A DNA stretch of 64,000 nucleotides from Alteromonas sp. RKMC-009. Its GTDB lineage: Bacteria > Pseudomonadota > Gammaproteobacteria > Enterobacterales > Alteromonadaceae. The stretch is from the NCBI RefSeq assembly GCF_003584565.2, contig NZ_CP031010.1:1488001-1552000 (forward strand). Direction: 5' to 3'. The notes beneath the pieces were generated by a model that searched no databases, was not told the origin of the DNA, and saw only the letters and a list, made by a program, of their open reading frames with translations. Shown piece by piece: positions 1 through 64,000 of the stretch. Made by a program: the position numbers and the translations under genes. Numbering within the stretch: position 1 is the stretch's first letter; every line of letters begins with the position of its first letter.

Positions 1-1
1 G

Positions 2-1366
2 GCACTGCCACAGGCGATCTATACTGCGCTGGGCGGCAGAAAAGGGCCGGTGCTGATTGATATTCCTGATGATTTTCAGCGTGTAGTACTGGACAGTAGC
101 CAATGCGCAAACGCGTTAGACAACTTGCGAGCCTATACGCCATCCGTATCAGTTAATGCTTTGCCATGTGCCGATGAAGTGCAGGTAAGCGAGGTGCTTG
201 CGCAGTTTAATGCCGCTCAGCGCCCGGTGTTTATTTTTGGCGCTGGCATCAGCACTCCGTCGCTACAGGCACAGTTTGTACACATAGCTGAAAAGTTGGA
301 CGTTCCGTTTCTGGTGACCTGGCCGAACAAGAGCATGGCAGCTGGCCATCCGCTAAACGTAGGAACGTTCGGTACGCATTCGTCCAGAGGCAATAATGTG
401 GTGTTACAGAATGCCGATTTTGTCTTTTCAGTTGGGTGCCGTATGGACTCCCGGGCAACCGGCAAGCTGGATTTATTTGCACGGGAAGCAGTAGTCGGCA
501 TGGTCGAAATTGATAAAGCCGAAATGGACAAATTTGACACTTTCGGTTTTGAGGTCGCGTATAAACTGCATTGCAGTGCACAAAGTTTTGCTGACAGGTT
601 AATAGCGCTAACCGAAAGCAATGACGCCCATGCCAGTCTAAGTAAAGCTGCGTGGCACGATTACATCAGCAAAATGCAAAACAAGTATAACGGCCAGCCT
701 GCGTACGCCTTACCGTTAGTGAACCCCTATGAAGCAGCCCGGCAAATGTCAGCGCATTTGCGGGAAAACGACAAAATCTGTGTTGATACCGGTACGTGTT
801 TGCCGCTAACACTGGTGTACAGTCAGGAGAAAGCTGGCCAACAGTTTATTTCTTCCTACAACAATACACCAATGGGCTACGGGTTGCCGGCCGCCATTGG
901 CGTGGCACTGCAAGCGAAAGCGCGCAAAACGTTTTCCATTAATGGTGACGGCGGTTTGCAAATGAATATTCAGGAACTTGCCACGGTTGCCGCGCATAAC
1001 CTGAATATTCTGATCATTTTGTATAACAATCAGGGCCACGCAATGATCAAGCAAACTCAGGATGATTGGCTGGATGCTCGTTACATAGCCTCGTCATCCA
1101 ATAGCGGCTTGCCAAAGCTAAATTTTGCCAACATCGCCAAGGGTTATGGGATAGAGGCTTATCAGGTGACATCCAACGCAGTCTTCGCACAGGTGCTGGA
1201 AAAAACGCTTAATGCCACCCATCCGGTGTTAATCGAATTGATGATTGATGAGGGCTTTCGCTGTGAGCCCATCATAAAATATGGCAATCCACTTGAAGCA
1301 ATGAGTCCTGCTGATCTCAACATGTCGATTCGCGAAGACATGCTTGTTGCCAACGTTGAATCTTAA
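2..1366 (+). CDS. Thiamine-pyrophosphate enzyme, acetolactate synthase-like (5' partial)
   Basis: The reading frame is open from the left edge (first full codon at base 2), so the N-terminal part is missing. What remains is a central FAD/DHP-synthase-like domain (FIFGAGIS segment) followed by the TPP-binding domain with the GDG...NN signature (NGDGGLQMN, then LYNNQG about 25 residues later). This is the acetolactate synthase/benzoylformate decarboxylase fold. In a glycan cluster such enzymes usually make a modified sugar or acyl precursor rather than branched-chain amino acids. It is 12 bases upstream of the FkbM methyltransferase, probably in one operon. Its exact substrate cannot be read from the sequence. 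Confidence 0.85.
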   Translation, partial: ALPQAIYTALGGRKGPVLIDIPDDFQRVVLDSSQCANALDNLRAYTPSVSVNALPCADEVQVSEVLAQFNAAQRPVFIFGAGISTPSLQAQFVHIAEKLDVPFLVTWPNKSMAAGHPLNVGTFGTHSSRGNNVVLQNADFVFSVGCRMDSRATGKLDLFAREAVVGMVEIDKAEMDKFDTFGFEVAYKLHCSAQSFADRLIALTESNDAHASLSKAAWHDYISKMQNKYNGQPAYALPLVNPYEAARQMSAHLRENDKICVDTGTCLPLTLVYSQEKAGQQFISSYNNTPMGYGLPAAIGVALQAKARKTFSINGDGGLQMNIQELATVAAHNLNILIILYNNQGHAMIKQTQDDWLDARYIASSSNSGLPKLNFANIAKGYGIEAYQVTSNAVFAQVLEKTLNATHPVLIELMIDEGFRCEPIIKYGNPLEAMSPADLNMSIREDMLVANVES

Positions 1367-1378
1367 TAAAGGTGCTAC

Positions 1379-2233
1379 ATGTCGAATTTTTTTGCAGATC
1401 TATTTACGCTACTTCAACAGAACAAAGCGCTTCATCAGCGCGACGGTGAGTTTCATCGTGTGATGTCCAGTGCCTGTGAACGTGTGTTCAGTGTTTCCCA
1501 GTTTTCCGAACATCCACGGGAAACAGTGGTGTTGGGGCCATTTGGCGAGATAGCGTTGCCTTATTACTCCATGGGCAATATTAATTCTTTGGACCTGTTT
1601 GGTTTGGATGAACTGATCCTGTTTTCTTTCTATCTTGCCAAAAAAGAGCAATACAAAAGTGTGGCGGACATGGGGGCAAACATCGGCTTGCACTCCCTCT
1701 TAATGGACAAAAATGGCTGGCAGGTGACAGCCTTTGAACCCGATCCTAATCACACGGCGAAAATTAAATATCACGCTGAGTTGAATGTTTGCGAACATAT
1801 CACCGTGAAGGAATACGCTATTTCTGACCAAAAGGAATCCCTGACATTCACCCGCCTTATTGGCAATCGAACTGGCAGCCATTTAAAAGGCAAAAAAGAG
1901 CATGTGTATGGCAGCACGGAAGAGTTTACTGTCGCGTGTCTTGCGCTTAAAGATGTTCTGGCTCAGTTCGACTTCATCAAAATGGACATTGAAGGTGCAG
2001 AAGCTGATGCACTGTGTTCTACCGATAAAGCCGATTGGGCTAACACGGATATGATGCTGGAAGTTGGCTCGGCCAGCAATGCACAGCGTATCTGGCAGCA
2101 TTTGCAAACCATTGGGTTACAGGCTTACAGTCAGAAAAATGGCTGGGGTTTGGTAGAATGTCTGGAGCATATGCCCACTTCCTATAAAGAAGGCAGCCTG
2201 TTCCTCACAATGTCGGGTAACGCGCCATTCTAA
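1379..2233 (+). CDS. FkbM family SAM-dependent methyltransferase
   Basis: A 284-residue protein with a class I methyltransferase core. The SAM-binding motif VADMGANIGLHS lies near residues 98-109, the acidic motif II (TAFEPDP) follows, and FIKMDIEGAEADAL is typical of FkbM. These enzymes O-methylate sugars or polyketides. The ATG is preceded by AAAGGTG. The gene follows the TPP enzyme closely, and its last 4 bases overlap the end of the convergent nucleotidyltransferase gene. A role in methylating a surface or flagellin glycan is inferred from its neighbours. Confidence 0.85.
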   Translation: MSNFFADLFTLLQQNKALHQRDGEFHRVMSSACERVFSVSQFSEHPRETVVLGPFGEIALPYYSMGNINSLDLFGLDELILFSFYLAKKEQYKSVADMGANIGLHSLLMDKNGWQVTAFEPDPNHTAKIKYHAELNVCEHITVKEYAISDQKESLTFTRLIGNRTGSHLKGKKEHVYGSTEEFTVACLALKDVLAQFDFIKMDIEGAEADALCSTDKADWANTDMMLEVGSASNAQRIWQHLQTIGLQAYSQKNGWGLVECLEHMPTSYKEGSLFLTMSGNAPF

Positions 2234-2961
2234 TTGTTACGCAGCGGGCACTCCACCGGGGGGCCTGTTTCAAAGTCTTCCTGCGCTTTTGCATAACTTT
2301 CCGGCGTGCCAATATCCCGGTGATAACACGTATTCACCCACGTATTAATCTGGCCCATCAGGTGGGGAATAACTTCCGTACTGATATCTGAAAACTGATT
2401 CGAAATAATGGTGTCGATAACGTCAGCAGACATAATATACACCGCGCCATTTGCCAGGTTACCCGGTGGGTTAGCCACCTTTTCATGCATGTTCAGCACA
2501 ATGCCATTTTCGTCATGTTCGATAATGCCACAGCTTTGTGGTGTATCGGTATGAAACAGCATCATGGTCATAGCAACCTTCGCGGGTCGTTGCGTGAATG
2601 CCTTTATATATGCATCGGTATCGAACACAGAAAGGTTGTCTGCATGCACGATGATCACACTGTTACCAGCCAATTCGTCAGCATGGGCGCATACGGTGCC
2701 GCCGGTTCCGAGCAGTTCAGGTTCATACCAGGTTTTAAGTTTGGGTTCATGTTGCCAGTTGGCGGTCAGGTGCTGGGAAACCTTCTCGTGCAGATAATGC
2801 AGGTTGATGTAGATATCGCTGACATCGTCACGATGCACAAACTTCTCAATCCAAAAATCCAGCAACGGCTTGCCATGAATAGGTACCAGGCATTTGGGTA
2901 CGGTATCGGTTAGGGGGCGAAGCCGAGAACCTAACCCGGCGGCAAGCAACACAACTTTCAT
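2230..2961 (-). CDS. Sugar-1-phosphate nucleotidyltransferase
   Basis: A 243-residue protein that opens with the NTP-transferase signature LAAGLGSRLRPLTDT-PKCLVPI-GKPLLD (residues about 6-34), which binds the nucleotide and Mg2+. It couples a sugar 1-phosphate to an NTP to give an activated sugar. The family includes GlmU-N, RmlA-like and heptose-1-P guanylyltransferase (HddC-like) enzymes; which sugar is used is unknown. The start overlaps the stop of the upstream kinase/cytidylyltransferase gene by 4 bases (ATGA type), so the two are translationally coupled and probably act in successive steps. Confidence 0.85.
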   Translation of the reverse strand: MKVVLLAAGLGSRLRPLTDTVPKCLVPIHGKPLLDFWIEKFVHRDDVSDIYINLHYLHEKVSQHLTANWQHEPKLKTWYEPELLGTGGTVCAHADELAGNSVIIVHADNLSVFDTDAYIKAFTQRPAKVAMTMMLFHTDTPQSCGIIEHDENGIVLNMHEKVANPPGNLANGAVYIMSADVIDTIISNQFSDISTEVIPHLMGQINTWVNTCYHRDIGTPESYAKAQEDFETGPPVECPLRNN

Positions 2962-4448
2962 CCTACCAGCTCACCAATTTTGGCCAGTACTTTGTGTTTC
3001 GGCAGCGGCAGGTTGCCGCGGGTATTCACCTGTATAGCTGAGCTGACACTGCCTACAAAGGCGGCCTGCCAAATAGTTGCGCCAGCACACATCATCAGTG
3101 TGGTGGTGACAAACAGCGCATCGCCGGCACCTGCGGTATCTATAGCATTGTCTGCCAGTGCAGGCAGGTTGTCGGTTTGTAACACGTCATCCAGGGTATT
3201 ACGGTGACGAATTAAAATTCCTTCAGCGCCCAGCGTCACGATCAGGCTGGTGGTTTTGAGTTTGTCAGCCAAATCCATCGATACCTGAATCAGGCCGCTG
3301 TCATCGTCTTGTGCGGCCAGCCGCGCCTCAATTTCCGTTGGTGTGGTCAGCATCAGATGTTTGAATTTGGTCAAATCGCCAATTTGCGAAGATGTCTGAC
3401 TGTCGGCAACCATGGGAATGTTGTGTTTAAGGCATAGCGTTTGAATCTGTTTGATGAACGCAGGGCAGAGCACACCGAAACTGAAATCAGCAAATAACAC
3501 CACGTCGTAATGGTGGATATTCGCTTTGAATTTTTCCAGTAACGCATTCATAACCGGCTTGTCTATGGCGTGTTTGCGGAAGCTGTTTACCCGCAATAGT
3601 GTTTTACCCTTGGCTCGATAGCGTAACTTGTGAGTAGTGGGGCGGGATGCGTCTTCTACAATATGCGCGGTAACCCCGTATTCGGTTAGTTTTGACTGGG
3701 CGAATTTACCCGCGTCATCCTTGCCTACCACGCTGAAAAAGTGGGCCTGGGCACCAAGACTTTGCGCGTGACCTGCGACAATACCAGCGCCGCCCAGGTA
3801 CTGAAATGATTCTAATGGGCTGACGGCAATTGTAGGGTCCTCCTGTGACATACCGATGGCCAGGCATTCCTGATATTCATCAACAATAATATCGCCAATA
3901 ACCGCGATATTAATACTGCCCACGTTGTCCATGTAGCGGTTCAGGAGTGGACTGCTGATATCATAACGCTCGTGATAGCGTTGCAGTTGTTGGGTAAGCT
4001 TTGTATTTTCAGTCAGTTGCTGTTGCAGTAGCTCCCGTGATGAAAATTGCTTTTCACCGGATGAGAACACCAACTTGCCGCCGTAGCTATCAACCAGTAT
4101 TTGCTCGATATTGTCGGCGTTTTCCCATTCTTTACCTTTCACGATAACGTCTGGCTTTAACGCTGAGACAAACTCCGGCAAGGTATTATTCAACACCACC
4201 ACTTCGTCAACGAAGGATAATGCGGATAATGCCGAGCTGCGTTCATCATTGGAGAAAAACGCACTGATGGATGAGGCCTTGTCGTACAGGCCAACCACCA
4301 GAATATCGGCCTGTTCTTTTGCGAACAGCAAAAAGCGCAAATGACCGGGATGGATAATATTAAAATTACCCGACACAAAACAGATGCGCTTGCCATCATG
4401 CTGGCGCGCCAGTTGCGCGGCGATAATCGTATCCTGTGAGTTATCCAT
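2958..4448 (-). CDS. Cytidylyltransferase-PfkB sugar kinase fusion (inverted HldE order)
   Basis: A 496-residue two-domain protein. Residues about 20-150 form a cytidylyltransferase-like nucleotidyltransferase (FVSGNFNIIHPGHLRFL, with the HxGH motif). Residues about 175-496 form a PfkB/ribokinase-type kinase with a GGAG motif and the catalytic signature DTAGAGDALF near residue 455. In HldE (RfaE), which makes ADP-heptose, the kinase comes first and the nucleotidyltransferase second; here the order is reversed. The protein should phosphorylate and nucleotidylate a sugar, heptose-like or otherwise. The stop overlaps the start of the next minus-strand gene, and its own start touches the stop of the alcohol dehydrogenase gene, giving a tight three-gene minus-strand operon. 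Confidence 0.85.
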   Translation of the reverse strand: MDNSQDTIIAAQLARQHDGKRICFVSGNFNIIHPGHLRFLLFAKEQADILVVGLYDKASSISAFFSNDERSSALSALSFVDEVVVLNNTLPEFVSALKPDVIVKGKEWENADNIEQILVDSYGGKLVFSSGEKQFSSRELLQQQLTENTKLTQQLQRYHERYDISSPLLNRYMDNVGSINIAVIGDIIVDEYQECLAIGMSQEDPTIAVSPLESFQYLGGAGIVAGHAQSLGAQAHFFSVVGKDDAGKFAQSKLTEYGVTAHIVEDASRPTTHKLRYRAKGKTLLRVNSFRKHAIDKPVMNALLEKFKANIHHYDVVLFADFSFGVLCPAFIKQIQTLCLKHNIPMVADSQTSSQIGDLTKFKHLMLTTPTEIEARLAAQDDDSGLIQVSMDLADKLKTTSLIVTLGAEGILIRHRNTLDDVLQTDNLPALADNAIDTAGAGDALFVTTTLMMCAGATIWQAAFVGSVSSAIQVNTRGNLPLPKHKVLAKIGELVG

Positions 4449-5485
4449 CAGTGGTCAGCTACCTTAATCATGGCTCTTACCACCTTACTATCGGCCAAAT
4501 CCTGCATCGCTTGATTAATATCATGTAATGCATACGGAGAAGACATCATTCTGCGCAATAGCGCATTATCAGTATGGCCGGCCTGTTGCTGTAACAGTGA
4601 TTCAGGATTGGCTTTGCCGCCCCACGAGCCTTCTATGGTTTTCCCACAGATTAGTTCGAAGGGGTCAATGCTGATGGTGTGACCGTGCGCCGGGTGAGAA
4701 GCAAATACGCATTTTCCCTGACGGCTCAGCGCACTGAATGCCAGTTCGATGGTTCTGCAACTGCCGGCAGATTCAATAATATAGTCAAGATGATGACCTT
4801 CAGTTTGGGCAGCAAGTTCAGTTTGCCAGTTATCAGTACCGGTGTTGATGGCGTAGTCTGCTCCCATTTGTAACGCCAGACTGAGTTTGTTGCAGTTGTT
4901 GTCAAATACCACAACTTGCGCCGGTCGCTTTTGCAGAATGGCCATCAGAGCGCTCATGCCTATTCCGCCAAGGCCGAAAACACCAACACGACTCTCAGGT
5001 TGATAGGGCAACTGGTTTTGGACCATGCCCATGCCAGTGGGAAGTGCACAGCCGAATAATACACCCGTTTCCGGCGTCAGACTGTCGGGAAGCAGGTAAC
5101 AGCGATTCTCTGATACCACAGAATATTCGCTGAATGTGGTTACTCCACCGGAATTAATGGTACCGACAGGTGATTGGTATTTAGCGCCGGCAGCATCGAT
5201 GCCACTGCCTTTCAGCCACCCGAGCACTACCGTGTCACCGGCGTGAACCTTACTGACGCCGGGACCCGTGTCGATAACCTCTGCCGTAGCTTCATGTCCC
5301 AGCAAATGAGGCAACCAGCGATCTTCTCCACGTTTTCCTTGCACTTCCATAAGCTGACTGTGGCACACGCCAGTGAAGATTATCTTTACAAGCACCTGGC
5401 CTCTGGCGAGGCCGGGAACCTGAATATCAGAAATCAGCTCAAGGGGTTTTCCTGTTTGTCTTAAAACGGCACCGGTAAATCGCAT
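4448..5485 (-). CDS. Zinc-binding alcohol dehydrogenase family protein
   Basis: A 345-residue medium-chain dehydrogenase. The catalytic zinc ligands are visible as FTGVCHSQ (Cys), then LLGHEATA (His-Glu). The four-cysteine structural zinc lobe is absent. The Rossmann motif VGVFGLGGIGMSAL lies near residues 167-180. It oxidises or reduces an alcohol or ketone with NAD(P). It is the first gene of the minus-strand operon with the kinase/cytidylyltransferase and the nucleotidyltransferase, so it probably acts on a sugar intermediate. It is divergent from the flagellin gene across a 187-base gap. Confidence 0.85.
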   Translation of the reverse strand: MRFTGAVLRQTGKPLELISDIQVPGLARGQVLVKIIFTGVCHSQLMEVQGKRGEDRWLPHLLGHEATAEVIDTGPGVSKVHAGDTVVLGWLKGSGIDAAGAKYQSPVGTINSGGVTTFSEYSVVSENRCYLLPDSLTPETGVLFGCALPTGMGMVQNQLPYQPESRVGVFGLGGIGMSALMAILQKRPAQVVVFDNNCNKLSLALQMGADYAINTGTDNWQTELAAQTEGHHLDYIIESAGSCRTIELAFSALSRQGKCVFASHPAHGHTISIDPFELICGKTIEGSWGGKANPESLLQQQAGHTDNALLRRMMSSPYALHDINQAMQDLADSKVVRAMIKVADH

Positions 5486-5522
5486 AGTGAGAATATCTGG
5501 AAATCAACTTATATTTCTATTG

Positions 5523-5550
5523 TATCGGCAAAAATTACAAATGTATTTGA
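5523..5550 (-). promoter_or_regulatory. Possible sigma-28 (FliA) promoter of the minus-strand sugar operon
   Basis: On the minus strand the gap upstream of the alcohol dehydrogenase holds GCCGATAC, 7 of 8 bases matching the FliA -10 consensus GCCGATAA. Fifteen bases upstream lies AAAT, a poor match to the -35 TAAA. If real, the sugar genes would be co-expressed with late flagellar genes. No clear sigma-54 or sigma-28 site was found on the plus strand for the flagellin. Confidence 0.25.
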
Positions 5551-5672
5551 AAAGTCCGGCGAAAAATGGCTAAAGATACGAGTAACGAAAGGTATGAAAG
5601 CAGATATACACGCATGCGCTGTCATATCTTTGTTGTACATGTGCTATGCTCTAATGCAGAGAGGAGGCGTGT

Positions 5673-6476
5673 ATGATCAATTTCAACAGCAATTCGTCAT
5701 CGACAACATCATTACTTCAGCAGGTGCAGGAAAAACAAACCAGCCTGATGGAGAAACTGGCGTCGGGCAAACGCATTAACAGTGCTGCCGACGGTGCGGC
5801 TGCGCAGCAAATCATCGACCGTCTTACTTCTCAGGTAGAAGGCAACCGTCAGGCAATTAATAATGCCTATGACGGTATCTCGCTGGCGCAGGTTGCGGAA
5901 AGTGGCTTGTCCGGCATTAATGACGATGTCAACCGTATCCGCGAACTCACCTTGCAGGCCGGCAGCGGCGTACTGAATGATGCCGATCGTCAGGCGATAC
6001 AGTCTGAAATTACCCAGTTGCAGGATAATATCTCGCAAACAATCGATCAGACGACCTTTGGCGGTAAGCCTCTGCTGAGTGCTGAAGGGGAAATTAATTT
6101 TCAGGTCGGGGCAAATCCTGATCAGTCCGTGGGCGTACGCACTTCTGATGTTGCCGGCAATCTGTCCGGTATTTTGAATATTGATATCACTTCCGGCGAT
6201 TTGGATGCTGCGTTGCAGGCGGCTGATGAAGCCGTTGAGTCTGTGGGCGGATTCCGCGCAGATCTCGGTGCGACACAGAATGCACTGGCCAGTACGGCAA
6301 GAAACCTCAGTGAAGCTGATGTGAATGTGTCTGCAGCCCGCAGCCGTATTCAGGATCTGGACTATGCGCAGGCGGTATCAGAAAATATTTCTAACAGCGT
6401 ACTGGGTCAGGCTGCTACTTCTGTGCAGGCACAGGCGAACCAACAACAAGGACAGGTTCTGGCATTGTTAAACTAG
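5673..6476 (+). CDS. Flagellin (short, without variable D2/D3 region)
   Basis: A 267-residue flagellin with a conserved N-terminal helical region (LMEKLASGKRINSAADG, residues about 26-42) and a conserved C-terminal region (NLSEADVNVSAARSRIQDLDYA, ending QGQVLALLN). The middle is only a short link, so the filament subunit lacks the exposed variable domain. The N-terminus starts MINFNSNSSST rather than the common MALTVNTNI type, so it is a divergent flagellin. A strong ribosome site (GAGGAGG) precedes the ATG by 5 bases. Subunits are exported by the FlhAB/FliPQR machine encoded downstream and polymerise outside the cell. The usual flaG, fliD and fliS do not follow it. Confidence 0.9.
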   Translation: MINFNSNSSSTTSLLQQVQEKQTSLMEKLASGKRINSAADGAAAQQIIDRLTSQVEGNRQAINNAYDGISLAQVAESGLSGINDDVNRIRELTLQAGSGVLNDADRQAIQSEITQLQDNISQTIDQTTFGGKPLLSAEGEINFQVGANPDQSVGVRTSDVAGNLSGILNIDITSGDLDAALQAADEAVESVGGFRADLGATQNALASTARNLSEADVNVSAARSRIQDLDYAQAVSENISNSVLGQAATSVQAQANQQQGQVLALLN

Positions 6477-6501
6477 AACGGGTGTGATTACGTTTTAATC
6501 A

Positions 6502-6528
6502 AAAAGGCAGGTTAAACCTGCTTTTTTT
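6502..6528 (+). terminator. Rho-independent terminator after flagellin
   Basis: The stem GCAGGTT/AACCTGC closes on a single base and is followed by a run of seven T. It lies 30 bases after the flagellin stop and separates that gene from flrA. Confidence 0.85.
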
Positions 6529-6551
6529 GCTTCAGGAACAAGAATCAGTGT

Positions 6552-6579
6552 TTGCGAACTGATCTTTTACCGCTACAAT
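6552..6579 (+). promoter_or_regulatory. Probable sigma-70 promoter of flrA
   Basis: TTGCGA (6552-6557) and TACAAT (6574-6579) with 16-base spacing lie about 50 bases upstream of flrA. A sigma-70 promoter is expected for the top-level flagellar regulator. Confidence 0.45.
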
Positions 6580-6630
6580 CATGCAGATGCGCTAAACTGT
6601 AAATAATAAAAATGCGTTCTCGGGGAATAG

Positions 6631-8115
6631 ATGAAGGAAATTCTGCTCGTTAGTGATGACGGCGAACTCATTCAAAAATTAGAAACCGTTATCACGTTCA
6701 TGGGGGAAGCTTGCTACGGGCAATCTTTTGCGGATAGCTACGGCTATCTGAATACCCATACCGTTGAAGCGGTCATGATTGATTACGCCAGAGCTGATCA
6801 GGTTCAAAACCTGGTGGCGCAGTTTCCCCACATCCCGTTTGTCGCTATTCAGGCGCAGGATGGCCTTATTGCACCGAATTGCAATCTGGTCAGCACCGCT
6901 ACACTTCCTATTACTTACCCGGTACTGACTCAGGCAATTCATCGTTGCCAGGAATATACCCGTCACCGTCCGGGCCCGGTAAAAACCGCTGGCCTGAAAA
7001 CCCGTCTTTTCCGTAGCCTTGTTGGTCGCAGCCAGCAAATTCAGACTGTACGTAAACTGGTAGAGCAGGTTGCCCCGACCGACGCCACCGTGCTGATTCT
7101 GGGTGAATCCGGTACCGGTAAAGAGGTTATCGCCCGTAACGTTCACTTTATGTCTGAGCGTAAAGAAGGCCCGTTTATTCCGGTTAACTGTGGTGCCATA
7201 CCCGGTGAACTGTTAGAAAGTGAATTATTCGGCCACGAGAAAGGTGCATTTACCGGTGCAATCAGTGCACGGAAAGGACGCTTTGAACTGGCAGAAGGCG
7301 GGACACTGTTTCTTGACGAAATAGGTGACATGCCGCTGCAAATGCAGGTTAAATTGCTGCGGGTATTGCAGGAACGGACATTTGAGCGTGTTGGTGGTCA
7401 TACACCGATAAAAGCCAATGTACGTATTGTTGCTGCCACTCACCGTAATCTGGAAAACATGATTAAAGACGATAAGTTCCGTGAGGATCTCTATTATCGC
7501 CTGAACGTGTTTCCTATCGACAGTCCTGCACTTCGTGAACGCCGCGAAGACATCCCGTTATTACTGCAGGAATTAATCAGCCGTATTCAGGGTGACGGCG
7601 TATCGGTGGTTAAATTCACCGAAATGGCTATTTCCTCTTTAATGGAACATGACTGGGCGGGTAATGTCCGTGAGCTGTCTAATCTGGTAGAGCGGCTGAG
7701 TATACTGTTCCCTAATCAGATCGTTGATATTCAGGACTTGCCGCCTAAGTATCAGTACGGTGAAATTCAGGCTTACGAGCCGGACTATCCGGAAGAGTTG
7801 CTTGAACGCGATGCATTCAATGAATTGTTCGCCGAATCAGCTGCTTCGGAAGATTTACGTTCACCGGTTGAAGATTCGGTTTATGCTTCCCCCCGTGAAG
7901 AAGGCGCGGACTCTTCCCAGCTACCGGAAGAGGGTGTGAATCTTAAAGAGTATCTGTCGGAACTGGAAATTAACCTGATCATACAGGCTCTGGATCAGCA
8001 GGACTGGGTCGTTGCCCGCGCTGCTGATAAACTGGGCATGCGCAGAACCACTCTGGTTGAAAAGATGCGCAAGTATGAAATTCAACGGGAAGAGTCGATA
8101 TCGTCAGATAATTGA
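6631..8115 (+). CDS. flrA: Flagellar master regulator FlrA/FleQ (sigma-54 activator)
   Basis: A 494-residue enhancer-binding protein. It has a FleQ-type degenerate receiver domain (residues 1-130), an AAA+ domain with Walker A GESGTGKE (158-165) and the sigma-54 contact loop GAFTGA (205-210), and a C-terminal helix-turn-helix (about 450-485). FlrA/FleQ starts the polar flagellar cascade with sigma-54 and, in relatives, is tuned by c-di-GMP and by FlhG/FleN, which is also encoded here. It stands alone between the flagellin terminator and the sigma-54 promoter of flrBC, matching the Vibrio/Pseudomonas gene order. Confidence 0.95.
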
Positions 8116-8171
8116 CTTTAACCTTCTTTACAAAACCTCTGTAACCTACTGTTTTAAATATAAAATAATAC

Positions 8172-8187
8172 TGGCACATCAAATGCA
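8172..8187 (+). promoter_or_regulatory. Sigma-54 promoter of flrBC
   Basis: TGGCACATCAAATGCA matches the -24/-12 consensus TGGCACGNNNNTTGCA, with the obligatory GG-N10-GC at 8173-8186. It lies about 45 bases upstream of the flrB start, as expected for a class II gene activated by FlrA. Confidence 0.8.
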
Positions 8188-8232
8188 TTAACCCAGTCAG
8201 GACGTAATGTCTGCTTTTTGACGAGGGTTATC

Positions 8233-9369
8233 ATGACATACGATGGGCATAGCTACGCAGCCGCTGCCGGCGAAGCATCCGTACATTTATCTGACTATCA
8301 TTACGCGCATTCTGCACAGGCGGAAAGCAGTAGTGATGATATTGATGTGCTTAAAAAGCAGGCCAGTCGTTTATCTCATTTATTGCAGGTCATGCCTGCC
8401 GGCGTCATCGTCATTGACGGGCAGGGGATTGTGCGTCAGGCGAACGGTCAGGCTAAGTCACTGTTAGGTGAACCCCTCGAGGGCCAGCTCTGGCGAACCA
8501 TCATTGCCCGTTCATTTAAACCCCGTGCGGACGACGGCCATGAAGTGTCATTAATTGACGGCCGCCGGGTAAAGCTATCCATTACACCCCTTGATAACGA
8601 GCCGGGCCAGCTTATTGTTCTGACCGATCTTACCGAAACCCGGCAATTGCAGGCCAGAGTCAGCCACATGCAGCGCTTATCAGCGCTGGGCAAAATGGTG
8701 GCGTCACTGGCGCATCAAATCCGCACGCCGCTTTCTGCTGCGATGTTGTACGCCGCTAATATGAAACGCAAAGGCCTCGGGGAAGCGGCCACAGCCGATT
8801 TTGCCGGCAAACTCACAGACCGTCTGAAAGAACTGGAGAGTCAGGTAAACGATATGCTGCTGTTCGCCAAATCCGGTGAAGATCAGGTCGTGTCCGTACT
8901 GACACCTGCACAACTCGAAGATGCCATTGTTCCTGTTGCAGAAACCATGACCCGTCAGGCCGGCGTGAATTTATCCGTCAGCGGTTTCAGTGCTGACGCC
9001 ACACTTACCGGCAATCTTACAGCCCTGCAGGGAGCGTTACTTAATCTTGTACATAACGCCTGTCAGGTCAGTGAAGCCGGCGGGACGGTCTACGTCAATG
9101 CCGTTTGCAGCGGTGAACACATTGCTGTTTCTGTGATTGATGAGGGGCCGGGTGTTCCGGCAGCTGTGCGCCAGAAAATTTTTGAACCGTTTTTCACTAC
9201 GAAAACCCATGGCACGGGCCTGGGACTGGCGGTAGTGAAATCTGTTGTGAATGCACACAAAGGCCGGCTTGGTGTGACTAATTTAGAGGGACAGGGAGCG
9301 TGCTTCACCATGACGCTGCCTGTTACCCGGACCACTTTATCCCCTGAGAATACAGGAGACCTTGTATGA
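8233..9369 (+). CDS. flrB: Flagellar sensor histidine kinase FlrB/FleS
   Basis: A 378-residue soluble histidine kinase with no membrane segment. It has a PAS-like domain (about 45-140), a dimerisation/phosphoacceptor helix with SLAHQIRTP (His161), and an HATPase domain with N box NLVHNACQ and G boxes DEGPGVP and GTGLGLAVV. It phosphorylates FlrC to switch on middle flagellar genes. I chose the ATG at 8233 (GAGGG 6 bases before) over an in-frame TTG at 8218, which lacks a ribosome site. The stop overlaps the flrC start as ATGA. Confidence 0.93.
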   Translation: MTYDGHSYAAAAGEASVHLSDYHYAHSAQAESSSDDIDVLKKQASRLSHLLQVMPAGVIVIDGQGIVRQANGQAKSLLGEPLEGQLWRTIIARSFKPRADDGHEVSLIDGRRVKLSITPLDNEPGQLIVLTDLTETRQLQARVSHMQRLSALGKMVASLAHQIRTPLSAAMLYAANMKRKGLGEAATADFAGKLTDRLKELESQVNDMLLFAKSGEDQVVSVLTPAQLEDAIVPVAETMTRQAGVNLSVSGFSADATLTGNLTALQGALLNLVHNACQVSEAGGTVYVNAVCSGEHIAVSVIDEGPGVPAAVRQKIFEPFFTTKTHGTGLGLAVVKSVVNAHKGRLGVTNLEGQGACFTMTLPVTRTTLSPENTGDLV

Positions 9370-10712
9370 GCCACTCTACTATTTTGATTGTTGAAGACGA
9401 CGCGGGGTTGCGTGAAGCATTAAATGACACGCTGAAACTGGCTGATTACCGGGTTATTGCTGCGGCTTCTGCAGAAAATGCACTGATTCAGCTGGCTGCG
9501 GAGAAAGTTGATCTCGTCGTCAGTGACATTCAGATGGGTGACATGAACGGTCTGACCCTGCTGAAGAATATCAAAGCCCGCTATCCCCAGTTACCGGTAT
9601 TGCTGATGACGGCGTATGCCACCATTGATGATGCGGTTCAGGCCATGCGTGACGGAGCGACAGATTATCTGTCCAAACCGTTTGCTCCTGAGGTACTGCT
9701 GAATCTGGTCAGCCGCTATGCACCGGCACATAAAATTGAGTCCCGTACGCCCATTGCGGCAGATCCCGGCAGTCTGAGATTGCTGGAGTTGTCACGCAAG
9801 GTTGCCGGTTCTGATGCCACAGTAATGGTGCTGGGGCCAAGCGGTTCCGGTAAAGAAGTGCTGTCCCGTTATATCCACGATCAGTCATCCCGCGCTGCAG
9901 AAGCGTTCGTGGCGATCAACTGCGCGGCCATTCCTGAAAATATGCTGGAAGCCACATTGTTTGGTTATGAAAAAGGTGCCTTTACCGGCGCGGTTCAGGC
10001 ATGTCCCGGCAAATTTGAGCAGGCGCAGAACGGCACTATTCTGCTGGATGAAATTACCGAAATGGACCTGGCTCTGCAGGCGAAATTACTGCGTGTATTA
10101 CAGGAAAAAGAGGTCGAGCGCCTGGGCGGACGCAAAACTATTGCGCTGGATGTCCGGGTCATTGCCACCAGTAACCGGGATTTGCGTCAGGCTGTAGAGG
10201 CGGGGGAGTTCCGCGAAGATTTATATTATCGCCTGAATGTCTTCCCGGTGGTCTGGTTGCCGCTGGCGAAAAGGCCGGGTGATATTGTTCCGCTGGCCGA
10301 ACACCTGATCCAGCGTCATACCGGCGGTCAGCGTGAAAGTACGCTGCGTTTGTCCGGTGCCGCCAGAAACAAGCTGGTTCAGTATGACTGGCCGGGCAAT
10401 GTGCGGGAACTGGAAAATGTTATCCAGCGCGCTTTAATCCTGTGTGACGGTGAAGTTATCGAATCCTCTGATCTGATGATTGATATGGCTGCTACACTGG
10501 CAAGCCATAGTATTCAGGCTGATGAAGTGGTAACCGACGACAGTAAGCTCGGTTCTGAGCTGCGTCATCAGGAACATCAGATAATCCTTGATACCCTGCA
10601 GTTGTGTAAAGGGAAACGTAAGGAAGTGGCTGAAAAGCTTGGTATCAGTCCCCGTACCCTGCGCTACAAACTGGCCAGAATGCGGGAAGAAGGTATCGAC
10701 GTTCCTGCCTGA
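9366..10712 (+). CDS. flrC: Flagellar response regulator FlrC/FleR (sigma-54 activator)
   Basis: A 448-residue NtrC-type regulator. The receiver domain carries the phosphoacceptor Asp54 in VVSDIQMGDMNG. The AAA+ domain has a slightly altered Walker A (GPSGSGKE) and an intact GAFTGA loop (204-209). A Fis-type helix-turn-helix ends the protein (ISPRTLRYKLARM). Phosphorylated by FlrB, it activates sigma-54 promoters of basal-body and hook genes such as the fliE promoter downstream. It overlaps flrB by 4 bases. Confidence 0.95.
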   Translation: MSHSTILIVEDDAGLREALNDTLKLADYRVIAAASAENALIQLAAEKVDLVVSDIQMGDMNGLTLLKNIKARYPQLPVLLMTAYATIDDAVQAMRDGATDYLSKPFAPEVLLNLVSRYAPAHKIESRTPIAADPGSLRLLELSRKVAGSDATVMVLGPSGSGKEVLSRYIHDQSSRAAEAFVAINCAAIPENMLEATLFGYEKGAFTGAVQACPGKFEQAQNGTILLDEITEMDLALQAKLLRVLQEKEVERLGGRKTIALDVRVIATSNRDLRQAVEAGEFREDLYYRLNVFPVVWLPLAKRPGDIVPLAEHLIQRHTGGQRESTLRLSGAARNKLVQYDWPGNVRELENVIQRALILCDGEVIESSDLMIDMAATLASHSIQADEVVTDDSKLGSELRHQEHQIILDTLQLCKGKRKEVAEKLGISPRTLRYKLARMREEGIDVPA

Positions 10713-10767
10713 TTAATATTGCATCAATGCATTCATTGCAAGTGTGTGTTTCACACTAAAGCCTCTT

Positions 10768-10795
10768 GCCACGGCAGCCGCCGTGGCTTTTTTCG
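10768..10795 (+). terminator. Rho-independent terminator after flrBC
   Basis: The stem GCCACGG/CCGTGGC with a six-base loop is followed by six T. A weaker AGTGTG/CACACT hairpin lies just before it (10741-10757). Confidence 0.85.
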
Positions 10796-10866
10796 TTTTT
10801 CTCTCCTGCCTGTGTCATTAATTTGGCATTCTTTCTAACTTGCTGATTAAATTGAAAAATAAAAGT

Positions 10867-10882
10867 TGGTATTGCTTTTGCT
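10867..10882 (+). promoter_or_regulatory. Sigma-54 promoter of the fliE operon
   Basis: TGGTATTGCTTTTGCT has the GG-N10-GC spacing (10868-10881) and a good TTGCT -12 element. It is about 66 bases upstream of fliE. FlrC-dependent use is inferred from the Vibrio hierarchy. Confidence 0.6.
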
Positions 10883-10948
10883 GTTGTCTGTTTAAGAACC
10901 AGTGTCAGACAGCTTTCTGACGATAAGCAATATAATGAGGAGTGGGGT

Positions 10949-11284
10949 ATGGACGTTAAAGCCAACAGTTTGTATCAGGAGATGCAATCAATGATCGGCC
11001 AGACTCGTCTGCAGGCTACAGAGATGCCCGAACAGGCACTCGAAGTAAAAAATGCCTCTGCCAGCGATTTTTCAGCCATGTTGAAACAGGCCGTTGAAGG
11101 TGTGAACAACATGCAGATGGAATCAAAATCAATGCAACAACGCTTTGAGATGGGCGACCCGTCATTAAGTCTTGCCGAAGTCATGCTGACCAAAGAAAAA
11201 GCAGGCATTGCCTTTGAAGCGACCGTTCAGGTACGCAACAAGGTGCTGGAAGCTTATAAAACCATCATGAACATGCCGGTGTAG
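10949..11284 (+). CDS. fliE: Flagellar hook-basal body protein FliE
   Basis: A 111-residue protein with the FliE C-terminal signature (LAEVMLTKEKAGIAFEATVQ, then VRNKVLEAYKTIMNMPV). FliE sits at the junction between the MS ring and the proximal rod and is an early export substrate. It is first in the fliEFGHIJ operon, 14 bases before fliF, behind a sigma-54 promoter. The ATG follows a GAGG ribosome site. Confidence 0.95.
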   Translation: MDVKANSLYQEMQSMIGQTRLQATEMPEQALEVKNASASDFSAMLKQAVEGVNNMQMESKSMQQRFEMGDPSLSLAEVMLTKEKAGIAFEATVQVRNKVLEAYKTIMNMPV

Positions 11285-11298
11285 TGGAGTAGTACGTC

Positions 11299-13002
11299 AT
11301 GGCCGAAGCAACAGGTACTAACCTGACAGTCAGCGACTCAACCGGCGAAACCGGCGGTTCAGACGCGGAGAACAAATCCGGATTCATGGACACGCTGGGC
11401 AGTGCCGACATGGTGCGCCAGATGGCACTGGTCGTTGTACTGGTGATTTGTGTGGCCATCGCCATTTTCATTTTATTGTGGGCACAGGAGCCGGATTTCC
11501 GGCCGCTGGCGAAAATGGAAACCGAAGAGCTTATCGAAACACTGGATTACCTGGATGCCAGTCAAATCGAATACAAGCTGGAAGGTAATACCATATATGT
11601 ACGCAGCGACGAGTTTCAGGATGTGCGCCTGGGAATGACCCGTCAGGGACTTACCCGTGCGGGAGATGCCGGCACCGATATCATCATGCAGGACATGGGA
11701 TTCGGTGTATCTCAACGGGTAGAAATGGAGCGTCTTAAACACGCCCGTGAACAACAGATTGCAGCCACAATCGAAGACATGGCAAGCATTCAGAAAGCCC
11801 GTGTTTTACTGGCTATGCCAAAAGAAAATGTGTTTGCCCGCCGGGAAAAGAAAGCCAGTGCTACCGTTGTGCTTACGGCCAAACGTGGCAAAGTGATTGC
11901 CGGTGAAGAAGTGGATGCGGTGGTGGATATCGTCGCTTCCGCTGTGCAGGGCATGGAGCCGTCACGGGTTACCGTTACAGACAGCAATGGACGTCTGCTG
12001 AATTCCGGTTCGCAGGATTCCATGAGCGCACGGGCGCGGAAAGAATATGAAATCGAGCGTCAGCGTGAACAGGAATATCTGGAGAAAATTGACGCCATTC
12101 TGATCCCTGTTCTCGGGATCGGTAACTACACGGCGCAGGCTGATATTTCCATGGACTTTACGGCTATGGAGCAAACCCAGCGTACATACAATCCGGACCT
12201 TCCTGCTGTACGCAGTGAAATGACGGTAGAATCAAATTCTGTTGGCTCTATCGCCGGCGGTATCCCGGGCGCGCTGAGTAACCAGCCGCCGCTGGAATCT
12301 AATATTCCTGAAAACGCCATCGGACAGGATGGTCAGTCAGCGCCGGTTCCCGGACGCAGCAACCGCGAGTCCACGAAAAACTATGAGCTGGATACCACTA
12401 TCAGCCATACCAAAAAGCAAACCGGTGTGATCAGACGTCTCAGTGTGTCTGTGGCGGTGGATCACGACCGTACCGTTGCGGAAGACGGCAGTGTCACCAC
12501 CGCACCGAAAAGTCAGGAGCAACTGTTAAATATCCGCCGTCTGCTGCAGGGTGGTATAGGGTTCGACGTCGCCCGCGGAGATTCCCTGGAAGTCGTCAGT
12601 GTGCCGTTCACGCGGATGGATGCAGAAGGTGTTGAAGAAGTGCCTTTCTGGGAACGTCCGGAAATCTTACCTATACTTAAACTGGTAGTGGGTGGGTTGA
12701 TCATCATTGTATTGATTATCTTCGTGATAAGACCCATGTTACGTCGTCTTATCAATCCTGATGAATCGAAAGACACCGACGAGTTTGATGCAGATGAAAG
12801 TCTCGACCTGGGTGATGACACTATCAGCATGCTGAGTCAGGATTTCGACGAAGCACAGGTTGGCTTCGCGCCGGACGGCTCACTGATGCTGCCGGATCTG
12901 CATAAAGATGAAGATGTTCTTAAAGCCGTGCGTGCGCTGGTGGCCAATGAGCCGGAGCTGTCTGCACAGGTTGTTAAGGGCTGGTTGACACTGGATGATT
13001 AA
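11299..13002 (+). CDS. fliF: Flagellar MS-ring protein FliF
   Basis: A 567-residue protein of typical FliF length. It has an N-terminal membrane segment (about residues 38-58), periplasmic ring-building domains, a second membrane segment (about 455-477) and a cytoplasmic C-terminal tail rich in acidic residues, where FliG binds. About 26 copies form the MS ring, the platform for the motor and export gate. It lies between fliE and fliG with short gaps. Confidence 0.96.
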   Translation: MAEATGTNLTVSDSTGETGGSDAENKSGFMDTLGSADMVRQMALVVVLVICVAIAIFILLWAQEPDFRPLAKMETEELIETLDYLDASQIEYKLEGNTIYVRSDEFQDVRLGMTRQGLTRAGDAGTDIIMQDMGFGVSQRVEMERLKHAREQQIAATIEDMASIQKARVLLAMPKENVFARREKKASATVVLTAKRGKVIAGEEVDAVVDIVASAVQGMEPSRVTVTDSNGRLLNSGSQDSMSARARKEYEIERQREQEYLEKIDAILIPVLGIGNYTAQADISMDFTAMEQTQRTYNPDLPAVRSEMTVESNSVGSIAGGIPGALSNQPPLESNIPENAIGQDGQSAPVPGRSNRESTKNYELDTTISHTKKQTGVIRRLSVSVAVDHDRTVAEDGSVTTAPKSQEQLLNIRRLLQGGIGFDVARGDSLEVVSVPFTRMDAEGVEEVPFWERPEILPILKLVVGGLIIIVLIIFVIRPMLRRLINPDESKDTDEFDADESLDLGDDTISMLSQDFDEAQVGFAPDGSLMLPDLHKDEDVLKAVRALVANEPELSAQVVKGWLTLDD

Positions 13003-13013
13003 GGTTCAACGTA

Positions 13014-14051
13014 ATGCCTGATGAAATGGCTCAAAGCGAACAAAGTTACGATATCAGTAAGTTAGAAGGGGTGGAGAAAGCCGCTATCCTGTTACTGAGC
13101 TTATCGGAAGAAGATGCCGCGCAAATTTTAAAACACCTGGAGCCGAAGCAAGTGCAGAAGCTCGGTGGTGAGATGGCAAAAATCGAAGACATGACACAGC
13201 CGAAAATTACGGCGGTGCATAAGCATTTCATCGAAGAAATTCAGAATTACAGTACCATCGGATTCCAGAGCCAGGACTTCGTTAAACGGGCGCTGACTGC
13301 GGCATTAGGTGAAGATAAAGCCGCAAACCTGATTGACCAAATCCTCATGGGCAGTGGTGCTAAAGGCCTGGATTCACTCAAATGGATGGATTCCAAACAG
13401 GTTGCCAGCATCATCCGGAACGAGCACCCCCAGATCCAGACTATTGTATTGTCTTACCTTGAGCCGGAGCAAAGTGCCGAGATTTTGTCTCAGTTCCCGG
13501 AAAAAGTGCGTCTCGATTTGTTGATGCGTATTGCCAACCTGGAAGAAGTGCAGCCGGCGGCACTGCAGGAACTGAACGAGATCATGGAGAAACAGTTTGC
13601 CGGTCAGGCTGGTACTCAGGCAGCGAAAATGGGCGGCCTGAAGTCTGCTGCCGATATCATGAACTACCTCGATACCTCCATTGAAGGTCAGTTGATGGAT
13701 GCTATCCGTGAGCAGGATGAGGAAATGAGCCAGCAGATCCAGGATCTGATGTTCGTCTTCGATAATCTGATTGACGTGGATGAGAGAGGTATTCAGGCCA
13801 TCCTCCGCGAGGTTAATCAGGATTCACTGCTCAAAGCGATTAAAGGTGCTGACGAAGAGCTTAAAAACAAAATCACCGGTAACATGTCCAAACGTGCTGC
13901 TGAAATGCTGCTGGATGATCTCGAAGCACTGGGGCCGGTTCGCTTGTCTGAAGTGGAAACTGCGCAAAAAGAAATTCTGTCTGTTGCCAGACGTCTGGCT
14001 GACTCCGGTGAAATTATGCTGGGCGGCGGCGGTGGCGAAGAATTCCTGTGA
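13014..14051 (+). CDS. fliG: Flagellar motor switch protein FliG
   Basis: A 345-residue rotor protein with N, middle and C domains. The middle-domain EHPQ motif (RNEHPQIQT) and the charged C-terminal torque helix region (residues about 280-310, with alternating Lys/Asp/Glu/Arg) are present. It couples the stator to the MS ring and binds FliM. The next in-frame ATG, 12 bases downstream, is a possible alternative start. It is tightly packed in the operon. Confidence 0.96.
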   Translation: MPDEMAQSEQSYDISKLEGVEKAAILLLSLSEEDAAQILKHLEPKQVQKLGGEMAKIEDMTQPKITAVHKHFIEEIQNYSTIGFQSQDFVKRALTAALGEDKAANLIDQILMGSGAKGLDSLKWMDSKQVASIIRNEHPQIQTIVLSYLEPEQSAEILSQFPEKVRLDLLMRIANLEEVQPAALQELNEIMEKQFAGQAGTQAAKMGGLKSAADIMNYLDTSIEGQLMDAIREQDEEMSQQIQDLMFVFDNLIDVDERGIQAILREVNQDSLLKAIKGADEELKNKITGNMSKRAAEMLLDDLEALGPVRLSEVETAQKEILSVARRLADSGEIMLGGGGGEEFL

Positions 14052-14085
14052 TAAGTGCTTGTGCAGTTAACGGGTGCCAGATTGT

Positions 14086-14868
14086 ATGAATGATAATTCA
14101 ACACCAGATGACGAATTTAACGAGGCTAAATCCTGGGATTTGCCGTTTTTGTCTGACGAAAAATCAACGCAGGATTTACAACGCACAAATGCGCTGAATC
14201 GCCGCAGCGACTGGAAATATGAACCTCCGGAGCCGGAAGAAGAAGAGATCCTGCCTCCTACTGCTGAAGAAATTGAAGCCATCCGTCAGTCAGCCCATGA
14301 TGAGGGCTACAACGAAGGCAAGCAGACCGGCTTTGAGGAAGGCAAAGCGCAGGGATATACCGAAGGCAAAGAGCAGGGCCATGGTGAAGGTCTGGAGGCC
14401 GGCAAAGCCGAAGGTCTGGAGGCCGCTCAGGCTGAAATAGATGCACTGGCTGCAAACTGGACATCTCTTGCAGATAATCTCACTGCGCCGTTATCGCAGG
14501 TAAATGATGATACCCGCAAACAACTGGTCAGGCTGGCTGTATCACTGGCAAGGGCAGTGATCCGCACCGAAGTGAAAACCGGTGAAGACGCTATTTTGCA
14601 GGCGCTGGCAGAAGGATTAAAAGCCCTGCCGGTGAACGAAACCCATTATCACATCACCATGCACCCCGACGACATACAACTGGTCACAGAGCATTACGGA
14701 AAAGACGTAGTGGAACAGAAAGGCTGGCAGTTTATTGAATCACCGGCAATGTCCCGTGGCGGCTGCGATATTACCACCCAACAGAATGCTGTTGATGTGT
14801 CTGTAGAGCGCCGCTGCAAAGACATACTTAACAAATTCCTCCTCGACCGGGGGCTTTCAGATGACTAG
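14086..14868 (+). CDS. fliH: Flagellar export ATPase regulator FliH
   Basis: A 260-residue protein that binds FliI and anchors it to the export apparatus. The N-terminal part is acidic. A glycine repeat of the GxxxG/AxxxG type (residues about 68-107, such as [15 protein letters not shown]) is a hallmark of FliH and forms a helical stalk. The C-terminal domain resembles ATP synthase subunit E/delta. I chose the ATG at 14086; an in-frame GTG at 14074 would add four residues. Its end overlaps fliI by 8 bases. Confidence 0.93.
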
Positions 14869-16195
14869 TCCCTGGGGCAGTTATTTTGAAGATCTTGTCG
14901 ACCAGATCCCCCAGCCTCCCGTGGTTGCCGCCGGAAAACTGGTTCGTGGTATTGGTCTCACCCTGGAAGCCGTCGGCTGTCAGCTGCCTGTTGGCAGTCA
15001 GTGTATGGTGCAGACCATTGAAGGGGAAATTGAAGCTGAAGTCGTCGGTTTCGGCGACGATATTACTTATCTTATGCCCACTGAAGCGGTGCGCGGGATT
15101 GTACCCGGCTCAAGGGTGTTGCCGTTAAACCGTGAAAGTGGTCTGGCTGTGGGTATGGGTCTGCTCGGTCGTGTGGTCGACGGTAATGGTCAGCCTCTTG
15201 ATGGATTAGGACCGGTAAAAACCGACACCCGCGTGCCCACCACCAAACCACCCATCAACCCGCTGACACGCCGGCCAATCTCTGAACCTATGGATGTGGG
15301 TGTACGTGCAATTAACGCATTGAACACAGTCGGCGTAGGGCAGCGGATGGGACTCTTTGCCGGATCCGGTGTGGGTAAATCAGTGTTGCTGGGCATGATG
15401 ACCCGTGGCTGTGAAGCTGATGTGGTGGTCGTGGGTCTTGTGGGAGAACGGGGCCGTGAGGTTAAAGAGTTTATCCACGATATCCTTACTGAAGAGGAAC
15501 GTCAGCGCGCCGTGGTTGTGGCTGCACCGGCAGACACTTCACCGTTAATGCGCCTGAAAGGCTGTGAAACAGCCGTGACGATTGCTGAGTATTTCCGCGA
15601 CCAGGGCATGAACGTATTGCTGCTGATTGATTCTCTGACCCGTTATGCCATGGCGCAACGGGAAATCGCGCTCGCCGTAGGCGAACCCCCGGCAACTAAA
15701 GGCTATCCGCCCTCTGTGTTTGCACGCTTACCGGCACTGGTTGAGCGTGCCGGTAATGGCAGTGCCGGTCAGGGCTCAATCACTGCTTTCTATACAGTTT
15801 TAACCGAAGGCGATGATTTACAGGATCCCATTGCCGATGCGGCAAGGGCTATTCTTGACGGTCACGTGGTGTTGTCACGTACGCTGGCAGACAGTGGCCA
15901 CTATCCGGCAATTGATATTGAAGTGTCTATCAGCCGGGTGATGCCTATGGTGACCAGTGACGAGCATTTACAGCAGGCGCGGCGTATTCGTCAGGTGTAT
16001 TCCACGTATAAGCAAAACCGCGATCTTATTTCTATCGGTGCCTATGCGAAAGGCTCTGATCCCCGTATTGATCTCGCTATCCGTGCGGAACCGGCTATTA
16101 ATGCATTCCTGCAGCAAGGCATGAAAAACGTTCTGCCCTATGATGAGTGTCTGCAGGGCATGTCGGCACTGGCCGGCGGGTTAGGTAAAGGATAA
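14861..16195 (+). CDS. fliI: Flagellum-specific ATPase FliI
   Basis: A 444-residue ATPase of the F1-beta type. The Walker A is GSGVGKS (168-174) and the Walker B region reads [17 protein letters not shown]. It forms a hexamer under the export gate and unfolds or unloads substrates with FliH and FliJ. Translational coupling to fliH through an 8-base overlap fits complex assembly. Confidence 0.97.
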
Positions 16196-16200
16196 CGTCA

Positions 16201-16650
16201 ATGAGTCAGCTTGCACTGGTTGCAAAATTCGAACTGGAAAAAGAGCAGAAAGCTGCGCAGCAGTTTCAGCTTGCTCAACAGCACGTTACTCAACAGCGTC
16301 AAAAACTCAGCAATTTGCAACAGTACCGTCTTGATTATGTCCGGCAAATACAGGCAACCGGTAAAGGTGGTGTGGCGGCGAAAGCTTACCATCAGCATTT
16401 GTCGTTTGTCGGGAAGCTGGATAAAGCCTGTCAGCAGCAAATGAATGTGATTTCTCAGGCATCACTGGTCGCTGAGCAGCGTAAAAGGGCTTGGCTGGAG
16501 CAGCAAAAGCGCCGTAAAGCGGTGGATATGCTCATTGACAAAAAAGCACAGGAAGCACAGCGTATTGAAGCCCGCCGCGAACAGCAAATGCTTGATGAAT
16601 ATGCCTCGCAGAAATTCTTCAGAAATCAATTAACTAAATCTCCATTCTAA
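16201..16650 (+). CDS. fliJ: Flagellar export chaperone FliJ
   Basis: A 149-residue, almost entirely helical coiled-coil protein rich in Gln, Lys and Glu, of normal FliJ size. FliJ resembles the ATP synthase gamma stalk, links FliI to FlhA and escorts chaperones. Identity rests on position right after fliI and on composition, because the family is weakly conserved. It closes the fliE-fliJ run; a new promoter appears to follow. Confidence 0.9.
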   Translation: MSQLALVAKFELEKEQKAAQQFQLAQQHVTQQRQKLSNLQQYRLDYVRQIQATGKGGVAAKAYHQHLSFVGKLDKACQQQMNVISQASLVAEQRKRAWLEQQKRRKAVDMLIDKKAQEAQRIEARREQQMLDEYASQKFFRNQLTKSPF

Positions 16651-16731
16651 CTACCTGTGCCCCTGTTGCGGTATGAACAAATCCGGCGGTGCCGTAATTA
16701 ATGTCTTCTTTAACGTCTGAAACCGGCGACC

Positions 16732-16747
16732 TGGAACAGGTTTTGCG
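16732..16747 (+). promoter_or_regulatory. Possible sigma-54 promoter of fliK
   Basis: TGGAACAGGTTTTGCG keeps GG-N10-GC (16733-16746) and the TTGC -12 core. It lies about 87 bases upstream of fliK in a 182-base gap that holds no gene. Confidence 0.45.
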
Positions 16748-16832
16748 TAGTTGTTAACGTGAAAGTAACTAACCCGCAAATACCACTGTTTTTTGACAGA
16801 AATACGGGGTTTCCGGGAAGAGGATTAAGATT

Positions 16833-18809
16833 ATGATGCAACAAGTTGCCACTCAGCGTTCAGAAATTGCCGCTTTGCCGATAGATATCGATACATCCGC
16901 CGGTGTATCGACGTCTGACGGACAGCAACAGGCCTTTGCTGATGTGTTTAACCGCGCTGCCACACCGGCAGAGCAGGCAAGAAAATCCTCTTCTGCCAGT
17001 CAGCGTCCTGATAATACTACAGATGCCAAATCCGTGGACAATAAACGCAGTGTCTCCTCCCGTGATTCACAAACAAGCCGTGAGCCCATGGAACGGAATA
17101 AAAACCATGTGGCAGACGAACACAAAGTGACTGAATCTGCGCAAACTGCCGCAAAACAATCTGCTAAAGAAAAGGCAGACGTTGAGAAAAGTAATGCATC
17201 TGAAAACGGTGACGCAAATGCCGCAGTAGCAGCAGAGGCTGAGTCAGAAACAAACGCGGAAATCGCCGCTTCTGCAGATACGCAGAGTGCCACTGACGAA
17301 GCCGGTGATGCCACAGACTGGCTGTCTTTTGTTGATGCCGTGCGGCGTCTGAACGAAGGTGAACTTAACACCGGTGCACAGGTAGAAGGTGATGTCACTC
17401 TGGCTACCAGTGTTGAAGCGTTGCCGGAGGAACTGCACCTTGACGCATTGATCAGCGGCGAAGAACTGTTTGCCGGTAATGGCAGTGATGAGCTTGAAGC
17501 GCTGATCGCCGGCTTAAAAGAGGCGCAAAAAACGCAATCCGGAACGGGTGAAAGTAATGAAATTGACGGCAATGAGTCATTACAGGCCCTTGCTGAAGCC
17601 CTTAACGAAGCTGTGAACGCGCTGATTGCCGCACAGGAAGAGGAAAGCACTGCCGCCGGGGATGCAGAAATCTCAGATGAAGAGGCAATGAAGCTGGCTG
17701 CCGCCATGATTGCTGCTATGAATAAGGCGTCAGGCAAAGATGTGAACAAAGCGGCCTCAGAGACTACTGAAAATGCCGGCTTGACTGAAAGTGAACTGGA
17801 AGCAGAAGCTGCCTTGCTGGTTTCTCTGATGAAAGCAGAAATGAGCGGCGAATCCGGTGCGGATAATCAACAAAGCGGGAAAGAACAGCAAACACTGAAC
17901 AGTAGTGCATCTGCAAATGCTGAAGCGGGCATTGTCGCACAAAGTACAGCCGGCGAGTTTGCCAAAATACTGGCGTCATCATCAGAAGAATCACAGACAC
18001 TGGTGACAGATAACCTGGCTGATAAGGTGGTGGCTATGTTGCCCGATAACGCCAGTGAAGGTCAGAAAGCAGAAGTAAAACAAGGCGTCATCGATGCTGT
18101 TAAGCAGTTTCAGGCTCAGTTGCAAAGCGGCAGTGAACAACAATCAGCGCTGGAAGCGATGATTGCCGGTGCCATTGAAGAAGCGGACGTTGCGCCGGTG
18201 GAGAATCTTGAGGTCATGCTGCAAACTGAAATGAGACAACTCACTGCCATTACGGGGACCGCTTCGCAACTGGCGCAGGGCACCACAGTGACAGCTCTGG
18301 CATCACTTCATTCGGGCTCAGATACTACCGTAGCTGATATTCAGCAGGCCCGCACAGAACGCTCAGCCGCTCAACAGGCCGCTGATGCAGACAAGCCGGT
18401 GAATATTCATCAACCGGAAGGTCAGCAGCAACTGGCTGAGAAGGTACGCTGGATGGTCAATGCCAGAAATTCCATGGCGGAAATCCGCCTCGATCCGCCG
18501 GAATTGGGTAGCATGCAGGTGCGGGTAAATGTATCCGGTGACGCCGCGACGGTAAACTTTGTCGTACAGTCAGCGCAGGCCAGAGATGCTCTGGCTCAGG
18601 CCGAGCCGCGCCTGCGTGAAATGCTGGCAGAGCAGGGAATTAATCTGGGTGAATCTTTTGTCAGTCAGCAACAACAGGGTGGCAACGGTGAAGGCAGTCA
18701 GCATGGGGGCGGAAATGGCCAGCTTGCACAGGAAGCCGGCGAAGACACACAAGTAACAGAACAATCGCTTACCCGCCAGGCACAGGGCGGAATTGATGAC
18801 TATGCTTAA
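16833..18809 (+). CDS. fliK: Flagellar hook-length control protein FliK
   Basis: A 658-residue, low-complexity, Ala/Glu/Ser-rich acidic protein that ends in the conserved FliK C-terminal domain (IRLDPPELGSMQVRVNVSGD, residues about 550-570, then a Gln-rich tail). FliK is exported and acts as a molecular ruler. Its C-terminal domain interacts with FlhB to switch export from hook to filament. It is longer than the enteric protein (about 400 residues), and the extra length is in the unstructured N-terminal ruler part. AGAGGA precedes the ATG. Confidence 0.92.
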   Translation: MMQQVATQRSEIAALPIDIDTSAGVSTSDGQQQAFADVFNRAATPAEQARKSSSASQRPDNTTDAKSVDNKRSVSSRDSQTSREPMERNKNHVADEHKVTESAQTAAKQSAKEKADVEKSNASENGDANAAVAAEAESETNAEIAASADTQSATDEAGDATDWLSFVDAVRRLNEGELNTGAQVEGDVTLATSVEALPEELHLDALISGEELFAGNGSDELEALIAGLKEAQKTQSGTGESNEIDGNESLQALAEALNEAVNALIAAQEEESTAAGDAEISDEEAMKLAAAMIAAMNKASGKDVNKAASETTENAGLTESELEAEAALLVSLMKAEMSGESGADNQQSGKEQQTLNSSASANAEAGIVAQSTAGEFAKILASSSEESQTLVTDNLADKVVAMLPDNASEGQKAEVKQGVIDAVKQFQAQLQSGSEQQSALEAMIAGAIEEADVAPVENLEVMLQTEMRQLTAITGTASQLAQGTTVTALASLHSGSDTTVADIQQARTERSAAQQAADADKPVNIHQPEGQQQLAEKVRWMVNARNSMAEIRLDPPELGSMQVRVNVSGDAATVNFVVQSAQARDALAQAEPRLREMLAEQGINLGESFVSQQQQGGNGEGSQHGGGNGQLAQEAGEDTQVTEQSLTRQAQGGIDDYA

Positions 18810-18894
18810 CCATGAGCAGACATACGCAATGGTTATTGCCAATTGTCTGTAATTCACCATAATACTCGCCAAAATGGTTAACGGGGAAAGCGCA

Positions 18895-19452
18895 ATGGCT
18901 GATGAAGAGTTACAAATCGAAGAAGAAGGTGGCGGCAAGAAAAGTAAGATGATGTTGATCATCATTATTGCTGTGGTATTGATTGGTGGCGGTGCCGGCG
19001 CTTATTTCTTTCTGTTTGCCGGTGGTGATGAGCCCGCAGCAGAAGCATTAGCTGAAGGCGAAGAAGGCGCAGCCGCCGAAGGTGAAGGCGAAGCACCGGA
19101 AGCTGCTCCCGCATCAGGTTCAGCGGAAGTGGGAACAGCCTTATATGTTGCTTTACCGCAACCCTTATTGTTTCATATTCCGGGCAGTGGCCGTGAGCGT
19201 ACGGTACAGATTAAAATTCAGTTGCTGGTCAGGGGCACTGATAATGAAGAAACTGCGAAAGTGAATATTCCGCTTATTCAGGGGCGTTTATTGCAAGTCT
19301 TCAGCAGCAGTAATGCCGATGATCTGGTCACAGAAGCGGGCAAAATCGAATTGCGGGAGAAAGCCCTTGAAGAAGTACAGTCGGCCATGAAGGAATATAC
19401 AGGGTCAGAAGTGGTTGAACAGGTATTGTTCACAGGTTTCGTGATGCAATAA
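18895..19452 (+). CDS. fliL: Flagellar basal body-associated protein FliL
   Basis: A 185-residue single-pass inner membrane protein. It has a short cytoplasmic head, a membrane helix (about residues 19-39), an Ala/Glu-rich linker and the periplasmic FliL domain. It associates with stators and supports torque. I chose the ATG at 18895 because GGGGAAA lies 5 bases upstream; an ATG 21 bases earlier has no such site. It leads fliMNOPQR. Confidence 0.93.
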   Translation: MADEELQIEEEGGGKKSKMMLIIIIAVVLIGGGAGAYFFLFAGGDEPAAEALAEGEEGAAAEGEGEAPEAAPASGSAEVGTALYVALPQPLLFHIPGSGRERTVQIKIQLLVRGTDNEETAKVNIPLIQGRLLQVFSSSNADDLVTEAGKIELREKALEEVQSAMKEYTGSEVVEQVLFTGFVMQ

Positions 19453-19464
19453 CGGGTTATCACA

Positions 19465-20523
19465 GTGAGCGATTTATTATCACAAGACGAAATTGATGCG
19501 CTGTTACATGGTGTCGATGATGTCGAAGAAGAAGAGGTATCGGACGCACCCTCCGACAGATCTGCGCTGGAATATGATTTCTCCTCGCAGGACCGGATTG
19601 TACGTGGCCGTATGCCCACGCTGGAAATTGTTAACGAGCGTTTTGCCCGGCATTTGCGGGTGAGCTTGTTTAACATGATGCGCCGGTCTGCCGAAGTCTC
19701 TATTAACGGCATCCAGATGATCAAATTCGGCGAGTACATTCACACACTGTTTGTACCCACGAGTCTGAACATGGTGCGCTTCCGTCCGCTGAAAGGGACG
19801 GGGCTCATTACCATGGAAGCCAGACTGGTGTTTATTCTGGTGGATAACTTCTTCGGTGGTGATGGCCGCTATCACGCGAAAATCGAAGGTCGCGAATTTA
19901 CGCCTACTGAACGGCGTATTATTCAGATGTTGCTGAAAATTATTTTCGAAGACTACAAAGAAGCCTGGGCGCCGGTCATGGATGTTTCTTTTGAGTATCT
20001 GGATTCTGAAGTTAACCCGGCCATGGCTAATATTGTCAGCCCCACGGAAGTGGTAGTTATCAGTTCCTTCCACATAGAACTGGACGGTGGCGGTGGTGAT
20101 TTTCACGTGTCGTTGCCCTATTCCATGTTGGAACCTATTCGTGAATTACTCGATGCGGGTGTGCAATCTGATAAAGAAGACACCGATTTACGCTGGAGTA
20201 AGGCACTGCGTGACGAAATTCTTGACGTAAAAGTGGCATTAACCACGCATATGCTGGATGTGGACGTGCCGCTGCGTCAAATTATGGAATTTAAAGCCGG
20301 GGATATCATTCCGGTGGAAATGCCGGAGCACATTACTGTGCTGATTGAAGATCTCCCCACGTTCCGGGCTAAGCTCGGACGCTCCAGAGATGCGCTGGCA
20401 CTGAAAATTTCCGATAAGATCCCGCGTCCGACGTCGGTGAAATCGGAACTGCAATTATTAACCCGCGGCGGGCGCGTTATTGATAACGACGCTGAGCTGC
20501 AAGTACTTGAAGAAGATCTGTAG
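19465..20523 (+). CDS. fliM: Flagellar motor switch protein FliM
   Basis: A 352-residue C-ring protein starting with GTG. The N-terminal LLSQDEIDALLHG is the conserved peptide that binds phospho-CheY. It is followed by a CheC-like middle domain and a C-terminal SpoA domain. It turns the CheY-P signal into a rotor switch. The gap to fliL is 12 bases. Confidence 0.97.
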   Translation: MSDLLSQDEIDALLHGVDDVEEEEVSDAPSDRSALEYDFSSQDRIVRGRMPTLEIVNERFARHLRVSLFNMMRRSAEVSINGIQMIKFGEYIHTLFVPTSLNMVRFRPLKGTGLITMEARLVFILVDNFFGGDGRYHAKIEGREFTPTERRIIQMLLKIIFEDYKEAWAPVMDVSFEYLDSEVNPAMANIVSPTEVVVISSFHIELDGGGGDFHVSLPYSMLEPIRELLDAGVQSDKEDTDLRWSKALRDEILDVKVALTTHMLDVDVPLRQIMEFKAGDIIPVEMPEHITVLIEDLPTFRAKLGRSRDALALKISDKIPRPTSVKSELQLLTRGGRVIDNDAELQVLEEDL

Positions 20524-20550
20524 TGACGATCTTAGTAAGAGGGCAAAGTC

Positions 20551-20958
20551 ATGAGTGATAATGACGGAATGGACGACTGGGCCGCAGCCATGGCCGAGCA
20601 GGCTGATGCTGAAGCTGGCGAAGGTGAAGGTGGTGATGACGTTCAGGTTGCTGAGTTAGATGAGCTGACCGATGATGCGCCGATTACTCAGGAAGAGAAA
20701 AAGAAACTCGATACCATTTTAGATATTCCTGTGACCATTTCTATGGAAGTGGGACGCAGCCAGATAAGCATCCGTAACCTGCTACAATTGAACCAGGGTT
20801 CCGTGGTCGAGCTGGACCGGGTGGCCGGTGAACCACTGGATGTTCTGGTAAATGGCACGTTGATTGCTCATGGAGAGGTAGTAGTGGTCAACGATAAGTT
20901 TGGTATTCGGTTAACGGATGTTATCAGTCAAATCGAGAGAATCAAAAAGCTTCGCTAA
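20551..20958 (+). CDS. fliN: Flagellar motor switch protein FliN
   Basis: A 135-residue protein with an acidic N-terminal extension and a C-terminal SpoA domain (ILDIPVTISMEVGR, then RNLLQLNQGSVVELDRVAGE). FliN forms the bottom of the C ring with FliM and docks FliH. Its 3' end overlaps the fliO start by 41 bases. Confidence 0.96.
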   Translation: MSDNDGMDDWAAAMAEQADAEAGEGEGGDDVQVAELDELTDDAPITQEEKKKLDTILDIPVTISMEVGRSQISIRNLLQLNQGSVVELDRVAGEPLDVLVNGTLIAHGEVVVVNDKFGIRLTDVISQIERIKKLR

Positions 20959-21406
20959 AACGCTTTCTAAAACAGGGGGTTGCATTCTGCTGCCCCTGTT
21001 ATTTAGCCATCAGGTCTGTGCTCAAAGCACCCAGTCAATAACTAATCCCACGTCTGTACTGTCAATTTTTCTATCATTGCTGGTGGTTGTCGGCATTATA
21101 TTTTCCCTCGCCTGGCTTATGCGCCGGTTTAATGTCACTCATGCTGCGAACGGGCAGATGAAAGTGGTTGCCAGCATGATGGCCGGTGCCAAAGAGCGCA
21201 TTATGGTTATTCAGGTGGGTGACGAGCAGCATCTCATCGGCGTGACTGCTCACAACATCAATCATCTCAGTAAACTGGAAACGCCATTAGCACCTGCCGG
21301 AAACGGACAGGAGAGTAACGGTGCCGATTTTCGTCAGAAACTGGTTAAAGCTATGGCTGGCGCCATGAATCCGGCAGTGAAAGGAGAGGGCAATGATAAA
21401 CAATAA
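20918..21406 (+). CDS. fliO: Flagellar biosynthesis protein FliO
   Basis: A 162-residue protein with a signal-like hydrophobic N-terminus (residues 22-36), a second strong membrane helix (about 47-67, [21 protein letters not shown]) and a cytoplasmic tail. FliO helps assemble the FliP ring of the export gate. Its start lies inside fliN (41-base overlap) and its end overlaps fliP by 14 bases. Confidence 0.88.
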
Positions 21407-22160
21407 ATGGTTGTGCCGTTTTCTGACACTCTGTCCGCTATTATTTCTTCTGGCTCTGCCTGCCAGTGCCCAGCAGGGGATTTCTGCTGTCACTGTGACC
21501 ACCAATGCGGACGGCACGCAGGATTATTCAATGACGTTGCAGGCATTGTTCATCATGTCTGCGCTGAGCCTTATTCCTGCGTTTATTATGATGATGACGT
21601 CATTCACCCGTATTATCGTAGTGTTATCCATTCTCCGTCAGGCCATTGGCCTGCAGCAGTCTCCTTCCAATCAAATCCTTATCGGCGTGAGCCTGTTTCT
21701 GTCTATGTTTATCATGACGCCGGTGTTTGAAGAGGTAAACGAGCGCGCCCTGCAACCTTATCTGAACGAGGAGATGACCTCCCGCCAGGCGCTGGAAGAA
21801 GCGGCAGAACCCATGCGGGCGTTTATGTTGTCACAAACCCGGGTGAAAGATCTGGAAACCTTTGTCCGTATTGCCGGCGATGAAGATAAGTATGATGAGC
21901 CTGCAGATGTGCCGCTGACCATTCTGATCCCGTCATTCGTGACCAGCGAGCTGAAAACCGCATTTCAAATTGGCTTCATGTTGTTTATTCCGTTCCTCAT
22001 TATTGACCTGGTCGTGGCATCCATTCTTATGGCGATGGGTATGATGATGCTGTCGCCGATGATTGTGTCACTGCCCTTTAAATTAATGCTGTTTGTACTG
22101 GTGGATGGCTGGAATCTGATATTCGGCACTCTGGCAACCAGTTTCGGCATGGGCGTTTAG
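21393..22160 (+). CDS. fliP: Flagellar export gate protein FliP
   Basis: A 255-residue protein with a cleavable signal peptide (ends near PASAQQ) and the FliP core ([40 protein letters not shown]). Five FliP with FliQ and FliR make the helical pore of the export gate. GGAGAG lies upstream of the ATG. Confidence 0.97.
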
Positions 22161-22170
22161 GAGACAACAC

Positions 22171-22440
22171 ATGACACCTGAAGTCTTTGTCCAAATTCTC
22201 CGTGAATCCATGTTTATGGTTATCCTGCTGGTGTCAGCGGTGATTGTGCCCAGCATGATTGTGGGTCTGATTGTGGCAGTGTTTCAGGCAGCCACATCAA
22301 TTAACGAACAGACAATGAGTTTCCTGCCAAGGCTTATCGTGACCTTGCTGGCACTGGCGTGGGGAGGTAACTGGCTGGTGGAGCAACTGATGGACTTTAC
22401 TTTTCATATGGTCAATCAAATCCCTCAGGTCGTCGGGTAA
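22171..22440 (+). CDS. fliQ: Flagellar export gate protein FliQ
   Basis: An 89-residue protein with two membrane helices and the FliQ core (ATSINEQTMSFLPRL). It packs around FliP/FliR in the export gate. It sits 10 bases after fliP behind a GGAGA site. Confidence 0.97.
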   Translation: MTPEVFVQILRESMFMVILLVSAVIVPSMIVGLIVAVFQAATSINEQTMSFLPRLIVTLLALAWGGNWLVEQLMDFTFHMVNQIPQVVG

Positions 22441-22452
22441 AGGTTACGTTCC

Positions 22453-23235
22453 GTGAACGTGGATTTATCTACCATTAATCAGTTTCTGGCTGATATGTTG
22501 CTGCCGTTTATGCGCATCAGCGGCATGTTTGCAGCCATGATTGGATTAAGTGCCAAATCTATTCCCCAGTCGGTGAGAGCCCTGCTGGCTATCTTTCTGA
22601 CTCTGGTGATTATGCCGGTCGTTAAACCGGTACCCGTGGACGATTTGGTCGGCGTAGGATCTTTTCTGATGGTTATTCAGCAGTTGCTGATTGGAATCGC
22701 CATAGGGTTTATATCTATGATGGTCCTGAACACCTTTGTTCTGGCAGGTCAGATCATCGCCATGCAAACCGGTCTGGGGTTTGCCTCCATTGTCGACCCG
22801 GTAAACGGAATTAACGTGCCGGCAGTCGGTCAGTTTTATCTTATTCTGGCGACGTTGCTTTTCTGGACCGTTGACGGCCATCTTGCCATGATCCAGATGA
22901 TTGTTATCAGCTTTGATGCGTTTCCCATCGGCGAAGCCTGGTGGACAGCAGACCAGTTCCGCGATATTGCAGAATGGGGCGGCTGGATGTTTGTGTCTGC
23001 GATTACGTTATCGCTGGCACCTATCGTGTCACTGTTGATCGTGAACCTTGCGTTCGGGGTGATGACCAAGGCATCGCCACAGTTAAATATTTTCAGCATT
23101 GGTTTTTCCATTGCGCAAATCATGGGGTTAATCATTATCTGGATTACCCTCGATAACTTTACGTCCCACTTTGCCACCCAGTGGCAACGTGCTCAGCAAT
23201 TCATGTGCGAGTTGCTGATGATCTGTCCCGTGTGA
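22453..23235 (+). CDS. fliR: Flagellar export gate protein FliR
   Basis: A 260-residue polytopic membrane protein of the FliR family with a GTG start. Several membrane helices are visible, and the GLGFASIVDPVNGINVP segment is typical. A single copy completes the FliP5Q4R1 gate and contacts FlhB. It lies between fliQ and flhB. Confidence 0.96.
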   Translation: MNVDLSTINQFLADMLLPFMRISGMFAAMIGLSAKSIPQSVRALLAIFLTLVIMPVVKPVPVDDLVGVGSFLMVIQQLLIGIAIGFISMMVLNTFVLAGQIIAMQTGLGFASIVDPVNGINVPAVGQFYLILATLLFWTVDGHLAMIQMIVISFDAFPIGEAWWTADQFRDIAEWGGWMFVSAITLSLAPIVSLLIVNLAFGVMTKASPQLNIFSIGFSIAQIMGLIIIWITLDNFTSHFATQWQRAQQFMCELLMICPV

Positions 23236-23243
23236 GGTAGACG

Positions 23244-24368
23244 ATGGCTGACGAACAGGAAAAAACAGAAGACCCCACGGGGAAAAAACTCGACGACGCA
23301 CGAAAAAAAGGCCAGCTTGCCCGGTCCAGAGAGTTATCTACGACACTGGTTCTGGTGGTCAGTGGTGTCATGTTTCTTGTCATGGGAGGCACCATCGCAC
23401 AGGCTATTTTCGGCATGATGAAGAACATGTTCCAACTTTCCCGTGATCAAACCTATGACGCAACTCACATGTTTGGTGCCTGGGTTTACGGTTTTTCTGC
23501 GGTGGCAGCGCCTGTTTTACTGTACATGGTCGTGGCGATGGCCGCCGGTATTTACGGCTCTATTGCGCTGGGCGGATACAATTTCACCTGGGAATCGGCG
23601 TCGCCGAAAATGAATAAACTGAATCCGCTAAACGGTTTTAAGCGCATGTTCGGTATTAATGGCCTTGTGGAGCTGCTTAAGTCCATTGCCAAGTTCTTTG
23701 TTATCGGTGCCATGGCGCTGGTGTCGTTAATGTACTTTCAGGATGAAGCACTGCATCTTGATCTTGAGCTGTACCCGAATAATTTGTTCCATGCACTGAA
23801 TATGCTCGAATGGGCGTTTTTCCTGCTGACACTGGGCATGATCCCCATCGCTATTTTTGATGTGCCGTACCAGCTGTACAAGCACAACAAAGAAATGAAA
23901 ATGTCAAAGCAGGAGGTGAAAGACGAACGTAAAAATGCCGAGGGTGATCCTCAGGTGAAAGGACGTATTCGTCGCCTTCAATACCAGGCAGCAGCCCGCC
24001 GGATGATGCAGGAAGTACCGAAAGCGGATGTGGTTGTGACTAACCCGACGCACTATTCCGTGGCACTTAAATACGATGATAATGGCGGCAGAGCGCCTGT
24101 GGTGGTGGCAAAAGGAATTGATGAACTGGCCATGCACATCCGTAAAATTGCCGGTGCCCATGAAGTGCCTGTTGTGCCGTCACCCATGCTGGCAAGGGCT
24201 ATTTATTATTCCACTGAAGTTGAGCACGAAATTCCCCATAAATTGTTCATGGCGGTGGCACAGGTACTGGCGTATGTGTATCAGTTGCGGGCGTTTAAAG
24301 CCGGTAAGGGCAAACGGCCTAAGCCACTTAAGAAAGACTTGCCCATCCCACCTGAACTCAGACGGTAA
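23244..24368 (+). CDS. flhB: Flagellar export switch protein FlhB
   Basis: A 374-residue protein with four membrane helices and a cytoplasmic domain carrying the self-cleavage motif NPTH (267-270). Cleavage between Asn and Pro, together with FliK, changes substrate class from hook to filament. Its last 11 bases overlap the end of the convergent diguanylate cyclase gene. In relatives flhA follows directly; here it does not. Confidence 0.97.
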   Translation: MADEQEKTEDPTGKKLDDARKKGQLARSRELSTTLVLVVSGVMFLVMGGTIAQAIFGMMKNMFQLSRDQTYDATHMFGAWVYGFSAVAAPVLLYMVVAMAAGIYGSIALGGYNFTWESASPKMNKLNPLNGFKRMFGINGLVELLKSIAKFFVIGAMALVSLMYFQDEALHLDLELYPNNLFHALNMLEWAFFLLTLGMIPIAIFDVPYQLYKHNKEMKMSKQEVKDERKNAEGDPQVKGRIRRLQYQAAARRMMQEVPKADVVVTNPTHYSVALKYDDNGGRAPVVVAKGIDELAMHIRKIAGAHEVPVVPSPMLARAIYYSTEVEHEIPHKLFMAVAQVLAYVYQLRAFKAGKGKRPKPLKKDLPIPPELRR

Positions 24369-26064
24369 ACCCGTCAGTACTTTTATCCACAACAATGATG
24401 GCGTCGCGGCCTGTTTCTTTGGCCTGATATAATGCTTTGTCGATGGCTTCCAGTTCTGCGGCCATCGTATCAGGTCCTGTAACGTATCCTATCCCGCCGG
24501 ATACCGTAAGCGGGCCCAATGCATAGGGAAGGGCATTTCCGGCCGTTTTCAGGGCAGCTCTGAATTTGTCTGTAGCAGCTTTTGCCTCTGTAATATCCGC
24601 ATCAGGAAATATAAGTAAAAATTCTTCACCGCCTATTCTGCCTGTAATATCGGTTTTTCTGAAATTGTCTCTGACCAGAGCACCAAAGGTGCGTAATACT
24701 TCATCGCCGGCAGCGTGACCAAAATTATCATTTACCTGTTTGAATAAATCGATATCGAGCAGGGCGACAGCTAGTTTTTTGCCGCAGGCCCCGGCAATGT
24801 CAGCCTGTTCTTCCAGTAATTTAAAGGTATGCTGGCGGTTTAGCAGAGATGTCAGGCTGTCAGTCATCGCAATCTGTTCCAGTTTATGCTGATACCTGGC
24901 GCGCTTTTTCTGCAAAATAACCAGTGCCACGCACAGACTGAAAAGTAAAACGAGCGCTGATATCATAAAGAAGCCCCGCTGGCGCTCTGTTTTTATCCGC
25001 AATTCCTGAGCTTTTGTCATCGCTTTGAGGGCGGCATTTTCCTGACTTTTCTTATCAACGTCGAAAAGAGTCTGCAGTTTGAACAACTTTTCAGCACTGA
25101 TTTCATTCAGGCGTTTTACTTGTTTATTGCGTGCGTCTTCCAGGGTTTGATAGGCCTCGCCGTAGTTGCCTAATGCCGCCTGAATTCTTGATTCCAGTAT
25201 CCGTGACTCAATCATTTCTTTAGGCGTAGCTGATGCAGAAATCGTTTCTGCGCGGGCCAGTGTGTCCAGTGCGGTGCCGAAGTTGCCGGTATGATAATGG
25301 GCGTTTGATAAGCCCCGTAAAATGTCCCCGTAATACTGTTCAGATGGCAGTATTTCCTGAATCGCTGTTAAGTGTTGGTAAATTGCCAGCGCCTCCTGCA
25401 AATAGGGAAGGGCATTGTCGTACTGTTCAGCCTGCTGAAACACCGATGCAATAAGACCAGCTATGTGAGCAGGCAGGATTTGAGTCGCGTTCTCCGATGC
25501 AATTCTGTGGGCAATGATCAGTTTTGTCAGCGCGGCCTCACGATTTTGTAGTGATTGCTGAATTAATCCTTCCGTTATTAATGCACCGATGTACAGCTGG
25601 GTGACAGTATGCTGCTGTGCCCACTCACTGACGACAGCGACATAATGCAGCGCCAGCACCTGGCGCTCTGTTTTTTCGTAAAGTTGCGATTTTTGCAGCA
25701 GTAAACGGTGATATAGCAACGGTTCGCCTACTTGAACTACATTTTCAAGCCCCTGTTCCAGAAGAGACTCTGAGCGGCTGAAATCACCCAGTTTCATGTA
25801 AAAGTACGACAGCAGATATTGAATGGTGGCAGGCGTATAGTCGGGCAGGACATCATCAAGCATCTCCTCCAGACCAAGTACGGTTTCCTGCGGGTGCTGA
25901 TGAAAAGACTTAATGACGTGGATAACCGCATCATCGGGCGCAGATACCTGTGCCGGTGCCGCAAAGGTGCAATAAGACATAAATATCAGGCCTGTCGCGG
26001 CGACAACAGGAATAATATTGTTCTTAAATGCAATACGTCGCTGTTTTAACGGGTATTCCGGCAC
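24358..26064 (-). CDS. TPR-GGDEF diguanylate cyclase
   Basis: A 568-residue membrane-bound cyclase that makes c-di-GMP from two GTP. It has a signal peptide, a periplasmic region of TPR-like helices (about 45-340), one membrane helix (about 368-388) and a GGDEF domain with an intact GGEEF active site (478-482). The product-inhibition site RxxD (RKTD, 469-472) lies exactly five residues before it, so it should be active and feedback-inhibited. GTG start at 26064 behind AGGA. It points against the flagellar genes and overlaps flhB at the 3' end. c-di-GMP control of FlrA/motility by this gene is inference from location. Confidence 0.9.
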   Translation of the reverse strand: MPEYPLKQRRIAFKNNIIPVVAATGLIFMSYCTFAAPAQVSAPDDAVIHVIKSFHQHPQETVLGLEEMLDDVLPDYTPATIQYLLSYFYMKLGDFSRSESLLEQGLENVVQVGEPLLYHRLLLQKSQLYEKTERQVLALHYVAVVSEWAQQHTVTQLYIGALITEGLIQQSLQNREAALTKLIIAHRIASENATQILPAHIAGLIASVFQQAEQYDNALPYLQEALAIYQHLTAIQEILPSEQYYGDILRGLSNAHYHTGNFGTALDTLARAETISASATPKEMIESRILESRIQAALGNYGEAYQTLEDARNKQVKRLNEISAEKLFKLQTLFDVDKKSQENAALKAMTKAQELRIKTERQRGFFMISALVLLFSLCVALVILQKKRARYQHKLEQIAMTDSLTSLLNRQHTFKLLEEQADIAGACGKKLAVALLDIDLFKQVNDNFGHAAGDEVLRTFGALVRDNFRKTDITGRIGGEEFLLIFPDADITEAKAATDKFRAALKTAGNALPYALGPLTVSGGIGYVTGPDTMAAELEAIDKALYQAKETGRDAIIVVDKSTDGFTV

Positions 26065-26146
26065 TTGTTGTCCTGAGCATGTCTCATCCGGTTTAACTAT
26101 AGTTCAAAAAACACCGCCGGGCGCACGCAGGCAAACATTTTCAAAC

Positions 26147-26162
26147 TGGCACATTAGTTGAA
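26147..26162 (+). promoter_or_regulatory. Possible sigma-54 promoter of flhA
   Basis: TGGCACATTAGTTGAA matches the -24 element perfectly, but the -12 GC is GA (one base off the invariant pair). It lies 57 bases upstream of flhA. The gene needs its own promoter because the cyclase gene separates it from flhB. Confidence 0.4.
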
Positions 26163-26218
26163 CTGACACTGACAGACACGAAGTAAGCGTCAATTTTCTG
26201 TTAGCGAGAGCAAATTTT

Positions 26219-28321
26219 ATGCAGCTATCCGGCTATCTGCAGCGGTTCGACAAAAACCAGATTCAAAATATCACCAGTGGTCTGGGGGCGCCTGTCGTTT
26301 TGCTGGCGATCATGGGCATGGTTATTTTGCCCATGCCGCCCTTTCTGCTCGATGTTCTTTTCAGTTTTAACATCGCCCTCAGTCTGGTCATTATTCTTGT
26401 GGCTGTATTTACCCAAAAACCGGTGGATTTCGGTATATTTCCCCTGGTTTTGCTGATTGCTACGGTGTTGCGGCTGGCATTGAATGTTGCCTCGACGCGG
26501 GTCGTTTTGCTGTATGGTCATGAAGGCGGCGATGCTGCGGGGAAGGTAATCGAAGCCTTCGGAGCCGTGGTTATTGGTGGTAACTATGCGGTGGGTGTGG
26601 TGGTATTCGCCATCCTGCTCATTATCAACTTCAAAGTAGTGACAGCCGGTGCCGGCCGTATATCTGAAGTCAGCGCCAGATTTACACTTGATGCCATGCC
26701 CGGTAAGCAAATGGCCATTGATGCCGATTTGAATGCCGGCTATATCGATCAGGATGAAGCCCGCAAGCGCCGAGAAGAAATCACCGCAGAAGCAGACTTC
26801 TACGGCTCGATGGACGGTGCATCAAAATTCGTTAAAGGTGACGCGGTAGCCGGTTTGTTCATCATGATGATTAATATCGTCGGTGGCTTATTTATCGGCA
26901 TGATTCAGCATGACTTGTCGTTTGGAAATGCGCTGGAAGTTTACACTATTCTGACAATCGGTGACGGTCTGGTTGCCCAGATCCCATCCCTGTTGTTGTC
27001 GGTGGCAACGGCAATTATCGTCACCCGTGAAAACGAAACCCAGGAAATGGGTAAGGAAATCCGGACACAACTGGGTAATCAGCAGGCTCTGTATATTGCC
27101 GCAGCGGTGCTGTTTGTCATGGGGATTGTGCCCGGCATGCCCCACGTGGCCTTTCTGGGTTTCTCTGCTATTGCTGCCGGTTATGCATACTGGCAGGGTG
27201 TGCAGGCGAAGAAAGCGGCAGAAAAACCGGCTGTGCCGGCCAAAATGGAAGGTGGTGCTGACCAGCCTGCTCCGGAAATTAAAGAGCTGGGTTGGGATGA
27301 CGTACAGCAAGTTGACACTATCGGCCTTGAAGTTGGTTACCGGCTCATTCCGCTGGTGGATAAATCACAGGGCGGCGAATTGCTTACACGTATAAAAGGT
27401 GTGCGGAAGAAACTGTCTCAGGAACTGGGCTTTCTGGTTCCGCCGGTGCACATCCGCGATAATCTGGATCTCGACCCCAATGCCTACACGATCTCCATGC
27501 TGGGTGTGACCATCGGAGATGCGCAAATCAGTCATGATGAAGAGCTGGCGATTAACCCCGGGCAGGTGTTCGGTAAGCTGGAAGGACGGGCGACTAAAGA
27601 CCCCGCTTTCGGACTGGATGCCGTGTGGATACGGCCGAATCAGCGGGAGCATGCGCAAACCCTTGGTTACACAGTAGTGGATGCGGCCACCGTGGTAGCG
27701 ACACATCTCAGTCAGTTACTCAGCAACAATGCTTACCAGTTACTCGGTCATGAAGAAGTACAACAACTTCTCGATATGCTGGCGAAATCCAGTCCTAAGC
27801 TGGTGGAAGGGCTGGTACCGGATATTTTGCAGCTGAGCACCGTTGTAAAAGTACTGCAAACCTTATTGTTCGAAGGCGTTCCCATCCGCGATATGCGTAC
27901 TATCGTTCAGACCTTATCGGAATACGGACCCCGCAGTCAGGATCCGGATGTGCTGGTATCTGCAGTGCGTATTGCGCTGAAGCGTTTGATTGTGCAGGAA
28001 ATCAGTCAGGGAGCGAAAGAAGTGCCTGTCATAACTCTGGCACCAGAGTTGGAACAGATGTTGCACCAGTCACTTCAGGCAGGAGGAGAGGACGGCGCCG
28101 GCATCGAACCGGGACTGGCAGACCGGCTCCAGCAATCCCTGCAACAGGCCGCACAACAACAAGAACTGAATGGCGAGCCTGCGGTACTGTTGACGTCAGG
28201 CATGTTAAGACCTGTGCTGTCACGCTTCCTGAAGTATTCGGTAGCTGGCCTGCATGTGTTGTCTTATCAGGAAATCCCTGATGACAAACAAATCAAAATT
28301 GTCAGCTCTGTGGGTCAATAA
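26219..28321 (+). CDS. flhA: Flagellar export gate protein FlhA
   Basis: A 700-residue protein with about eight N-terminal membrane helices (residues 20-330), the conserved FHIPEP-family loop, and a large cytoplasmic domain that forms a nonameric ring and binds export chaperones. It uses proton motive force for export. It begins the flhA-flhF-flhG-fliA run. Confidence 0.97.
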   Translation: MQLSGYLQRFDKNQIQNITSGLGAPVVLLAIMGMVILPMPPFLLDVLFSFNIALSLVIILVAVFTQKPVDFGIFPLVLLIATVLRLALNVASTRVVLLYGHEGGDAAGKVIEAFGAVVIGGNYAVGVVVFAILLIINFKVVTAGAGRISEVSARFTLDAMPGKQMAIDADLNAGYIDQDEARKRREEITAEADFYGSMDGASKFVKGDAVAGLFIMMINIVGGLFIGMIQHDLSFGNALEVYTILTIGDGLVAQIPSLLLSVATAIIVTRENETQEMGKEIRTQLGNQQALYIAAAVLFVMGIVPGMPHVAFLGFSAIAAGYAYWQGVQAKKAAEKPAVPAKMEGGADQPAPEIKELGWDDVQQVDTIGLEVGYRLIPLVDKSQGGELLTRIKGVRKKLSQELGFLVPPVHIRDNLDLDPNAYTISMLGVTIGDAQISHDEELAINPGQVFGKLEGRATKDPAFGLDAVWIRPNQREHAQTLGYTVVDAATVVATHLSQLLSNNAYQLLGHEEVQQLLDMLAKSSPKLVEGLVPDILQLSTVVKVLQTLLFEGVPIRDMRTIVQTLSEYGPRSQDPDVLVSAVRIALKRLIVQEISQGAKEVPVITLAPELEQMLHQSLQAGGEDGAGIEPGLADRLQQSLQQAAQQQELNGEPAVLLTSGMLRPVLSRFLKYSVAGLHVLSYQEIPDDKQIKIVSSVGQ

Positions 28322-28350
28322 TCTGACGCCGGGTGAGTGAAGAGGTTGAG

Positions 28351-29796
28351 ATGAAAATCAGACGGTTTTTTGGCAAAGATATGCGGGAAGCATTAAGCCA
28401 GGTAAAAGCAGAATTGGGCAGTGACGCCGTAATCATGTCGAATCGCAAAGTGGCAGACGGTATTGAGCTGGTCGCCGCTTACGATAAAGAGCCGGAAGCA
28501 AAAATAAAACTCAACACCCGCCATGACGCAGGTAAAACAGCTGCACAAAAGGCGACGCCAAGCCTCAGCGAAATTATCGGTGACGATGGTCCGGATACCT
28601 TACGGGCGTTACTTGAAAAGCAGGCTGCAGAAAAAGCTGCGGCTGCCGGAAGTGACCGTCAGAATCCTGCAGTTTCTCCTGCACCACAAACATCGTCTGC
28701 ATTTGCCGCAGATACCCGTGGGGTCAACCCACAACCCGCTGCATCTCATGACGAAGAGGCGTTTTCATTTGCTGATGTATTTTCTGCAAAAGAACAAAGG
28801 CCTGCACCGGTATCTCAAATGAATCCCGATTTTAAAGCGGCGGAAAGTCAGCAGTCTGCCGGTGCCCCGGCCAGTGAGCTGGATGCGATAAAAGAGGAAC
28901 TGGCCTCTCTTCGCAGCGTTTTACAATATCAGGTCGCAGACTTGATGGATGCTAAAAAGCAGCGTCAGCGCCCTGTACACAGTTATCTGACCCAGTGTTT
29001 AACCGGTATGGGGCTGAGCGCTTCACTGGCTGAGCAACTGGTGCACTACACCCCTTCTCAATACACCGAGCGGGAAGCGTGGATTTACCTTCTCAACCTT
29101 TTGGCTAATCGCCTTAATGTTTCCGGTAATGATATCCTGACCCAAACCGGTGTGGTTGCTCTTGTTGGTCCAACAGGAACAGGCAAAACCACGACTGTTG
29201 CTAAATTAGCAGCACGCTATGCGCAAAAATACGGTGCTGATCAGGTGGCTATGATCACTATCGATACCTACCGTATTGCCGCTTATGAACAGCTGGCAAC
29301 GTATGGCAAAATTATTGGCTGTACCACAAGGAAGGCGCAAAGCAGTGAAGAATTAGCCGAACTTCTCTTCCAGTTACGCCATAAGCGTCTAATATTAATA
29401 GACACGGCTGGTTTCAGTCAGCGCGACAGTCGTTTAATTAAGCAACTTGGTCAATTTAATCACGGACAAATGCAACCTGTCCGTAAATACCTGGTTGCGC
29501 AGGCAAATACCCAATATCCTGCATTGCAACGCATCATTGAAGCGTATAATTCCGTTAAGCTTGACGGATGTATCTTCACGAAAGTTGATGAATGCTACAG
29601 TTTGGGTGAGGTTTTAAGTGTTGCTGTTGAACAGCAATTGCCAGTTAGTTATGTGACCGACGGGCAGCAGGTACCTGAAGATATTAAAGTTGCTGATGCA
29701 AAATCTCTCGTATCTGCCGCTGCAAAGCTTTATAAAAAGTACGGTTTGAATCATACTAAGCGTAATCATGAAGTTAATTCAGTTCAGGCAGTATGA
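28351..29796 (+). CDS. flhF: Flagellar polar-placement GTPase FlhF
   Basis: A 481-residue SRP-type GTPase with a basic N-terminal B domain, a variable linker and an NG domain. The G1 motif is GPTGTGKT (273-280) and G3 is DTAGFSQRD. It recruits the first flagellar parts to the pole. I chose the ATG at 28351 (MKIRRFFGKDM, with GAGG upstream), which matches the usual FlhF N-terminus, over an in-frame GTG 18 bases earlier. It overlaps flhG by ATGA. Confidence 0.95.
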   Translation: MKIRRFFGKDMREALSQVKAELGSDAVIMSNRKVADGIELVAAYDKEPEAKIKLNTRHDAGKTAAQKATPSLSEIIGDDGPDTLRALLEKQAAEKAAAAGSDRQNPAVSPAPQTSSAFAADTRGVNPQPAASHDEEAFSFADVFSAKEQRPAPVSQMNPDFKAAESQQSAGAPASELDAIKEELASLRSVLQYQVADLMDAKKQRQRPVHSYLTQCLTGMGLSASLAEQLVHYTPSQYTEREAWIYLLNLLANRLNVSGNDILTQTGVVALVGPTGTGKTTTVAKLAARYAQKYGADQVAMITIDTYRIAAYEQLATYGKIIGCTTRKAQSSEELAELLFQLRHKRLILIDTAGFSQRDSRLIKQLGQFNHGQMQPVRKYLVAQANTQYPALQRIIEAYNSVKLDGCIFTKVDECYSLGEVLSVAVEQQLPVSYVTDGQQVPEDIKVADAKSLVSAAAKLYKKYGLNHTKRNHEVNSVQAV

Positions 29797-30659
29797 TCGA
29801 AGATCAAGCGAGTAGCTTACGAAAGATGAATCAATCACGCCTCATAAAGGTTATTGCCGTTACCGGCGGCAAAGGTGGTGTTGGTAAAACCAACATTACA
29901 TTAAACACGGCGATTGCTATGGCCAAGCAAGGTAAGCGGGTCATGGTACTCGATGCCGACTTAGGATTAGCGAACGTTGACGTCATGCTGGGTTTGCGTG
30001 TTGAGAAGAACCTTTCTCACGTATTATCCGGTGAATGCACACTTGATGATGTTCTGGTAACCGGACCTCACGGTATTAAAATAGCTCCGGCGACTTCAGG
30101 TACTCAGGCAATGACCGAGTTATCGCCTACAGAACATGCCGGATTAATCCGTGCTTTCAGTGAGTTACGGTCGCAGATTGACGTGCTGATTGTAGATACC
30201 GCTGCCGGTATTTCCGATATGGTACTGAGTTTCTCCCGTGCCTCGCAGGACATCATGGTAGTGGTTTGTGACGAACCGACTTCTCTGACCGATGCCTATG
30301 CACTGATTAAAATATTGAACCGTGAACACGGTGTGTTCCGCTTCAAAATTGTGGCAAACATGGTTCGGGACATTCGTGAAGGGCAGGAATTATTCAGTAA
30401 ATTATCAAAAGTGACAGGCAGATTCCTGGATGTGGCACTAGAATTGGTGGCAACTGTACCTTTCGACGAAAATATTCGTCGGGCAGTCAGAAAGCAAACC
30501 GCTATTGTGGATGCATTTCCCGGTTCTCCTGCGGCCGTCGCGATTAGTCAGTTAGCCACCAAAGCGCTTAACTGGCCGGTACCGGCTCAGCCGGGTGGTC
30601 ACCTGGAATTTTTCATTGAACAACTGGTGACGAAGCAAGCAGTAGGAAGCCAACGTTGA
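29793..30659 (+). CDS. flhG: Flagellar number regulator FlhG/FleN (MinD-like ATPase)
   Basis: A 288-residue ParA/MinD ATPase with a deviant Walker A (GGKGGVGKT, 25-33) and DADLGLANVD. It limits flagellar number by activating FlhF GTP hydrolysis and by restraining FlrA/FleQ. Both partners are encoded in this window. The N-terminal extension before the P loop carries the short basic-Gln motif that stimulates FlhF in relatives. It is coupled to flhF and fliA through 4-base overlaps. Confidence 0.95.
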   Translation: MIEDQASSLRKMNQSRLIKVIAVTGGKGGVGKTNITLNTAIAMAKQGKRVMVLDADLGLANVDVMLGLRVEKNLSHVLSGECTLDDVLVTGPHGIKIAPATSGTQAMTELSPTEHAGLIRAFSELRSQIDVLIVDTAAGISDMVLSFSRASQDIMVVVCDEPTSLTDAYALIKILNREHGVFRFKIVANMVRDIREGQELFSKLSKVTGRFLDVALELVATVPFDENIRRAVRKQTAIVDAFPGSPAAVAISQLATKALNWPVPAQPGGHLEFFIEQLVTKQAVGSQR

Positions 30660-31384
30660 ATAGTAAAGCGGCAGCTTACCAGCAGCAGACCGACAAGTCG
30701 CAGCTGGTCGAGCGCCATGCATCCCTTGTAAAACGTATTGCCCATCACCTGATGGCGCGTTTGCCTGCCAGTGTGCTGGTGGATGACCTGATTCAGGCAG
30801 GGATGATCGGATTGCTGGAAGCAGCCAGAAATTTCGACGGCTCGAAAGGGGCCAGTTTCGAAACCTTCGCAGGTATCCGTATTCGTGGTGCTATGCTGGA
30901 TGAAATCCGTAAGGGCGACTGGACACCCCGTTCAGTGCATAAAAATAGCCGTGCTATTACGGAAGCCATAACACAAGTTGAAAGAGAAACTGGCAGAGAC
31001 GCGCGTGATACAGAAATTGCTGCTAAGCTAAATGTCAGTATTAATGATTATCATCAAATGCTTAACGAGGTGAATGCCGGTAAACTTGTCGGTATTGAAG
31101 ACCTGGGTGTATCAGAAGATGTAATCAGCACAGAACAGAATAAAGGTAATGATTCACCCCTCGAAGATTTAATGCAGGGGGCGTTTCAAAAGGCGTTGGC
31201 ACATGCCATCACAACATTACCTGAACGGGAAGCAATTGTACTGTCCCTGTACTATGATGAAGAACTGAATTTACGTGAAATCGGTGAAGTTCTTGAAGTC
31301 AGTGAGTCAAGGGTCAGCCAGATTCATAGCCAGGCCATGTTAAAACTAAAAGCCCGAATGCAATCATGGCAGGCAGAAGAATAA
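30656..31384 (+). CDS. fliA: Flagellar sigma factor FliA (sigma-28)
   Basis: A 242-residue sigma factor with region 2 (LPASVLVDDLIQAGMIGLLE), region 3 and region 4 (LNLREIGEVLEVSESRVSQIHSQA). It directs late flagellar and chemotaxis genes. The start is TTG, overlapping the flhG stop as TTGA, with AGGA about 10 bases upstream; no ATG fits. FlgM, its anti-sigma factor, is not in the window. Confidence 0.95.
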   Translation: MNSKAAAYQQQTDKSQLVERHASLVKRIAHHLMARLPASVLVDDLIQAGMIGLLEAARNFDGSKGASFETFAGIRIRGAMLDEIRKGDWTPRSVHKNSRAITEAITQVERETGRDARDTEIAAKLNVSINDYHQMLNEVNAGKLVGIEDLGVSEDVISTEQNKGNDSPLEDLMQGAFQKALAHAITTLPEREAIVLSLYYDEELNLREIGEVLEVSESRVSQIHSQAMLKLKARMQSWQAEE

Positions 31385-31431
31385 AACATACTAATATTAA
31401 TAACGATTGATAATCCTCACCGGAGGCTATT

Positions 31432-31815
31432 TTGGACAAGAGTATGAAAATTCTTGTAGTAGACGACTTCTCTACTATGAGACGAATCATAAAGAACCTG
31501 CTTAAAGATCTTGGATTTTCCAATATTCAGGAAGCTGACGATGGAAGTACGGCCCTCCCCATGCTCCAGCAAGGCGACTTTGAATTTGTCGTGACCGACT
31601 GGAACATGCCAGGTATGCAGGGTATCGACCTGTTACGCGCTATACGTGCTGACGACAAACTCAAGCATTTGCCAGTATTGATGGTGACAGCTGAAGCGAA
31701 AAAAGAGCAAATCGTTGCTGCAGCACAGGCAGGTGTAAACGGATATGTTGTGAAGCCTTTCACAGCCGCTACACTTAAGGAAAAACTCGACAAGATTTTT
31801 GAGCGTTTAGGTTGA
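31432..31815 (+). CDS. cheY: Chemotaxis response regulator CheY
   Basis: A 127-residue single receiver domain with the acidic pair DD (residues 10-11), phosphoacceptor Asp56 in VVTDWNMPG and the conserved Lys in YVVKPF. CheY-P binds FliM and reverses the motor. The TTG start at 31432 is favoured over the ATG at 31444 because GGAGG lies 5 bases upstream and polar CheY proteins share an MxKxMKIL start. Confidence 0.95.
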
Positions 31816-31849
31816 TCCAGCCGCTCCCGCCAGAGAAGAGGATTACTGG

Positions 31850-32596
31850 ATGTCTCCTACTAAAAAAGTCCCTATTTCGCTCGAAGAAGCAAAACAACTG
31901 GTAGCATATCTTGAGCAGGGTGATGATGAATCCGCCAACGCCCTGCTTGAGGCCGTATCTGCCAAAGAGTCTGTCGAACTTTTTGCTGAAGTTGGCAAAC
32001 TTACCCGTCAACTTCATGACGCCCTCAACACCTTCCAGTTAGACGAGCGTATTGCTGGTCTGGCTAATGATGATATTCCTGATGCGCAAACGCGTCTCAC
32101 CTACGTAATTGAAGAAACTGAAAAAGCGGCTAATACTACAATGGACGCTGTTGAGTCCTGTATGCCAATTGCTGAATCTTTATCAGACCGGATCACAACC
32201 CTTGAGCCTGAATGGCAAAAGCTTATGACCCGTCAGATTGAGCTCGGTGAATTCAAGAGTTTATGTATGGATATCGACGCCCTGTTTAAGGACATGTCGA
32301 AAGATTCTTCTAAACTTAACAGCCTTTTGACCGAAGTATTAATGGCACAGGGTTATCAGGATTTGACAGGCCAGGTTATTCGCAGAGTGATTGACCTGGT
32401 GAAAGAAGTCGAAGACAGCCTTGTGAACATGCTGACCGTGTTCGGTGAACGGGATGCACCTGTTAAAGCACAGAGCACCACGAACAAGCCGGACGCTGTT
32501 GAAGCGGAAGGGCCAATCATGAACGCTGAGAAGCGGGATGACGTAGTACAAGGCCAGGATGACGTGGATGATCTCCTGTCGAGCCTTGGTTTTTAG
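31850..32596 (+). CDS. cheZ: CheY-P phosphatase CheZ
   Basis: A 248-residue helical protein. The catalytic segment MAQGYQDLTGQVIRRV carries the Asp and Gln needed for CheY-P hydrolysis. The C-terminal peptide DDVDDLLSSLGF is the CheY-binding tail. It lies between cheY and cheA in the standard order. Confidence 0.95.
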   Translation: MSPTKKVPISLEEAKQLVAYLEQGDDESANALLEAVSAKESVELFAEVGKLTRQLHDALNTFQLDERIAGLANDDIPDAQTRLTYVIEETEKAANTTMDAVESCMPIAESLSDRITTLEPEWQKLMTRQIELGEFKSLCMDIDALFKDMSKDSSKLNSLLTEVLMAQGYQDLTGQVIRRVIDLVKEVEDSLVNMLTVFGERDAPVKAQSTTNKPDAVEAEGPIMNAEKRDDVVQGQDDVDDLLSSLGF

Positions 32597-32608
32597 GGGA
32601 GCGAATGA

Positions 32609-34894
32609 ATGTCGTTTGATGTTGATGAGGATATATTACAGGACTTTCTGGTCGAAGCCGGAGAAATCCTGGAACAATTACAGGAACAGTTAGTTGACCT
32701 GGAGAATAATCCGGAAGACGCTGACCTCCTCAACGCGATTTTCCGTGGATATCACACGGTAAAAGGTGGCGCAGGTTTCTTATCTCTGACTGAACTGGTT
32801 GAGATTTGTCACGGCGCAGAAAACGTCTTTGACGTAATGCGTAATGGCCAGCGTACACTGACGCCGGAATTAATGGATGTCATTCTGCAAGCGACAGACG
32901 TCGTAGTGGAAATGTTTGAGCGGGTAAAAGCCCGTGAGCCACTCGAAGCCGCTGATTCAAATCTTGTTGATGTTCTGCATAAGTTGAGCAAGCCAGAAGC
33001 CCCCGGCGAAAATATTTTTGGCGGGGAAACGGCAGCACCGGCAGAAGAAGTGCCGGTAGCAGAAGAACCTGAGCTGATAGTTGAAGAGGTACCGGTTGCA
33101 CCGGAAGCCGCCGCTGTTGCAGAGCCTGCCGGTGATAACAGCATTGAAGATATCAGCGAAGATGAATTTGAAGCATTACTGGACCAGCTGCATGGTTCCG
33201 GTGCGCCCGGCAGACCGTCGGCAGATGCACCTGCAAAGCCAGCTGCACCTGCGCCCGCTCCGGCAGCAGCCGCTGGCGGAGATGGCGAAGATATCACCGA
33301 TGATGAATTTGAGGCTCTGTTAGACGAGCTTCACGGTAAAGGACAGTTTGGTGGCGATGCCGCACCTGCCGCTACACCGGCGGCCGCAGCACCGGCAGCG
33401 GAACAGGCTGCAGCCGGTTCTGACGGTGACGAAATCACCGATGACGAATTTGAAGCTTTGCTTGACCAGTTACACGGTAAAGGTCAGGGACCCGGCATTG
33501 CCGGTGGTGTTGAAGTCGACACTCAGGCAACCAAAGCCGTTCAGGCTGCCAAAGCGGAACAGTCTAAACCTGCAGAGCCTGCCAAGCCGGCTCAACCTGC
33601 TAAAGCTGCTGCACCTGCTCCGGCCGCAAAAGCGGCTCCGGCTGCGCCAGCCGCACCCGCTGCCCCTTCCAAGCCCGCAGCACCTGCTGCAAAAGCTGCA
33701 CCTAAGAAAGAAGAAAAAGCCCCGCAGGCAGAAACTACTGTTCGGGTAGACACCAAACGCCTTGACCAGATTATGAATATGGTCGGTGAGTTGGTGCTGG
33801 TTCGTAACCGCTTGTTAAGCCTTGGTATCAATACCAATGACGAAGATATGTCGAAGGCTATCGCTAACCTGGATGTGGTGACCGGTGATCTTCAGGGCGC
33901 GGTAATGAAAACCCGCATGCAGCCCATTAAGAAAGTCTTCGGTCGTTTCCCCAGGGTTGTCCGCGACCTTGCCCGTAGCCTGAAAAAAGAAATTACCCTT
34001 GAGCTTGAAGGGGAAGAAACGGATCTGGATAAAAACCTGGTTGAGGCGCTGGCCGATCCCCTGGTTCACCTGGTGCGTAACTCCGTCGACCATGGAATTG
34101 AAATGCCGGATGATCGTGCCAATGCGGGAAAACCGCGCATGGGTACAGTGAAACTGGCAGCATCACAGGAAGGCGATCATATCCTGCTTACTATCACCGA
34201 TGATGGTAAAGGGATGGATCCGGAAAAGCTGAAAGAAATCGCTATCAGTCGTGGCGTGCTTGATGCTGATGCCGCCGCCCGTATGTCTGATGTGGAAGCG
34301 TTTAATCTGATATTCGCGCCGGGCTTCTCTACCAAGACAGAGATCAGTGATATCTCCGGTCGTGGTGTGGGCATGGACGTGGTTAAAACTAAAATCAACC
34401 AGCTGAATGGTACCGTAAACATTGATTCTCATCTGGGTAAAGGCACCCGGTTAGAAATCAAAGTACCGTTAACACTGGCAATCCTGCCAACTCTGATGAT
34501 TGTTGTCGGTCAGCAAACCTTTGCATTGCCATTGGGCGCTGTTAACGAAATTATCAACATGGACATCAAGAAAACCAATACGGTAGATGGTCAGTTGACG
34601 ATGATCGTCCGCTCTAAGGCTATCCCGTTATTCTTCCTTGGTGAATGGCTTATCCGCGGCCCGAAAAATATCGAGAAAGAAAAAGGCCATGTTGTTGTAG
34701 TGCAAATAGGTACACAGCAGGTGGGCTTCGTGGTGGATGCATTGATTGGTCAGGAAGAAGTGGTGATCAAGCCACTGGATGCCTTGTTACAAGGTACACC
34801 GGGTATGGCTGGTGCAACCATTACATCGGATGGCGGAATCGCGTTAATTCTTGATATCCCGAGTCTGCTTAAGCGATATGCGCGCAGGTCATAG
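32609..34894 (+). CDS. cheA: Chemotaxis histidine kinase CheA with three linker repeats
   Basis: A 761-residue kinase. It has an HPt domain with phosphoacceptor His49 (HTVKGGAGFL) and then a long Ala/Pro-rich linker (about 130-370) in place of a recognisable P2 domain. Dimerisation P3 follows from about 372 (LDQIMNMVGELVLVRNRL), then the ATPase P4 (HLVRNSVDHGIE, DDGKGMD, GRGVGMDVV) and a CheW-like P5. The linker holds three copies of the motif DxFEALLDxLHGxG-type (I-[ST]-[ED]-DEFEALLD-[QE]-LHG) starting at residues 181, 228 and 275. CheA phosphorylates CheY and CheB in polar arrays. Confidence 0.96.
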   Translation: MSFDVDEDILQDFLVEAGEILEQLQEQLVDLENNPEDADLLNAIFRGYHTVKGGAGFLSLTELVEICHGAENVFDVMRNGQRTLTPELMDVILQATDVVVEMFERVKAREPLEAADSNLVDVLHKLSKPEAPGENIFGGETAAPAEEVPVAEEPELIVEEVPVAPEAAAVAEPAGDNSIEDISEDEFEALLDQLHGSGAPGRPSADAPAKPAAPAPAPAAAAGGDGEDITDDEFEALLDELHGKGQFGGDAAPAATPAAAAPAAEQAAAGSDGDEITDDEFEALLDQLHGKGQGPGIAGGVEVDTQATKAVQAAKAEQSKPAEPAKPAQPAKAAAPAPAAKAAPAAPAAPAAPSKPAAPAAKAAPKKEEKAPQAETTVRVDTKRLDQIMNMVGELVLVRNRLLSLGINTNDEDMSKAIANLDVVTGDLQGAVMKTRMQPIKKVFGRFPRVVRDLARSLKKEITLELEGEETDLDKNLVEALADPLVHLVRNSVDHGIEMPDDRANAGKPRMGTVKLAASQEGDHILLTITDDGKGMDPEKLKEIAISRGVLDADAAARMSDVEAFNLIFAPGFSTKTEISDISGRGVGMDVVKTKINQLNGTVNIDSHLGKGTRLEIKVPLTLAILPTLMIVVGQQTFALPLGAVNEIINMDIKKTNTVDGQLTMIVRSKAIPLFFLGEWLIRGPKNIEKEKGHVVVVQIGTQQVGFVVDALIGQEEVVIKPLDALLQGTPGMAGATITSDGGIALILDIPSLLKRYARRS
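33149..33487 (+). repeat. Three in-frame repeats in the cheA linker, 141-base period
   Basis: Three copies of a 17-19 residue block (core DEFEALLD[QE]LHG) begin at 33149, 33290 and 33431, exactly 141 bases (47 codons) apart. They are joined by Ala/Pro/Gly-rich spacers of equal length. The period suggests duplication of a 47-residue unit. The spacers differ in sequence while the acidic helix is kept, which points to selection on the motif. Confidence 0.9.
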
Positions 34895-34919
34895 TCGCAA
34901 TTAAAGGAACATCATTACT

Positions 34920-36068
34920 ATGGCTTTTAAAGTCCTTGTTGTGGACGATTCGACGTTTTATCGTCGTCGTGTACGCGAAATTCTGGATGAGGACAGAGAA
35001 CTCGAGGTTGTTGGCGAAGCCAAAAACGGTGAAGAAGCACTGGATATGCTGATGAAGTTGTCACCCGATGTGGTGACAATGGATGTGGAAATGCCGGTTA
35101 TGGACGGTATTTCCGCTGTAAAAGCGATCATGCAGAAACGCCCTGTACCTATTCTCATGTTTTCATCTCTGACTCATGAAGGTGCTCAGGCAACGCTTGA
35201 CGCGCTGGAAGCCGGTGCGCTGGATTTTCTGCCAAAGAAATTTGAGGAAATATCTAAAGAGCGTAAAGAGGCCGTGGGCTTACTGCGGACTAAAGTTCGT
35301 TTACTGGCCCGGCGTGGTGTCGGCATACGCCGGCCTGTGATTTCACGCAGAGAGCCAGCGGCAAAGCCCGCTCCACCAATGCCTGCCAATGCCCCTAAAG
35401 CGACGTTCTTTAAAAGCTCGTCTATCCTCACCGGACGTACTGAAACTGCATCCCAGCCTACTGTTTCTAAAGTTAAGGCATCAGGAAAGCGGTATAAATG
35501 TCTGGCCATCGGGGCCTCTACAGGTGGTCCTGTGGCATTGCAAAAAGTGTTGTCAGGGCTGCCGGCTAACTTTCCATATCCGATTTTATTGGTTCAGCAT
35601 ATGCCCGGCACGTTTACTAATGCGTTCGCCCAGCGGCTGAACAATAACTGCGAGATTTCGGTAAAAGAAGCTGAACACGGGGATATTCTTAAACCCGGTT
35701 GCGCTTATCTTGCGCCCGGAGGCAAGCAAATGGTAGTAGAGTCTATGTCACTGCCGAATATTGTTCTCCGTGATGCCCATGAACATGAGAAAGATACCTA
35801 CAAACCCAGTGTGGATATTACACTTAACAGTCTGGTGGATATTTACGGCGGCGATGTACTGAGTATTATTCTGACGGGCATGGGATCTGATGGACGTGAA
35901 GGCTGTGAAGCTCTTCACCGTAAAGGCGCCAAAGTGTGGGCGCAGGATCAGGACACCTGTGTGGTATACGGTATGCCACAGGCGGTTGCGAAAGCGAACA
36001 TCGCAGAAAAAAGCATAGCCATTGATAATATCGCTTCGTGCATACTCACGGAAATGATGCAGAAATAG
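34920..36068 (+). CDS. cheB: Chemotaxis methylesterase CheB
   Basis: A 382-residue protein with a receiver domain (Asp55 in VVTMDVEMPVMDG), a linker and a methylesterase domain. The catalytic triad is visible as Ser200 in GASTGGP, His in LVQHMPG and Asp in GMGSDGREG. It removes methyl groups from receptors for adaptation. No cheR lies in this operon, as is usual for F6 clusters. Confidence 0.96.
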   Translation: MAFKVLVVDDSTFYRRRVREILDEDRELEVVGEAKNGEEALDMLMKLSPDVVTMDVEMPVMDGISAVKAIMQKRPVPILMFSSLTHEGAQATLDALEAGALDFLPKKFEEISKERKEAVGLLRTKVRLLARRGVGIRRPVISRREPAAKPAPPMPANAPKATFFKSSSILTGRTETASQPTVSKVKASGKRYKCLAIGASTGGPVALQKVLSGLPANFPYPILLVQHMPGTFTNAFAQRLNNNCEISVKEAEHGDILKPGCAYLAPGGKQMVVESMSLPNIVLRDAHEHEKDTYKPSVDITLNSLVDIYGGDVLSIILTGMGSDGREGCEALHRKGAKVWAQDQDTCVVYGMPQAVAKANIAEKSIAIDNIASCILTEMMQK

Positions 36069-36090
36069 TTCAGTCAGCAGGAGTTGAAGG

Positions 36091-36855
36091 TTGAAAATAT
36101 GGACGATTGCTAACCAGAAAGGCGGGGTAGGGAAGACCACTACCACCGTGACGCTGGGCGGCATTCTGGCGCAACAGGGAAAGCGCGTTCTGCTTATTGA
36201 TACCGACCCTCATGCATCGCTGAGTTATTATTTTGGTATGGATGCCGAGGAGTTAAATGCTTCTGTTTACGATATTTTTATTAATCATGAACAGATTACT
36301 GCCGATAGAGTGCTTGACTGTTTGTGTCCGACAAAATTAGACAGTCTGTATATTTTGCCTGCCTCAATGGCACTTGCCACGCTGGACAGGCAAATGGGTA
36401 TGCAAAACGGTATGGGGCTTATTCTCAAAAAGGCACTGGATACTGTACGCAACGAATTTGACTATGTGTTGCTGGATTGTCCGCCGGTACTTGGCGTGTT
36501 GATGGTTAATGCGCTGGCTGCATGCCATAAAGTCATTGTGCCCGTGCAGACCGAATTTCTGGCATTAAAGGGCCTTGACCGGATGATCCATACACTTGAG
36601 ATTATGGGCCGTTCGTTAAGAAAAGAATTTGATACATTAATAGTGCCGACTATGTTTGACCGCCGGACGAATGCGGCCATCCAGGCACTACAAAAACTGA
36701 ATGAAGATTACGGTGATAAGGTTTGGCACGGGATGATTCCTGTGGATACCCGCTTCCGTGATGCCAGCCAGGCGCAGTCGCCTGCGTCTGTTGTCTATCC
36801 GAAAGCGCGGGGCGTTTACGCCTACACCAAATTGTTAGATGAACTGGAGCAGTGA
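36091..36855 (+). CDS. parC: ParA-like ATPase ParC (chemosensory array positioning)
   Basis: A 254-residue ParA/Soj family ATPase with the deviant Walker A KGGVGKTTTT (residues about 10-19) and DTDPHASLSYYFG. In vibrios the homologue in the same place (between cheB and the ParP gene) brings chemotaxis arrays to the old pole. The start is TTG behind GCAGGAG. The name follows that precedent and gene order. Confidence 0.85.
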   Translation: MKIWTIANQKGGVGKTTTTVTLGGILAQQGKRVLLIDTDPHASLSYYFGMDAEELNASVYDIFINHEQITADRVLDCLCPTKLDSLYILPASMALATLDRQMGMQNGMGLILKKALDTVRNEFDYVLLDCPPVLGVLMVNALAACHKVIVPVQTEFLALKGLDRMIHTLEIMGRSLRKEFDTLIVPTMFDRRTNAAIQALQKLNEDYGDKVWHGMIPVDTRFRDASQAQSPASVVYPKARGVYAYTKLLDELEQ

Positions 36856-36862
36856 GTCAGCT

Positions 36863-37594
36863 ATGAGTAAAAGTACGCCCTTCGCCCGCGAAGATGTGAT
36901 GCAGGCGTATCTCGACAGCTTGTTACAAAGCCCGGAAGATCCGGCTGAAGTAACGGCTAACACTGCCCGTTTGCTGGAACAGGCCACGGCGGACATTATC
37001 GCCAAAGAACCTGTGGTTGCTCCTGTGGCTGAGCCGGTCATAGCGCCGCCAGTAACTGAAGAGGTTACCGACACAGCCGTTGAACAACTGAGCGGGGCAG
37101 TACCTCCGCCGGTTAAAACCACGCCTGTGAAAGACATGCTGGAAAATCGTTTTCAGGCACTCTTTTTCGAGGTGGCAGGATTAACACTCGCTGTGCCGCT
37201 CATCACTTTAGGTGGCATTCACCGGATTGAAAAAGTGGGTGGACTGATAGGAAAACCCAAATGGTTCAAGGGCGTAATGCTTCATCGTGATCAAAAAATA
37301 AACGTTGTCGATACTGCAATGTGGGTTATGCCAGAAAAATACGACCAAAATCTCGCAGAAACGCTAAACTATCAGTATCTTATTATGTTAGGGGACAGTT
37401 TGTGGGGCTTAGCCAGCGACAAACTGGTCAACACCGTTACACTGACCAGGGACGAGGTAAAATGGCGCGAGTCAGGAGGCAAGCGTCCATGGTTAGCGGG
37501 CATGGTAAAAGAAAAAATGTGTGCGTTAATAGACGTATATCAGTTAATCGCAATGCTAAATAGCGGCTTAGGCAGTAACGACCAGACGCCATAG
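36863..37594 (+). CDS. parP: CheW-domain protein ParP
   Basis: A 243-residue protein with a Pro/Val-rich N-terminal half and a C-terminal CheW-like domain (FFEVAGLTLAVPLITLGGIHRIE onward). In vibrios ParP links ParC to CheA: its CheW-like array-integration domain binds the CheA linker and receptors. The start is uncertain. I chose the ATG at 36863; the ATG at 36839 overlaps parC by 17 bases, and neither has a strong ribosome site. Confidence 0.82.
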   Translation: MSKSTPFAREDVMQAYLDSLLQSPEDPAEVTANTARLLEQATADIIAKEPVVAPVAEPVIAPPVTEEVTDTAVEQLSGAVPPPVKTTPVKDMLENRFQALFFEVAGLTLAVPLITLGGIHRIEKVGGLIGKPKWFKGVMLHRDQKINVVDTAMWVMPEKYDQNLAETLNYQYLIMLGDSLWGLASDKLVNTVTLTRDEVKWRESGGKRPWLAGMVKEKMCALIDVYQLIAMLNSGLGSNDQTP

Positions 37595-37611
37595 CCCGGG
37601 GAGCCAGGTTC

Positions 37612-38100
37612 ATGAATGACAAGAGCACAACGAATAACGCGCCGGATAACGATCAGGTGCTTCAGTGGGTTACCTATCGCTTAGGTGACGAAACTTACGG
37701 TATTAACGTAATGCAGGTTCAGGAAGTCTTACGCTATACCGAAATTGCGCCTGTTCCCGGTGCACCGGATTACGTGTTAGGCATTATCAATCTGCGTGGT
37801 AATGTTGTGACGGTTATTGATACCCGCGCCCGCTTTGGCCTTATGCCAACCGATATTACCGACAACACACGGATTGTAATTATCGAATCCGATGAGCAGG
37901 TTGTCGGCATCCTGGTAGACAGTGTTGCCGAAGTGGTTTATCTGAAATCATCTGAAATTGATAGTGCACCTAACGTGGGTACTGAAGAGAGCGCCAAGTT
38001 CATTCAGGGCGTGAGTAACCGCGATGGTGAATTGCTGATTCTGGTAGATCTTAATAAGCTTCTCAGTGATGACGAGTGGGATGAACTGAGCAGTCTTTAA
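37612..38100 (+). CDS. cheW: Chemotaxis coupling protein CheW
   Basis: A 162-residue CheW domain protein (TYGINVMQVQEVLRY; GAPDYVLGIINLRGNVVTVIDTR). It connects receptors to CheA. It follows parP by 17 bases with GGGGAG upstream. Confidence 0.96.
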   Translation: MNDKSTTNNAPDNDQVLQWVTYRLGDETYGINVMQVQEVLRYTEIAPVPGAPDYVLGIINLRGNVVTVIDTRARFGLMPTDITDNTRIVIIESDEQVVGILVDSVAEVVYLKSSEIDSAPNVGTEESAKFIQGVSNRDGELLILVDLNKLLSDDEWDELSSL

Positions 38101-38108
38101 CTTCATAC

Positions 38109-38133
38109 AGCGCCTGCTAATCCGGCGGGCGCT
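38109..38133 (+). other. GC-rich hairpin after cheW
   Basis: AGCGCCTGC can pair with GCGGGCGCT (9 pairs, one G-T) around a 7-base loop. No T run follows, so it may be an attenuating or mRNA-stabilising structure before the DUF2802 gene rather than a full terminator. Confidence 0.5.
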
Positions 38134-38202
38134 CATCTATGCCTGTATCTTCGCTGTGCTGCCCGGCACAGTGCTATTACCAAAGGGAGAAAACACATCA
38201 AT

Positions 38203-38622
38203 ATGGACGTGCCGGCACTATCTTTACTCGCTGTTGCTACAGGGTTACTCGCCGTCATTGCTGTTATATGGATGTACTTTTTCTTCAACCGTCAGTTTAA
38301 ACAACTCGACGATACTGTCCGCTATCAAAAAGAACACATCGATACCCTGCAACTGGAAATTAATGACCTGGAAAACCAGAACGGTGAAATGCAAACCCGT
38401 TCAATGGTACAGGGCAAACACATGCGGGAGCTGGCAGATCAATGCACGCAACTCGAAAACCAGTTACGTGAAGTAAAAAGTCAGGACCCGTCCATGCGCT
38501 TATACACCCGTGCCGCTGAACTGGTTAAAGCAGGCGCTGACGTCGAAGAGGTAATGCAAGCCTGCGACCTGCCCCGGGCTGAAGCTGAGCTGCTTATCAG
38601 CATGCACCGTCAGCGGGGATAA
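38203..38622 (+). CDS. DUF2802 membrane protein
   Basis: A 139-residue protein with one N-terminal membrane helix (about residues 4-28), a coiled-coil (about 32-90) and a C-terminal helical segment (AAELVKAGADVEEVMQACDLPRAEAELLISMH). It matches the DUF2802 type that regularly follows cheW in polar chemotaxis operons of gammaproteobacteria. The function is unknown. The conserved place suggests a link to the array or pole. Confidence 0.75.
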   Translation: MDVPALSLLAVATGLLAVIAVIWMYFFFNRQFKQLDDTVRYQKEHIDTLQLEINDLENQNGEMQTRSMVQGKHMRELADQCTQLENQLREVKSQDPSMRLYTRAAELVKAGADVEEVMQACDLPRAEAELLISMHRQRG

Positions 38623-38625
38623 AGC

Positions 38626-39096
38626 TCACCGGACAGGTAAACGGGTAGCGCTCTTAATTTCGCGTAGTGACAAACTGGAGCGAATGGCAGTCACGCCCGG
38701 CAATTTGCGCAAGTAACTCTCAACAAAGTGGCTGTAATCATCTAAGTCCCTCGCGACTACCTGTAACAGAAAGTCAGACTCTCCGGTAGTATTGTGGCAA
38801 GCGAGAACATGTTCTGAAGCCAGTATAATCTGTTCAAACTTCATCGTACTGGTTTCATCATGTTCAGATACCGTAAGCTGAACAAATGCAACAACGCCAA
38901 GCCCTAATTTTCTCCGGTCCAGATTAGCCTGATAATCACAGATATAACCATCATCCTCTAGACGCTTCAGACGGCGCCAGCATGGACTTTCGCTTAGCGA
39001 CAGGTGGCTGGCTATTTTGCTGTTTGTTAACCTGCCATCGTGCTGCAACAGGTTTAAAATAGCCTTGTCTGTCTTATCAAGAGGTTTTACGGGCAT
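38626..39096 (-). CDS. Lrp/AsnC family transcriptional regulator
   Basis: A 156-residue protein with an N-terminal winged helix (LNLLQHDGRLTNSKIASHLSLSESPCWRRLKRLEDDGYI) and a C-terminal RAM ligand domain. These regulators respond to amino acids. It is divergent from the alcohol dehydrogenase gene, which is its most likely target, and ends 3 bases from the DUF2802 gene. Confidence 0.93.
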   Translation of the reverse strand: MPVKPLDKTDKAILNLLQHDGRLTNSKIASHLSLSESPCWRRLKRLEDDGYICDYQANLDRRKLGLGVVAFVQLTVSEHDETSTMKFEQIILASEHVLACHNTTGESDFLLQVVARDLDDYSHFVESYLRKLPGVTAIRSSLSLREIKSATRLPVR

Positions 39097-39226
39097 AGTC
39101 TTCTTATTTCGTGGGTTGAATGAGGGTTTTCTTTCCTATTTTGGCGTGTTTCCTTGCATGAAAGCAAGATAATCCCCTTAAGTATCTTTTAATCTGTTGA
39201 TAAATCATAATTCTGGAGGAACAACA
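39097..39226. promoter_or_regulatory. Divergent control region between lrp-type gene and dehydrogenase
   Basis: A 130-base AT-rich region. It contains the inverted repeat CTTGC-N6-GCAAG (39153-39168), a plausible site for the Lrp-type regulator. A GGAGGA ribosome site (39216-39221) precedes the dehydrogenase. Confidence 0.4.
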
Positions 39227-40267
39227 ATGAAAGCTGTCGTATTCGAGAAATTTGCACAGATGCCGGTTATTCAAAATGTGGCCGACCCGACGCCGGCGAG
39301 CCACGGTGTTGTTATTAAGGTTGAGGCAACCGGTGTGTGTCGCAGCGACTGGCACTGCTGGCAAGGTCATGATACTGACGTGGTTGTTCCGCATGTACCC
39401 GGCCATGAGTTTGCCGGTATTGTTGAAGCCGTTGGAAAAGATGTGAAGCGCTTCAAAACCGGTGACCGCGTCACAGTTCCGTTTATCAATGCCTGCGGGA
39501 GTTGCCCGGAGTGTCACTCAGGTAATCATCAGGTATGCGGCAATCAAACACAGCCCGGCTTTACTCACTGGGGATCTTTTGCTCAATACACCACGGTTGA
39601 TCAGGCCGATGTAAATCTTGTGGCATTACCTGAGCATCTTGACTTTGTAACCGCGGCCAGCCTCGGGTGCCGGTTTGTTACATCATTCCGCGCTGTTGTT
39701 GATCAGGGCAAAGTTTCTGCAGGACAGTGGGTGGCCGTACATGGTTGCGGTGGTGTTGGTCTGTCCGCAGTAATGATAGCCAGTGCACTGGGCGCAAACG
39801 TTATTGCCGTGGACTTGCAGGATGACAAACTGGCCCTGGCGAAACAGGTGGGCGCGGCGGTTACGATCAATGCATCACAAGTGGCCAGCGTGCCCGAAGC
39901 AATCAGAGAGATCACGACGGGCGGTGCTCATGTGTCAATGGATGCGCTGGGTCACTCTGTCACTTGTGTCAATTCTGTCCAGTCACTGCGTAAACTGGGT
40001 AAACATATTCAGGTTGGCCTGTTAATGGCAGAGCATGCAACACCGGCTATTCCCATGGGCCGTGTGATTGGTGATGAGCTGGAAATCATTGGCAGTCATG
40101 GCATGCAGGCTTTCCGGTACGATGCTATGCTTTCTATGATGATGTCCGGGAAACTGAAGCCTGAAAAATTGCTCGGGCGTACCATTTCTCTGACGGAATC
40201 TATTGAGGCTCTGACTACGCTGGATACGTCAAACACTGCGGGAGTTACAGTGATTTCATCGTTCTGA
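39227..40267 (+). CDS. Zinc-dependent alcohol dehydrogenase
   Basis: A 346-residue medium-chain dehydrogenase. Catalytic zinc ligands are in GVCRSDWH and PGHEFAG; the structural zinc is held by four cysteines in [15 protein letters not shown]. The NAD motif is [11 protein letters not shown]. It oxidises primary or secondary alcohols or reduces aldehydes. The ATG at 39227 follows GGAGGA; an earlier TTG in frame would place that ribosome site inside the gene, so it was rejected. The substrate is not known. Confidence 0.92.
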
Positions 40268-40297
40268 TTTCTGCATGGTTGGTACGTTAAGCCGTTT

Positions 40298-40329
40298 AGA
40301 CGTCCAGCCGTAAAGATGTTGACATCTAT
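40298..40329 (+). promoter_or_regulatory. MetJ operator (tandem met boxes) at the metA promoter
   Basis: Four contiguous 8-base units read AGACGTCC, AGCCGTAA, AGATGTTG, ACATCTAT. They match the met-box consensus AGACGTCT at 7, 5, 5 and 4 positions. They overlap a TTGACA -35 (40319-40324); a weak CAATAT -10 lies 18 bases further (40343-40348). MetJ with SAM would block transcription of metA and metH. Confidence 0.7.
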
Positions 40330-40378
40330 CGGGATTCAGCCACAATATCGTTATTATCCGTTAATTGTTGGAGCTGCC

Positions 40379-41317
40379 ATGCCTATTTGTATTCCCGAAC
40401 AACTTCCCGCGCAGGATGTGTTGTCAGGTGAGAATATCTTCACTATGGACAGCACCCGCGCAGCGACACAGGATATTCGCCCCATGGAAGTGGGGATCCT
40501 GAATCTCATGCCCAATAAAATTGAAACGGAAGTGCAAATCTTACGTTTGCTGTCTAACACACCTCTGCAGGTGAACGTGAACCTGATCCGCGTAGACAAA
40601 TTAGCGCCAAAGCACACGCCTCAATCTCACATGGACGCCTTCTATCACGACTTTTCTGAAATTGCTGATAAGAAATACGACGGTTTAATCGTAACAGGTG
40701 CACCGCTGGCTCACTTGCCTTATGAGGAAGTGAAATACTGGGATCAGATGACAGAGATTTTGGAGTGGGCACAACGTAATGTGCAATCCACACTCTATCT
40801 GTGCTGGGCTGCTCATGCGGCGATGTATCATTTCTACGGTGTGCAGAGAAAACTCAGAGAAACTAAACTGTCTGGTGTCTTTGAGCATAAAGTGCTCGAC
40901 CCTTATAACGAGCTGCTGAGAGGTTTCGATCCGGTTTTTTATGCGCCTCATTCCCGTTTCGGGTATATTGACTCCGGCGAATATAACAGTGTTGAAGGTT
41001 TGAAGGTCATTACGGAATCTGATGAGGCGGGTGCATACACCATCGCATCTGAAGATAAGCGTATGGTGTTTGTTACCGGGCATCCTGAATACGACCCGGA
41101 AACTCTGCATGACGAGTATTTCCGTGATTTACAGGCGGACGCCCATCCGGCAGTGCCGGCTAACTATTTTACGGACGATGACCCCGCAAAAGCGCCTTTA
41201 GTTCGCTGGCGCTCCCATGGTAGTCTGCTGTTCAATAACTGGCTGAACTACTATGTTTATCAGACAACACCTTATGATTTGAGTCAGCTGGCTGAGAAAC
41301 CCCGGCCAAAGAGGTAA
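40379..41317 (+). CDS. metA: Homoserine O-succinyltransferase MetA
   Basis: A 312-residue acyltransferase that activates homoserine for methionine synthesis. The catalytic Cys142 (LYLCWAAHA), His235 and Glu237 (TGHPEYDPE) fall at the same numbers as in E. coli MetA. The family includes acetyl- and succinyl-CoA users. I chose the ATG at 40379 (MPICIPEQLPA), which matches the family start; an upstream in-frame ATG at 40316 lies inside the met boxes. It is 3 bases from the first metH gene. Confidence 0.95.
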   Translation: MPICIPEQLPAQDVLSGENIFTMDSTRAATQDIRPMEVGILNLMPNKIETEVQILRLLSNTPLQVNVNLIRVDKLAPKHTPQSHMDAFYHDFSEIADKKYDGLIVTGAPLAHLPYEEVKYWDQMTEILEWAQRNVQSTLYLCWAAHAAMYHFYGVQRKLRETKLSGVFEHKVLDPYNELLRGFDPVFYAPHSRFGYIDSGEYNSVEGLKVITESDEAGAYTIASEDKRMVFVTGHPEYDPETLHDEYFRDLQADAHPAVPANYFTDDDPAKAPLVRWRSHGSLLFNNWLNYYVYQTTPYDLSQLAEKPRPKR

Positions 41318-41320
41318 TAA

Positions 41321-42376
41321 GTGACATCAGGTACAAAACAACAACTTCTGGATGCAGCGGCAAAGCGCGTTTTGATTCTGGACGGTGCCATGGGTACTAT
41401 GATCCAGGAGCACAAACTGGAAGAAGCCGATTATCGTGGTGAGGCATTTGCTAACTGGCATTGCGATGTAAAAGGCAATAACGATTTGCTGGCAATTACT
41501 CAGCCGGACATTATTTACAATATCCATTGCGCTTATCTTGAAGCCGGTGCAGATATCATTGAAACCAATACGTTCAATGCTACCACCATCGCCATGGCTG
41601 ACTACGACATGGAAGCGCAGTCGAAAGACATTAACCTTGCTGCTGCTAAGCTGGCCCGTAAAGCCTGTGATGAATTCACTGCAAAAACACCGGATAAGCC
41701 CCGGTATGTGGCAGGGGTCCTCGGCCCGACAAACCGCACTGCATCGATTTCACCGGATGTAAATGACCCCGGCAAGCGGAATGTAACCTTTGACGAGCTG
41801 GTAGAAGCCTATATCGAGTCCACAGAAGCGCTGTTAGATGGCGGTTCAGATATTATTTTGATAGAAACTATCTTTGATACCCTGAATGCCAAAGCGGCAG
41901 CATTCGCGGTAGAAACCGTATTTGAGAAACGCGGTGAGCGCGCACCGGTGATGGTATCAGGTACTATTACCGATGCATCGGGCAGAACCTTGTCAGGACA
42001 AACTGCGGAAGCCTTTTACTATTCCATGCGTCATGTATCGCCGGTTTCCATGGGCCTCAACTGTGCATTGGGTCCGGATTTACTGCGTCAGTACGTTGAA
42101 GAAATCAGTATTATTTCTGAATGCCTGGTTTCGGCTCACCCCAATGCCGGTTTACCCAATGAGTTTGGTGAATATGATTTGGGGGCAGAAGAAATGGCAG
42201 CACACATTAAAGAATGGGCAGAGTCCGGTCTGGTGAATGTGGTAGGTGGTTGTTGCGGCAGCACGCCTGAGCATATCCGTGCCATGGCTGAGGCGGTAAA
42301 AGACGTGAAACCACGTACCGTGCCGGTTTTTGAACCTAAAATGCGCCTTTCCGGGCTAGAACCTTTTGTTCACTAA
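41321..42376 (+). CDS. metH: Methionine synthase, homocysteine-binding module (split MetH, N-terminal part)
   Basis: A 351-residue protein equal to the first module of cobalamin-dependent MetH. It is a homocysteine S-methyltransferase barrel ([11 protein letters not shown] at the start) with the zinc cysteines in GLNCALG and VGGCCGSTP. It ends at SGLEPFVH, exactly in the linker before the folate module. GTG start with AGAGG upstream. The stop TAA at 42374 is in the same frame as the next gene, so one codon separates the two parts. Confidence 0.93.
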
Positions 42377-42385
42377 GGTGTTATT

Positions 42386-45010
42386 GTGACAGCAGAGTTT
42401 TCAACCTTTATTAATGTCGGTGAACGGACAAACGTTACCGGATCGGCCGTATTCAAACGCTTAATTTTAAATGCTGAGTACGAGAAAGCCCTCGATGTAG
42501 CCCGCCAGCAGGTGGAAAACGGTGCGCAGGTGATAGACATCAACATGGACGAAGCCATGTTAGATTCTGTTGAGGCCATGCGTACGTTTCTGAACCTCAT
42601 TGCTTCAGAGCCTGATATTTGCCGTGTTCCGATTATGATTGACTCTTCAAAGTGGGAAGTCATTGAAACCGGACTCAAGTGCGTTCAGGGAAAGGCGATT
42701 GTGAACTCAATCAGCCTGAAAGAGGGAAAAGAGCAGTTTGTTCATCAGGCTAAACTGATCAAGCGCTACGGTGCCGCAACGGTGGTCATGGCGTTTGATG
42801 AAACCGGCCAGGCCGATACCAAAGCGCGCAAAATTGAGATTTGTCAACGCAGCTATAAGGTGCTTACCGAAGAAGTTGGATTCCCGCCGGAAGATATCAT
42901 TTTCGACCCGAATATTTTTGCTGTCGCGACGGGCATTGAAGAACACAACAATTATGCGGTGGACTTTATCGAAGCCACCCGCGTAATCCGTCAGACCTGT
43001 CCTTACGCCCATATCAGTGGTGGACTATCTAATATTTCATTCTCGTTCCGGGGCAATAACCCGGTACGTGAAGCCATGCACTCGGTGTTTTTGTATCATG
43101 CTATCCGCGCGGGTATGGATATGGGCATTGTAAATGCCGGTCAGCTGGAAGTGTATGATCAGATCCCTGAAGAACTCCGTGAAGCAGTAGAAGATGTGAT
43201 CCTGAACCGTCGTGAAGACGGCACTGAGCGTTTGCTGGACATCGCACCCAAATATCAGGGGGATGGCAAAGCCGCGGCGGCAGAAGATCTTTCGTGGCGT
43301 GAGCTGCCGGTGAACAAGCGGCTCGAACATGCGCTGGTAAAAGGCACCACCGATTACATCATTGAAGATACTGAAGAAGCACGGCTGGCGGCTGAACGTC
43401 CGCTGCACGTGATTGAAGGGCCGTTAATGGACGGCATGAACGTCGTCGGCGACCTGTTCGGTGAAGGTAAAATGTTTCTGCCCCAGGTGGTGAAGTCTGC
43501 CCGGGTGATGAAAAAAGCGGTTGCTCACCTGCAACCGTTTATCGAAGCGGAAAAGGACGGCAAGTCATCGAGTAACGGTAAAATCCTGATGGCTACCGTT
43601 AAGGGCGACGTGCACGATATCGGCAAGAACATCGTCGGCGTGGTACTGCAATGTAACAATTTCGAAGTAGTAGATTTGGGCGTCATGGTGCCCTGCGCTA
43701 CGATTTTGCAGGTGGCCAGAGAAGAAAACGTGGATATGATCGGGTTATCCGGTCTGATTACCCCGTCGCTGGACGAAATGGTACACGTGGCCAAAGAAAT
43801 GGAGCGCCTGGGGTTAGATTTACCACTGCTTATAGGCGGTGCGACGACATCCAAAGCCCATACTGCGGTGAAAATTGAGCAAAACTACAGCCATCCGGTA
43901 GCTTATGTACCTAATGCCAGCCGCGCCGTGGGTGTGTGCCAGAAGCTGATTAACCCTGAGTCCCGCAAAGTCTTTGAAAAAGAGCTGTCAGACGAATACG
44001 AAAAAGTACGGGCCCAGCATGCCCGGAAACAACCCCGCAGTAAGCCGGTTACGCTGGCAGAAGCGCGGGCTAATGCGTATAAGCCGGACTTCTCTGTTCT
44101 GCCTGTAAAGCCTAAAACGCCGGGCGTAACACCTGTGTCCGTCGATTTGGCGACATTAAGAGATTATATCGACTGGACACCGTTCTTTTTGACCTGGTCA
44201 CTGGCCGGTAAATTCCCCCGCATTCTTGATGATGAAGTGGTGGGTGAGCAGGCAAAAGAGCTGTATGCCGATGCCAATAAAATGCTGGATAAAGTCATTG
44301 CTGATGGCAGCCTGCAGGCAAAAGGGGTAATCGGTTTATTCCCTGCTAACCGGGTTGGCGATGATATTGAAATTTATCAGGATGATAACCGCGATGCCGT
44401 GCTGGGCGTTTCCCGTCATTTGCGTCAGCAAACATTGAAAGACAAGTTTGCCAACTATTGTCTGGCAGACTTCGTTGCTGAGAAGCAAAGTGGAATTGCT
44501 GACTACATCGGTGCGTTCGCTGTTACCGGCGGTATCGGTGAAGACGAGCTGGCTGAGTCCTACAACAAAGCCGGAGACGACTACAACGCCATCATGGTGA
44601 AAGCCGTGGCTGACCGTTTGGCAGAAGCGTTTGCTGAATATCTGCACGAGCAGGTGAGAAAAGACTACTGGGGCTTTGCGCCTGATGAGAACTTCGACAA
44701 CGATGCGCTCATCCGCGAGAAGTACCAGGGGATCCGTCCTGCACCCGGTTATGCAGCCTGTCCTGAGCACACTGAGAAGCAGTTGATTTGGGATTTGCTC
44801 GATGCCGAAGCGCATACCACCATGAAGCTGACTGAAAGTTATGCTATGTGGCCGGGAGCAGCAGTATCAGGCTGGTATTTCTCGCACCCTGAATCCAGAT
44901 ATTTCGCTGTGGCAAAAATCCAGCGTGATCAGCTTGAAGATTACGCACAGCGCAAAGGCTGGAGCACAGAAGAAGCTGAAAAATGGTTAGCACCGAATCT
45001 GGATGATTAA
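42386..45010 (+). CDS. metH: Methionine synthase, folate/cobalamin/activation modules (split MetH, C-terminal part)
   Basis: An 874-residue protein with the remaining MetH modules: pterin-binding barrel ([13 protein letters not shown]), cobalamin cap and B12 domain with DVHDIGKN (His410 is the cobalt ligand), and the SAM-dependent reactivation domain at the C-terminus. It moves methyl from methyl-folate to cobalamin and then to homocysteine bound by the partner protein. The start is GTG at 42386. TAAGGTG, made of the previous stop and following bases, is a good ribosome site 5 bases upstream, so initiation is probably coupled to termination of the first part. Confidence 0.93.
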
Positions 45011-45034
45011 CCCGCCTGACAGCCGGAGTCACTT

Positions 45035-45625
45035 ATGACTGATGAACTGCCTTTCTCACAGGCATGCGAAAATAACAAAGGGCCCATTTCTGCCATTTTG
45101 GAAGTGGCCCTGAGTCAATGTAAGCGTGTGCTTGAGGTGGGCAGTGGCACCGGACAGCATGCGGTGCACATTGCACCCTTGTTACCTCACCTGATATGGC
45201 AGACCAGTGATCAGCCGCAGTATCACGAAGGGGTACTGAAATGGATAGCTGCGTACCCGTCTGAAAATCTGTTACCGCCGCTTAACCTCACCGTGGGCAA
45301 AGACAGGTTGCCGTTTTCTGAATATGACGGTGTTTATTCAGCGAATACTGCTCATATTATGCAGAAAGCCGAAATTAAAATGATGATGCAGAGCCTGTCT
45401 GAATCACTGCCGCAAGGCGCAGTATTTTGCCAGTATGGCCCGTTTACAGACAACGGTGCATTCAGCAGCGAAAGTAACAGAGAGTTTCATCAACATCTGA
45501 TAGCCAGTGGCTATGGCGGTTACCGGGATATACAGGAATTGCAGGCATGGGCGCCGGCACTCACGCTGGAGAAAATTCATGAAATGCCGGCGAATAATTT
45601 GTTATTGCAGTGGGTAAAGAACTGA
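45035..45625 (+). CDS. DUF938 family SAM-dependent methyltransferase
   Basis: A 196-residue protein with a methyltransferase motif I (VLEVGSGTGQHAVHIA, about residues 32-47) and the DUF938 arrangement (ENNKGPISAILEVAL before it). The substrate is unknown. It is 24 bases after metH and before a terminator, so it is probably the last gene of the metA-metH transcript. Confidence 0.85.
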   Translation: MTDELPFSQACENNKGPISAILEVALSQCKRVLEVGSGTGQHAVHIAPLLPHLIWQTSDQPQYHEGVLKWIAAYPSENLLPPLNLTVGKDRLPFSEYDGVYSANTAHIMQKAEIKMMMQSLSESLPQGAVFCQYGPFTDNGAFSSESNREFHQHLIASGYGGYRDIQELQAWAPALTLEKIHEMPANNLLLQWVKN

Positions 45626-45651
45626 ATGCCGGGTCTGCTTAAAAATCATTG

Positions 45652-45679
45652 AAAAACGGTGCCCCGGCACCGTTTTTTT
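45652..45679. terminator. Bidirectional terminator
   Basis: The stem ACGGTGCC/GGCACCGT is flanked by A5 on the left and T7 on the right. It serves both the methionine operon and the convergent small gene. Confidence 0.9.
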
Positions 45680-46133
45680 ATGTCGTCAAATCAATTCTTT
45701 TTTCTACAATAACAGGCACACCGTTACGCACTGCAGAAATGCGCACTCTTACCCGTTTATCGTCGCCGTTGCCACTGCGATACTGAATTTGCTTGTCTTC
45801 TTTCAGGCGGGTGAGATAAAGACTGTCTCTTCCCATTATCCTTACGCCTTTGCCGGCAATAATGTCAGCTTTCACATTATGATAATCAGGGTGGACTTCA
45901 TAGCTCAGTAGCAGGTTGGCGCGGTTAAAGGCATCATTAGACACTGACAGCGAAACCCGGATAGGGGCCTGTACCGGCGGACTGAAATGCTGCAACATGA
46001 CCGGATGCAACGCAGGCTTCAGCGGCGGAAACTGAGGAATGTTATTTTCCGTCGGTTCATGGAACTGACAACTTATCGCATCGGCCGCCATTAAGCTGAG
46101 AATGGCTGTCAGACAGTAAATTTTTTTGTTCAT
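45678..46133 (-). CDS. Hypothetical secreted protein
   Basis: I do not recognise this 151-residue protein. It starts at the ATG at 46133 (MNKKIYCLTAILSLMAADAIS), which gives a good signal peptide with a cysteine right after it (possible lipoprotein or exported protein). A longer frame to 46238 lacks this feature. The mature part is Pro-rich at first, then beta-rich with basic strands. It stands alone between a terminator and the next plus-strand gene. Confidence 0.6.
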   Translation of the reverse strand: MNKKIYCLTAILSLMAADAISCQFHEPTENNIPQFPPLKPALHPVMLQHFSPPVQAPIRVSLSVSNDAFNRANLLLSYEVHPDYHNVKADIIAGKGVRIMGRDSLYLTRLKEDKQIQYRSGNGDDKRVRVRISAVRNGVPVIVEKRIDLTT

Positions 46134-46325
46134 AGTGAGGGCTCTGATTAAGTAATGAAGGCGTATGTGCGCCGGTCCTGAGCCTGAAAATGCAAAGCAT
46201 GAACCCGTTGTCAGTGGCAAACTGCTTTGGTTCTGCAAAAGAATTAATTTATTATATTTGTATTGTATAACCTTAAACCAGCAAAGCCGGAGGGTAAAGT
46301 GCTACCGGTTAAGCTTTATCGATGA

Positions 46326-46691
46326 ATGATTAACATCCGACGTATTTTCAGCCGTTTCAGAGCGCAACCCGCAGCGGCGGTGGTGGTGGCAGGAACTGAC
46401 TATCCGTCATACCAGCTGGCGACCAGAATTCAGCAAAATCCTGCGTTTCATCTGGCTTATTTTATGAATGAAGAGCCCTGGCATCACCGCACCTTTATAC
46501 TGGGTGTTGAACTGCGTTACGCCAGTGAGCTGCTTTCTCTGGTGAAAAAACACGATATAAAAGCCGTGTTTTGTGCCAGTGAAGATGATTATCACAGCTG
46601 GCTTTCAGATATGGGAACGGCGCTGACCCAACATCATTGTCAGGTATTGCTGTGCCGCCCGGGTGAAACGCCGCAACTGCCAGCCGTTTAA
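46326..46691 (+). CDS. Small Rossmann-like protein (CoA-binding/epimerase N-domain type)
   Basis: A 121-residue protein. The pattern VVVAGTDYPSYQLATRIQQN, then a FMNE(E)P segment and HDIKAVFCASEDD resembles the nucleotide-binding N-domain that precedes CapD/WbpM-type sugar dehydratases, but the catalytic domain is missing. It has no membrane helices. It may be a stand-alone regulatory or remnant domain. The family call is an inference from pattern. Confidence 0.55.
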   Translation: MINIRRIFSRFRAQPAAAVVVAGTDYPSYQLATRIQQNPAFHLAYFMNEEPWHHRTFILGVELRYASELLSLVKKHDIKAVFCASEDDYHSWLSDMGTALTQHHCQVLLCRPGETPQLPAV

Positions 46692-46733
46692 AGCGTATCT
46701 GTCAGTTTCTTTTTGTTGGCATGCTGTCCGTAC

Positions 46734-47624
46734 TCAGGGCGTTCCCAATGCTCTGGCAAGTCCGATAAAGGCTCTGATAAACGGTGCATCAGCATCACTC
46801 TTTCTGAACCCCATGTGCAGTGACTTGGCAATACCGTTTTTCCCGGGCCTGACAGTTGTCAGGTTTAAGCTGCCGTCCTGCTCTTCAATCAGCCATTTAG
46901 GCAGTGCACCAATGCCCCGGCCGGCACTGATCATTTGCAACATGATTTCAGTGGTTTCAATGGTTTTGTGCTTTTTCACTGTACAGCCTGCAGGCGTCAG
47001 AAAGTGGGAGAAGATGTCCAGCCTGGAAGGCTCTACCGGATAGGTCAGTAAGGTTTCTTCTGCCAGCGCTTGTGGCGGTACCCATTCACTGGCTGCCAGC
47101 CTGTGTTCGCGGCTCATTACCAGCACCTGCTCATAGCCGAATACCGGTTCGTATTGCAGAGAGGGCAGGTGAAGAGGGTCAGGTGTTAAAAGCAGATCAA
47201 TATCATAGCCATGCAGCGCCTGCAGGCCTCCGAACGTAAACTTTTGTCGTACGTCTACGTCTACCCCGGGATAATCCGCCAGAAACGGTTTGACGACCTT
47301 CAGGAGCCATTGATAGCAGGGATGGCATTCCATTCCGATGCGCAGCACGCCTTGTTTACCCGAGGCGATCTGACGCAACTGCTCTTCCGTGTGCTCAAAC
47401 TGGGGTAACAGCCGGTGGGCAAGATTAAGTACTGCATTGCCCGCATCCGTCAGTCGCAGTCGTCTGCCATCTTTTTCCCATAGCGGTGCACCGCTGTGCT
47501 GTTCCAGCTTTTTCATACTATGACTCAGTGCAGACTGGGTGAGATGCAGATGTCCGGCGGCTTCTGTGAGCGTGCCGTAGTCATGAATAGCAGCAATAAT
47601 TTTGAGGTGTTGACGGTCTAACAT
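46734..47624 (-). CDS. metR: LysR-family regulator, MetR-like
   Basis: A 296-residue LysR protein with an N-terminal winged helix (LTEAAGHLHLTQSALSHSMKKLEQ) and an effector domain. The effector domain shares MetR-type segments (GMECHPCYQWLLKVV; LLTYPVEPSRLDIFSHFLTPAGC). MetR activates methionine genes with homocysteine as co-inducer. Its place near metA/metH fits. I found no clear MetR box (TGAA-N5-TTCA) in the metH or metA upstream regions. Confidence 0.8.
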   Translation of the reverse strand: MLDRQHLKIIAAIHDYGTLTEAAGHLHLTQSALSHSMKKLEQHSGAPLWEKDGRRLRLTDAGNAVLNLAHRLLPQFEHTEEQLRQIASGKQGVLRIGMECHPCYQWLLKVVKPFLADYPGVDVDVRQKFTFGGLQALHGYDIDLLLTPDPLHLPSLQYEPVFGYEQVLVMSREHRLAASEWVPPQALAEETLLTYPVEPSRLDIFSHFLTPAGCTVKKHKTIETTEIMLQMISAGRGIGALPKWLIEEQDGSLNLTTVRPGKNGIAKSLHMGFRKSDADAPFIRAFIGLARALGTP

Positions 47625-47734
47625 AGCGTGGATGAGTAAATTTCACTGATTTTGCTAAATGTATCACTTAAATTCATAGATTGTGAAAGGCAGCGGTGAA
47701 GCTGCCACAATATCCGGCTAATGGTTCACCTTGA

Positions 47735-48688
47735 TTATGACGGGGAAATATCAGTGACTGATACCGCTGTGGCCAGCCGGTCGCTGATCACACTTCGCAT
47801 CAGACTCGCCAGTTCTCTGAACGTAGCGCGGGCAGGGGAGGTGTTCCGCCAGGCCAGCATGTGTTGACGTACTACCGGCATATCAGCGAGTTCGCATACA
47901 TGAAGGGCTTCCGGGTTATGCAATTCAGAATGAACATAGAGTCCGGGCATAAAAGCCATTCCCATGCCCATAACAACCATCTGCCGCAAGGTATCCAGAC
48001 TCGTCCCCTCATAGTCGCGGTCGACATTTGCGCCCAGTTGAGTACAAATTTCCTGTACCTGATAGTGAAAGTGATGCCGGTCTTCCAGTGCCATAATTTT
48101 CTGGCCCCGAATTTCTTCCGGTTCAATAAATTGCCTGCCGGACATCGGATGGTCTGCCGGCAAAACAAATTTCAGCGGTTCTATAAACAGTGGCTGAACC
48201 TGAATTTGCGAGTCGCGGTTCGACATGGGAGACAAAGTGATATCGAATTCGCCGGTCAGCAGGCCTTGCAGCAACTGTTTGGGGGCTGCTTCGCGGACAT
48301 AGAATTTCAGCCCGGGACGCAGACGATGAATGTCCGGCAGAATATGGGGCAGCAGATAAGGGCCCAGCGTCGGCGGGATCCCCAACCGGTAGGTTGTGGA
48401 TTCGCCCTGAGCAAGTGATCGTGCCATCTCACCAAACTGCATCGTCGACTGAAGCACAGCTTCTGCGTATTCAAGTAACGACTTCCCCTGTGCTGATAAC
48501 AGTGTGCCTGATCGGGAACGTTCGAACAAAATCAGACCCAATGTGTTTTCAAGCGCACTGATCTGGCTGGTTAACGTGGGTTGACTGATCCCTAAAATAT
48601 TTGCCGCCCTGCGAAAATTGAGGTGTTTTGCGACGGTGACGAAGTACCTGATCTGGTTCAACGATGGAGTTTTGCCGTTGAATAACAT
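47735..48688 (-). CDS. OxyR-like LysR regulator lacking the peroxidatic cysteine
   Basis: A 317-residue LysR protein with an N-terminal winged helix (LNFRRAANILGISQPTLTSQISALE) and an OxyR-like effector domain (LEDRHHFHYQVQEIC, then TSLDTLRQMVVMGMGMAFMPG). Aligned to OxyR, the position of Cys199 is His206, while Cys208 corresponds to Cys215. Peroxide sensing by the usual disulfide is therefore not possible. It is divergent from the carbonic anhydrase gene, and sites of OxyR half-site type occur upstream of both anhydrase operons. I infer that it controls them, perhaps sensing inorganic carbon or a metabolite. Confidence 0.85.
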   Translation of the reverse strand: MLFNGKTPSLNQIRYFVTVAKHLNFRRAANILGISQPTLTSQISALENTLGLILFERSRSGTLLSAQGKSLLEYAEAVLQSTMQFGEMARSLAQGESTTYRLGIPPTLGPYLLPHILPDIHRLRPGLKFYVREAAPKQLLQGLLTGEFDITLSPMSNRDSQIQVQPLFIEPLKFVLPADHPMSGRQFIEPEEIRGQKIMALEDRHHFHYQVQEICTQLGANVDRDYEGTSLDTLRQMVVMGMGMAFMPGLYVHSELHNPEALHVCELADMPVVRQHMLAWRNTSPARATFRELASLMRSVISDRLATAVSVTDISPS

Positions 48689-48727
48689 GGTGTAGTCCTG
48701 CTAACTCGATTAAAATTCGCTGTCTCT

Positions 48728-48778
48728 GATAGCTTATGGCTATCTCCATTTACTCTATAATTCTATAAAGCTATCAGT
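48728..48778 (+). promoter_or_regulatory. Regulator operator 1 upstream of first carbonic anhydrase
   Basis: GATAGC-N5-GCTATC (48728-48744) contains ATAG-N7-CTAT, the form of an OxyR half-site. It is followed by TTCTATAAAGCTATCAGT (48761-48778). The last CTAT lies 31 bases from the CTAT of the inverted repeat. The site is between the divergent regulator and anhydrase genes. Confidence 0.7.
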
Positions 48779-48837
48779 CAATCTTAATAGTATCTGAATG
48801 TAGCAGTATTTTATTCAATTTAATTTAGGAGTATTAA

Positions 48838-49485
48838 ATGGACCACGTAATCTCTGGCGTAGCTAAATTCCAGCGTGATGTTTATCCTGAGAAAAAGGAA
48901 ACTTTCCAAAAATTAGCTAACGGTCAGAATCCGGAAGTGTTGTTCATCACTTGTGCCGATTCCCGTATCGATCCTAACCTGGTTACCCAGACAGACCCGG
49001 GTGAACTGTTTATCTGTCGTAATGCCGGCAACATTGTACCTCCACACAGCAATCAAACCGGTGGCATGACTGCTTCTATCGAATTTGCTGTTGCTGCTCT
49101 GGGCGTAACGCACATTGTTGTATGCGGTCACACAGACTGTGGCGCAATGAAAGGTGCATTGGCCCCTGAGAAACTGGACAGCCTGCCACATGTAAAGGAA
49201 TGGTTGGGCCATTGCCGTTGTGCCACTGAAGTTGTGAAAGAAAAGCACGGCGAACTGACTGCCGGTCAGCTTGGCGAAGTAACTAAAGAAAACGTGTTAC
49301 AGCAGTTACAACACCTACGTACTCACCCTGCTGTTGCTGCGAAGCTGGCTACGAAAGCTGTTCAGCTTCATGGTTGGGTTTATGACATTGAAACCGGCAT
49401 GATCCATTGTTATGACCCTAAAACGGAAACTTTTAAGGAAATGGAACAGGCCTATGCTGAGCGCACTCTGGTAGCAGGCGCATAA
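48838..49485 (+). CDS. Beta-class carbonic anhydrase (copy 1)
   Basis: A 215-residue enzyme that interconverts CO2 and bicarbonate. Zinc ligands Cys39, His98 and Cys101 and the Asp41-Arg43 pair (CADSR, HTDC) are all present. Cytosolic, no signal peptide. A GGAG site precedes the ATG. It is 9 bases upstream of a SulP transporter, so imported bicarbonate or leaked CO2 is probably handled by this enzyme. Confidence 0.95.
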   Translation: MDHVISGVAKFQRDVYPEKKETFQKLANGQNPEVLFITCADSRIDPNLVTQTDPGELFICRNAGNIVPPHSNQTGGMTASIEFAVAALGVTHIVVCGHTDCGAMKGALAPEKLDSLPHVKEWLGHCRCATEVVKEKHGELTAGQLGEVTKENVLQQLQHLRTHPAVAAKLATKAVQLHGWVYDIETGMIHCYDPKTETFKEMEQAYAERTLVAGA

Positions 49486-49494
49486 GGATAGCCT

Positions 49495-51036
49495 ATGAAA
49501 CTTGATTTATCGTTCAAAGAAATTAAAAGCGACTTACCTGCCAGTATTGTCGTTTTCTTTGTAGCTCTGCCGTTGTGCCTGGGTATTGCCCTGGCGTCCG
49601 GCGCACCGCTATTTTCCGGCGTAATCGCCGGAATCATCGGTGGTATTATCGTCGGTCTGGCCAGTGGTTCACGCCTTGGTGTGAGTGGTCCGGCAGCGGG
49701 TCTTGCTGTTATCGTTTTTGATGCCATCGGTACACTGGGAAGCTGGGAGTTATTCCTTTGTGCTGTGGTTCTGGCGGGTGTGTTTCAGCTAATTCTGGGC
49801 TTCATGCGTGCCGGATTTGTCGCGTACTTTTTCCCGACGTCAGTTATCACAGGTATGCTTGCCGGTATCGGTTTGCTTATCGTGCTTAAACAATTGCCAT
49901 ACCTGTTCGGCTGGCACTCTGATTTTCTGGGCGAAGAAGCCTTTAATCAGGTTAACGGTGAGAATACGTTCTCTGCCATTGAGCACGCGGTTTCTATGAT
50001 GTCTCCGGCTGCTATTGCCATTTCGGCAGTGTCTCTTGCGCTGCTGGTGATTTGGGATAAGTACCTTACAAAAGCACATAAAATCTTCCAGCTGATTCAG
50101 GGACCGATTGTCGTTGTGTTACTGGGTATCGTAGCTTCAATCATGCTGGCTCAGGCTGGTATGCCTTTGCAGGCTGATCAACTGGTAAGTTTACCGGTTA
50201 TCGACAGCTTCGAGGCGTTCAAGGCAGAAATGGCGTTTCCGGCGTTTTCGGAGATGCTGAACATTGACGTATTCACCATCGCGCTTGTTATGGCGGCGGT
50301 TGCCAGCATCGAAACTCTGCTTTGTGTTGAAGCGACTGACAAACTGGATCCGCAGAAAAATACCACGCCCACAAACCGCGAACTGAAAGCGCAGGGTATT
50401 GGTAACATCGTGTCTGGTCTGGTTGGTGGTCTGCCAATCACTCAGGTAATTGTACGCAGTTCTGCGAACATTGCGTTTGGTGGTAAAACGAAAGCTTCAG
50501 CCATTCTGCACGGTGTGTTTCTGTTAATTGCTGTATTTGCCGCTGCGTCTATGCTGAATCAGATCCCGCTGGCTTCTCTGGCAGCTATCCTGATTACTGT
50601 GGGTTATAAGCTGGCTAAGCCTGCTATGTTCAAAGTCATGTACAAAACGGGTTGGGAGCAGTTCCTGCCGTTTATCATTACCATTGGCGTAATGTTGTTC
50701 ACTGACTTGCTGACCGGTGTTGTTGTTGGTCTGGGTGTGAGTGTTTTCTTTACGCTTAAACACAGCTACCGCAACTCGTACCAGTTCACTGAAACAGTGA
50801 ACGAAGACGAAGGTGGCAGCAAAACGCACCACATTGTTATGGCCGAAGAAGTGTCTTTCTTCAACAAACCAAGCATTCTGAAAAAGCTGAACTCGATTCC
50901 CGGCAACTCAAAAGTTGTACTGGATTTCTCCAAGAGTAAGTCTGTAGCCTTTGATGTGAAAGAGCTGGTGAAAGACTATCTTAATCAGGCTGACAGTAAA
51001 AATATCAAAGTTGAAACGATTCAGTTTCAACAATAG
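49495..51036 (+). CDS. SulP family anion (probably bicarbonate) transporter 1
   Basis: A 513-residue membrane protein with about 10-12 helices, the SulP signature (SGPAAGLAVIVFDAIG) and a short C-terminal STAS domain (VVLDFSKSKSVAFDVKELV). SulP proteins move sulfate, bicarbonate or other anions, some with Na+. Linkage to a carbonic anhydrase strongly suggests bicarbonate. It differs in sequence from the second SulP transporter downstream. Confidence 0.9.
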   Translation: MKLDLSFKEIKSDLPASIVVFFVALPLCLGIALASGAPLFSGVIAGIIGGIIVGLASGSRLGVSGPAAGLAVIVFDAIGTLGSWELFLCAVVLAGVFQLILGFMRAGFVAYFFPTSVITGMLAGIGLLIVLKQLPYLFGWHSDFLGEEAFNQVNGENTFSAIEHAVSMMSPAAIAISAVSLALLVIWDKYLTKAHKIFQLIQGPIVVVLLGIVASIMLAQAGMPLQADQLVSLPVIDSFEAFKAEMAFPAFSEMLNIDVFTIALVMAAVASIETLLCVEATDKLDPQKNTTPTNRELKAQGIGNIVSGLVGGLPITQVIVRSSANIAFGGKTKASAILHGVFLLIAVFAAASMLNQIPLASLAAILITVGYKLAKPAMFKVMYKTGWEQFLPFIITIGVMLFTDLLTGVVVGLGVSVFFTLKHSYRNSYQFTETVNEDEGGSKTHHIVMAEEVSFFNKPSILKKLNSIPGNSKVVLDFSKSKSVAFDVKELVKDYLNQADSKNIKVETIQFQQ

Positions 51037-51057
51037 GTAACTTACCTTTCCCAACCT

Positions 51058-51110
51058 GCCGGTACTTCCGTACCGGCCTTTTAAAAAGGGGCGGCAATTT
51101 GGCCCCTTTG
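51058..51110 (+). terminator. Tandem terminator hairpins after the first anhydrase-SulP pair
   Basis: GCCGGTAC/GTACCGGC with a TTCC loop and a short T run (51058-51082), then AAAGGGGC/GCCCCTTT (51085-51109). They end the first operon, so the second pair has its own promoter in the rest of this 241-base gap. Confidence 0.8.
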
Positions 51111-51172
51111 CTTTACCTCCGCTAACTGCGCTATCGTTCATCTGACTGCATTATTGATACTTATCTCATGTT

Positions 51173-51223
51173 GATAGTTTTTATCTATCGCGAGATACGG
51201 TGTTTTTCTATAAAGCTATCAGT
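51173..51223 (+). promoter_or_regulatory. Regulator operator 2 upstream of second carbonic anhydrase
   Basis: GATAG-N7-CTATC (51173-51189) is followed by TTCTATAAAGCTATCAGT (51206-51223), the 18-base element also found at 48761-48778. The spacing from the first CTAT to the last CTAT is 31 bases in both copies. This is a duplicated and conserved control site. Confidence 0.7.
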
Positions 51224-51277
51224 TAAAACTTTCTTTAGAAAATAATGATAACAATATGTTAATATGAGGTAATTATC

Positions 51278-51937
51278 ATGGATCATGTCATTTCCGGCGT
51301 TGCCAAGTTTCAAAAAGAAGTCTTTCCGAAAAACAAAGAAGTTTTTCAGAAACTGGCAAACGGCCAAAATCCTGAAGTCCTGTTCATCACCTGCGCTGAT
51401 TCGAGAATCGACCCCAACCTCGTGACTCAAACCGGCCCGGGTGACCTCTTTATCTGCCGTAACGCGGGCAATATAGTGCCGCCGCATTCAAATCATACCG
51501 GTGGTATGACAGCGTCGATCGAGTTTGCCGTGGCGGCTCTGGGCGTAAGCCACATCATCATTTGCGGACATTCAGACTGCGGTGCAATGAAAGGCGCACT
51601 GGCACCTGAAAAGTTAGACGCCCTGCCGCATGTAAAAGACTGGTTGAGTCACTGTCGCTGTGCCACAGAAGTGGTGAAAGAAAAACACGGAAAGCTGACA
51701 GCTGATCACCTTGATGAAGTCACTAAAGAAAACGTGTTACAGCAAATACAGCACATCAAAACCCATCCTGCCGTTGCAGCTAAAATTGCCACTAAGCAGG
51801 TGCAATTGCATGGCTGGGTGTACGACATAGAGTCAGGCAATGTACTTTGTTATGACGAAAAAGCTGAAGAATTCAGACTGTTACAAGAGGTTTACGGCGG
51901 TAAGCCTTTCGGTAAAAAAAACAGCAAGGGGGAATAA
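51278..51937 (+). CDS. Beta-class carbonic anhydrase (copy 2)
   Basis: A 219-residue paralogue of copy 1, nearly identical over most of its length, with the same CADSR and HSDC metal motifs. The C-terminal 25 residues differ. A GAGG ribosome site precedes the ATG. It is 3 bases upstream of a second, different SulP transporter. It probably has a separate expression level or partner, since both copies keep all active-site residues. Confidence 0.95.
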   Translation: MDHVISGVAKFQKEVFPKNKEVFQKLANGQNPEVLFITCADSRIDPNLVTQTGPGDLFICRNAGNIVPPHSNHTGGMTASIEFAVAALGVSHIIICGHSDCGAMKGALAPEKLDALPHVKDWLSHCRCATEVVKEKHGKLTADHLDEVTKENVLQQIQHIKTHPAVAAKIATKQVQLHGWVYDIESGNVLCYDEKAEEFRLLQEVYGGKPFGKKNSKGE

Positions 51938-51940
51938 CCC

Positions 51941-53584
51941 ATGAAAGGCTTATTTAATAATGTACGTGGTGATCTTACCGGCGGGTTAACGGCCGGTATT
52001 GTTGCTCTACCTCTCGCGCTGGCGTTAGGTGTTGCGTCGGGCTTAGGTCCGATGGCGGGTTTATACGGCGCGATTGCCGTAGGTTTCTTTGCTGCTTTGC
52101 TGGGTGGTACACCATCGCAAATTTCCGGTCCGACAGGTCCGATGGTTGTCGTTCTGGCTGGTCTGTTTGCATCTCTGTCGGGAGACTTAGGCCTCATATT
52201 TACCGCTGTTATGCTTGCCGGTTTGTTGCAAATCATAATGGGCTTCACCGGAGTTGGTCAGTATATCCGGCTTGTGCCTTATCCGGTTATTTCCGGTTTT
52301 ATGTCAGGCATTGGTGCGATCATCATCATCCTGCAACTGGGACGGTTAATGGGTCATGAGCCTCCGGGCGGTACAATGGGCGCATTAATCTATCTGCCTA
52401 CCGCTCTCGCTGATATCGATTTTGTGACCCTGGGATTGGGCTTGGGCACGCTCATTATTGCCTATAAGTGGCCTGCCAAACTTGGCAAAATTGTACCCGG
52501 CGCGCTGGCTGCCCTTATCATCGGTACACTGGTGAGTTTGTCTCTGGAAACCCCCGTATTAGGTGATATTCCTACAGGATTGCCTGAGTTGCACATGCCG
52601 GTATTCGATCAGTCGAAGGCGTTGCTGGTGTTCGAGGCTGCCTTCATTCTGGCCATTCTCGGTGCTATCGACTCATTATTGACTTCGCTGGTTGCTGATA
52701 ACATGACCCGTACACGTCACGACAGTAATAAAGAACTGATCGGGCAGGGTGTGGGTAACACGGTTGCCGGTTTGATTGGTGGTATTGCCGGTGCCGGTGC
52801 AACCATGCGTACTGTGGTGAATATCCGCAGCGGTGGTAAAGACCGTTTATCAGGCATGGTTCACGCACTTGTGTTACTGGCTATTGTGCTGGGTCTGAGC
52901 CCTCTTGCGGCTAAGATCCCTCATGCTGTTCTGGCTGGTATTCTGGTGAAGGTAGGTCTTGATATTATCGACTGGAGTTATCTGAAGCGTGCCCACACCG
53001 GACCTCGCTGGGACTTCGCGTTGATGCTGCTGGTGCTGGGCCTGACTGTTTTTGTCGATTTGATTACGGCAGTGGGTGTGGGTGTTGTTCTGGCTGCCCT
53101 GGCCTATGTTAAGCAGGTTGCACAACTGCAGTTAGATGAAGTGAAGAAGATCCCTGACACACTTCAGGATCCGGAAGAAGATGCGCTGCTTAAGCAGACG
53201 AAAGGTAAGGTGCAGATTTTCAGTTTCGGTGGTCCTCTGAGCTTTGGTGCTGCCGCAGACTTAGGGCATCATGTCCGCGAAAAAGTCAGTCGTGGTTCAA
53301 GTGCCCTGATCCTCGATTTCAGTCGTGTACCAACCATGGATGTTTCCGCTGCCATGGCCGTTGAGACCATTACTTCTGATGCTAAGGCCGCTGGCCGGCA
53401 GGTACTGATGTGCGGTGCTGTTGAAGCGGTTAACACGGTACTGAATAATATCAATGCGCATCAAAGCGGTGTGACAGTATGTGCAACACGTAAAGAGGCA
53501 CTGGCGAAAGCTGTTGAAATGGTGAATCAGCCGGGAAAGGCTGAGGGTAGCGGTTCAGCTACCCAACATCTTGCCAGCGTGTAA
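51941..53584 (+). CDS. SulP family anion (probably bicarbonate) transporter 2
   Basis: A 547-residue SulP protein of the BicA-like form. It has an N-terminal transport domain (GGLTAGIVALPLALALGVASG; ISGPTGPMVVVLAG) and a complete C-terminal STAS domain (about residues 425-525, with ALILDFSRVPTMDVSAAMAV). Bicarbonate import is inferred from the adjacent carbonic anhydrase. GGGGG lies just before the ATG. Confidence 0.9.
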   Translation: MKGLFNNVRGDLTGGLTAGIVALPLALALGVASGLGPMAGLYGAIAVGFFAALLGGTPSQISGPTGPMVVVLAGLFASLSGDLGLIFTAVMLAGLLQIIMGFTGVGQYIRLVPYPVISGFMSGIGAIIIILQLGRLMGHEPPGGTMGALIYLPTALADIDFVTLGLGLGTLIIAYKWPAKLGKIVPGALAALIIGTLVSLSLETPVLGDIPTGLPELHMPVFDQSKALLVFEAAFILAILGAIDSLLTSLVADNMTRTRHDSNKELIGQGVGNTVAGLIGGIAGAGATMRTVVNIRSGGKDRLSGMVHALVLLAIVLGLSPLAAKIPHAVLAGILVKVGLDIIDWSYLKRAHTGPRWDFALMLLVLGLTVFVDLITAVGVGVVLAALAYVKQVAQLQLDEVKKIPDTLQDPEEDALLKQTKGKVQIFSFGGPLSFGAAADLGHHVREKVSRGSSALILDFSRVPTMDVSAAMAVETITSDAKAAGRQVLMCGAVEAVNTVLNNINAHQSGVTVCATRKEALAKAVEMVNQPGKAEGSGSATQHLASV

Positions 53585-53612
53585 CTGAATTAATTAACGT
53601 TCAGTAATACTG

Positions 53613-53641
53613 AAAAAGGCTTCCCGGGGGGAAGCCTTTTT
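53613..53641. terminator. Bidirectional terminator
   Basis: AAAAAGGCTTCCC pairs with GGGAAGCCTTTTT around a 3-base loop. It separates the carbon operon from the convergent TonB receptor. A second hairpin GCCGGATA/TATCCGGC (53665-53685) follows next to the receptor stop. Confidence 0.9.
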
Positions 53642-53695
53642 AGTTTGTGTCGTCGTCAGACCATGCCGGATATTTATTATCCGGCAAGGCTGCAA

Positions 53696-56404
53696 TTACA
53701 TGGTGTATCTGGCCCCCAGGAAGATCTGAGTGCCTGTATGGTTGTATTCACGGATAAGGTTTTGTGAACCGTCACCGGTGGTAAACAAACGCTCATATTC
53801 ATCAGTGAGGTTAATGCCTTCGATGGTAAATGTGAGGTTCTCGTTGTAATTGTAATAAGCAGACAAATCAACGTATGTCGGGCCGGTAGTGGCTTCTTCC
53901 GCGTTACCGTTACTGCCGCTGTAATCCGTAATGTAGTCATCACGTTTGTTCAGCGACAGGCGGATACCGTAATCTTCCCGCTCATAATAGAGGGTCGCAT
54001 TATAGGTATTTTTTGAAAGCCCGGTAATTTCACCTGCTGACACACGGGTATAGTTCATCACCGTGCCTAAACCGTCAAACGGAGCCGGCAGAAAACGGAA
54101 AGGCTGCTGATAAATAATCTCAAAACCATTTACCGTAGTGCCTTCACCGTTTACTGGTGAGGTATGTGTATACGGCACAGTACGCGGGTCGAGGGCCAGT
54201 GCAGGATCATACTGCGGATCAGAATCAATAAATGGCAGATATACCGCATCAACCAGGCGCTCTTCTGTTGCTGAGGTGATAAACGTTTCTATATCTTTAT
54301 AGAAGTAGTTAGCTGCCAGTAAAGACTCTTCCGCAAAGTACCATTCAAGTCCCAAATCGACGTTGTTAGACGTGAACGGGTCCAGATACGGGTTACCGGA
54401 ACTGACAGTACCGTTTACGTAAGAAAATGAAGGATTACCCGGGTTCAGTGAACTGAGGCTCGGACGGGTCATCGTGCGTGATAAACCCAGACGGGCAATG
54501 ACATCTTCAGTCACCGACAAAGACAGGTTCATCGACGGCAGGAAATTGTCATAGTCGTTCTCAACAGTGACTTCATCCAGCTGAATGTAGCCCGAGGCCG
54601 TGGACGTGGTTTTCACATAACGCATACCGAAGTTAGTGCGTAAGCTCATGTCAGCGATATCGTACTCAGAATTAAACTCAAGGTAACCACCCAGCGTTTC
54701 TTCGCCAACTTCCCAGCTTTGCTCTGTACGGGGAGTCCAGGTTTTATCCAGCAGCTGAGACTCGATAGCACCAAAGTCAGCCACAATAAAGCGATTCAGT
54801 TCTACGTCAAATCCGTTACCAAAGTCGTCGTAAGGGATGAGTTCTGCAAATCCGACCGCCGAGTCCTGATCAGGAAAACCGTTAATTTGCTCTTCACTGT
54901 AGGCGACGGTACGGTCGTTCCAGGCCATACCCATTTTGATTTCTACACTGTCATTGGTATAGATAAAGTCGACTTTCGCGGTGTCGTTCTTGCGTTCCAC
55001 GTCAGTGGCCCGTAAGCGGCCGTCAGATAAATCGTACAGGCTGGCGTCGGTGATATCGTAACCGTAATCCATTACCGGAACATTGGCATTGCCGCTGAAA
55101 TCAAAACTGAACGTATGGGGTGTCAGGTTCGTCATGTTATAGCGGTACTGTTCAGAACGGGCGTCTGATTTAGCGGTACCGGCCATAGCATTCATTTTCA
55201 GTTCATCAGATAAATAGAATTCACCACTCAGCACATACTGGCTGAAGTCGGTTTCTGATAACTGCTGACGACTCTCTACCCGGGATGTCATATTGTCAAA
55301 GGTACCGGCAAGAACCTGATTACCGCTTTCATCCACTGTCAGTGACACCGGTGTGATATCACTGAATGTGCTGCGGAACATTTCAAAGTTGTTGTACATG
55401 GTACGCTGGTTCTCCAGCGTGGAGTGCAGGGTGTCGAAAGTGATTGTACCTGCATCTCCGACTGCAAATTGTAATGACCCGGTAATGCCCAGACGGTCCT
55501 GATTGTTACCGAAGAAATCATAGCGGGGAAGGCGGGGTGTCCATAAACAGTTTACCGGGTCGACAGCTTCGCCGTCAGCCTCACAGGGACCGGTATTGAT
55601 TGTACCGTTGATGGTTGTATTCCCGGTGTCGGTATAAATGCCACCTCCGTCCCTTACCGGCGTGGTCCAGCGGACGGTGCCGAAACCTTCCTGGCGGACG
55701 GTGCGCTGTGATTTGGCAACGGAAAACAGTGCGCCGATGGTGTCGTCAGCAAAGGTGTTGCTGATCATAAAGACCATACGCGGATCGACTTCTTCCGTAA
55801 CATCGTTATAGCCGGCCTGACCTGACGCAGCTACGTGAAAGCCCGGATTGGAGAAAGGTTTCGCGGAATACAGGTCGACAGTACCAGCAATACCGCCTTC
55901 TTCCGTAGATGCAGACGAGGTTTTCTGAATGTCTACCCGGTTAAATAATTCAGAGGCAAAGACGTTGAAGTCAAAAGCACGTCCACCGTTTACACCACCA
56001 CCGGAATCGGTTCCGTCGGTACTCGACGGGACTTCCATTCCATTTAACGTGGTACGGGTGAAGTCAGGACCTAAGCCGCGCAGCGTAATCTGGCGACCTT
56101 CACCCCCTTCGCGGGAAATTGCCACACCCGGTACCCGTTGCAATGACTCTGCAATATTCAGGTCCGGAAATTTACCAATGTCTTCACTAAGTATGGTTTC
56201 TTTTGAAGTCACAGCACTGCGTTTTTCAAACAATGCACGGTTCAGCGCGCCACGAAAGCCGCTGACTTCAATGATTTCATAATCTTCTGCTGTGGTATCT
56301 TCAGTTTGTACTTCCTGTGCAAATGCCAGGGAAGAAGTAGAACAGCTCAGCGCAACAATCATCGCGCTGAATACAGGGTTTTTACGGAAACGGTTTTTAT
56401 TCAT
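53696..56404 (-). CDS. TonB-dependent receptor (carbohydrate type)
   Basis: A 902-residue outer membrane receptor with a signal peptide (ends SSLAFAQ), a plug domain (SVTSKETILSEDIGKFPDLNIAESLQRVPGV region, residues about 60-180) and a large beta barrel. The IEVSGFRGAL...IGKFPD plug form is typical of Caulobacter/Alteromonas sugar receptors. It should import an oligosaccharide using TonB energy. With the neighbouring GH28 gene and the same operator type, pectin fragments are the likely substrate. Confidence 0.9.
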   Translation of the reverse strand: MNKNRFRKNPVFSAMIVALSCSTSSLAFAQEVQTEDTTAEDYEIIEVSGFRGALNRALFEKRSAVTSKETILSEDIGKFPDLNIAESLQRVPGVAISREGGEGRQITLRGLGPDFTRTTLNGMEVPSSTDGTDSGGGVNGGRAFDFNVFASELFNRVDIQKTSSASTEEGGIAGTVDLYSAKPFSNPGFHVAASGQAGYNDVTEEVDPRMVFMISNTFADDTIGALFSVAKSQRTVRQEGFGTVRWTTPVRDGGGIYTDTGNTTINGTINTGPCEADGEAVDPVNCLWTPRLPRYDFFGNNQDRLGITGSLQFAVGDAGTITFDTLHSTLENQRTMYNNFEMFRSTFSDITPVSLTVDESGNQVLAGTFDNMTSRVESRQQLSETDFSQYVLSGEFYLSDELKMNAMAGTAKSDARSEQYRYNMTNLTPHTFSFDFSGNANVPVMDYGYDITDASLYDLSDGRLRATDVERKNDTAKVDFIYTNDSVEIKMGMAWNDRTVAYSEEQINGFPDQDSAVGFAELIPYDDFGNGFDVELNRFIVADFGAIESQLLDKTWTPRTEQSWEVGEETLGGYLEFNSEYDIADMSLRTNFGMRYVKTTSTASGYIQLDEVTVENDYDNFLPSMNLSLSVTEDVIARLGLSRTMTRPSLSSLNPGNPSFSYVNGTVSSGNPYLDPFTSNNVDLGLEWYFAEESLLAANYFYKDIETFITSATEERLVDAVYLPFIDSDPQYDPALALDPRTVPYTHTSPVNGEGTTVNGFEIIYQQPFRFLPAPFDGLGTVMNYTRVSAGEITGLSKNTYNATLYYEREDYGIRLSLNKRDDYITDYSGSNGNAEEATTGPTYVDLSAYYNYNENLTFTIEGINLTDEYERLFTTGDGSQNLIREYNHTGTQIFLGARYTM

Positions 56405-56546
56405 GGTGTTCCTCTGCTCAGTTCGTCCTGCATTGTTGTAGGGTGCTTAACAGCGGCACGAAATCAACAATGGGTGTCGTAGGGTATGACAGCCATGTTC
56501 ACACATATTTATAAATGAAAGTGCATGTGTGAACTGGACAGTGTTA

Positions 56547-56568
56547 AATTTGCCACCGGTGGCAAATT
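56547..56568 (-). promoter_or_regulatory. Palindromic operator of the TonB receptor (LacI-type)
   Basis: A perfect 22-base palindrome with core TTTGCCACCGGTGGCAAA. A promoter TTGACA (56605-56600) with a weak TAACGT -10 (56581-56576) places the start of transcription right at its edge. The ACCGGT centre with flanking symmetry is typical of LacI-family repressors. Confidence 0.7.
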
Positions 56569-56608
56569 AGGCGTAACGTTACAGACTTGTTAATGATATT
56601 GTCAATAA

Positions 56609-56630
56609 AAATGTGATCGCGATTACAAAA
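56609..56630 (-). promoter_or_regulatory. CRP-like site upstream of the TonB receptor
   Basis: TGTGATCGCGATTACA is one base from TGTGA-N6-TCACA and is flanked by A/T. It is just upstream of the predicted -35, as expected for catabolite activation of a sugar receptor. Confidence 0.55.
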
Positions 56631-56637
56631 TAGTTAA

Positions 56638-58001
56638 CTAATCTTTCACCGCTTCCGCATCCTTCAACGCAGAGAATTTACCGTTCCAGAACTGGTTGCC
56701 AATCTGCACATTCTCAAAGTGAATATTTTCTGCATTTTCCAAAATCAGCGGAATGTCAGCCTTTTTGATACGGATATTCCGGAAAGTGACATCGTGAACA
56801 GGGGCTGCATCCGGAGCATGGATTTCAAGCACAGTACCCACATTCTCTACGGTCATATCTTCAATGATGATGTCAGTGTAAGTTGCCGGAAAATTACCGT
56901 GCAGATTGCTCGGGTAATTAAGCTGGAACCAGAAAAGATGTTTAAACGAGGCAACTTTACTCCCGCGGATCCGTATCATTTCAACACGTCCGCCACGATC
57001 TAAGTTGCTTTGAAACGGTAAGCCGAATCTCCTTCGTGGAGGGTATTATTTTCGAAGAAAACCCGTTTGATACCACCGGACATTTCCGACCCCAGACCAA
57101 TGCCGTCTTCGCCACCAAGATCATTATTTCTTACGACGATATCAGTGCTGGGAATACCTATGTTACGGCCATCCGCATCGCGGCCGGACTTGATTACGAT
57201 GCCGTCATCACCGGTGCGGAAATGATTGTTTTCTGCCAGTACAAACTGACTGGATTCAATGTCCAGTCCGTCGTTATTGTACAGGTGGCTGTCTACTTTC
57301 ACCCTGCGAACCGTTGCGTGAGAGGTGTATACCAGATGGTTAACCCAGAAGGGGGAGTTTTTGGCCGTGTAGTCTTCCAGCAGAACACGTTCGGCATGGA
57401 AAAACTGGATAAGTGGGGGGCGAAGAAAATGCCCTTCACCGAATTGCCTTTGTTGCACAGGCACACTGTCAAAACCCATTCTTCTCAGCGCATGCATGTC
57501 AGTATTTTGCTTTTCGTACCAGTTGATAAAAGCAGAGTTTGCATTGCCGTCTATCGTGCCTTCACCTGTGATAGCCACATCTTCCACATTGGCAGCATAA
57601 ATCATTGGTGAGTAAGTAAATACTTCCGTTCCTTCCCAGCGTGTTGTCACAACCGGAAGGAAATCAGAGGGCGTAGCTGAAAAGAGTAGTGTGGCGTTTT
57701 TCCCGAGATGCAGATTGATTTTACTTTTAAGGTGCAAAGGCCCGTCAACATGCCAGATACCCTCCGGAATATGAACAATTCCACCACCGGCAGCCGCTGC
57801 TTTGTCGATAGTTTGCTGGATGGTTTGTCTGGCGGCCTTTCTGATTGAAGGTGAGTCTTCCACAACAAACTGTTTATCCGGAATGTCCGGCAGGCGTATT
57901 TGCTGCAAAATTCCGGTCGCAATTTGCCAGTCTTGCTCAGTGGAGGCGCGGGTTGATAGCGGGATCAGAAAACACAGGATCAGGGTAAGGCGGAATATCA
58001 T
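56638..58001 (-). pseudogene. Glycoside hydrolase family 28 (polygalacturonase), frameshifted
   Basis: Two adjacent frames make one GH28 enzyme of about 454 residues. The first (58001-57000) has a signal peptide, a right-handed beta-helix and the GH28 active site (NNDGLDIESS, TGDDGIVIKSGRD, GLGSEMSGG) and stops at YRFKAT. The second (from about 57003 to 56638) continues with NLDRGGRVEMIRIRGSK. A missing A in the run at 57009-57011 (AAA instead of AAAA) explains the break; restoring it gives YRFKSNLDRGGRVE. The loss truncates the last quarter, including beta-helix coils, so the protein is probably inactive unless this is a sequencing error. Confidence 0.85.
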
Positions 58002-58078
58002 GAAAGCTCCGGTATTCCCGAAAGAGTCATGTCACGACTGCGGGAAGTTAATTGGTTTACAAGATTTACAATCAGTTA

Positions 58079-58107
58079 ATAATGCTACCGGTGGCATTTG
58101 GTGTCAA
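58079..58107 (-). promoter_or_regulatory. GH28 promoter with overlapping operator
   Basis: On the minus strand TTGACA (58107-58102) and CATTAT (58084-58079) are spaced by 17 bases. The near-palindrome AATGCCACCGGTAGCATT (58081-58098) fills the spacer. It shares the CCACCGGT core with the TonB receptor operator, so a common repressor is likely. Confidence 0.65.
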
Positions 58108-58223
58108 AGTATTTAATAAATATTGGTTTCTCAGGAGTGAGGAAGGAGTAAGGAACAAAGTTTGTTGGAGGGCATTAGAGCTTATTTTGCTCCCCCGTGC
58201 GGAGGAGCAAGTCAGTCAGCGTG

Positions 58224-60302
58224 TTACCAGATCTGAACGCGGTCTTCCGGTGCAAGATACAAGGCATCGCCGGGCTGGACGTCGAAAGCTTTATACCAGA
58301 TATCCAGATTACGTGGCGCCTGTGTACGGTATCGGGCCGGAGAGTGCGGATCAGAGCGGAGCTGGTTGATCAGGCTTTGCTCAGTGCGTTTCTCACGCCA
58401 TACCTGTGCCCAGGCGAGGAAGAAGCGTTGATCGCCGGTGAAGCCGTCGATGACAGGGGCTTCTTTGCCATTCAGGCTCAGCTTATAGGCTTCATAGGCC
58501 ATTGACAAACCACCCACATCACCAATGTTCTCACCCATGGTCAGACGACCATTTACATGGTTGCCGGGGATTGGCTCATACTGATCATACTGAGCACCCA
58601 ACTGGTCAACTTTGGCAGTAAAAGAAGCTAAATCTTCTTCAGTCCACCAGTTGCGCTGAATGCCTTTGGCGTCTGATTTGGCGCCCTGATCGTCGAAACC
58701 GTGTCCCATCTCGTGTCCGATAACAGCGCCGATAGCACCATAGTTCACAGCAGGGTCTGCATTCGGATCGAAGAATGGAGGCTGAAGAATGGCAGCAGGG
58801 AATACAATCTCATTAAATGACGGATTGTAATACGCGTTGACCGTTTGTGGTGTCATACCCCAACGTTCGCGGTCAGTCGGCTTAAGTTCTGCTTCCACAT
58901 CTTTAGCGTTAAAGAATTTGCGCAGGTTACGAATGTTTTGAACCAGCTTATCTGAAGATATTTCCAGACCACTTAAATCTACCCATTCGTCCGGATAGCC
59001 GATTTTAGGATGGAAAGCCGCCAGTTTTTCTTTCGCTTCTTTCTTCGTTTCTTCACCCATCCAGTCCAGGTTGTCAATGCGCTTGCCCAGCGCTGCGCGC
59101 AGGTTTTCAACCAGTTCAGACATTTGCTCTTTCGAAGACTGAGGGAAGTAACGGTCGACATAAATCTTGCCCAGCGCGAAACCCAGAGACTGCGTACCGG
59201 ACATTTGTGCAACAGCGCGTTTCCAGCGGGCTTCCGGTTCTTCCTGACCATTCAGCTTTTTGTTATAGAATTCAAAAGATGTCTGGTAAATCTCTTCCGG
59301 CAGCAGAGAGGCATTTTCACTCAGAGTATGGAAAGTCAGATACGCCTTCCACACAGCAAGATCCGTTTCGTTGATGATGGTAATGACATCTTTAACGGGT
59401 TGCGGGGTAGTGATGTTCAGCTCTGGTACTTTCAAGCCACTTTGTGCGAAAAAGGTATCCCAGTTAAAACCCGGATACGCATCGGAAAGAGACGATCTTT
59501 CAATCTGGTTTAATGTCAGATCACGATCCCGGCGTTTTTCCCGCGGCCATTGGGCATGAGCAATACGGGTTTCCAGATCCATAATTTGTTGTGCCTGCTG
59601 TGCAGCGTCCTGAACACCGGCAAACGACAGCATTTTCTCGATATGAGACAGGTATGCTTCACGAATATCAACAAAGCGTTCCTGATCACTTAAGTAATAG
59701 TCCCGGTCAGGCAGACCCAGGCCGCCAACACTGACACTGACCTGATACTCGTTGGGATCAAGACGGTTGTACCACATGCTGCCCAGCAGAGGCGTTGCTG
59801 TGCCGTATAACCAGGCATTCCCGAACACCTCTGTCAGTGCCTGACGGTTATCGATGGCCTGAATTTTCGACAATACATCCGAAACAGGCTCAATACCTTT
59901 CGCATTTATGCCTTCCACATCCATGTAAGCGGTGTAGAAATCTTTTACCATCTGTTCTTCAGCATTCAGATCTTGCCTGGTCATCAGGTCGTCGATGATG
60001 GCTTTAACCTGTTCTTCGCTGCGATCACGCAGGGCATTAAATGCACCGAAGCGGGTTTTATCTGCCGGAAGTTCATAATTTTTATACCAGGTGCCGCTGG
60101 CATAGGAAAAGAAGTCGTCGCCGGGTTTTACGGCTTTGTCCATTGCTGTCAGGTCGATGCCGAAGCTGCCCAGTTCCGCACTGCCTTTTTGTACGGCAGA
60201 CTGTGCCTCTGATGATGAGGCTGTGGTGTTTTGTTCCGGTTTGCTACAGCCGGTTAAACTTAAGGCCGCTGCAATAGTGGCAGCGAGTAATTTATACTTC
60301 AT
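58224..60302 (-). CDS. M13 family metallopeptidase (neprilysin/PepO-like lipoprotein)
   Basis: A 692-residue zinc endopeptidase with a lipoprotein signal (ALSLTGC, Cys at about residue 19). The zinc motif is HEMGH (530-534) and the third ligand lies in ENIGDVGG. The N-terminal region is the M13 lid domain. It should be anchored in the periplasm or outer membrane and cut short peptides. Its start overlaps the stop of the DUF482 gene by 11 bases, so they are co-translated. Confidence 0.93.
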   Translation of the reverse strand: MKYKLLAATIAAALSLTGCSKPEQNTTASSSEAQSAVQKGSAELGSFGIDLTAMDKAVKPGDDFFSYASGTWYKNYELPADKTRFGAFNALRDRSEEQVKAIIDDLMTRQDLNAEEQMVKDFYTAYMDVEGINAKGIEPVSDVLSKIQAIDNRQALTEVFGNAWLYGTATPLLGSMWYNRLDPNEYQVSVSVGGLGLPDRDYYLSDQERFVDIREAYLSHIEKMLSFAGVQDAAQQAQQIMDLETRIAHAQWPREKRRDRDLTLNQIERSSLSDAYPGFNWDTFFAQSGLKVPELNITTPQPVKDVITIINETDLAVWKAYLTFHTLSENASLLPEEIYQTSFEFYNKKLNGQEEPEARWKRAVAQMSGTQSLGFALGKIYVDRYFPQSSKEQMSELVENLRAALGKRIDNLDWMGEETKKEAKEKLAAFHPKIGYPDEWVDLSGLEISSDKLVQNIRNLRKFFNAKDVEAELKPTDRERWGMTPQTVNAYYNPSFNEIVFPAAILQPPFFDPNADPAVNYGAIGAVIGHEMGHGFDDQGAKSDAKGIQRNWWTEEDLASFTAKVDQLGAQYDQYEPIPGNHVNGRLTMGENIGDVGGLSMAYEAYKLSLNGKEAPVIDGFTGDQRFFLAWAQVWREKRTEQSLINQLRSDPHSPARYRTQAPRNLDIWYKAFDVQPGDALYLAPEDRVQIW

Positions 60303-61515
60303 TGTCGTTTCTCTTTTTTGTTGTTGCAGCGTCCGGAGTGACCACTGCTGTACTTGTTGTTTTTAGTGTTGTTTGCATCGCTTCATTGAAAGGTAACACA
60401 GTGGCTGCCTGTTGAAAGTAACGGGCAATCTGTGGCGTCTCCTGCTGTAAAAATTGTTCTACAGCATGCTGGAAATCAGCATCATACAATTTGTGAAGAG
60501 ATACACACCAGGTGGGCTCAAAGCCCCGTAAAATCTTGTGTTCGCCCTGTGTGCCGGGGTTGAATAAAGGTATGCCATGCTCAACAGCAAAAGCAATGCC
60601 CTGATTGTAACAAGTTTCGAAATGCAGGCCGTCGACCTCTTTCATTGCACCCCAGTAGCGCCCGTAAAGCCCGTTATCGTCATAGAAAAACAGTGCACTG
60701 GCTACAGGTTCCTGTTCTTGTGCGGCGACGACCAGCAAAACATTCGATGCCATAGAGCTGAAGATCTGGCGGAAAAAAGCCGGAGTCAGATATCCCGTGT
60801 GGCCGGATCGTTTTAAATAAGTTTGCTGATAGCAGCGGATGAAAAATTCAATGTGTTCAGAGGTGAGGGCATCACCGGTAATTCTTGTCAGCGAAACACC
60901 GGCCTGTTCAAGTTTCTCCCGTGACTTACGCAGGGCTTTACGCTTTCTCGATGTCAGTGTGGCGGTAAAGTCACTGAACGTCTGATAGCCATAGTTGTAC
61001 CACTGGAACTGCACGGAATAGCGCCGGGCAAAGCCCTGCTCATACCAGCTCTTGCTATTTTGGTATGGCGAAAAAAGAATGTGAGAAGATGAGCATCCTT
61101 GTTCTGACAATGCCTTCAGAGCAGGCACTGCTACTTGCAGAATGTCCCTTTCTTCATACTCAGGAGATATCAGAAGTCTGTTGCCGGTGACCGGTGTAAA
61201 AGGCACTGCACTTATCCACTTGGGATAATAATTCAGCCCGTGCTGATCGTAGGCATGTGCCCAGCCGTGGTCAAAAACATATTCCCCGTAACTGTCTTCT
61301 TTCAGGTAACCCGGCATCACCGCAACGAGTTTATCACCGTCGCAGACTCTCAAATGATGAGGTTGCCAGCCTGTTTCAGGACCCACGCAGTGACATGCTT
61401 CCATGGCAGCAAGAAACGGATATTGCAGAAAAGGACCTGCATCCCGTGCAAGTGCCTGCCACTGTGATGAATCAATGTCTTTAATCGATGAGGTAAAGGA
61501 TGTGGTATATTTCAT
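60292..61515 (-). CDS. GNAT-fold acyltransferase, DUF482/FemAB-like
   Basis: A 407-residue protein of the DUF482 (Acetyltransf_6) type, with an N-terminal region (LQYPFLAAMEA), a PYQNSKSWYEQGF segment and a C-terminal GNAT/FemAB-like region (LYGRYWGAMKEVDGLHFETCYNQGI). The family is annotated as peptidoglycan or lipid related, but its substrate is unknown. I chose the ATG at 61515; a GTG at 61536 adds seven residues. It is upstream of and overlaps the M13 peptidase gene. Confidence 0.85.
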   Translation of the reverse strand: MKYTTSFTSSIKDIDSSQWQALARDAGPFLQYPFLAAMEACHCVGPETGWQPHHLRVCDGDKLVAVMPGYLKEDSYGEYVFDHGWAHAYDQHGLNYYPKWISAVPFTPVTGNRLLISPEYEERDILQVAVPALKALSEQGCSSSHILFSPYQNSKSWYEQGFARRYSVQFQWYNYGYQTFSDFTATLTSRKRKALRKSREKLEQAGVSLTRITGDALTSEHIEFFIRCYQQTYLKRSGHTGYLTPAFFRQIFSSMASNVLLVVAAQEQEPVASALFFYDDNGLYGRYWGAMKEVDGLHFETCYNQGIAFAVEHGIPLFNPGTQGEHKILRGFEPTWCVSLHKLYDADFQHAVEQFLQQETPQIARYFQQAATVLPFNEAMQTTLKTTSTAVVTPDAATTKKRNDNEV

Positions 61516-61644
61516 TTTTACTTTCGCAGTAAACACGTTTTTAATTCACTGCTGTATCGTGGTTAGTCACTGCATTGTACTGCGACGAACTCTTCCATGA
61601 ATGCCGGTACATTTACATTAGAGCTAATTTAAACATTCTTCAAC

Positions 61645-62094
61645 ATGACAGACCCTGACCGCAAAATCATTATCGACGCGATTACGCGCATGCTGGCACG
61701 ACGAGAGCACAGCCATGTGGAGGTACTGACAAAACTGACACAGAAAGGTTTCGACGCCGGTTTGTCGTCGGCTATTTTGCAGGAATTCACCGACGCTGAT
61801 ATTCAAAGTAATGCCAGATACGCAGAAATGCGTGTCCGCGCCTGCGCATCGAAAGGTCAGGGGCCGGCCAGAATAAAGCGTGAGCTGGCGCAGCATAAAC
61901 TCGATGACGCTACCATCGCGTCTGCGATGAGCGAAGCTGACATTGACTGGTTTGAATTAGCCCTGAAGGTAAAAGAGAAGAAATTTGGCGAAGGGCAGGA
62001 GCGGGACTTCAAAGCCAGACAAAAGCAAATGCAGTTTCTCAATTACCGGGGCTTTACTCAGGAACACATCCAATACGCCGTAAATGGTGACTAA
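61645..62094 (+). CDS. recX: Recombination regulator RecX
   Basis: A 149-residue helical protein with the RecX repeats (ITRMLARREHSHVEVLTKLTQKGF; then RYAEMRVRACASKGQGPARIKRELAQ). It inhibits RecA filaments. recX usually follows recA directly, but the gene upstream here is the divergent DUF482 gene and no recA is in the window. No LexA box was noticed upstream. alaS follows, as in many gammaproteobacteria. Confidence 0.92.
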   Translation: MTDPDRKIIIDAITRMLARREHSHVEVLTKLTQKGFDAGLSSAILQEFTDADIQSNARYAEMRVRACASKGQGPARIKRELAQHKLDDATIASAMSEADIDWFELALKVKEKKFGEGQERDFKARQKQMQFLNYRGFTQEHIQYAVNGD

Positions 62095-62273
62095 ATTAAC
62101 CGCGAATGCCTTAACAACGGCGCGTGTTCCATGATATGTTTGCGCCCTGCGGGCCGTATGCCCGATTTAGTGACTTGTGCACCACAATTCCCGGCATCTG
62201 ACGAGCCATTTTATCAGAGTAAATTTGTGCTCCCGATGTTCACCGTTAACAAGAGTAGGAAGTTAGGATTTCA

Positions 62274-64000
62274 ATGACATTATCAACTGCTGACATACGC
62301 CAAAAGTTTATCGATTACTTTAAAAGTCACGGCCACCAGGCAGTGGCGAGTTCCTCATTGGTACCTGCAGATGATCCTACGCTCCTGTTCACCAACGCGG
62401 GGATGAACCAGTTCAAAGACGTTTTCCTTGGCGCAGAAAAGCGCAGCTACTCCCGTGCAGTGTCTTCACAACGTTGTGTGCGTGCCGGTGGTAAGCACAA
62501 TGATCTGGAGAACGTTGGCTATACTGCCCGTCATCACACCTTTTTCGAAATGCTGGGTAACTTCAGTTTTGGCGATTACTTCAAAAAAGACGCCATTTCC
62601 TTTGCCTGGAATTTCCTGACTGTTGAGCTTGGATTACCAAAAGAGAAACTGCTGGTAACCGTTTATTCAGAAGACGATGAAGCCTTCGATTTGTGGGAGA
62701 ACCACATTGGCGTGCCGGCAGAAAAAATCATCCGGATCAACACGTCAGATAACTTCTGGTCGATGGGTGATACCGGCCCCTGCGGTCCCTGTTCTGAAAT
62801 TTTCTATGACCACGGTGAGCACATCTGGGGTGGTCCTCCGGGAACGCCTGAAGAAGACGGTGACCGGTTTATTGAAATCTGGAACCTGGTTTTCATGCAG
62901 TTCAATAAGCAGGCAGACGGCACCATGGAGCCGCTGCCTAAGCCTTCTATCGATACCGGTATGGGCCTTGAGCGTATTTCTGCCATTCTTCAGAATGTGC
63001 ACAGCAACTATGAAATTGACCTGTTCCAGAACCTGATTAAAGCGACTGCTGACATTACCGGGGCTAAAGATCTGGAAGACAAGTCTTTACGTGTTGTGGC
63101 TGACCATATCCGTTCATGCGGCTTCCTGGTATGTGACGGCGTAATGCCGGGCAACGAAGGTCGCGGCTATGTACTGCGCCGTATCATTCGTCGTGCAGTA
63201 CGTCACGGCTATCAACTTGGCGCGAAAGACATATTCTTCTACAAACTGGTAGCGGCTCTGGTGCAAGAAATGGGTGAGTTCTACCCTGAACTGGCTGATC
63301 AGCAACCTGTCATTGAGAAAGTATTGCGGGTTGAAGAAGAGCAATTCAGTAAAACACTGGAACGGGGCATGAACATGCTCAATGACACGTTATCTTCACT
63401 GGAAGGCGATACGATTCCCGGTGAAGTGGTGTTCAAACTGTATGACACTTACGGATTCCCGGTTGATTTAACCAACGATGTTGCCCGCGAGCACAATGTA
63501 AAAATTGACGAAGCCGGTTTTGAAAAGGCCATGGAAGCTCAGCGTGCCCGTGCTCAGAAAGCCAGTAACTTCGGTGCCAATTATAATGACCTGCTGAAAA
63601 TTGAACATGAAACAGCATTCACCGGTTATACCGATGTGGAAGGTGAGGCAAACGTTGTCGAACTTATTCATGACAATCAATTTTGCGAATCGCTCACCGA
63701 CGGACAGGAAGGTATTGTGGTATTAGACCAGACGCCCTTTTATGCCGAGTCCGGTGGTCAGGCCGGCGACCGTGGTGTGCTTAAAGTAGCTAACGGTGAA
63801 TTTATTGTTACTGATACCCAGAAAATGGGTAATGCATTCGCGCACAAAGGTAAGGTCGTCGGTGAAATACGTAAAGGCGAAAAAGCGGCTGCGGCTATCG
63901 ACAACAGCAATCGTGAAGCCGTGAAGCAAAATCACAGTGCGACGCACTTGCTGCATGCTGCACTGAGAGAAATCTTAGGTGAGCATGTCACTCAGAAAGG
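62274..64000 (+). CDS. alaS: Alanyl-tRNA synthetase AlaS (3' partial)
   Basis: 575 codons are present and the gene runs off the right edge. The N-terminal class II catalytic core is intact (motif 1 region near [29 protein letters not shown], and motif 3 TGMGLERI). The editing domain begins with the zinc-binding HSATH (554-558). It attaches alanine to tRNA-Ala and removes mischarged Ser/Gly. ATG with AGGA 5 bases upstream. The 179-base gap after recX holds no gene and shows no T-box. Confidence 0.97.

Follow-up and report, generated by a model that had tools for sequence, protein, structure and literature searches.

The locus described here raises the question of whether two neighbouring operons, each pairing a beta-carbonic anhydrase (CA) gene with a gene for a SulP-family transporter, share one operator, and which regulator would act on it. 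The operons lie in a window of 64,000 nt, the whole stretch of DNA that was analysed, from Alteromonas sp. RKMC-009 (GCF_003584565.2; NZ_CP031010.1, positions 1,488,001-1,552,000, forward strand), and their features are collected in Table 1. CA1 and CA2, the only two beta-carbonic anhydrase genes detected in the genome, encode proteins that are 80% identical over 209 residues of CA1 and have Pro_CA domains scoring 170.3 and 173.7 bits, respectively. The zinc site of beta-carbonic anhydrases is marked by CxDxR and HxxC motifs, which appear as CADSR and HTDC in CA1 and as CADSR and HSDC in CA2. Neither transporter reaches the NCBIfam BicA equivalog cut-off of 880 bits (SulP2, 537.2; SulP1, 137.3); judged by its sequence, SulP2 is BicA-like only, and bicarbonate is a putative cargo of SulP1. 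In Thiomicrospira pelophila, one SulP rescued E. coli lacking CA and another did not (PMC12628692; partial text). Six label changes in the CA tree indicate that the CA gene switched its SulP partner or re-duplicated several times. A terminator scan of the window returned 7 sites where 2.5 were expected, and the hairpins between the operons are absent from these sites.

Table 1. Features of the two CA-SulP operons and their upstream regions (window coordinates).
Feature	Position	Strand	Basis
OxyL, 317-aa LysR-type regulator, OxyR-like; gene divergent from CA1	47735..48688	-	
Operator copy 1, TGATAG-N7-CTATC ... CTAT-N4-CTATCAG	48727..48777	+	pattern searches, site alignment
Dyad ATAG-N7-CTAT, copy 1; proposed recognition and autoregulatory site	48729..48743	.	
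Distal half-site pair CTAT-N4-CTATCA, copy 1; proposed promoter-side site	48763..48776	+	
CA1, beta-carbonic anhydrase, 215 aa	48838..49485	+	
SulP1, SulP-family anion transporter, no STAS domain detected, 513 aa	49495..51036	+	
Predicted pair of strong hairpins in the inter-operon gap, possible operon 1 terminator	51058..51109	+	folding, z -3.55 for 51040-51115
Operator copy 2, ending 56 nt short of the CA2 start	51172..51222	+	pattern searches, site alignment
Dyad ATAG-N7-CTAT, copy 2	51174..51188	.	
Distal half-site pair CTAT-N4-CTATCA, copy 2	51208..51221	+	
CA2, beta-carbonic anhydrase, 219 aa	51278..51937	+	
SulP2, 547-aa BicA-like SulP transporter containing a STAS domain	51941..53584	+	

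The preliminary description of this DNA had proposed that both operons are preceded by the same operator, a dyad followed by an identical 18-mer, and this is borne out. The full composite, ATAG-N7-CTAT-N19-CTAT-N4-CTATCA, has exactly 2 exact matches in the 5.0 Mb genome, each before a CA-SulP operon; there are 0 further matches at 1-2 mismatches and 3 at 3 mismatches, with 2 for a reversed control pattern. The 18-mer, TTCTATAAAGCTATCAGT, occupies 48761-48778 and 51206-51223, the sole matches in the window with up to 3 mismatches, and its chance expectation there is 0.03 from shuffles. Across the whole genome, the same tolerance gives 4 matches (2 exact and 2 with 3 mismatches) and 5 for the reversed control. 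The composite repeat is thus real and not a product of chance. The dyad alone was rejected as evidence, its counts being at chance level: the window has 3 exact occurrences, the third of which, at 45500, falls within an open reading frame, where base composition predicts about 1.0; when up to 1 mismatch is allowed, the count is 14 and the expectation 14.75. Two details of the earlier account need adjusting. The spacing of 31 bases between CTAT blocks is correct from the start of the dyad CTAT to the start of the last CTAT, but 27 bases lie in between; and the half-site ATAG/CTAT is indeed that of OxyR, but ATAG-N7-CTAT is a full dyad of two half-sites. In copy 1, the dyad is 40 nt from the oxyL start and the element ends 61 nt from the CA1 start. 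A promoter scan of the window remained at chance level (5 found, 4.0 expected); in the site alignment, A53, A55 and T57, conserved in 39, 36 and 39 of 48 sites, could be a -10 sequence.

Recurrence of the element upstream of orthologous operons had been made decisive in the preliminary description, and it was found. The site alignment holds 66 sites, 48 of them non-redundant (L112 and L051-L053 omitted), and the architecture across these 48 is one OxyR-type dyad plus two half-sites facing the same way. Conservation extends to positions outside the search pattern, including T -1 (47/48), C16 and A20 (46/48 each), C18 (42/48), and T28 and T30 (43/48 each), and the bases upstream of the element are near background. 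In a set of 20 oxyL upstream regions not selected by pattern, 17 have the dyad and the distal pair at the same spacing. Among 40 sites in the family sample, 35 precede a carbonic anhydrase gene, 2 a SulP gene and 3 neither. A gene-context count covered 67 distinct sites, at loci picked for having the element or OxyL and with sequence duplicates removed: the next gene is CA in 62 and CA or SulP in 64, and the sites before CA lie 50-90 nt from it in all but one case.

The regulator beside copy 1 has HTH_1 (67.5 bits) and LysR_substrate (145.1 bits) domains above their gathering cut-offs. LysR-type regulators typically have a divergent target gene and a T-N11-A dyad between the two genes; OxyL is divergent from CA1, and the intergenic ATAG-N7-CTAT contains T-N11-A. 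The earlier account had called this regulator OxyR-like, a likeness that stands at 36% identity to E. coli OxyR and extends to the fold. Its identification as OxyR itself is not supported, given His at position 199, a score of 203 bits under the NCBIfam OxyR equivalog cut-off of 329, a place outside the two-cysteine clade (tree, 100/99 split) and no second tandem dyad in the operator. That cut-off is strict, because the separate two-cysteine OxyR-like protein of the genome (L043) also falls below it at 182.7 bits. Residues 198-201 of E. coli OxyR, HCLR, are replaced by HHFH, so that Cys199 becomes His while the Cys208 position is retained; the position of Thr129 is Pro. Of 2302 homologs found, 120 are listed; in these, position 199 is occupied by His (117) or Gln (3), and position 208 is Cys in all 120; in the diverged relatives read, position 199 is not Cys and Cys208 is kept. 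Homologs among those listed carry the NCBI name 'hydrogen peroxide-inducible genes activator', and the list includes proteins named Microbulbifer, Zhongshania and others. The idea that HHFH is required for CA-SulP control was weakened, since relatives adjoining CA-SulP2 in G528 and CA-SulP1 in G003 have HLFY and HPLH.

The invariance of Cys208 invites a different reading, in which OxyL is a one-cysteine redox sensor whose Cys208 undergoes modification during oxidative stress, and the CA-SulP operons are induced to serve redox or pH homeostasis and not carbon supply. One-cysteine OxyRs do exist: H2O2 sensing by the Deinococcus radiodurans protein relies on a single cysteine (PMC2225504; partial text). 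The loss of the peroxidatic Cys199 throughout the listed homologs and diverged relatives speaks against this, as does the CA or SulP gene that follows nearly every site, and the reading is considered unlikely.

The link between element and regulator was scored in a family sample of 295 genomes, in which an OxyL genome was defined by a threshold of 280 bits, below which the scores drop straight to 173 bits. Loci L021-L023, at 22-24% identity, were left out of the analysis. The element is present in 33/34 genomes with an OxyL ortholog and in 1/261 without (p 2e-41, kinship uncorrected), spread across 11 genera, in agreement with the earlier proposal that the operator belongs to the adjacent regulator. 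A class sample of 369 genomes, reaching beyond the family, has hits at E 1e-60 or better in 6 genomes and the element in 4. Three of these 4 belong to the same family as the window and have OxyL, and the fourth, G424, has 1 mismatch and no OxyL. In the order of G319, 1 of 85 genomes came up, G319 itself. A reversed control pattern gave 0 in the rows of both scans. The full element is absent from the OxyL relatives outside the family at 41-46% identity (G319, G413, G528), and where such a relative adjoins CA-SulP2 (L135/L162) the best element match has 7 mismatches.

This distribution also bears on the possibility that the element is bound by the two-cysteine OxyR-like protein, alone or along with OxyL, and that the CA-SulP operons are part of a peroxide response. 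In G288, the only family genome to have a near match but no OxyL, the match lies upstream of a gene named by eye as dps-like, and dps is a classic OxyR target. Three further points favour this reading: L043 is present in the genome, OxyL resembles E. coli OxyR in its HTH region (SQPTLT/SQPTLS), and the half-site ATAG/CTAT is that of OxyR (PMC8787470; partial text). However, the element occurs in 0/34 genomes with only OxyR-grade hits and no OxyL, of which 12 were read and all 12 have both cysteines, and it is intergenic beside a divergent oxyL, within 63 nt, at 45/67 sites. OxyR sites, moreover, consist of two dyads in tandem, 7-10 bp apart (PMC8787470; partial text). The left half of such a second dyad, at 3/4 bases or better, appears in only 2, 3, 3 and 0 of 48 sites at intervals of 7, 8, 9 and 10, and 7 or 8 of 8 bases match in 0, 3, 0 and 0; a whole-genome search for tandem dyads gave 18 matches (9 places, both strands), all with 3 mismatches, and 28 for the reversed control. 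The tandem-dyad reading was rejected on the 48 sites, and control by a peroxide-sensing OxyR appears quite unlikely.

That the similarity is merely a leftover of CA module duplication, as the identity of CA1 and CA2 and the changing SulP partners might suggest, is extremely improbable and was rejected on the background-level flanks beside conserved unsearched positions, on the spacing preserved in the unselected regions, and on a blastn comparison of the 149 bases before CA1 with the 241 before CA2, in which only the 18-mer exceeds 7 shared bases, so that the upstream region as a whole was not recently duplicated.

Exceptions among the sites offer a natural dissection of the operator. Three of the 20 loci, L006-L008, retain nothing but the dyad beside oxyL, and it has 1 mismatch; full elements precede the CA-SulP operons of these same loci. 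At L006 and L008, oxyL has no divergent CA or SulP neighbour; at L007, CA adjoins OxyL and the distal pair is absent. The loci that have the dyad without a divergent CA or SulP gene suggest a split in which the dyad would serve recognition and autoregulation and the distal pair control of the CA-SulP promoter. The distal pair and CA-SulP are not strictly linked, because three loci keep the full element in other settings: G087 and G071, which have no intact CA or SulP beside OxyL, have it before USP/Mrp genes, and L020 has it before CA with no adjacent SulP. These Mrp loci and the SulP-only loci (G001, G047) weaken the idea of a strictly CA-only regulon. The element of G129 has lost 8 bp, equal to one CTAT unit (by eye, compared with G149).

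Taken together, the element is probably the operator of OxyL, controlling both CA-SulP operons in a response to carbon shortage and not to peroxide by way of Cys199-Cys208. OxyL dimers would bind the dyad TGATAG-N7-CTATCA; another dimer would occupy the distal pair CTAT-N4-CTATCAG, which lies two to three helical turns downstream, and from the two sites OxyL would control both CA-SulP promoters. The position of the dyad so close to the oxyL start points to autoregulation, through which it may also set oxyL expression. OxyL would not sense peroxide by a Cys199-Cys208 disulfide. Its signal would most likely be scarce CO2/bicarbonate, or something connected with it such as pH or a metabolite, and OxyL would raise carbonic anhydrase and SulP transport so that bicarbonate is retained for carboxylation reactions in a presumably heterotrophic host. 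Binding by OxyL, the direction of control and the signal are inferred, the inorganic-carbon signal from gene content only. The two-operon regulon of the preliminary description holds insofar as both operons share the operator, but two is a minimum in view of the proposed autoregulation and of a third candidate target elsewhere, which has moderate support. A bolder version, in which OxyL directly senses CO2/bicarbonate or a metal-bound form through a conserved His-His-Phe-His that takes the place of the peroxidatic cysteine in an OxyR-type pocket, next to the invariant Cys, acts on a 48-bp operator and has a regulon including a secreted-looking aspartyl-protease/PPFKR-repeat pair, is doubtful; if it were true, marine bacteria would own a dedicated inorganic-carbon regulator.

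OxyL differs from E. coli-type OxyR in its residues at positions 199 and 129, its score and its clade, and also in the genes to which it is linked; its proposed element combines one dyad with a direct half-site pair, in contrast to the tandem dyads of OxyR. Promoters of BenM/CatM-type LysR regulators have one strong dyad and weaker promoter-proximal sites. The proposed OxyL element is similar: its dyad is nearly perfect, and towards the promoter it has two weaker half-sites, 8 bp apart and facing the same way, although the ATAG/CTAT half-site, the OxyR-like regulator, the genes and presumably the signal are different. D. radiodurans OxyR resembles OxyL as an OxyR-like protein with a single sensing-type cysteine, but it senses H2O2 and regulates katE, dps and mntH (PMC2225504; partial text), whereas the kept cysteine of OxyL aligns with E. 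coli C208 and its linked genes are CA-SulP. A protein with the NCBI name 'hydrogen peroxide-inducible genes activator' need not have the peroxide-sensing cysteine, and its linked genes can be quite different ones.

In titles and abstract openings, no published tie between an OxyR-like regulator and CA-SulP operons was found, which is no proof of absence from print. In the can2-sulP pair of Acidithiobacillus ferrooxidans, a beta-carbonic anhydrase gene likewise adjoins a SulP predicted to carry bicarbonate; this organism is an autotroph with CbbR-regulated cbb operons, and the main text of the paper does not mention OxyR (PMC6458275; partial text). CmpR, CcmR (NdhR) and CbbR are, like OxyL, LysR-type regulators tied to inorganic-carbon transport genes, and the effectors are RuBP and 2-PG for CmpR and 2-oxoglutarate and NADP+ for CcmR (PMC3401165; partial text). 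OxyL matches the NCBIfam CbbR equivalog model far more weakly, at 105.3 bits with a cut-off of 450. The carbon-uptake regulators CmpR, CcmR and CbbR of the cited papers are from autotrophs; OxyL suggests that the OxyR-like type of protein may also manage inorganic carbon, and for Alteromonas-type bacteria the finding names a regulator, defines an operator precisely and outlines a small regulon.

Both operator copies stand exactly in the window sequence as the preliminary description gave them, with ATAG-N7-CTAT and an identical 18-base stretch before each of the two carbonic anhydrase (CA)-SulP operons. The dyad ATAG-N7-CTAT by itself occurs at chance-level frequency in the 64-kb window. The full composite, ATAG-N7-CTAT-N19-CTAT-N4-CTATCA, in which the dyad is followed by a distal pair (CTAT-N4-CTATCA), is found without mismatch at two places in the 5.0 Mb genome; no place matches with one or two mismatches and three match with three, and the reversed control of the composite gave two matches in the same scan of up to three mismatches. 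The 18-mer has four genome matches within three mismatches, two exact and two with three. The window's third exact dyad lies within an open reading frame, at chance level.

Features in the window, in its genome (G000) and in related loci (L-numbers)
Feature	Position	Strand	Remark
MetR-like LysR gene	46734-47624		adjoins oxyL; 208 bits vs cut-off 382
OxyL, LysR-type regulator	47735-48688	-	divergent from CA1-SulP1
Operator before CA1	48727-48777		
18-mer, first copy	48761-48778		
Operator before CA2	51172-51222		
18-mer, second copy	51206-51223		
Third exact dyad	45500-45514		
Third SulP above cut-off	G000:C1:843774		
Candidate third target	G000:C1:1649763		L053 1501; L163 5764
Extra CA gene, Salinimonas profundi	L007 6260-6889		
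Element match in G288	L112 4581-4628		
CA-start-like stretch, G087/G071	L113 4551-4622		
CA-start-like stretch, G087/G071	L114 5156-5251		

At this locus 241 bp separate CA1-SulP1 from CA2-SulP2, which lies downstream, and two strong hairpins are predicted in this gap. Both beta-CA genes of the genome (Pfam PF00484, beta type only) are found here, and a third SulP above the cut-off lies elsewhere. SulP2 is BicA-like (537 bits vs a BicA cut-off of 880), and SulP1 is a different SulP type in which a STAS domain was undetected. Among close relatives, several (L001-L003, L005, L006, L117, L121 and L122) likewise gave a flanking tblastn match to MetR, in the orientation of oxyL.

Across the family Alteromonadaceae, the element and the regulator are nearly always found together. 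The element (at most one mismatch) is present in 34 of 295 genomes, at 40 sites, and an OxyL ortholog of at least 280 bits is likewise present in 34, the next match scoring 173 bits; 33 genomes are common to both sets (Fisher p 2e-41, kinship not accounted for; 11 genera). The mismatched genomes are G129, with OxyL and an element that has lost 8 bp, and G288, with no OxyL and one site, at one mismatch, upstream of a dps-like gene; this near match is perhaps an OxyR-type site. Another 34 genomes have matches at 143-173 bits and the element in none, and all 12 of these that were examined retain both OxyR cysteines. In a class sample of 369 genomes, the sole element outside the family is in G424 (one mismatch, no OxyL).

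The gene following the 40 family sites is CA in 35, SulP directly in two (G001, G047), a cluster of universal-stress-protein and Na+/H+ antiporter (Mrp) genes in two (G087, G071) and neither in one (G288), the second site of G100 being assigned from identical sequence in L002. Among 67 distinct sites, 62 precede CA, two SulP and three neither, with a median gap from element to CA start of 58 (range 50 to 90, one 273). In G087 and G071, short CA-start-like stretches, noted by eye between element and cluster, look as if a CA gene had formerly stood there.

The consensus was built from 66 sites with at most one mismatch, 48 of them non-redundant (<80% identity), leaving out loci L112, L051, L052 and L053. 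It reads TGATAG-N7-CTATCACGA-N7-TAT-NN-TTCTAT-N4-CTATCAG in the non-redundant sites, with flanks near background. The pattern positions are conserved by construction, and the strong non-pattern positions (T -1, G0, C16, C18, G19, A20, T28, T30, T33, T34 and G49) are independent evidence for selection on the element. The two distal half-sites face the same way, 8 bp apart, and left halves of the form ATAG are all but missing there, three or more of the four bases being present in 3 of 48 sites at 24-27 and 1 of 48 at 32-35. In the oxyL-CA intergenic region of G129 (L121), where OxyL has 67% identity, the 8-bp loss leaves a single distal CTAT unit of the usual two, and therefore one unit may be enough in that genome.

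Loci not chosen by pattern gave a similar picture. With OxyL as query 23 loci were found, and the upstream regions of the 20 close ones were taken by OxyL match. In 17/20, both parts of the element are present at unchanged spacing, with at most one mismatch in the 8 bases of the dyad and at most one in the 10 of the distal pair. In the other three (L006, L007 and L008) the dyad alone is left, with one mismatch, and the distal pair has 5-6 of 10 mismatches. L006 and L008 have oxyL without a divergent CA or SulP gene, and in L007 the extra CA gene adjoins OxyL without a SulP partner, the distal half of the operator being lost. All three dyad-only loci keep full elements before CA-SulP operons elsewhere in each locus. 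From this pattern we infer that the dyad serves recognition and autoregulation and the distal pair CA-SulP promoter control. Against a strict rule, however, G087 and G071 have lost an intact CA and kept the full element, and in L020 a full element precedes a CA without an adjoining SulP.

A possible third target is supported by moderate evidence. The candidate site in the window's genome has the dyad and CTATCA at operator distance, lacks the middle CTAT, and lies between genes for a secreted-looking PPFKR-repeat protein with no Pfam match and an aspartyl-protease-like protein. Homologs of this pair adjoin OxyL relatives in three genomes, namely G319, G413 and, for one of the two relatives there, G528 (the PPFKR match being weak in G413, E 5e-7, and G528, E 1e-6), and in G289 they lie at most 2 kb from the CA-SulP1 operon. 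ATAG-N7-CTAT with 0-1 mismatch is present in 5/5 divergent promoters of the pair, with a combined shuffle p of 7e-5 computed after these loci had been noticed; the same-composition control dyad GATA-N7-TATC is also exact in G528 and has one mismatch in G413.

OxyL itself shares 36% identity with OxyR of E. coli and 24% with the two-cysteine OxyR-like protein that the window genome also encodes; its closest named relatives are from Alteromonas confluentis (91%) and other Alteromonadaceae. OxyR structures are the best structural likeness of its model (pLDDT 89.0). In 120 homologs listed of 2302 found, the Cys199 position (E. coli OxyR numbering) is His in 117 and Gln in three, and Cys208 is invariant. 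Several close homologs bear the NCBI name 'hydrogen peroxide-inducible genes activator', which is probably misleading because Cys199 is missing. A 40-protein tree, midpoint-rooted such that the order of cysteine states cannot be read from it, splits 14 two-cysteine OxyRs from 26 OxyL-type proteins (support 100/99), the two-cysteine protein of the window genome being on a long branch.

We infer the direction of control and the signal from gene content alone. On the model of LysR-type activators, one OxyL dimer would hold the complex at the dyad and a second, at the distal pair, would contact the promoter and be moved by the signal; if the conserved A53, A55 and T57 represent the -10, the distal pair would end just upstream of it.
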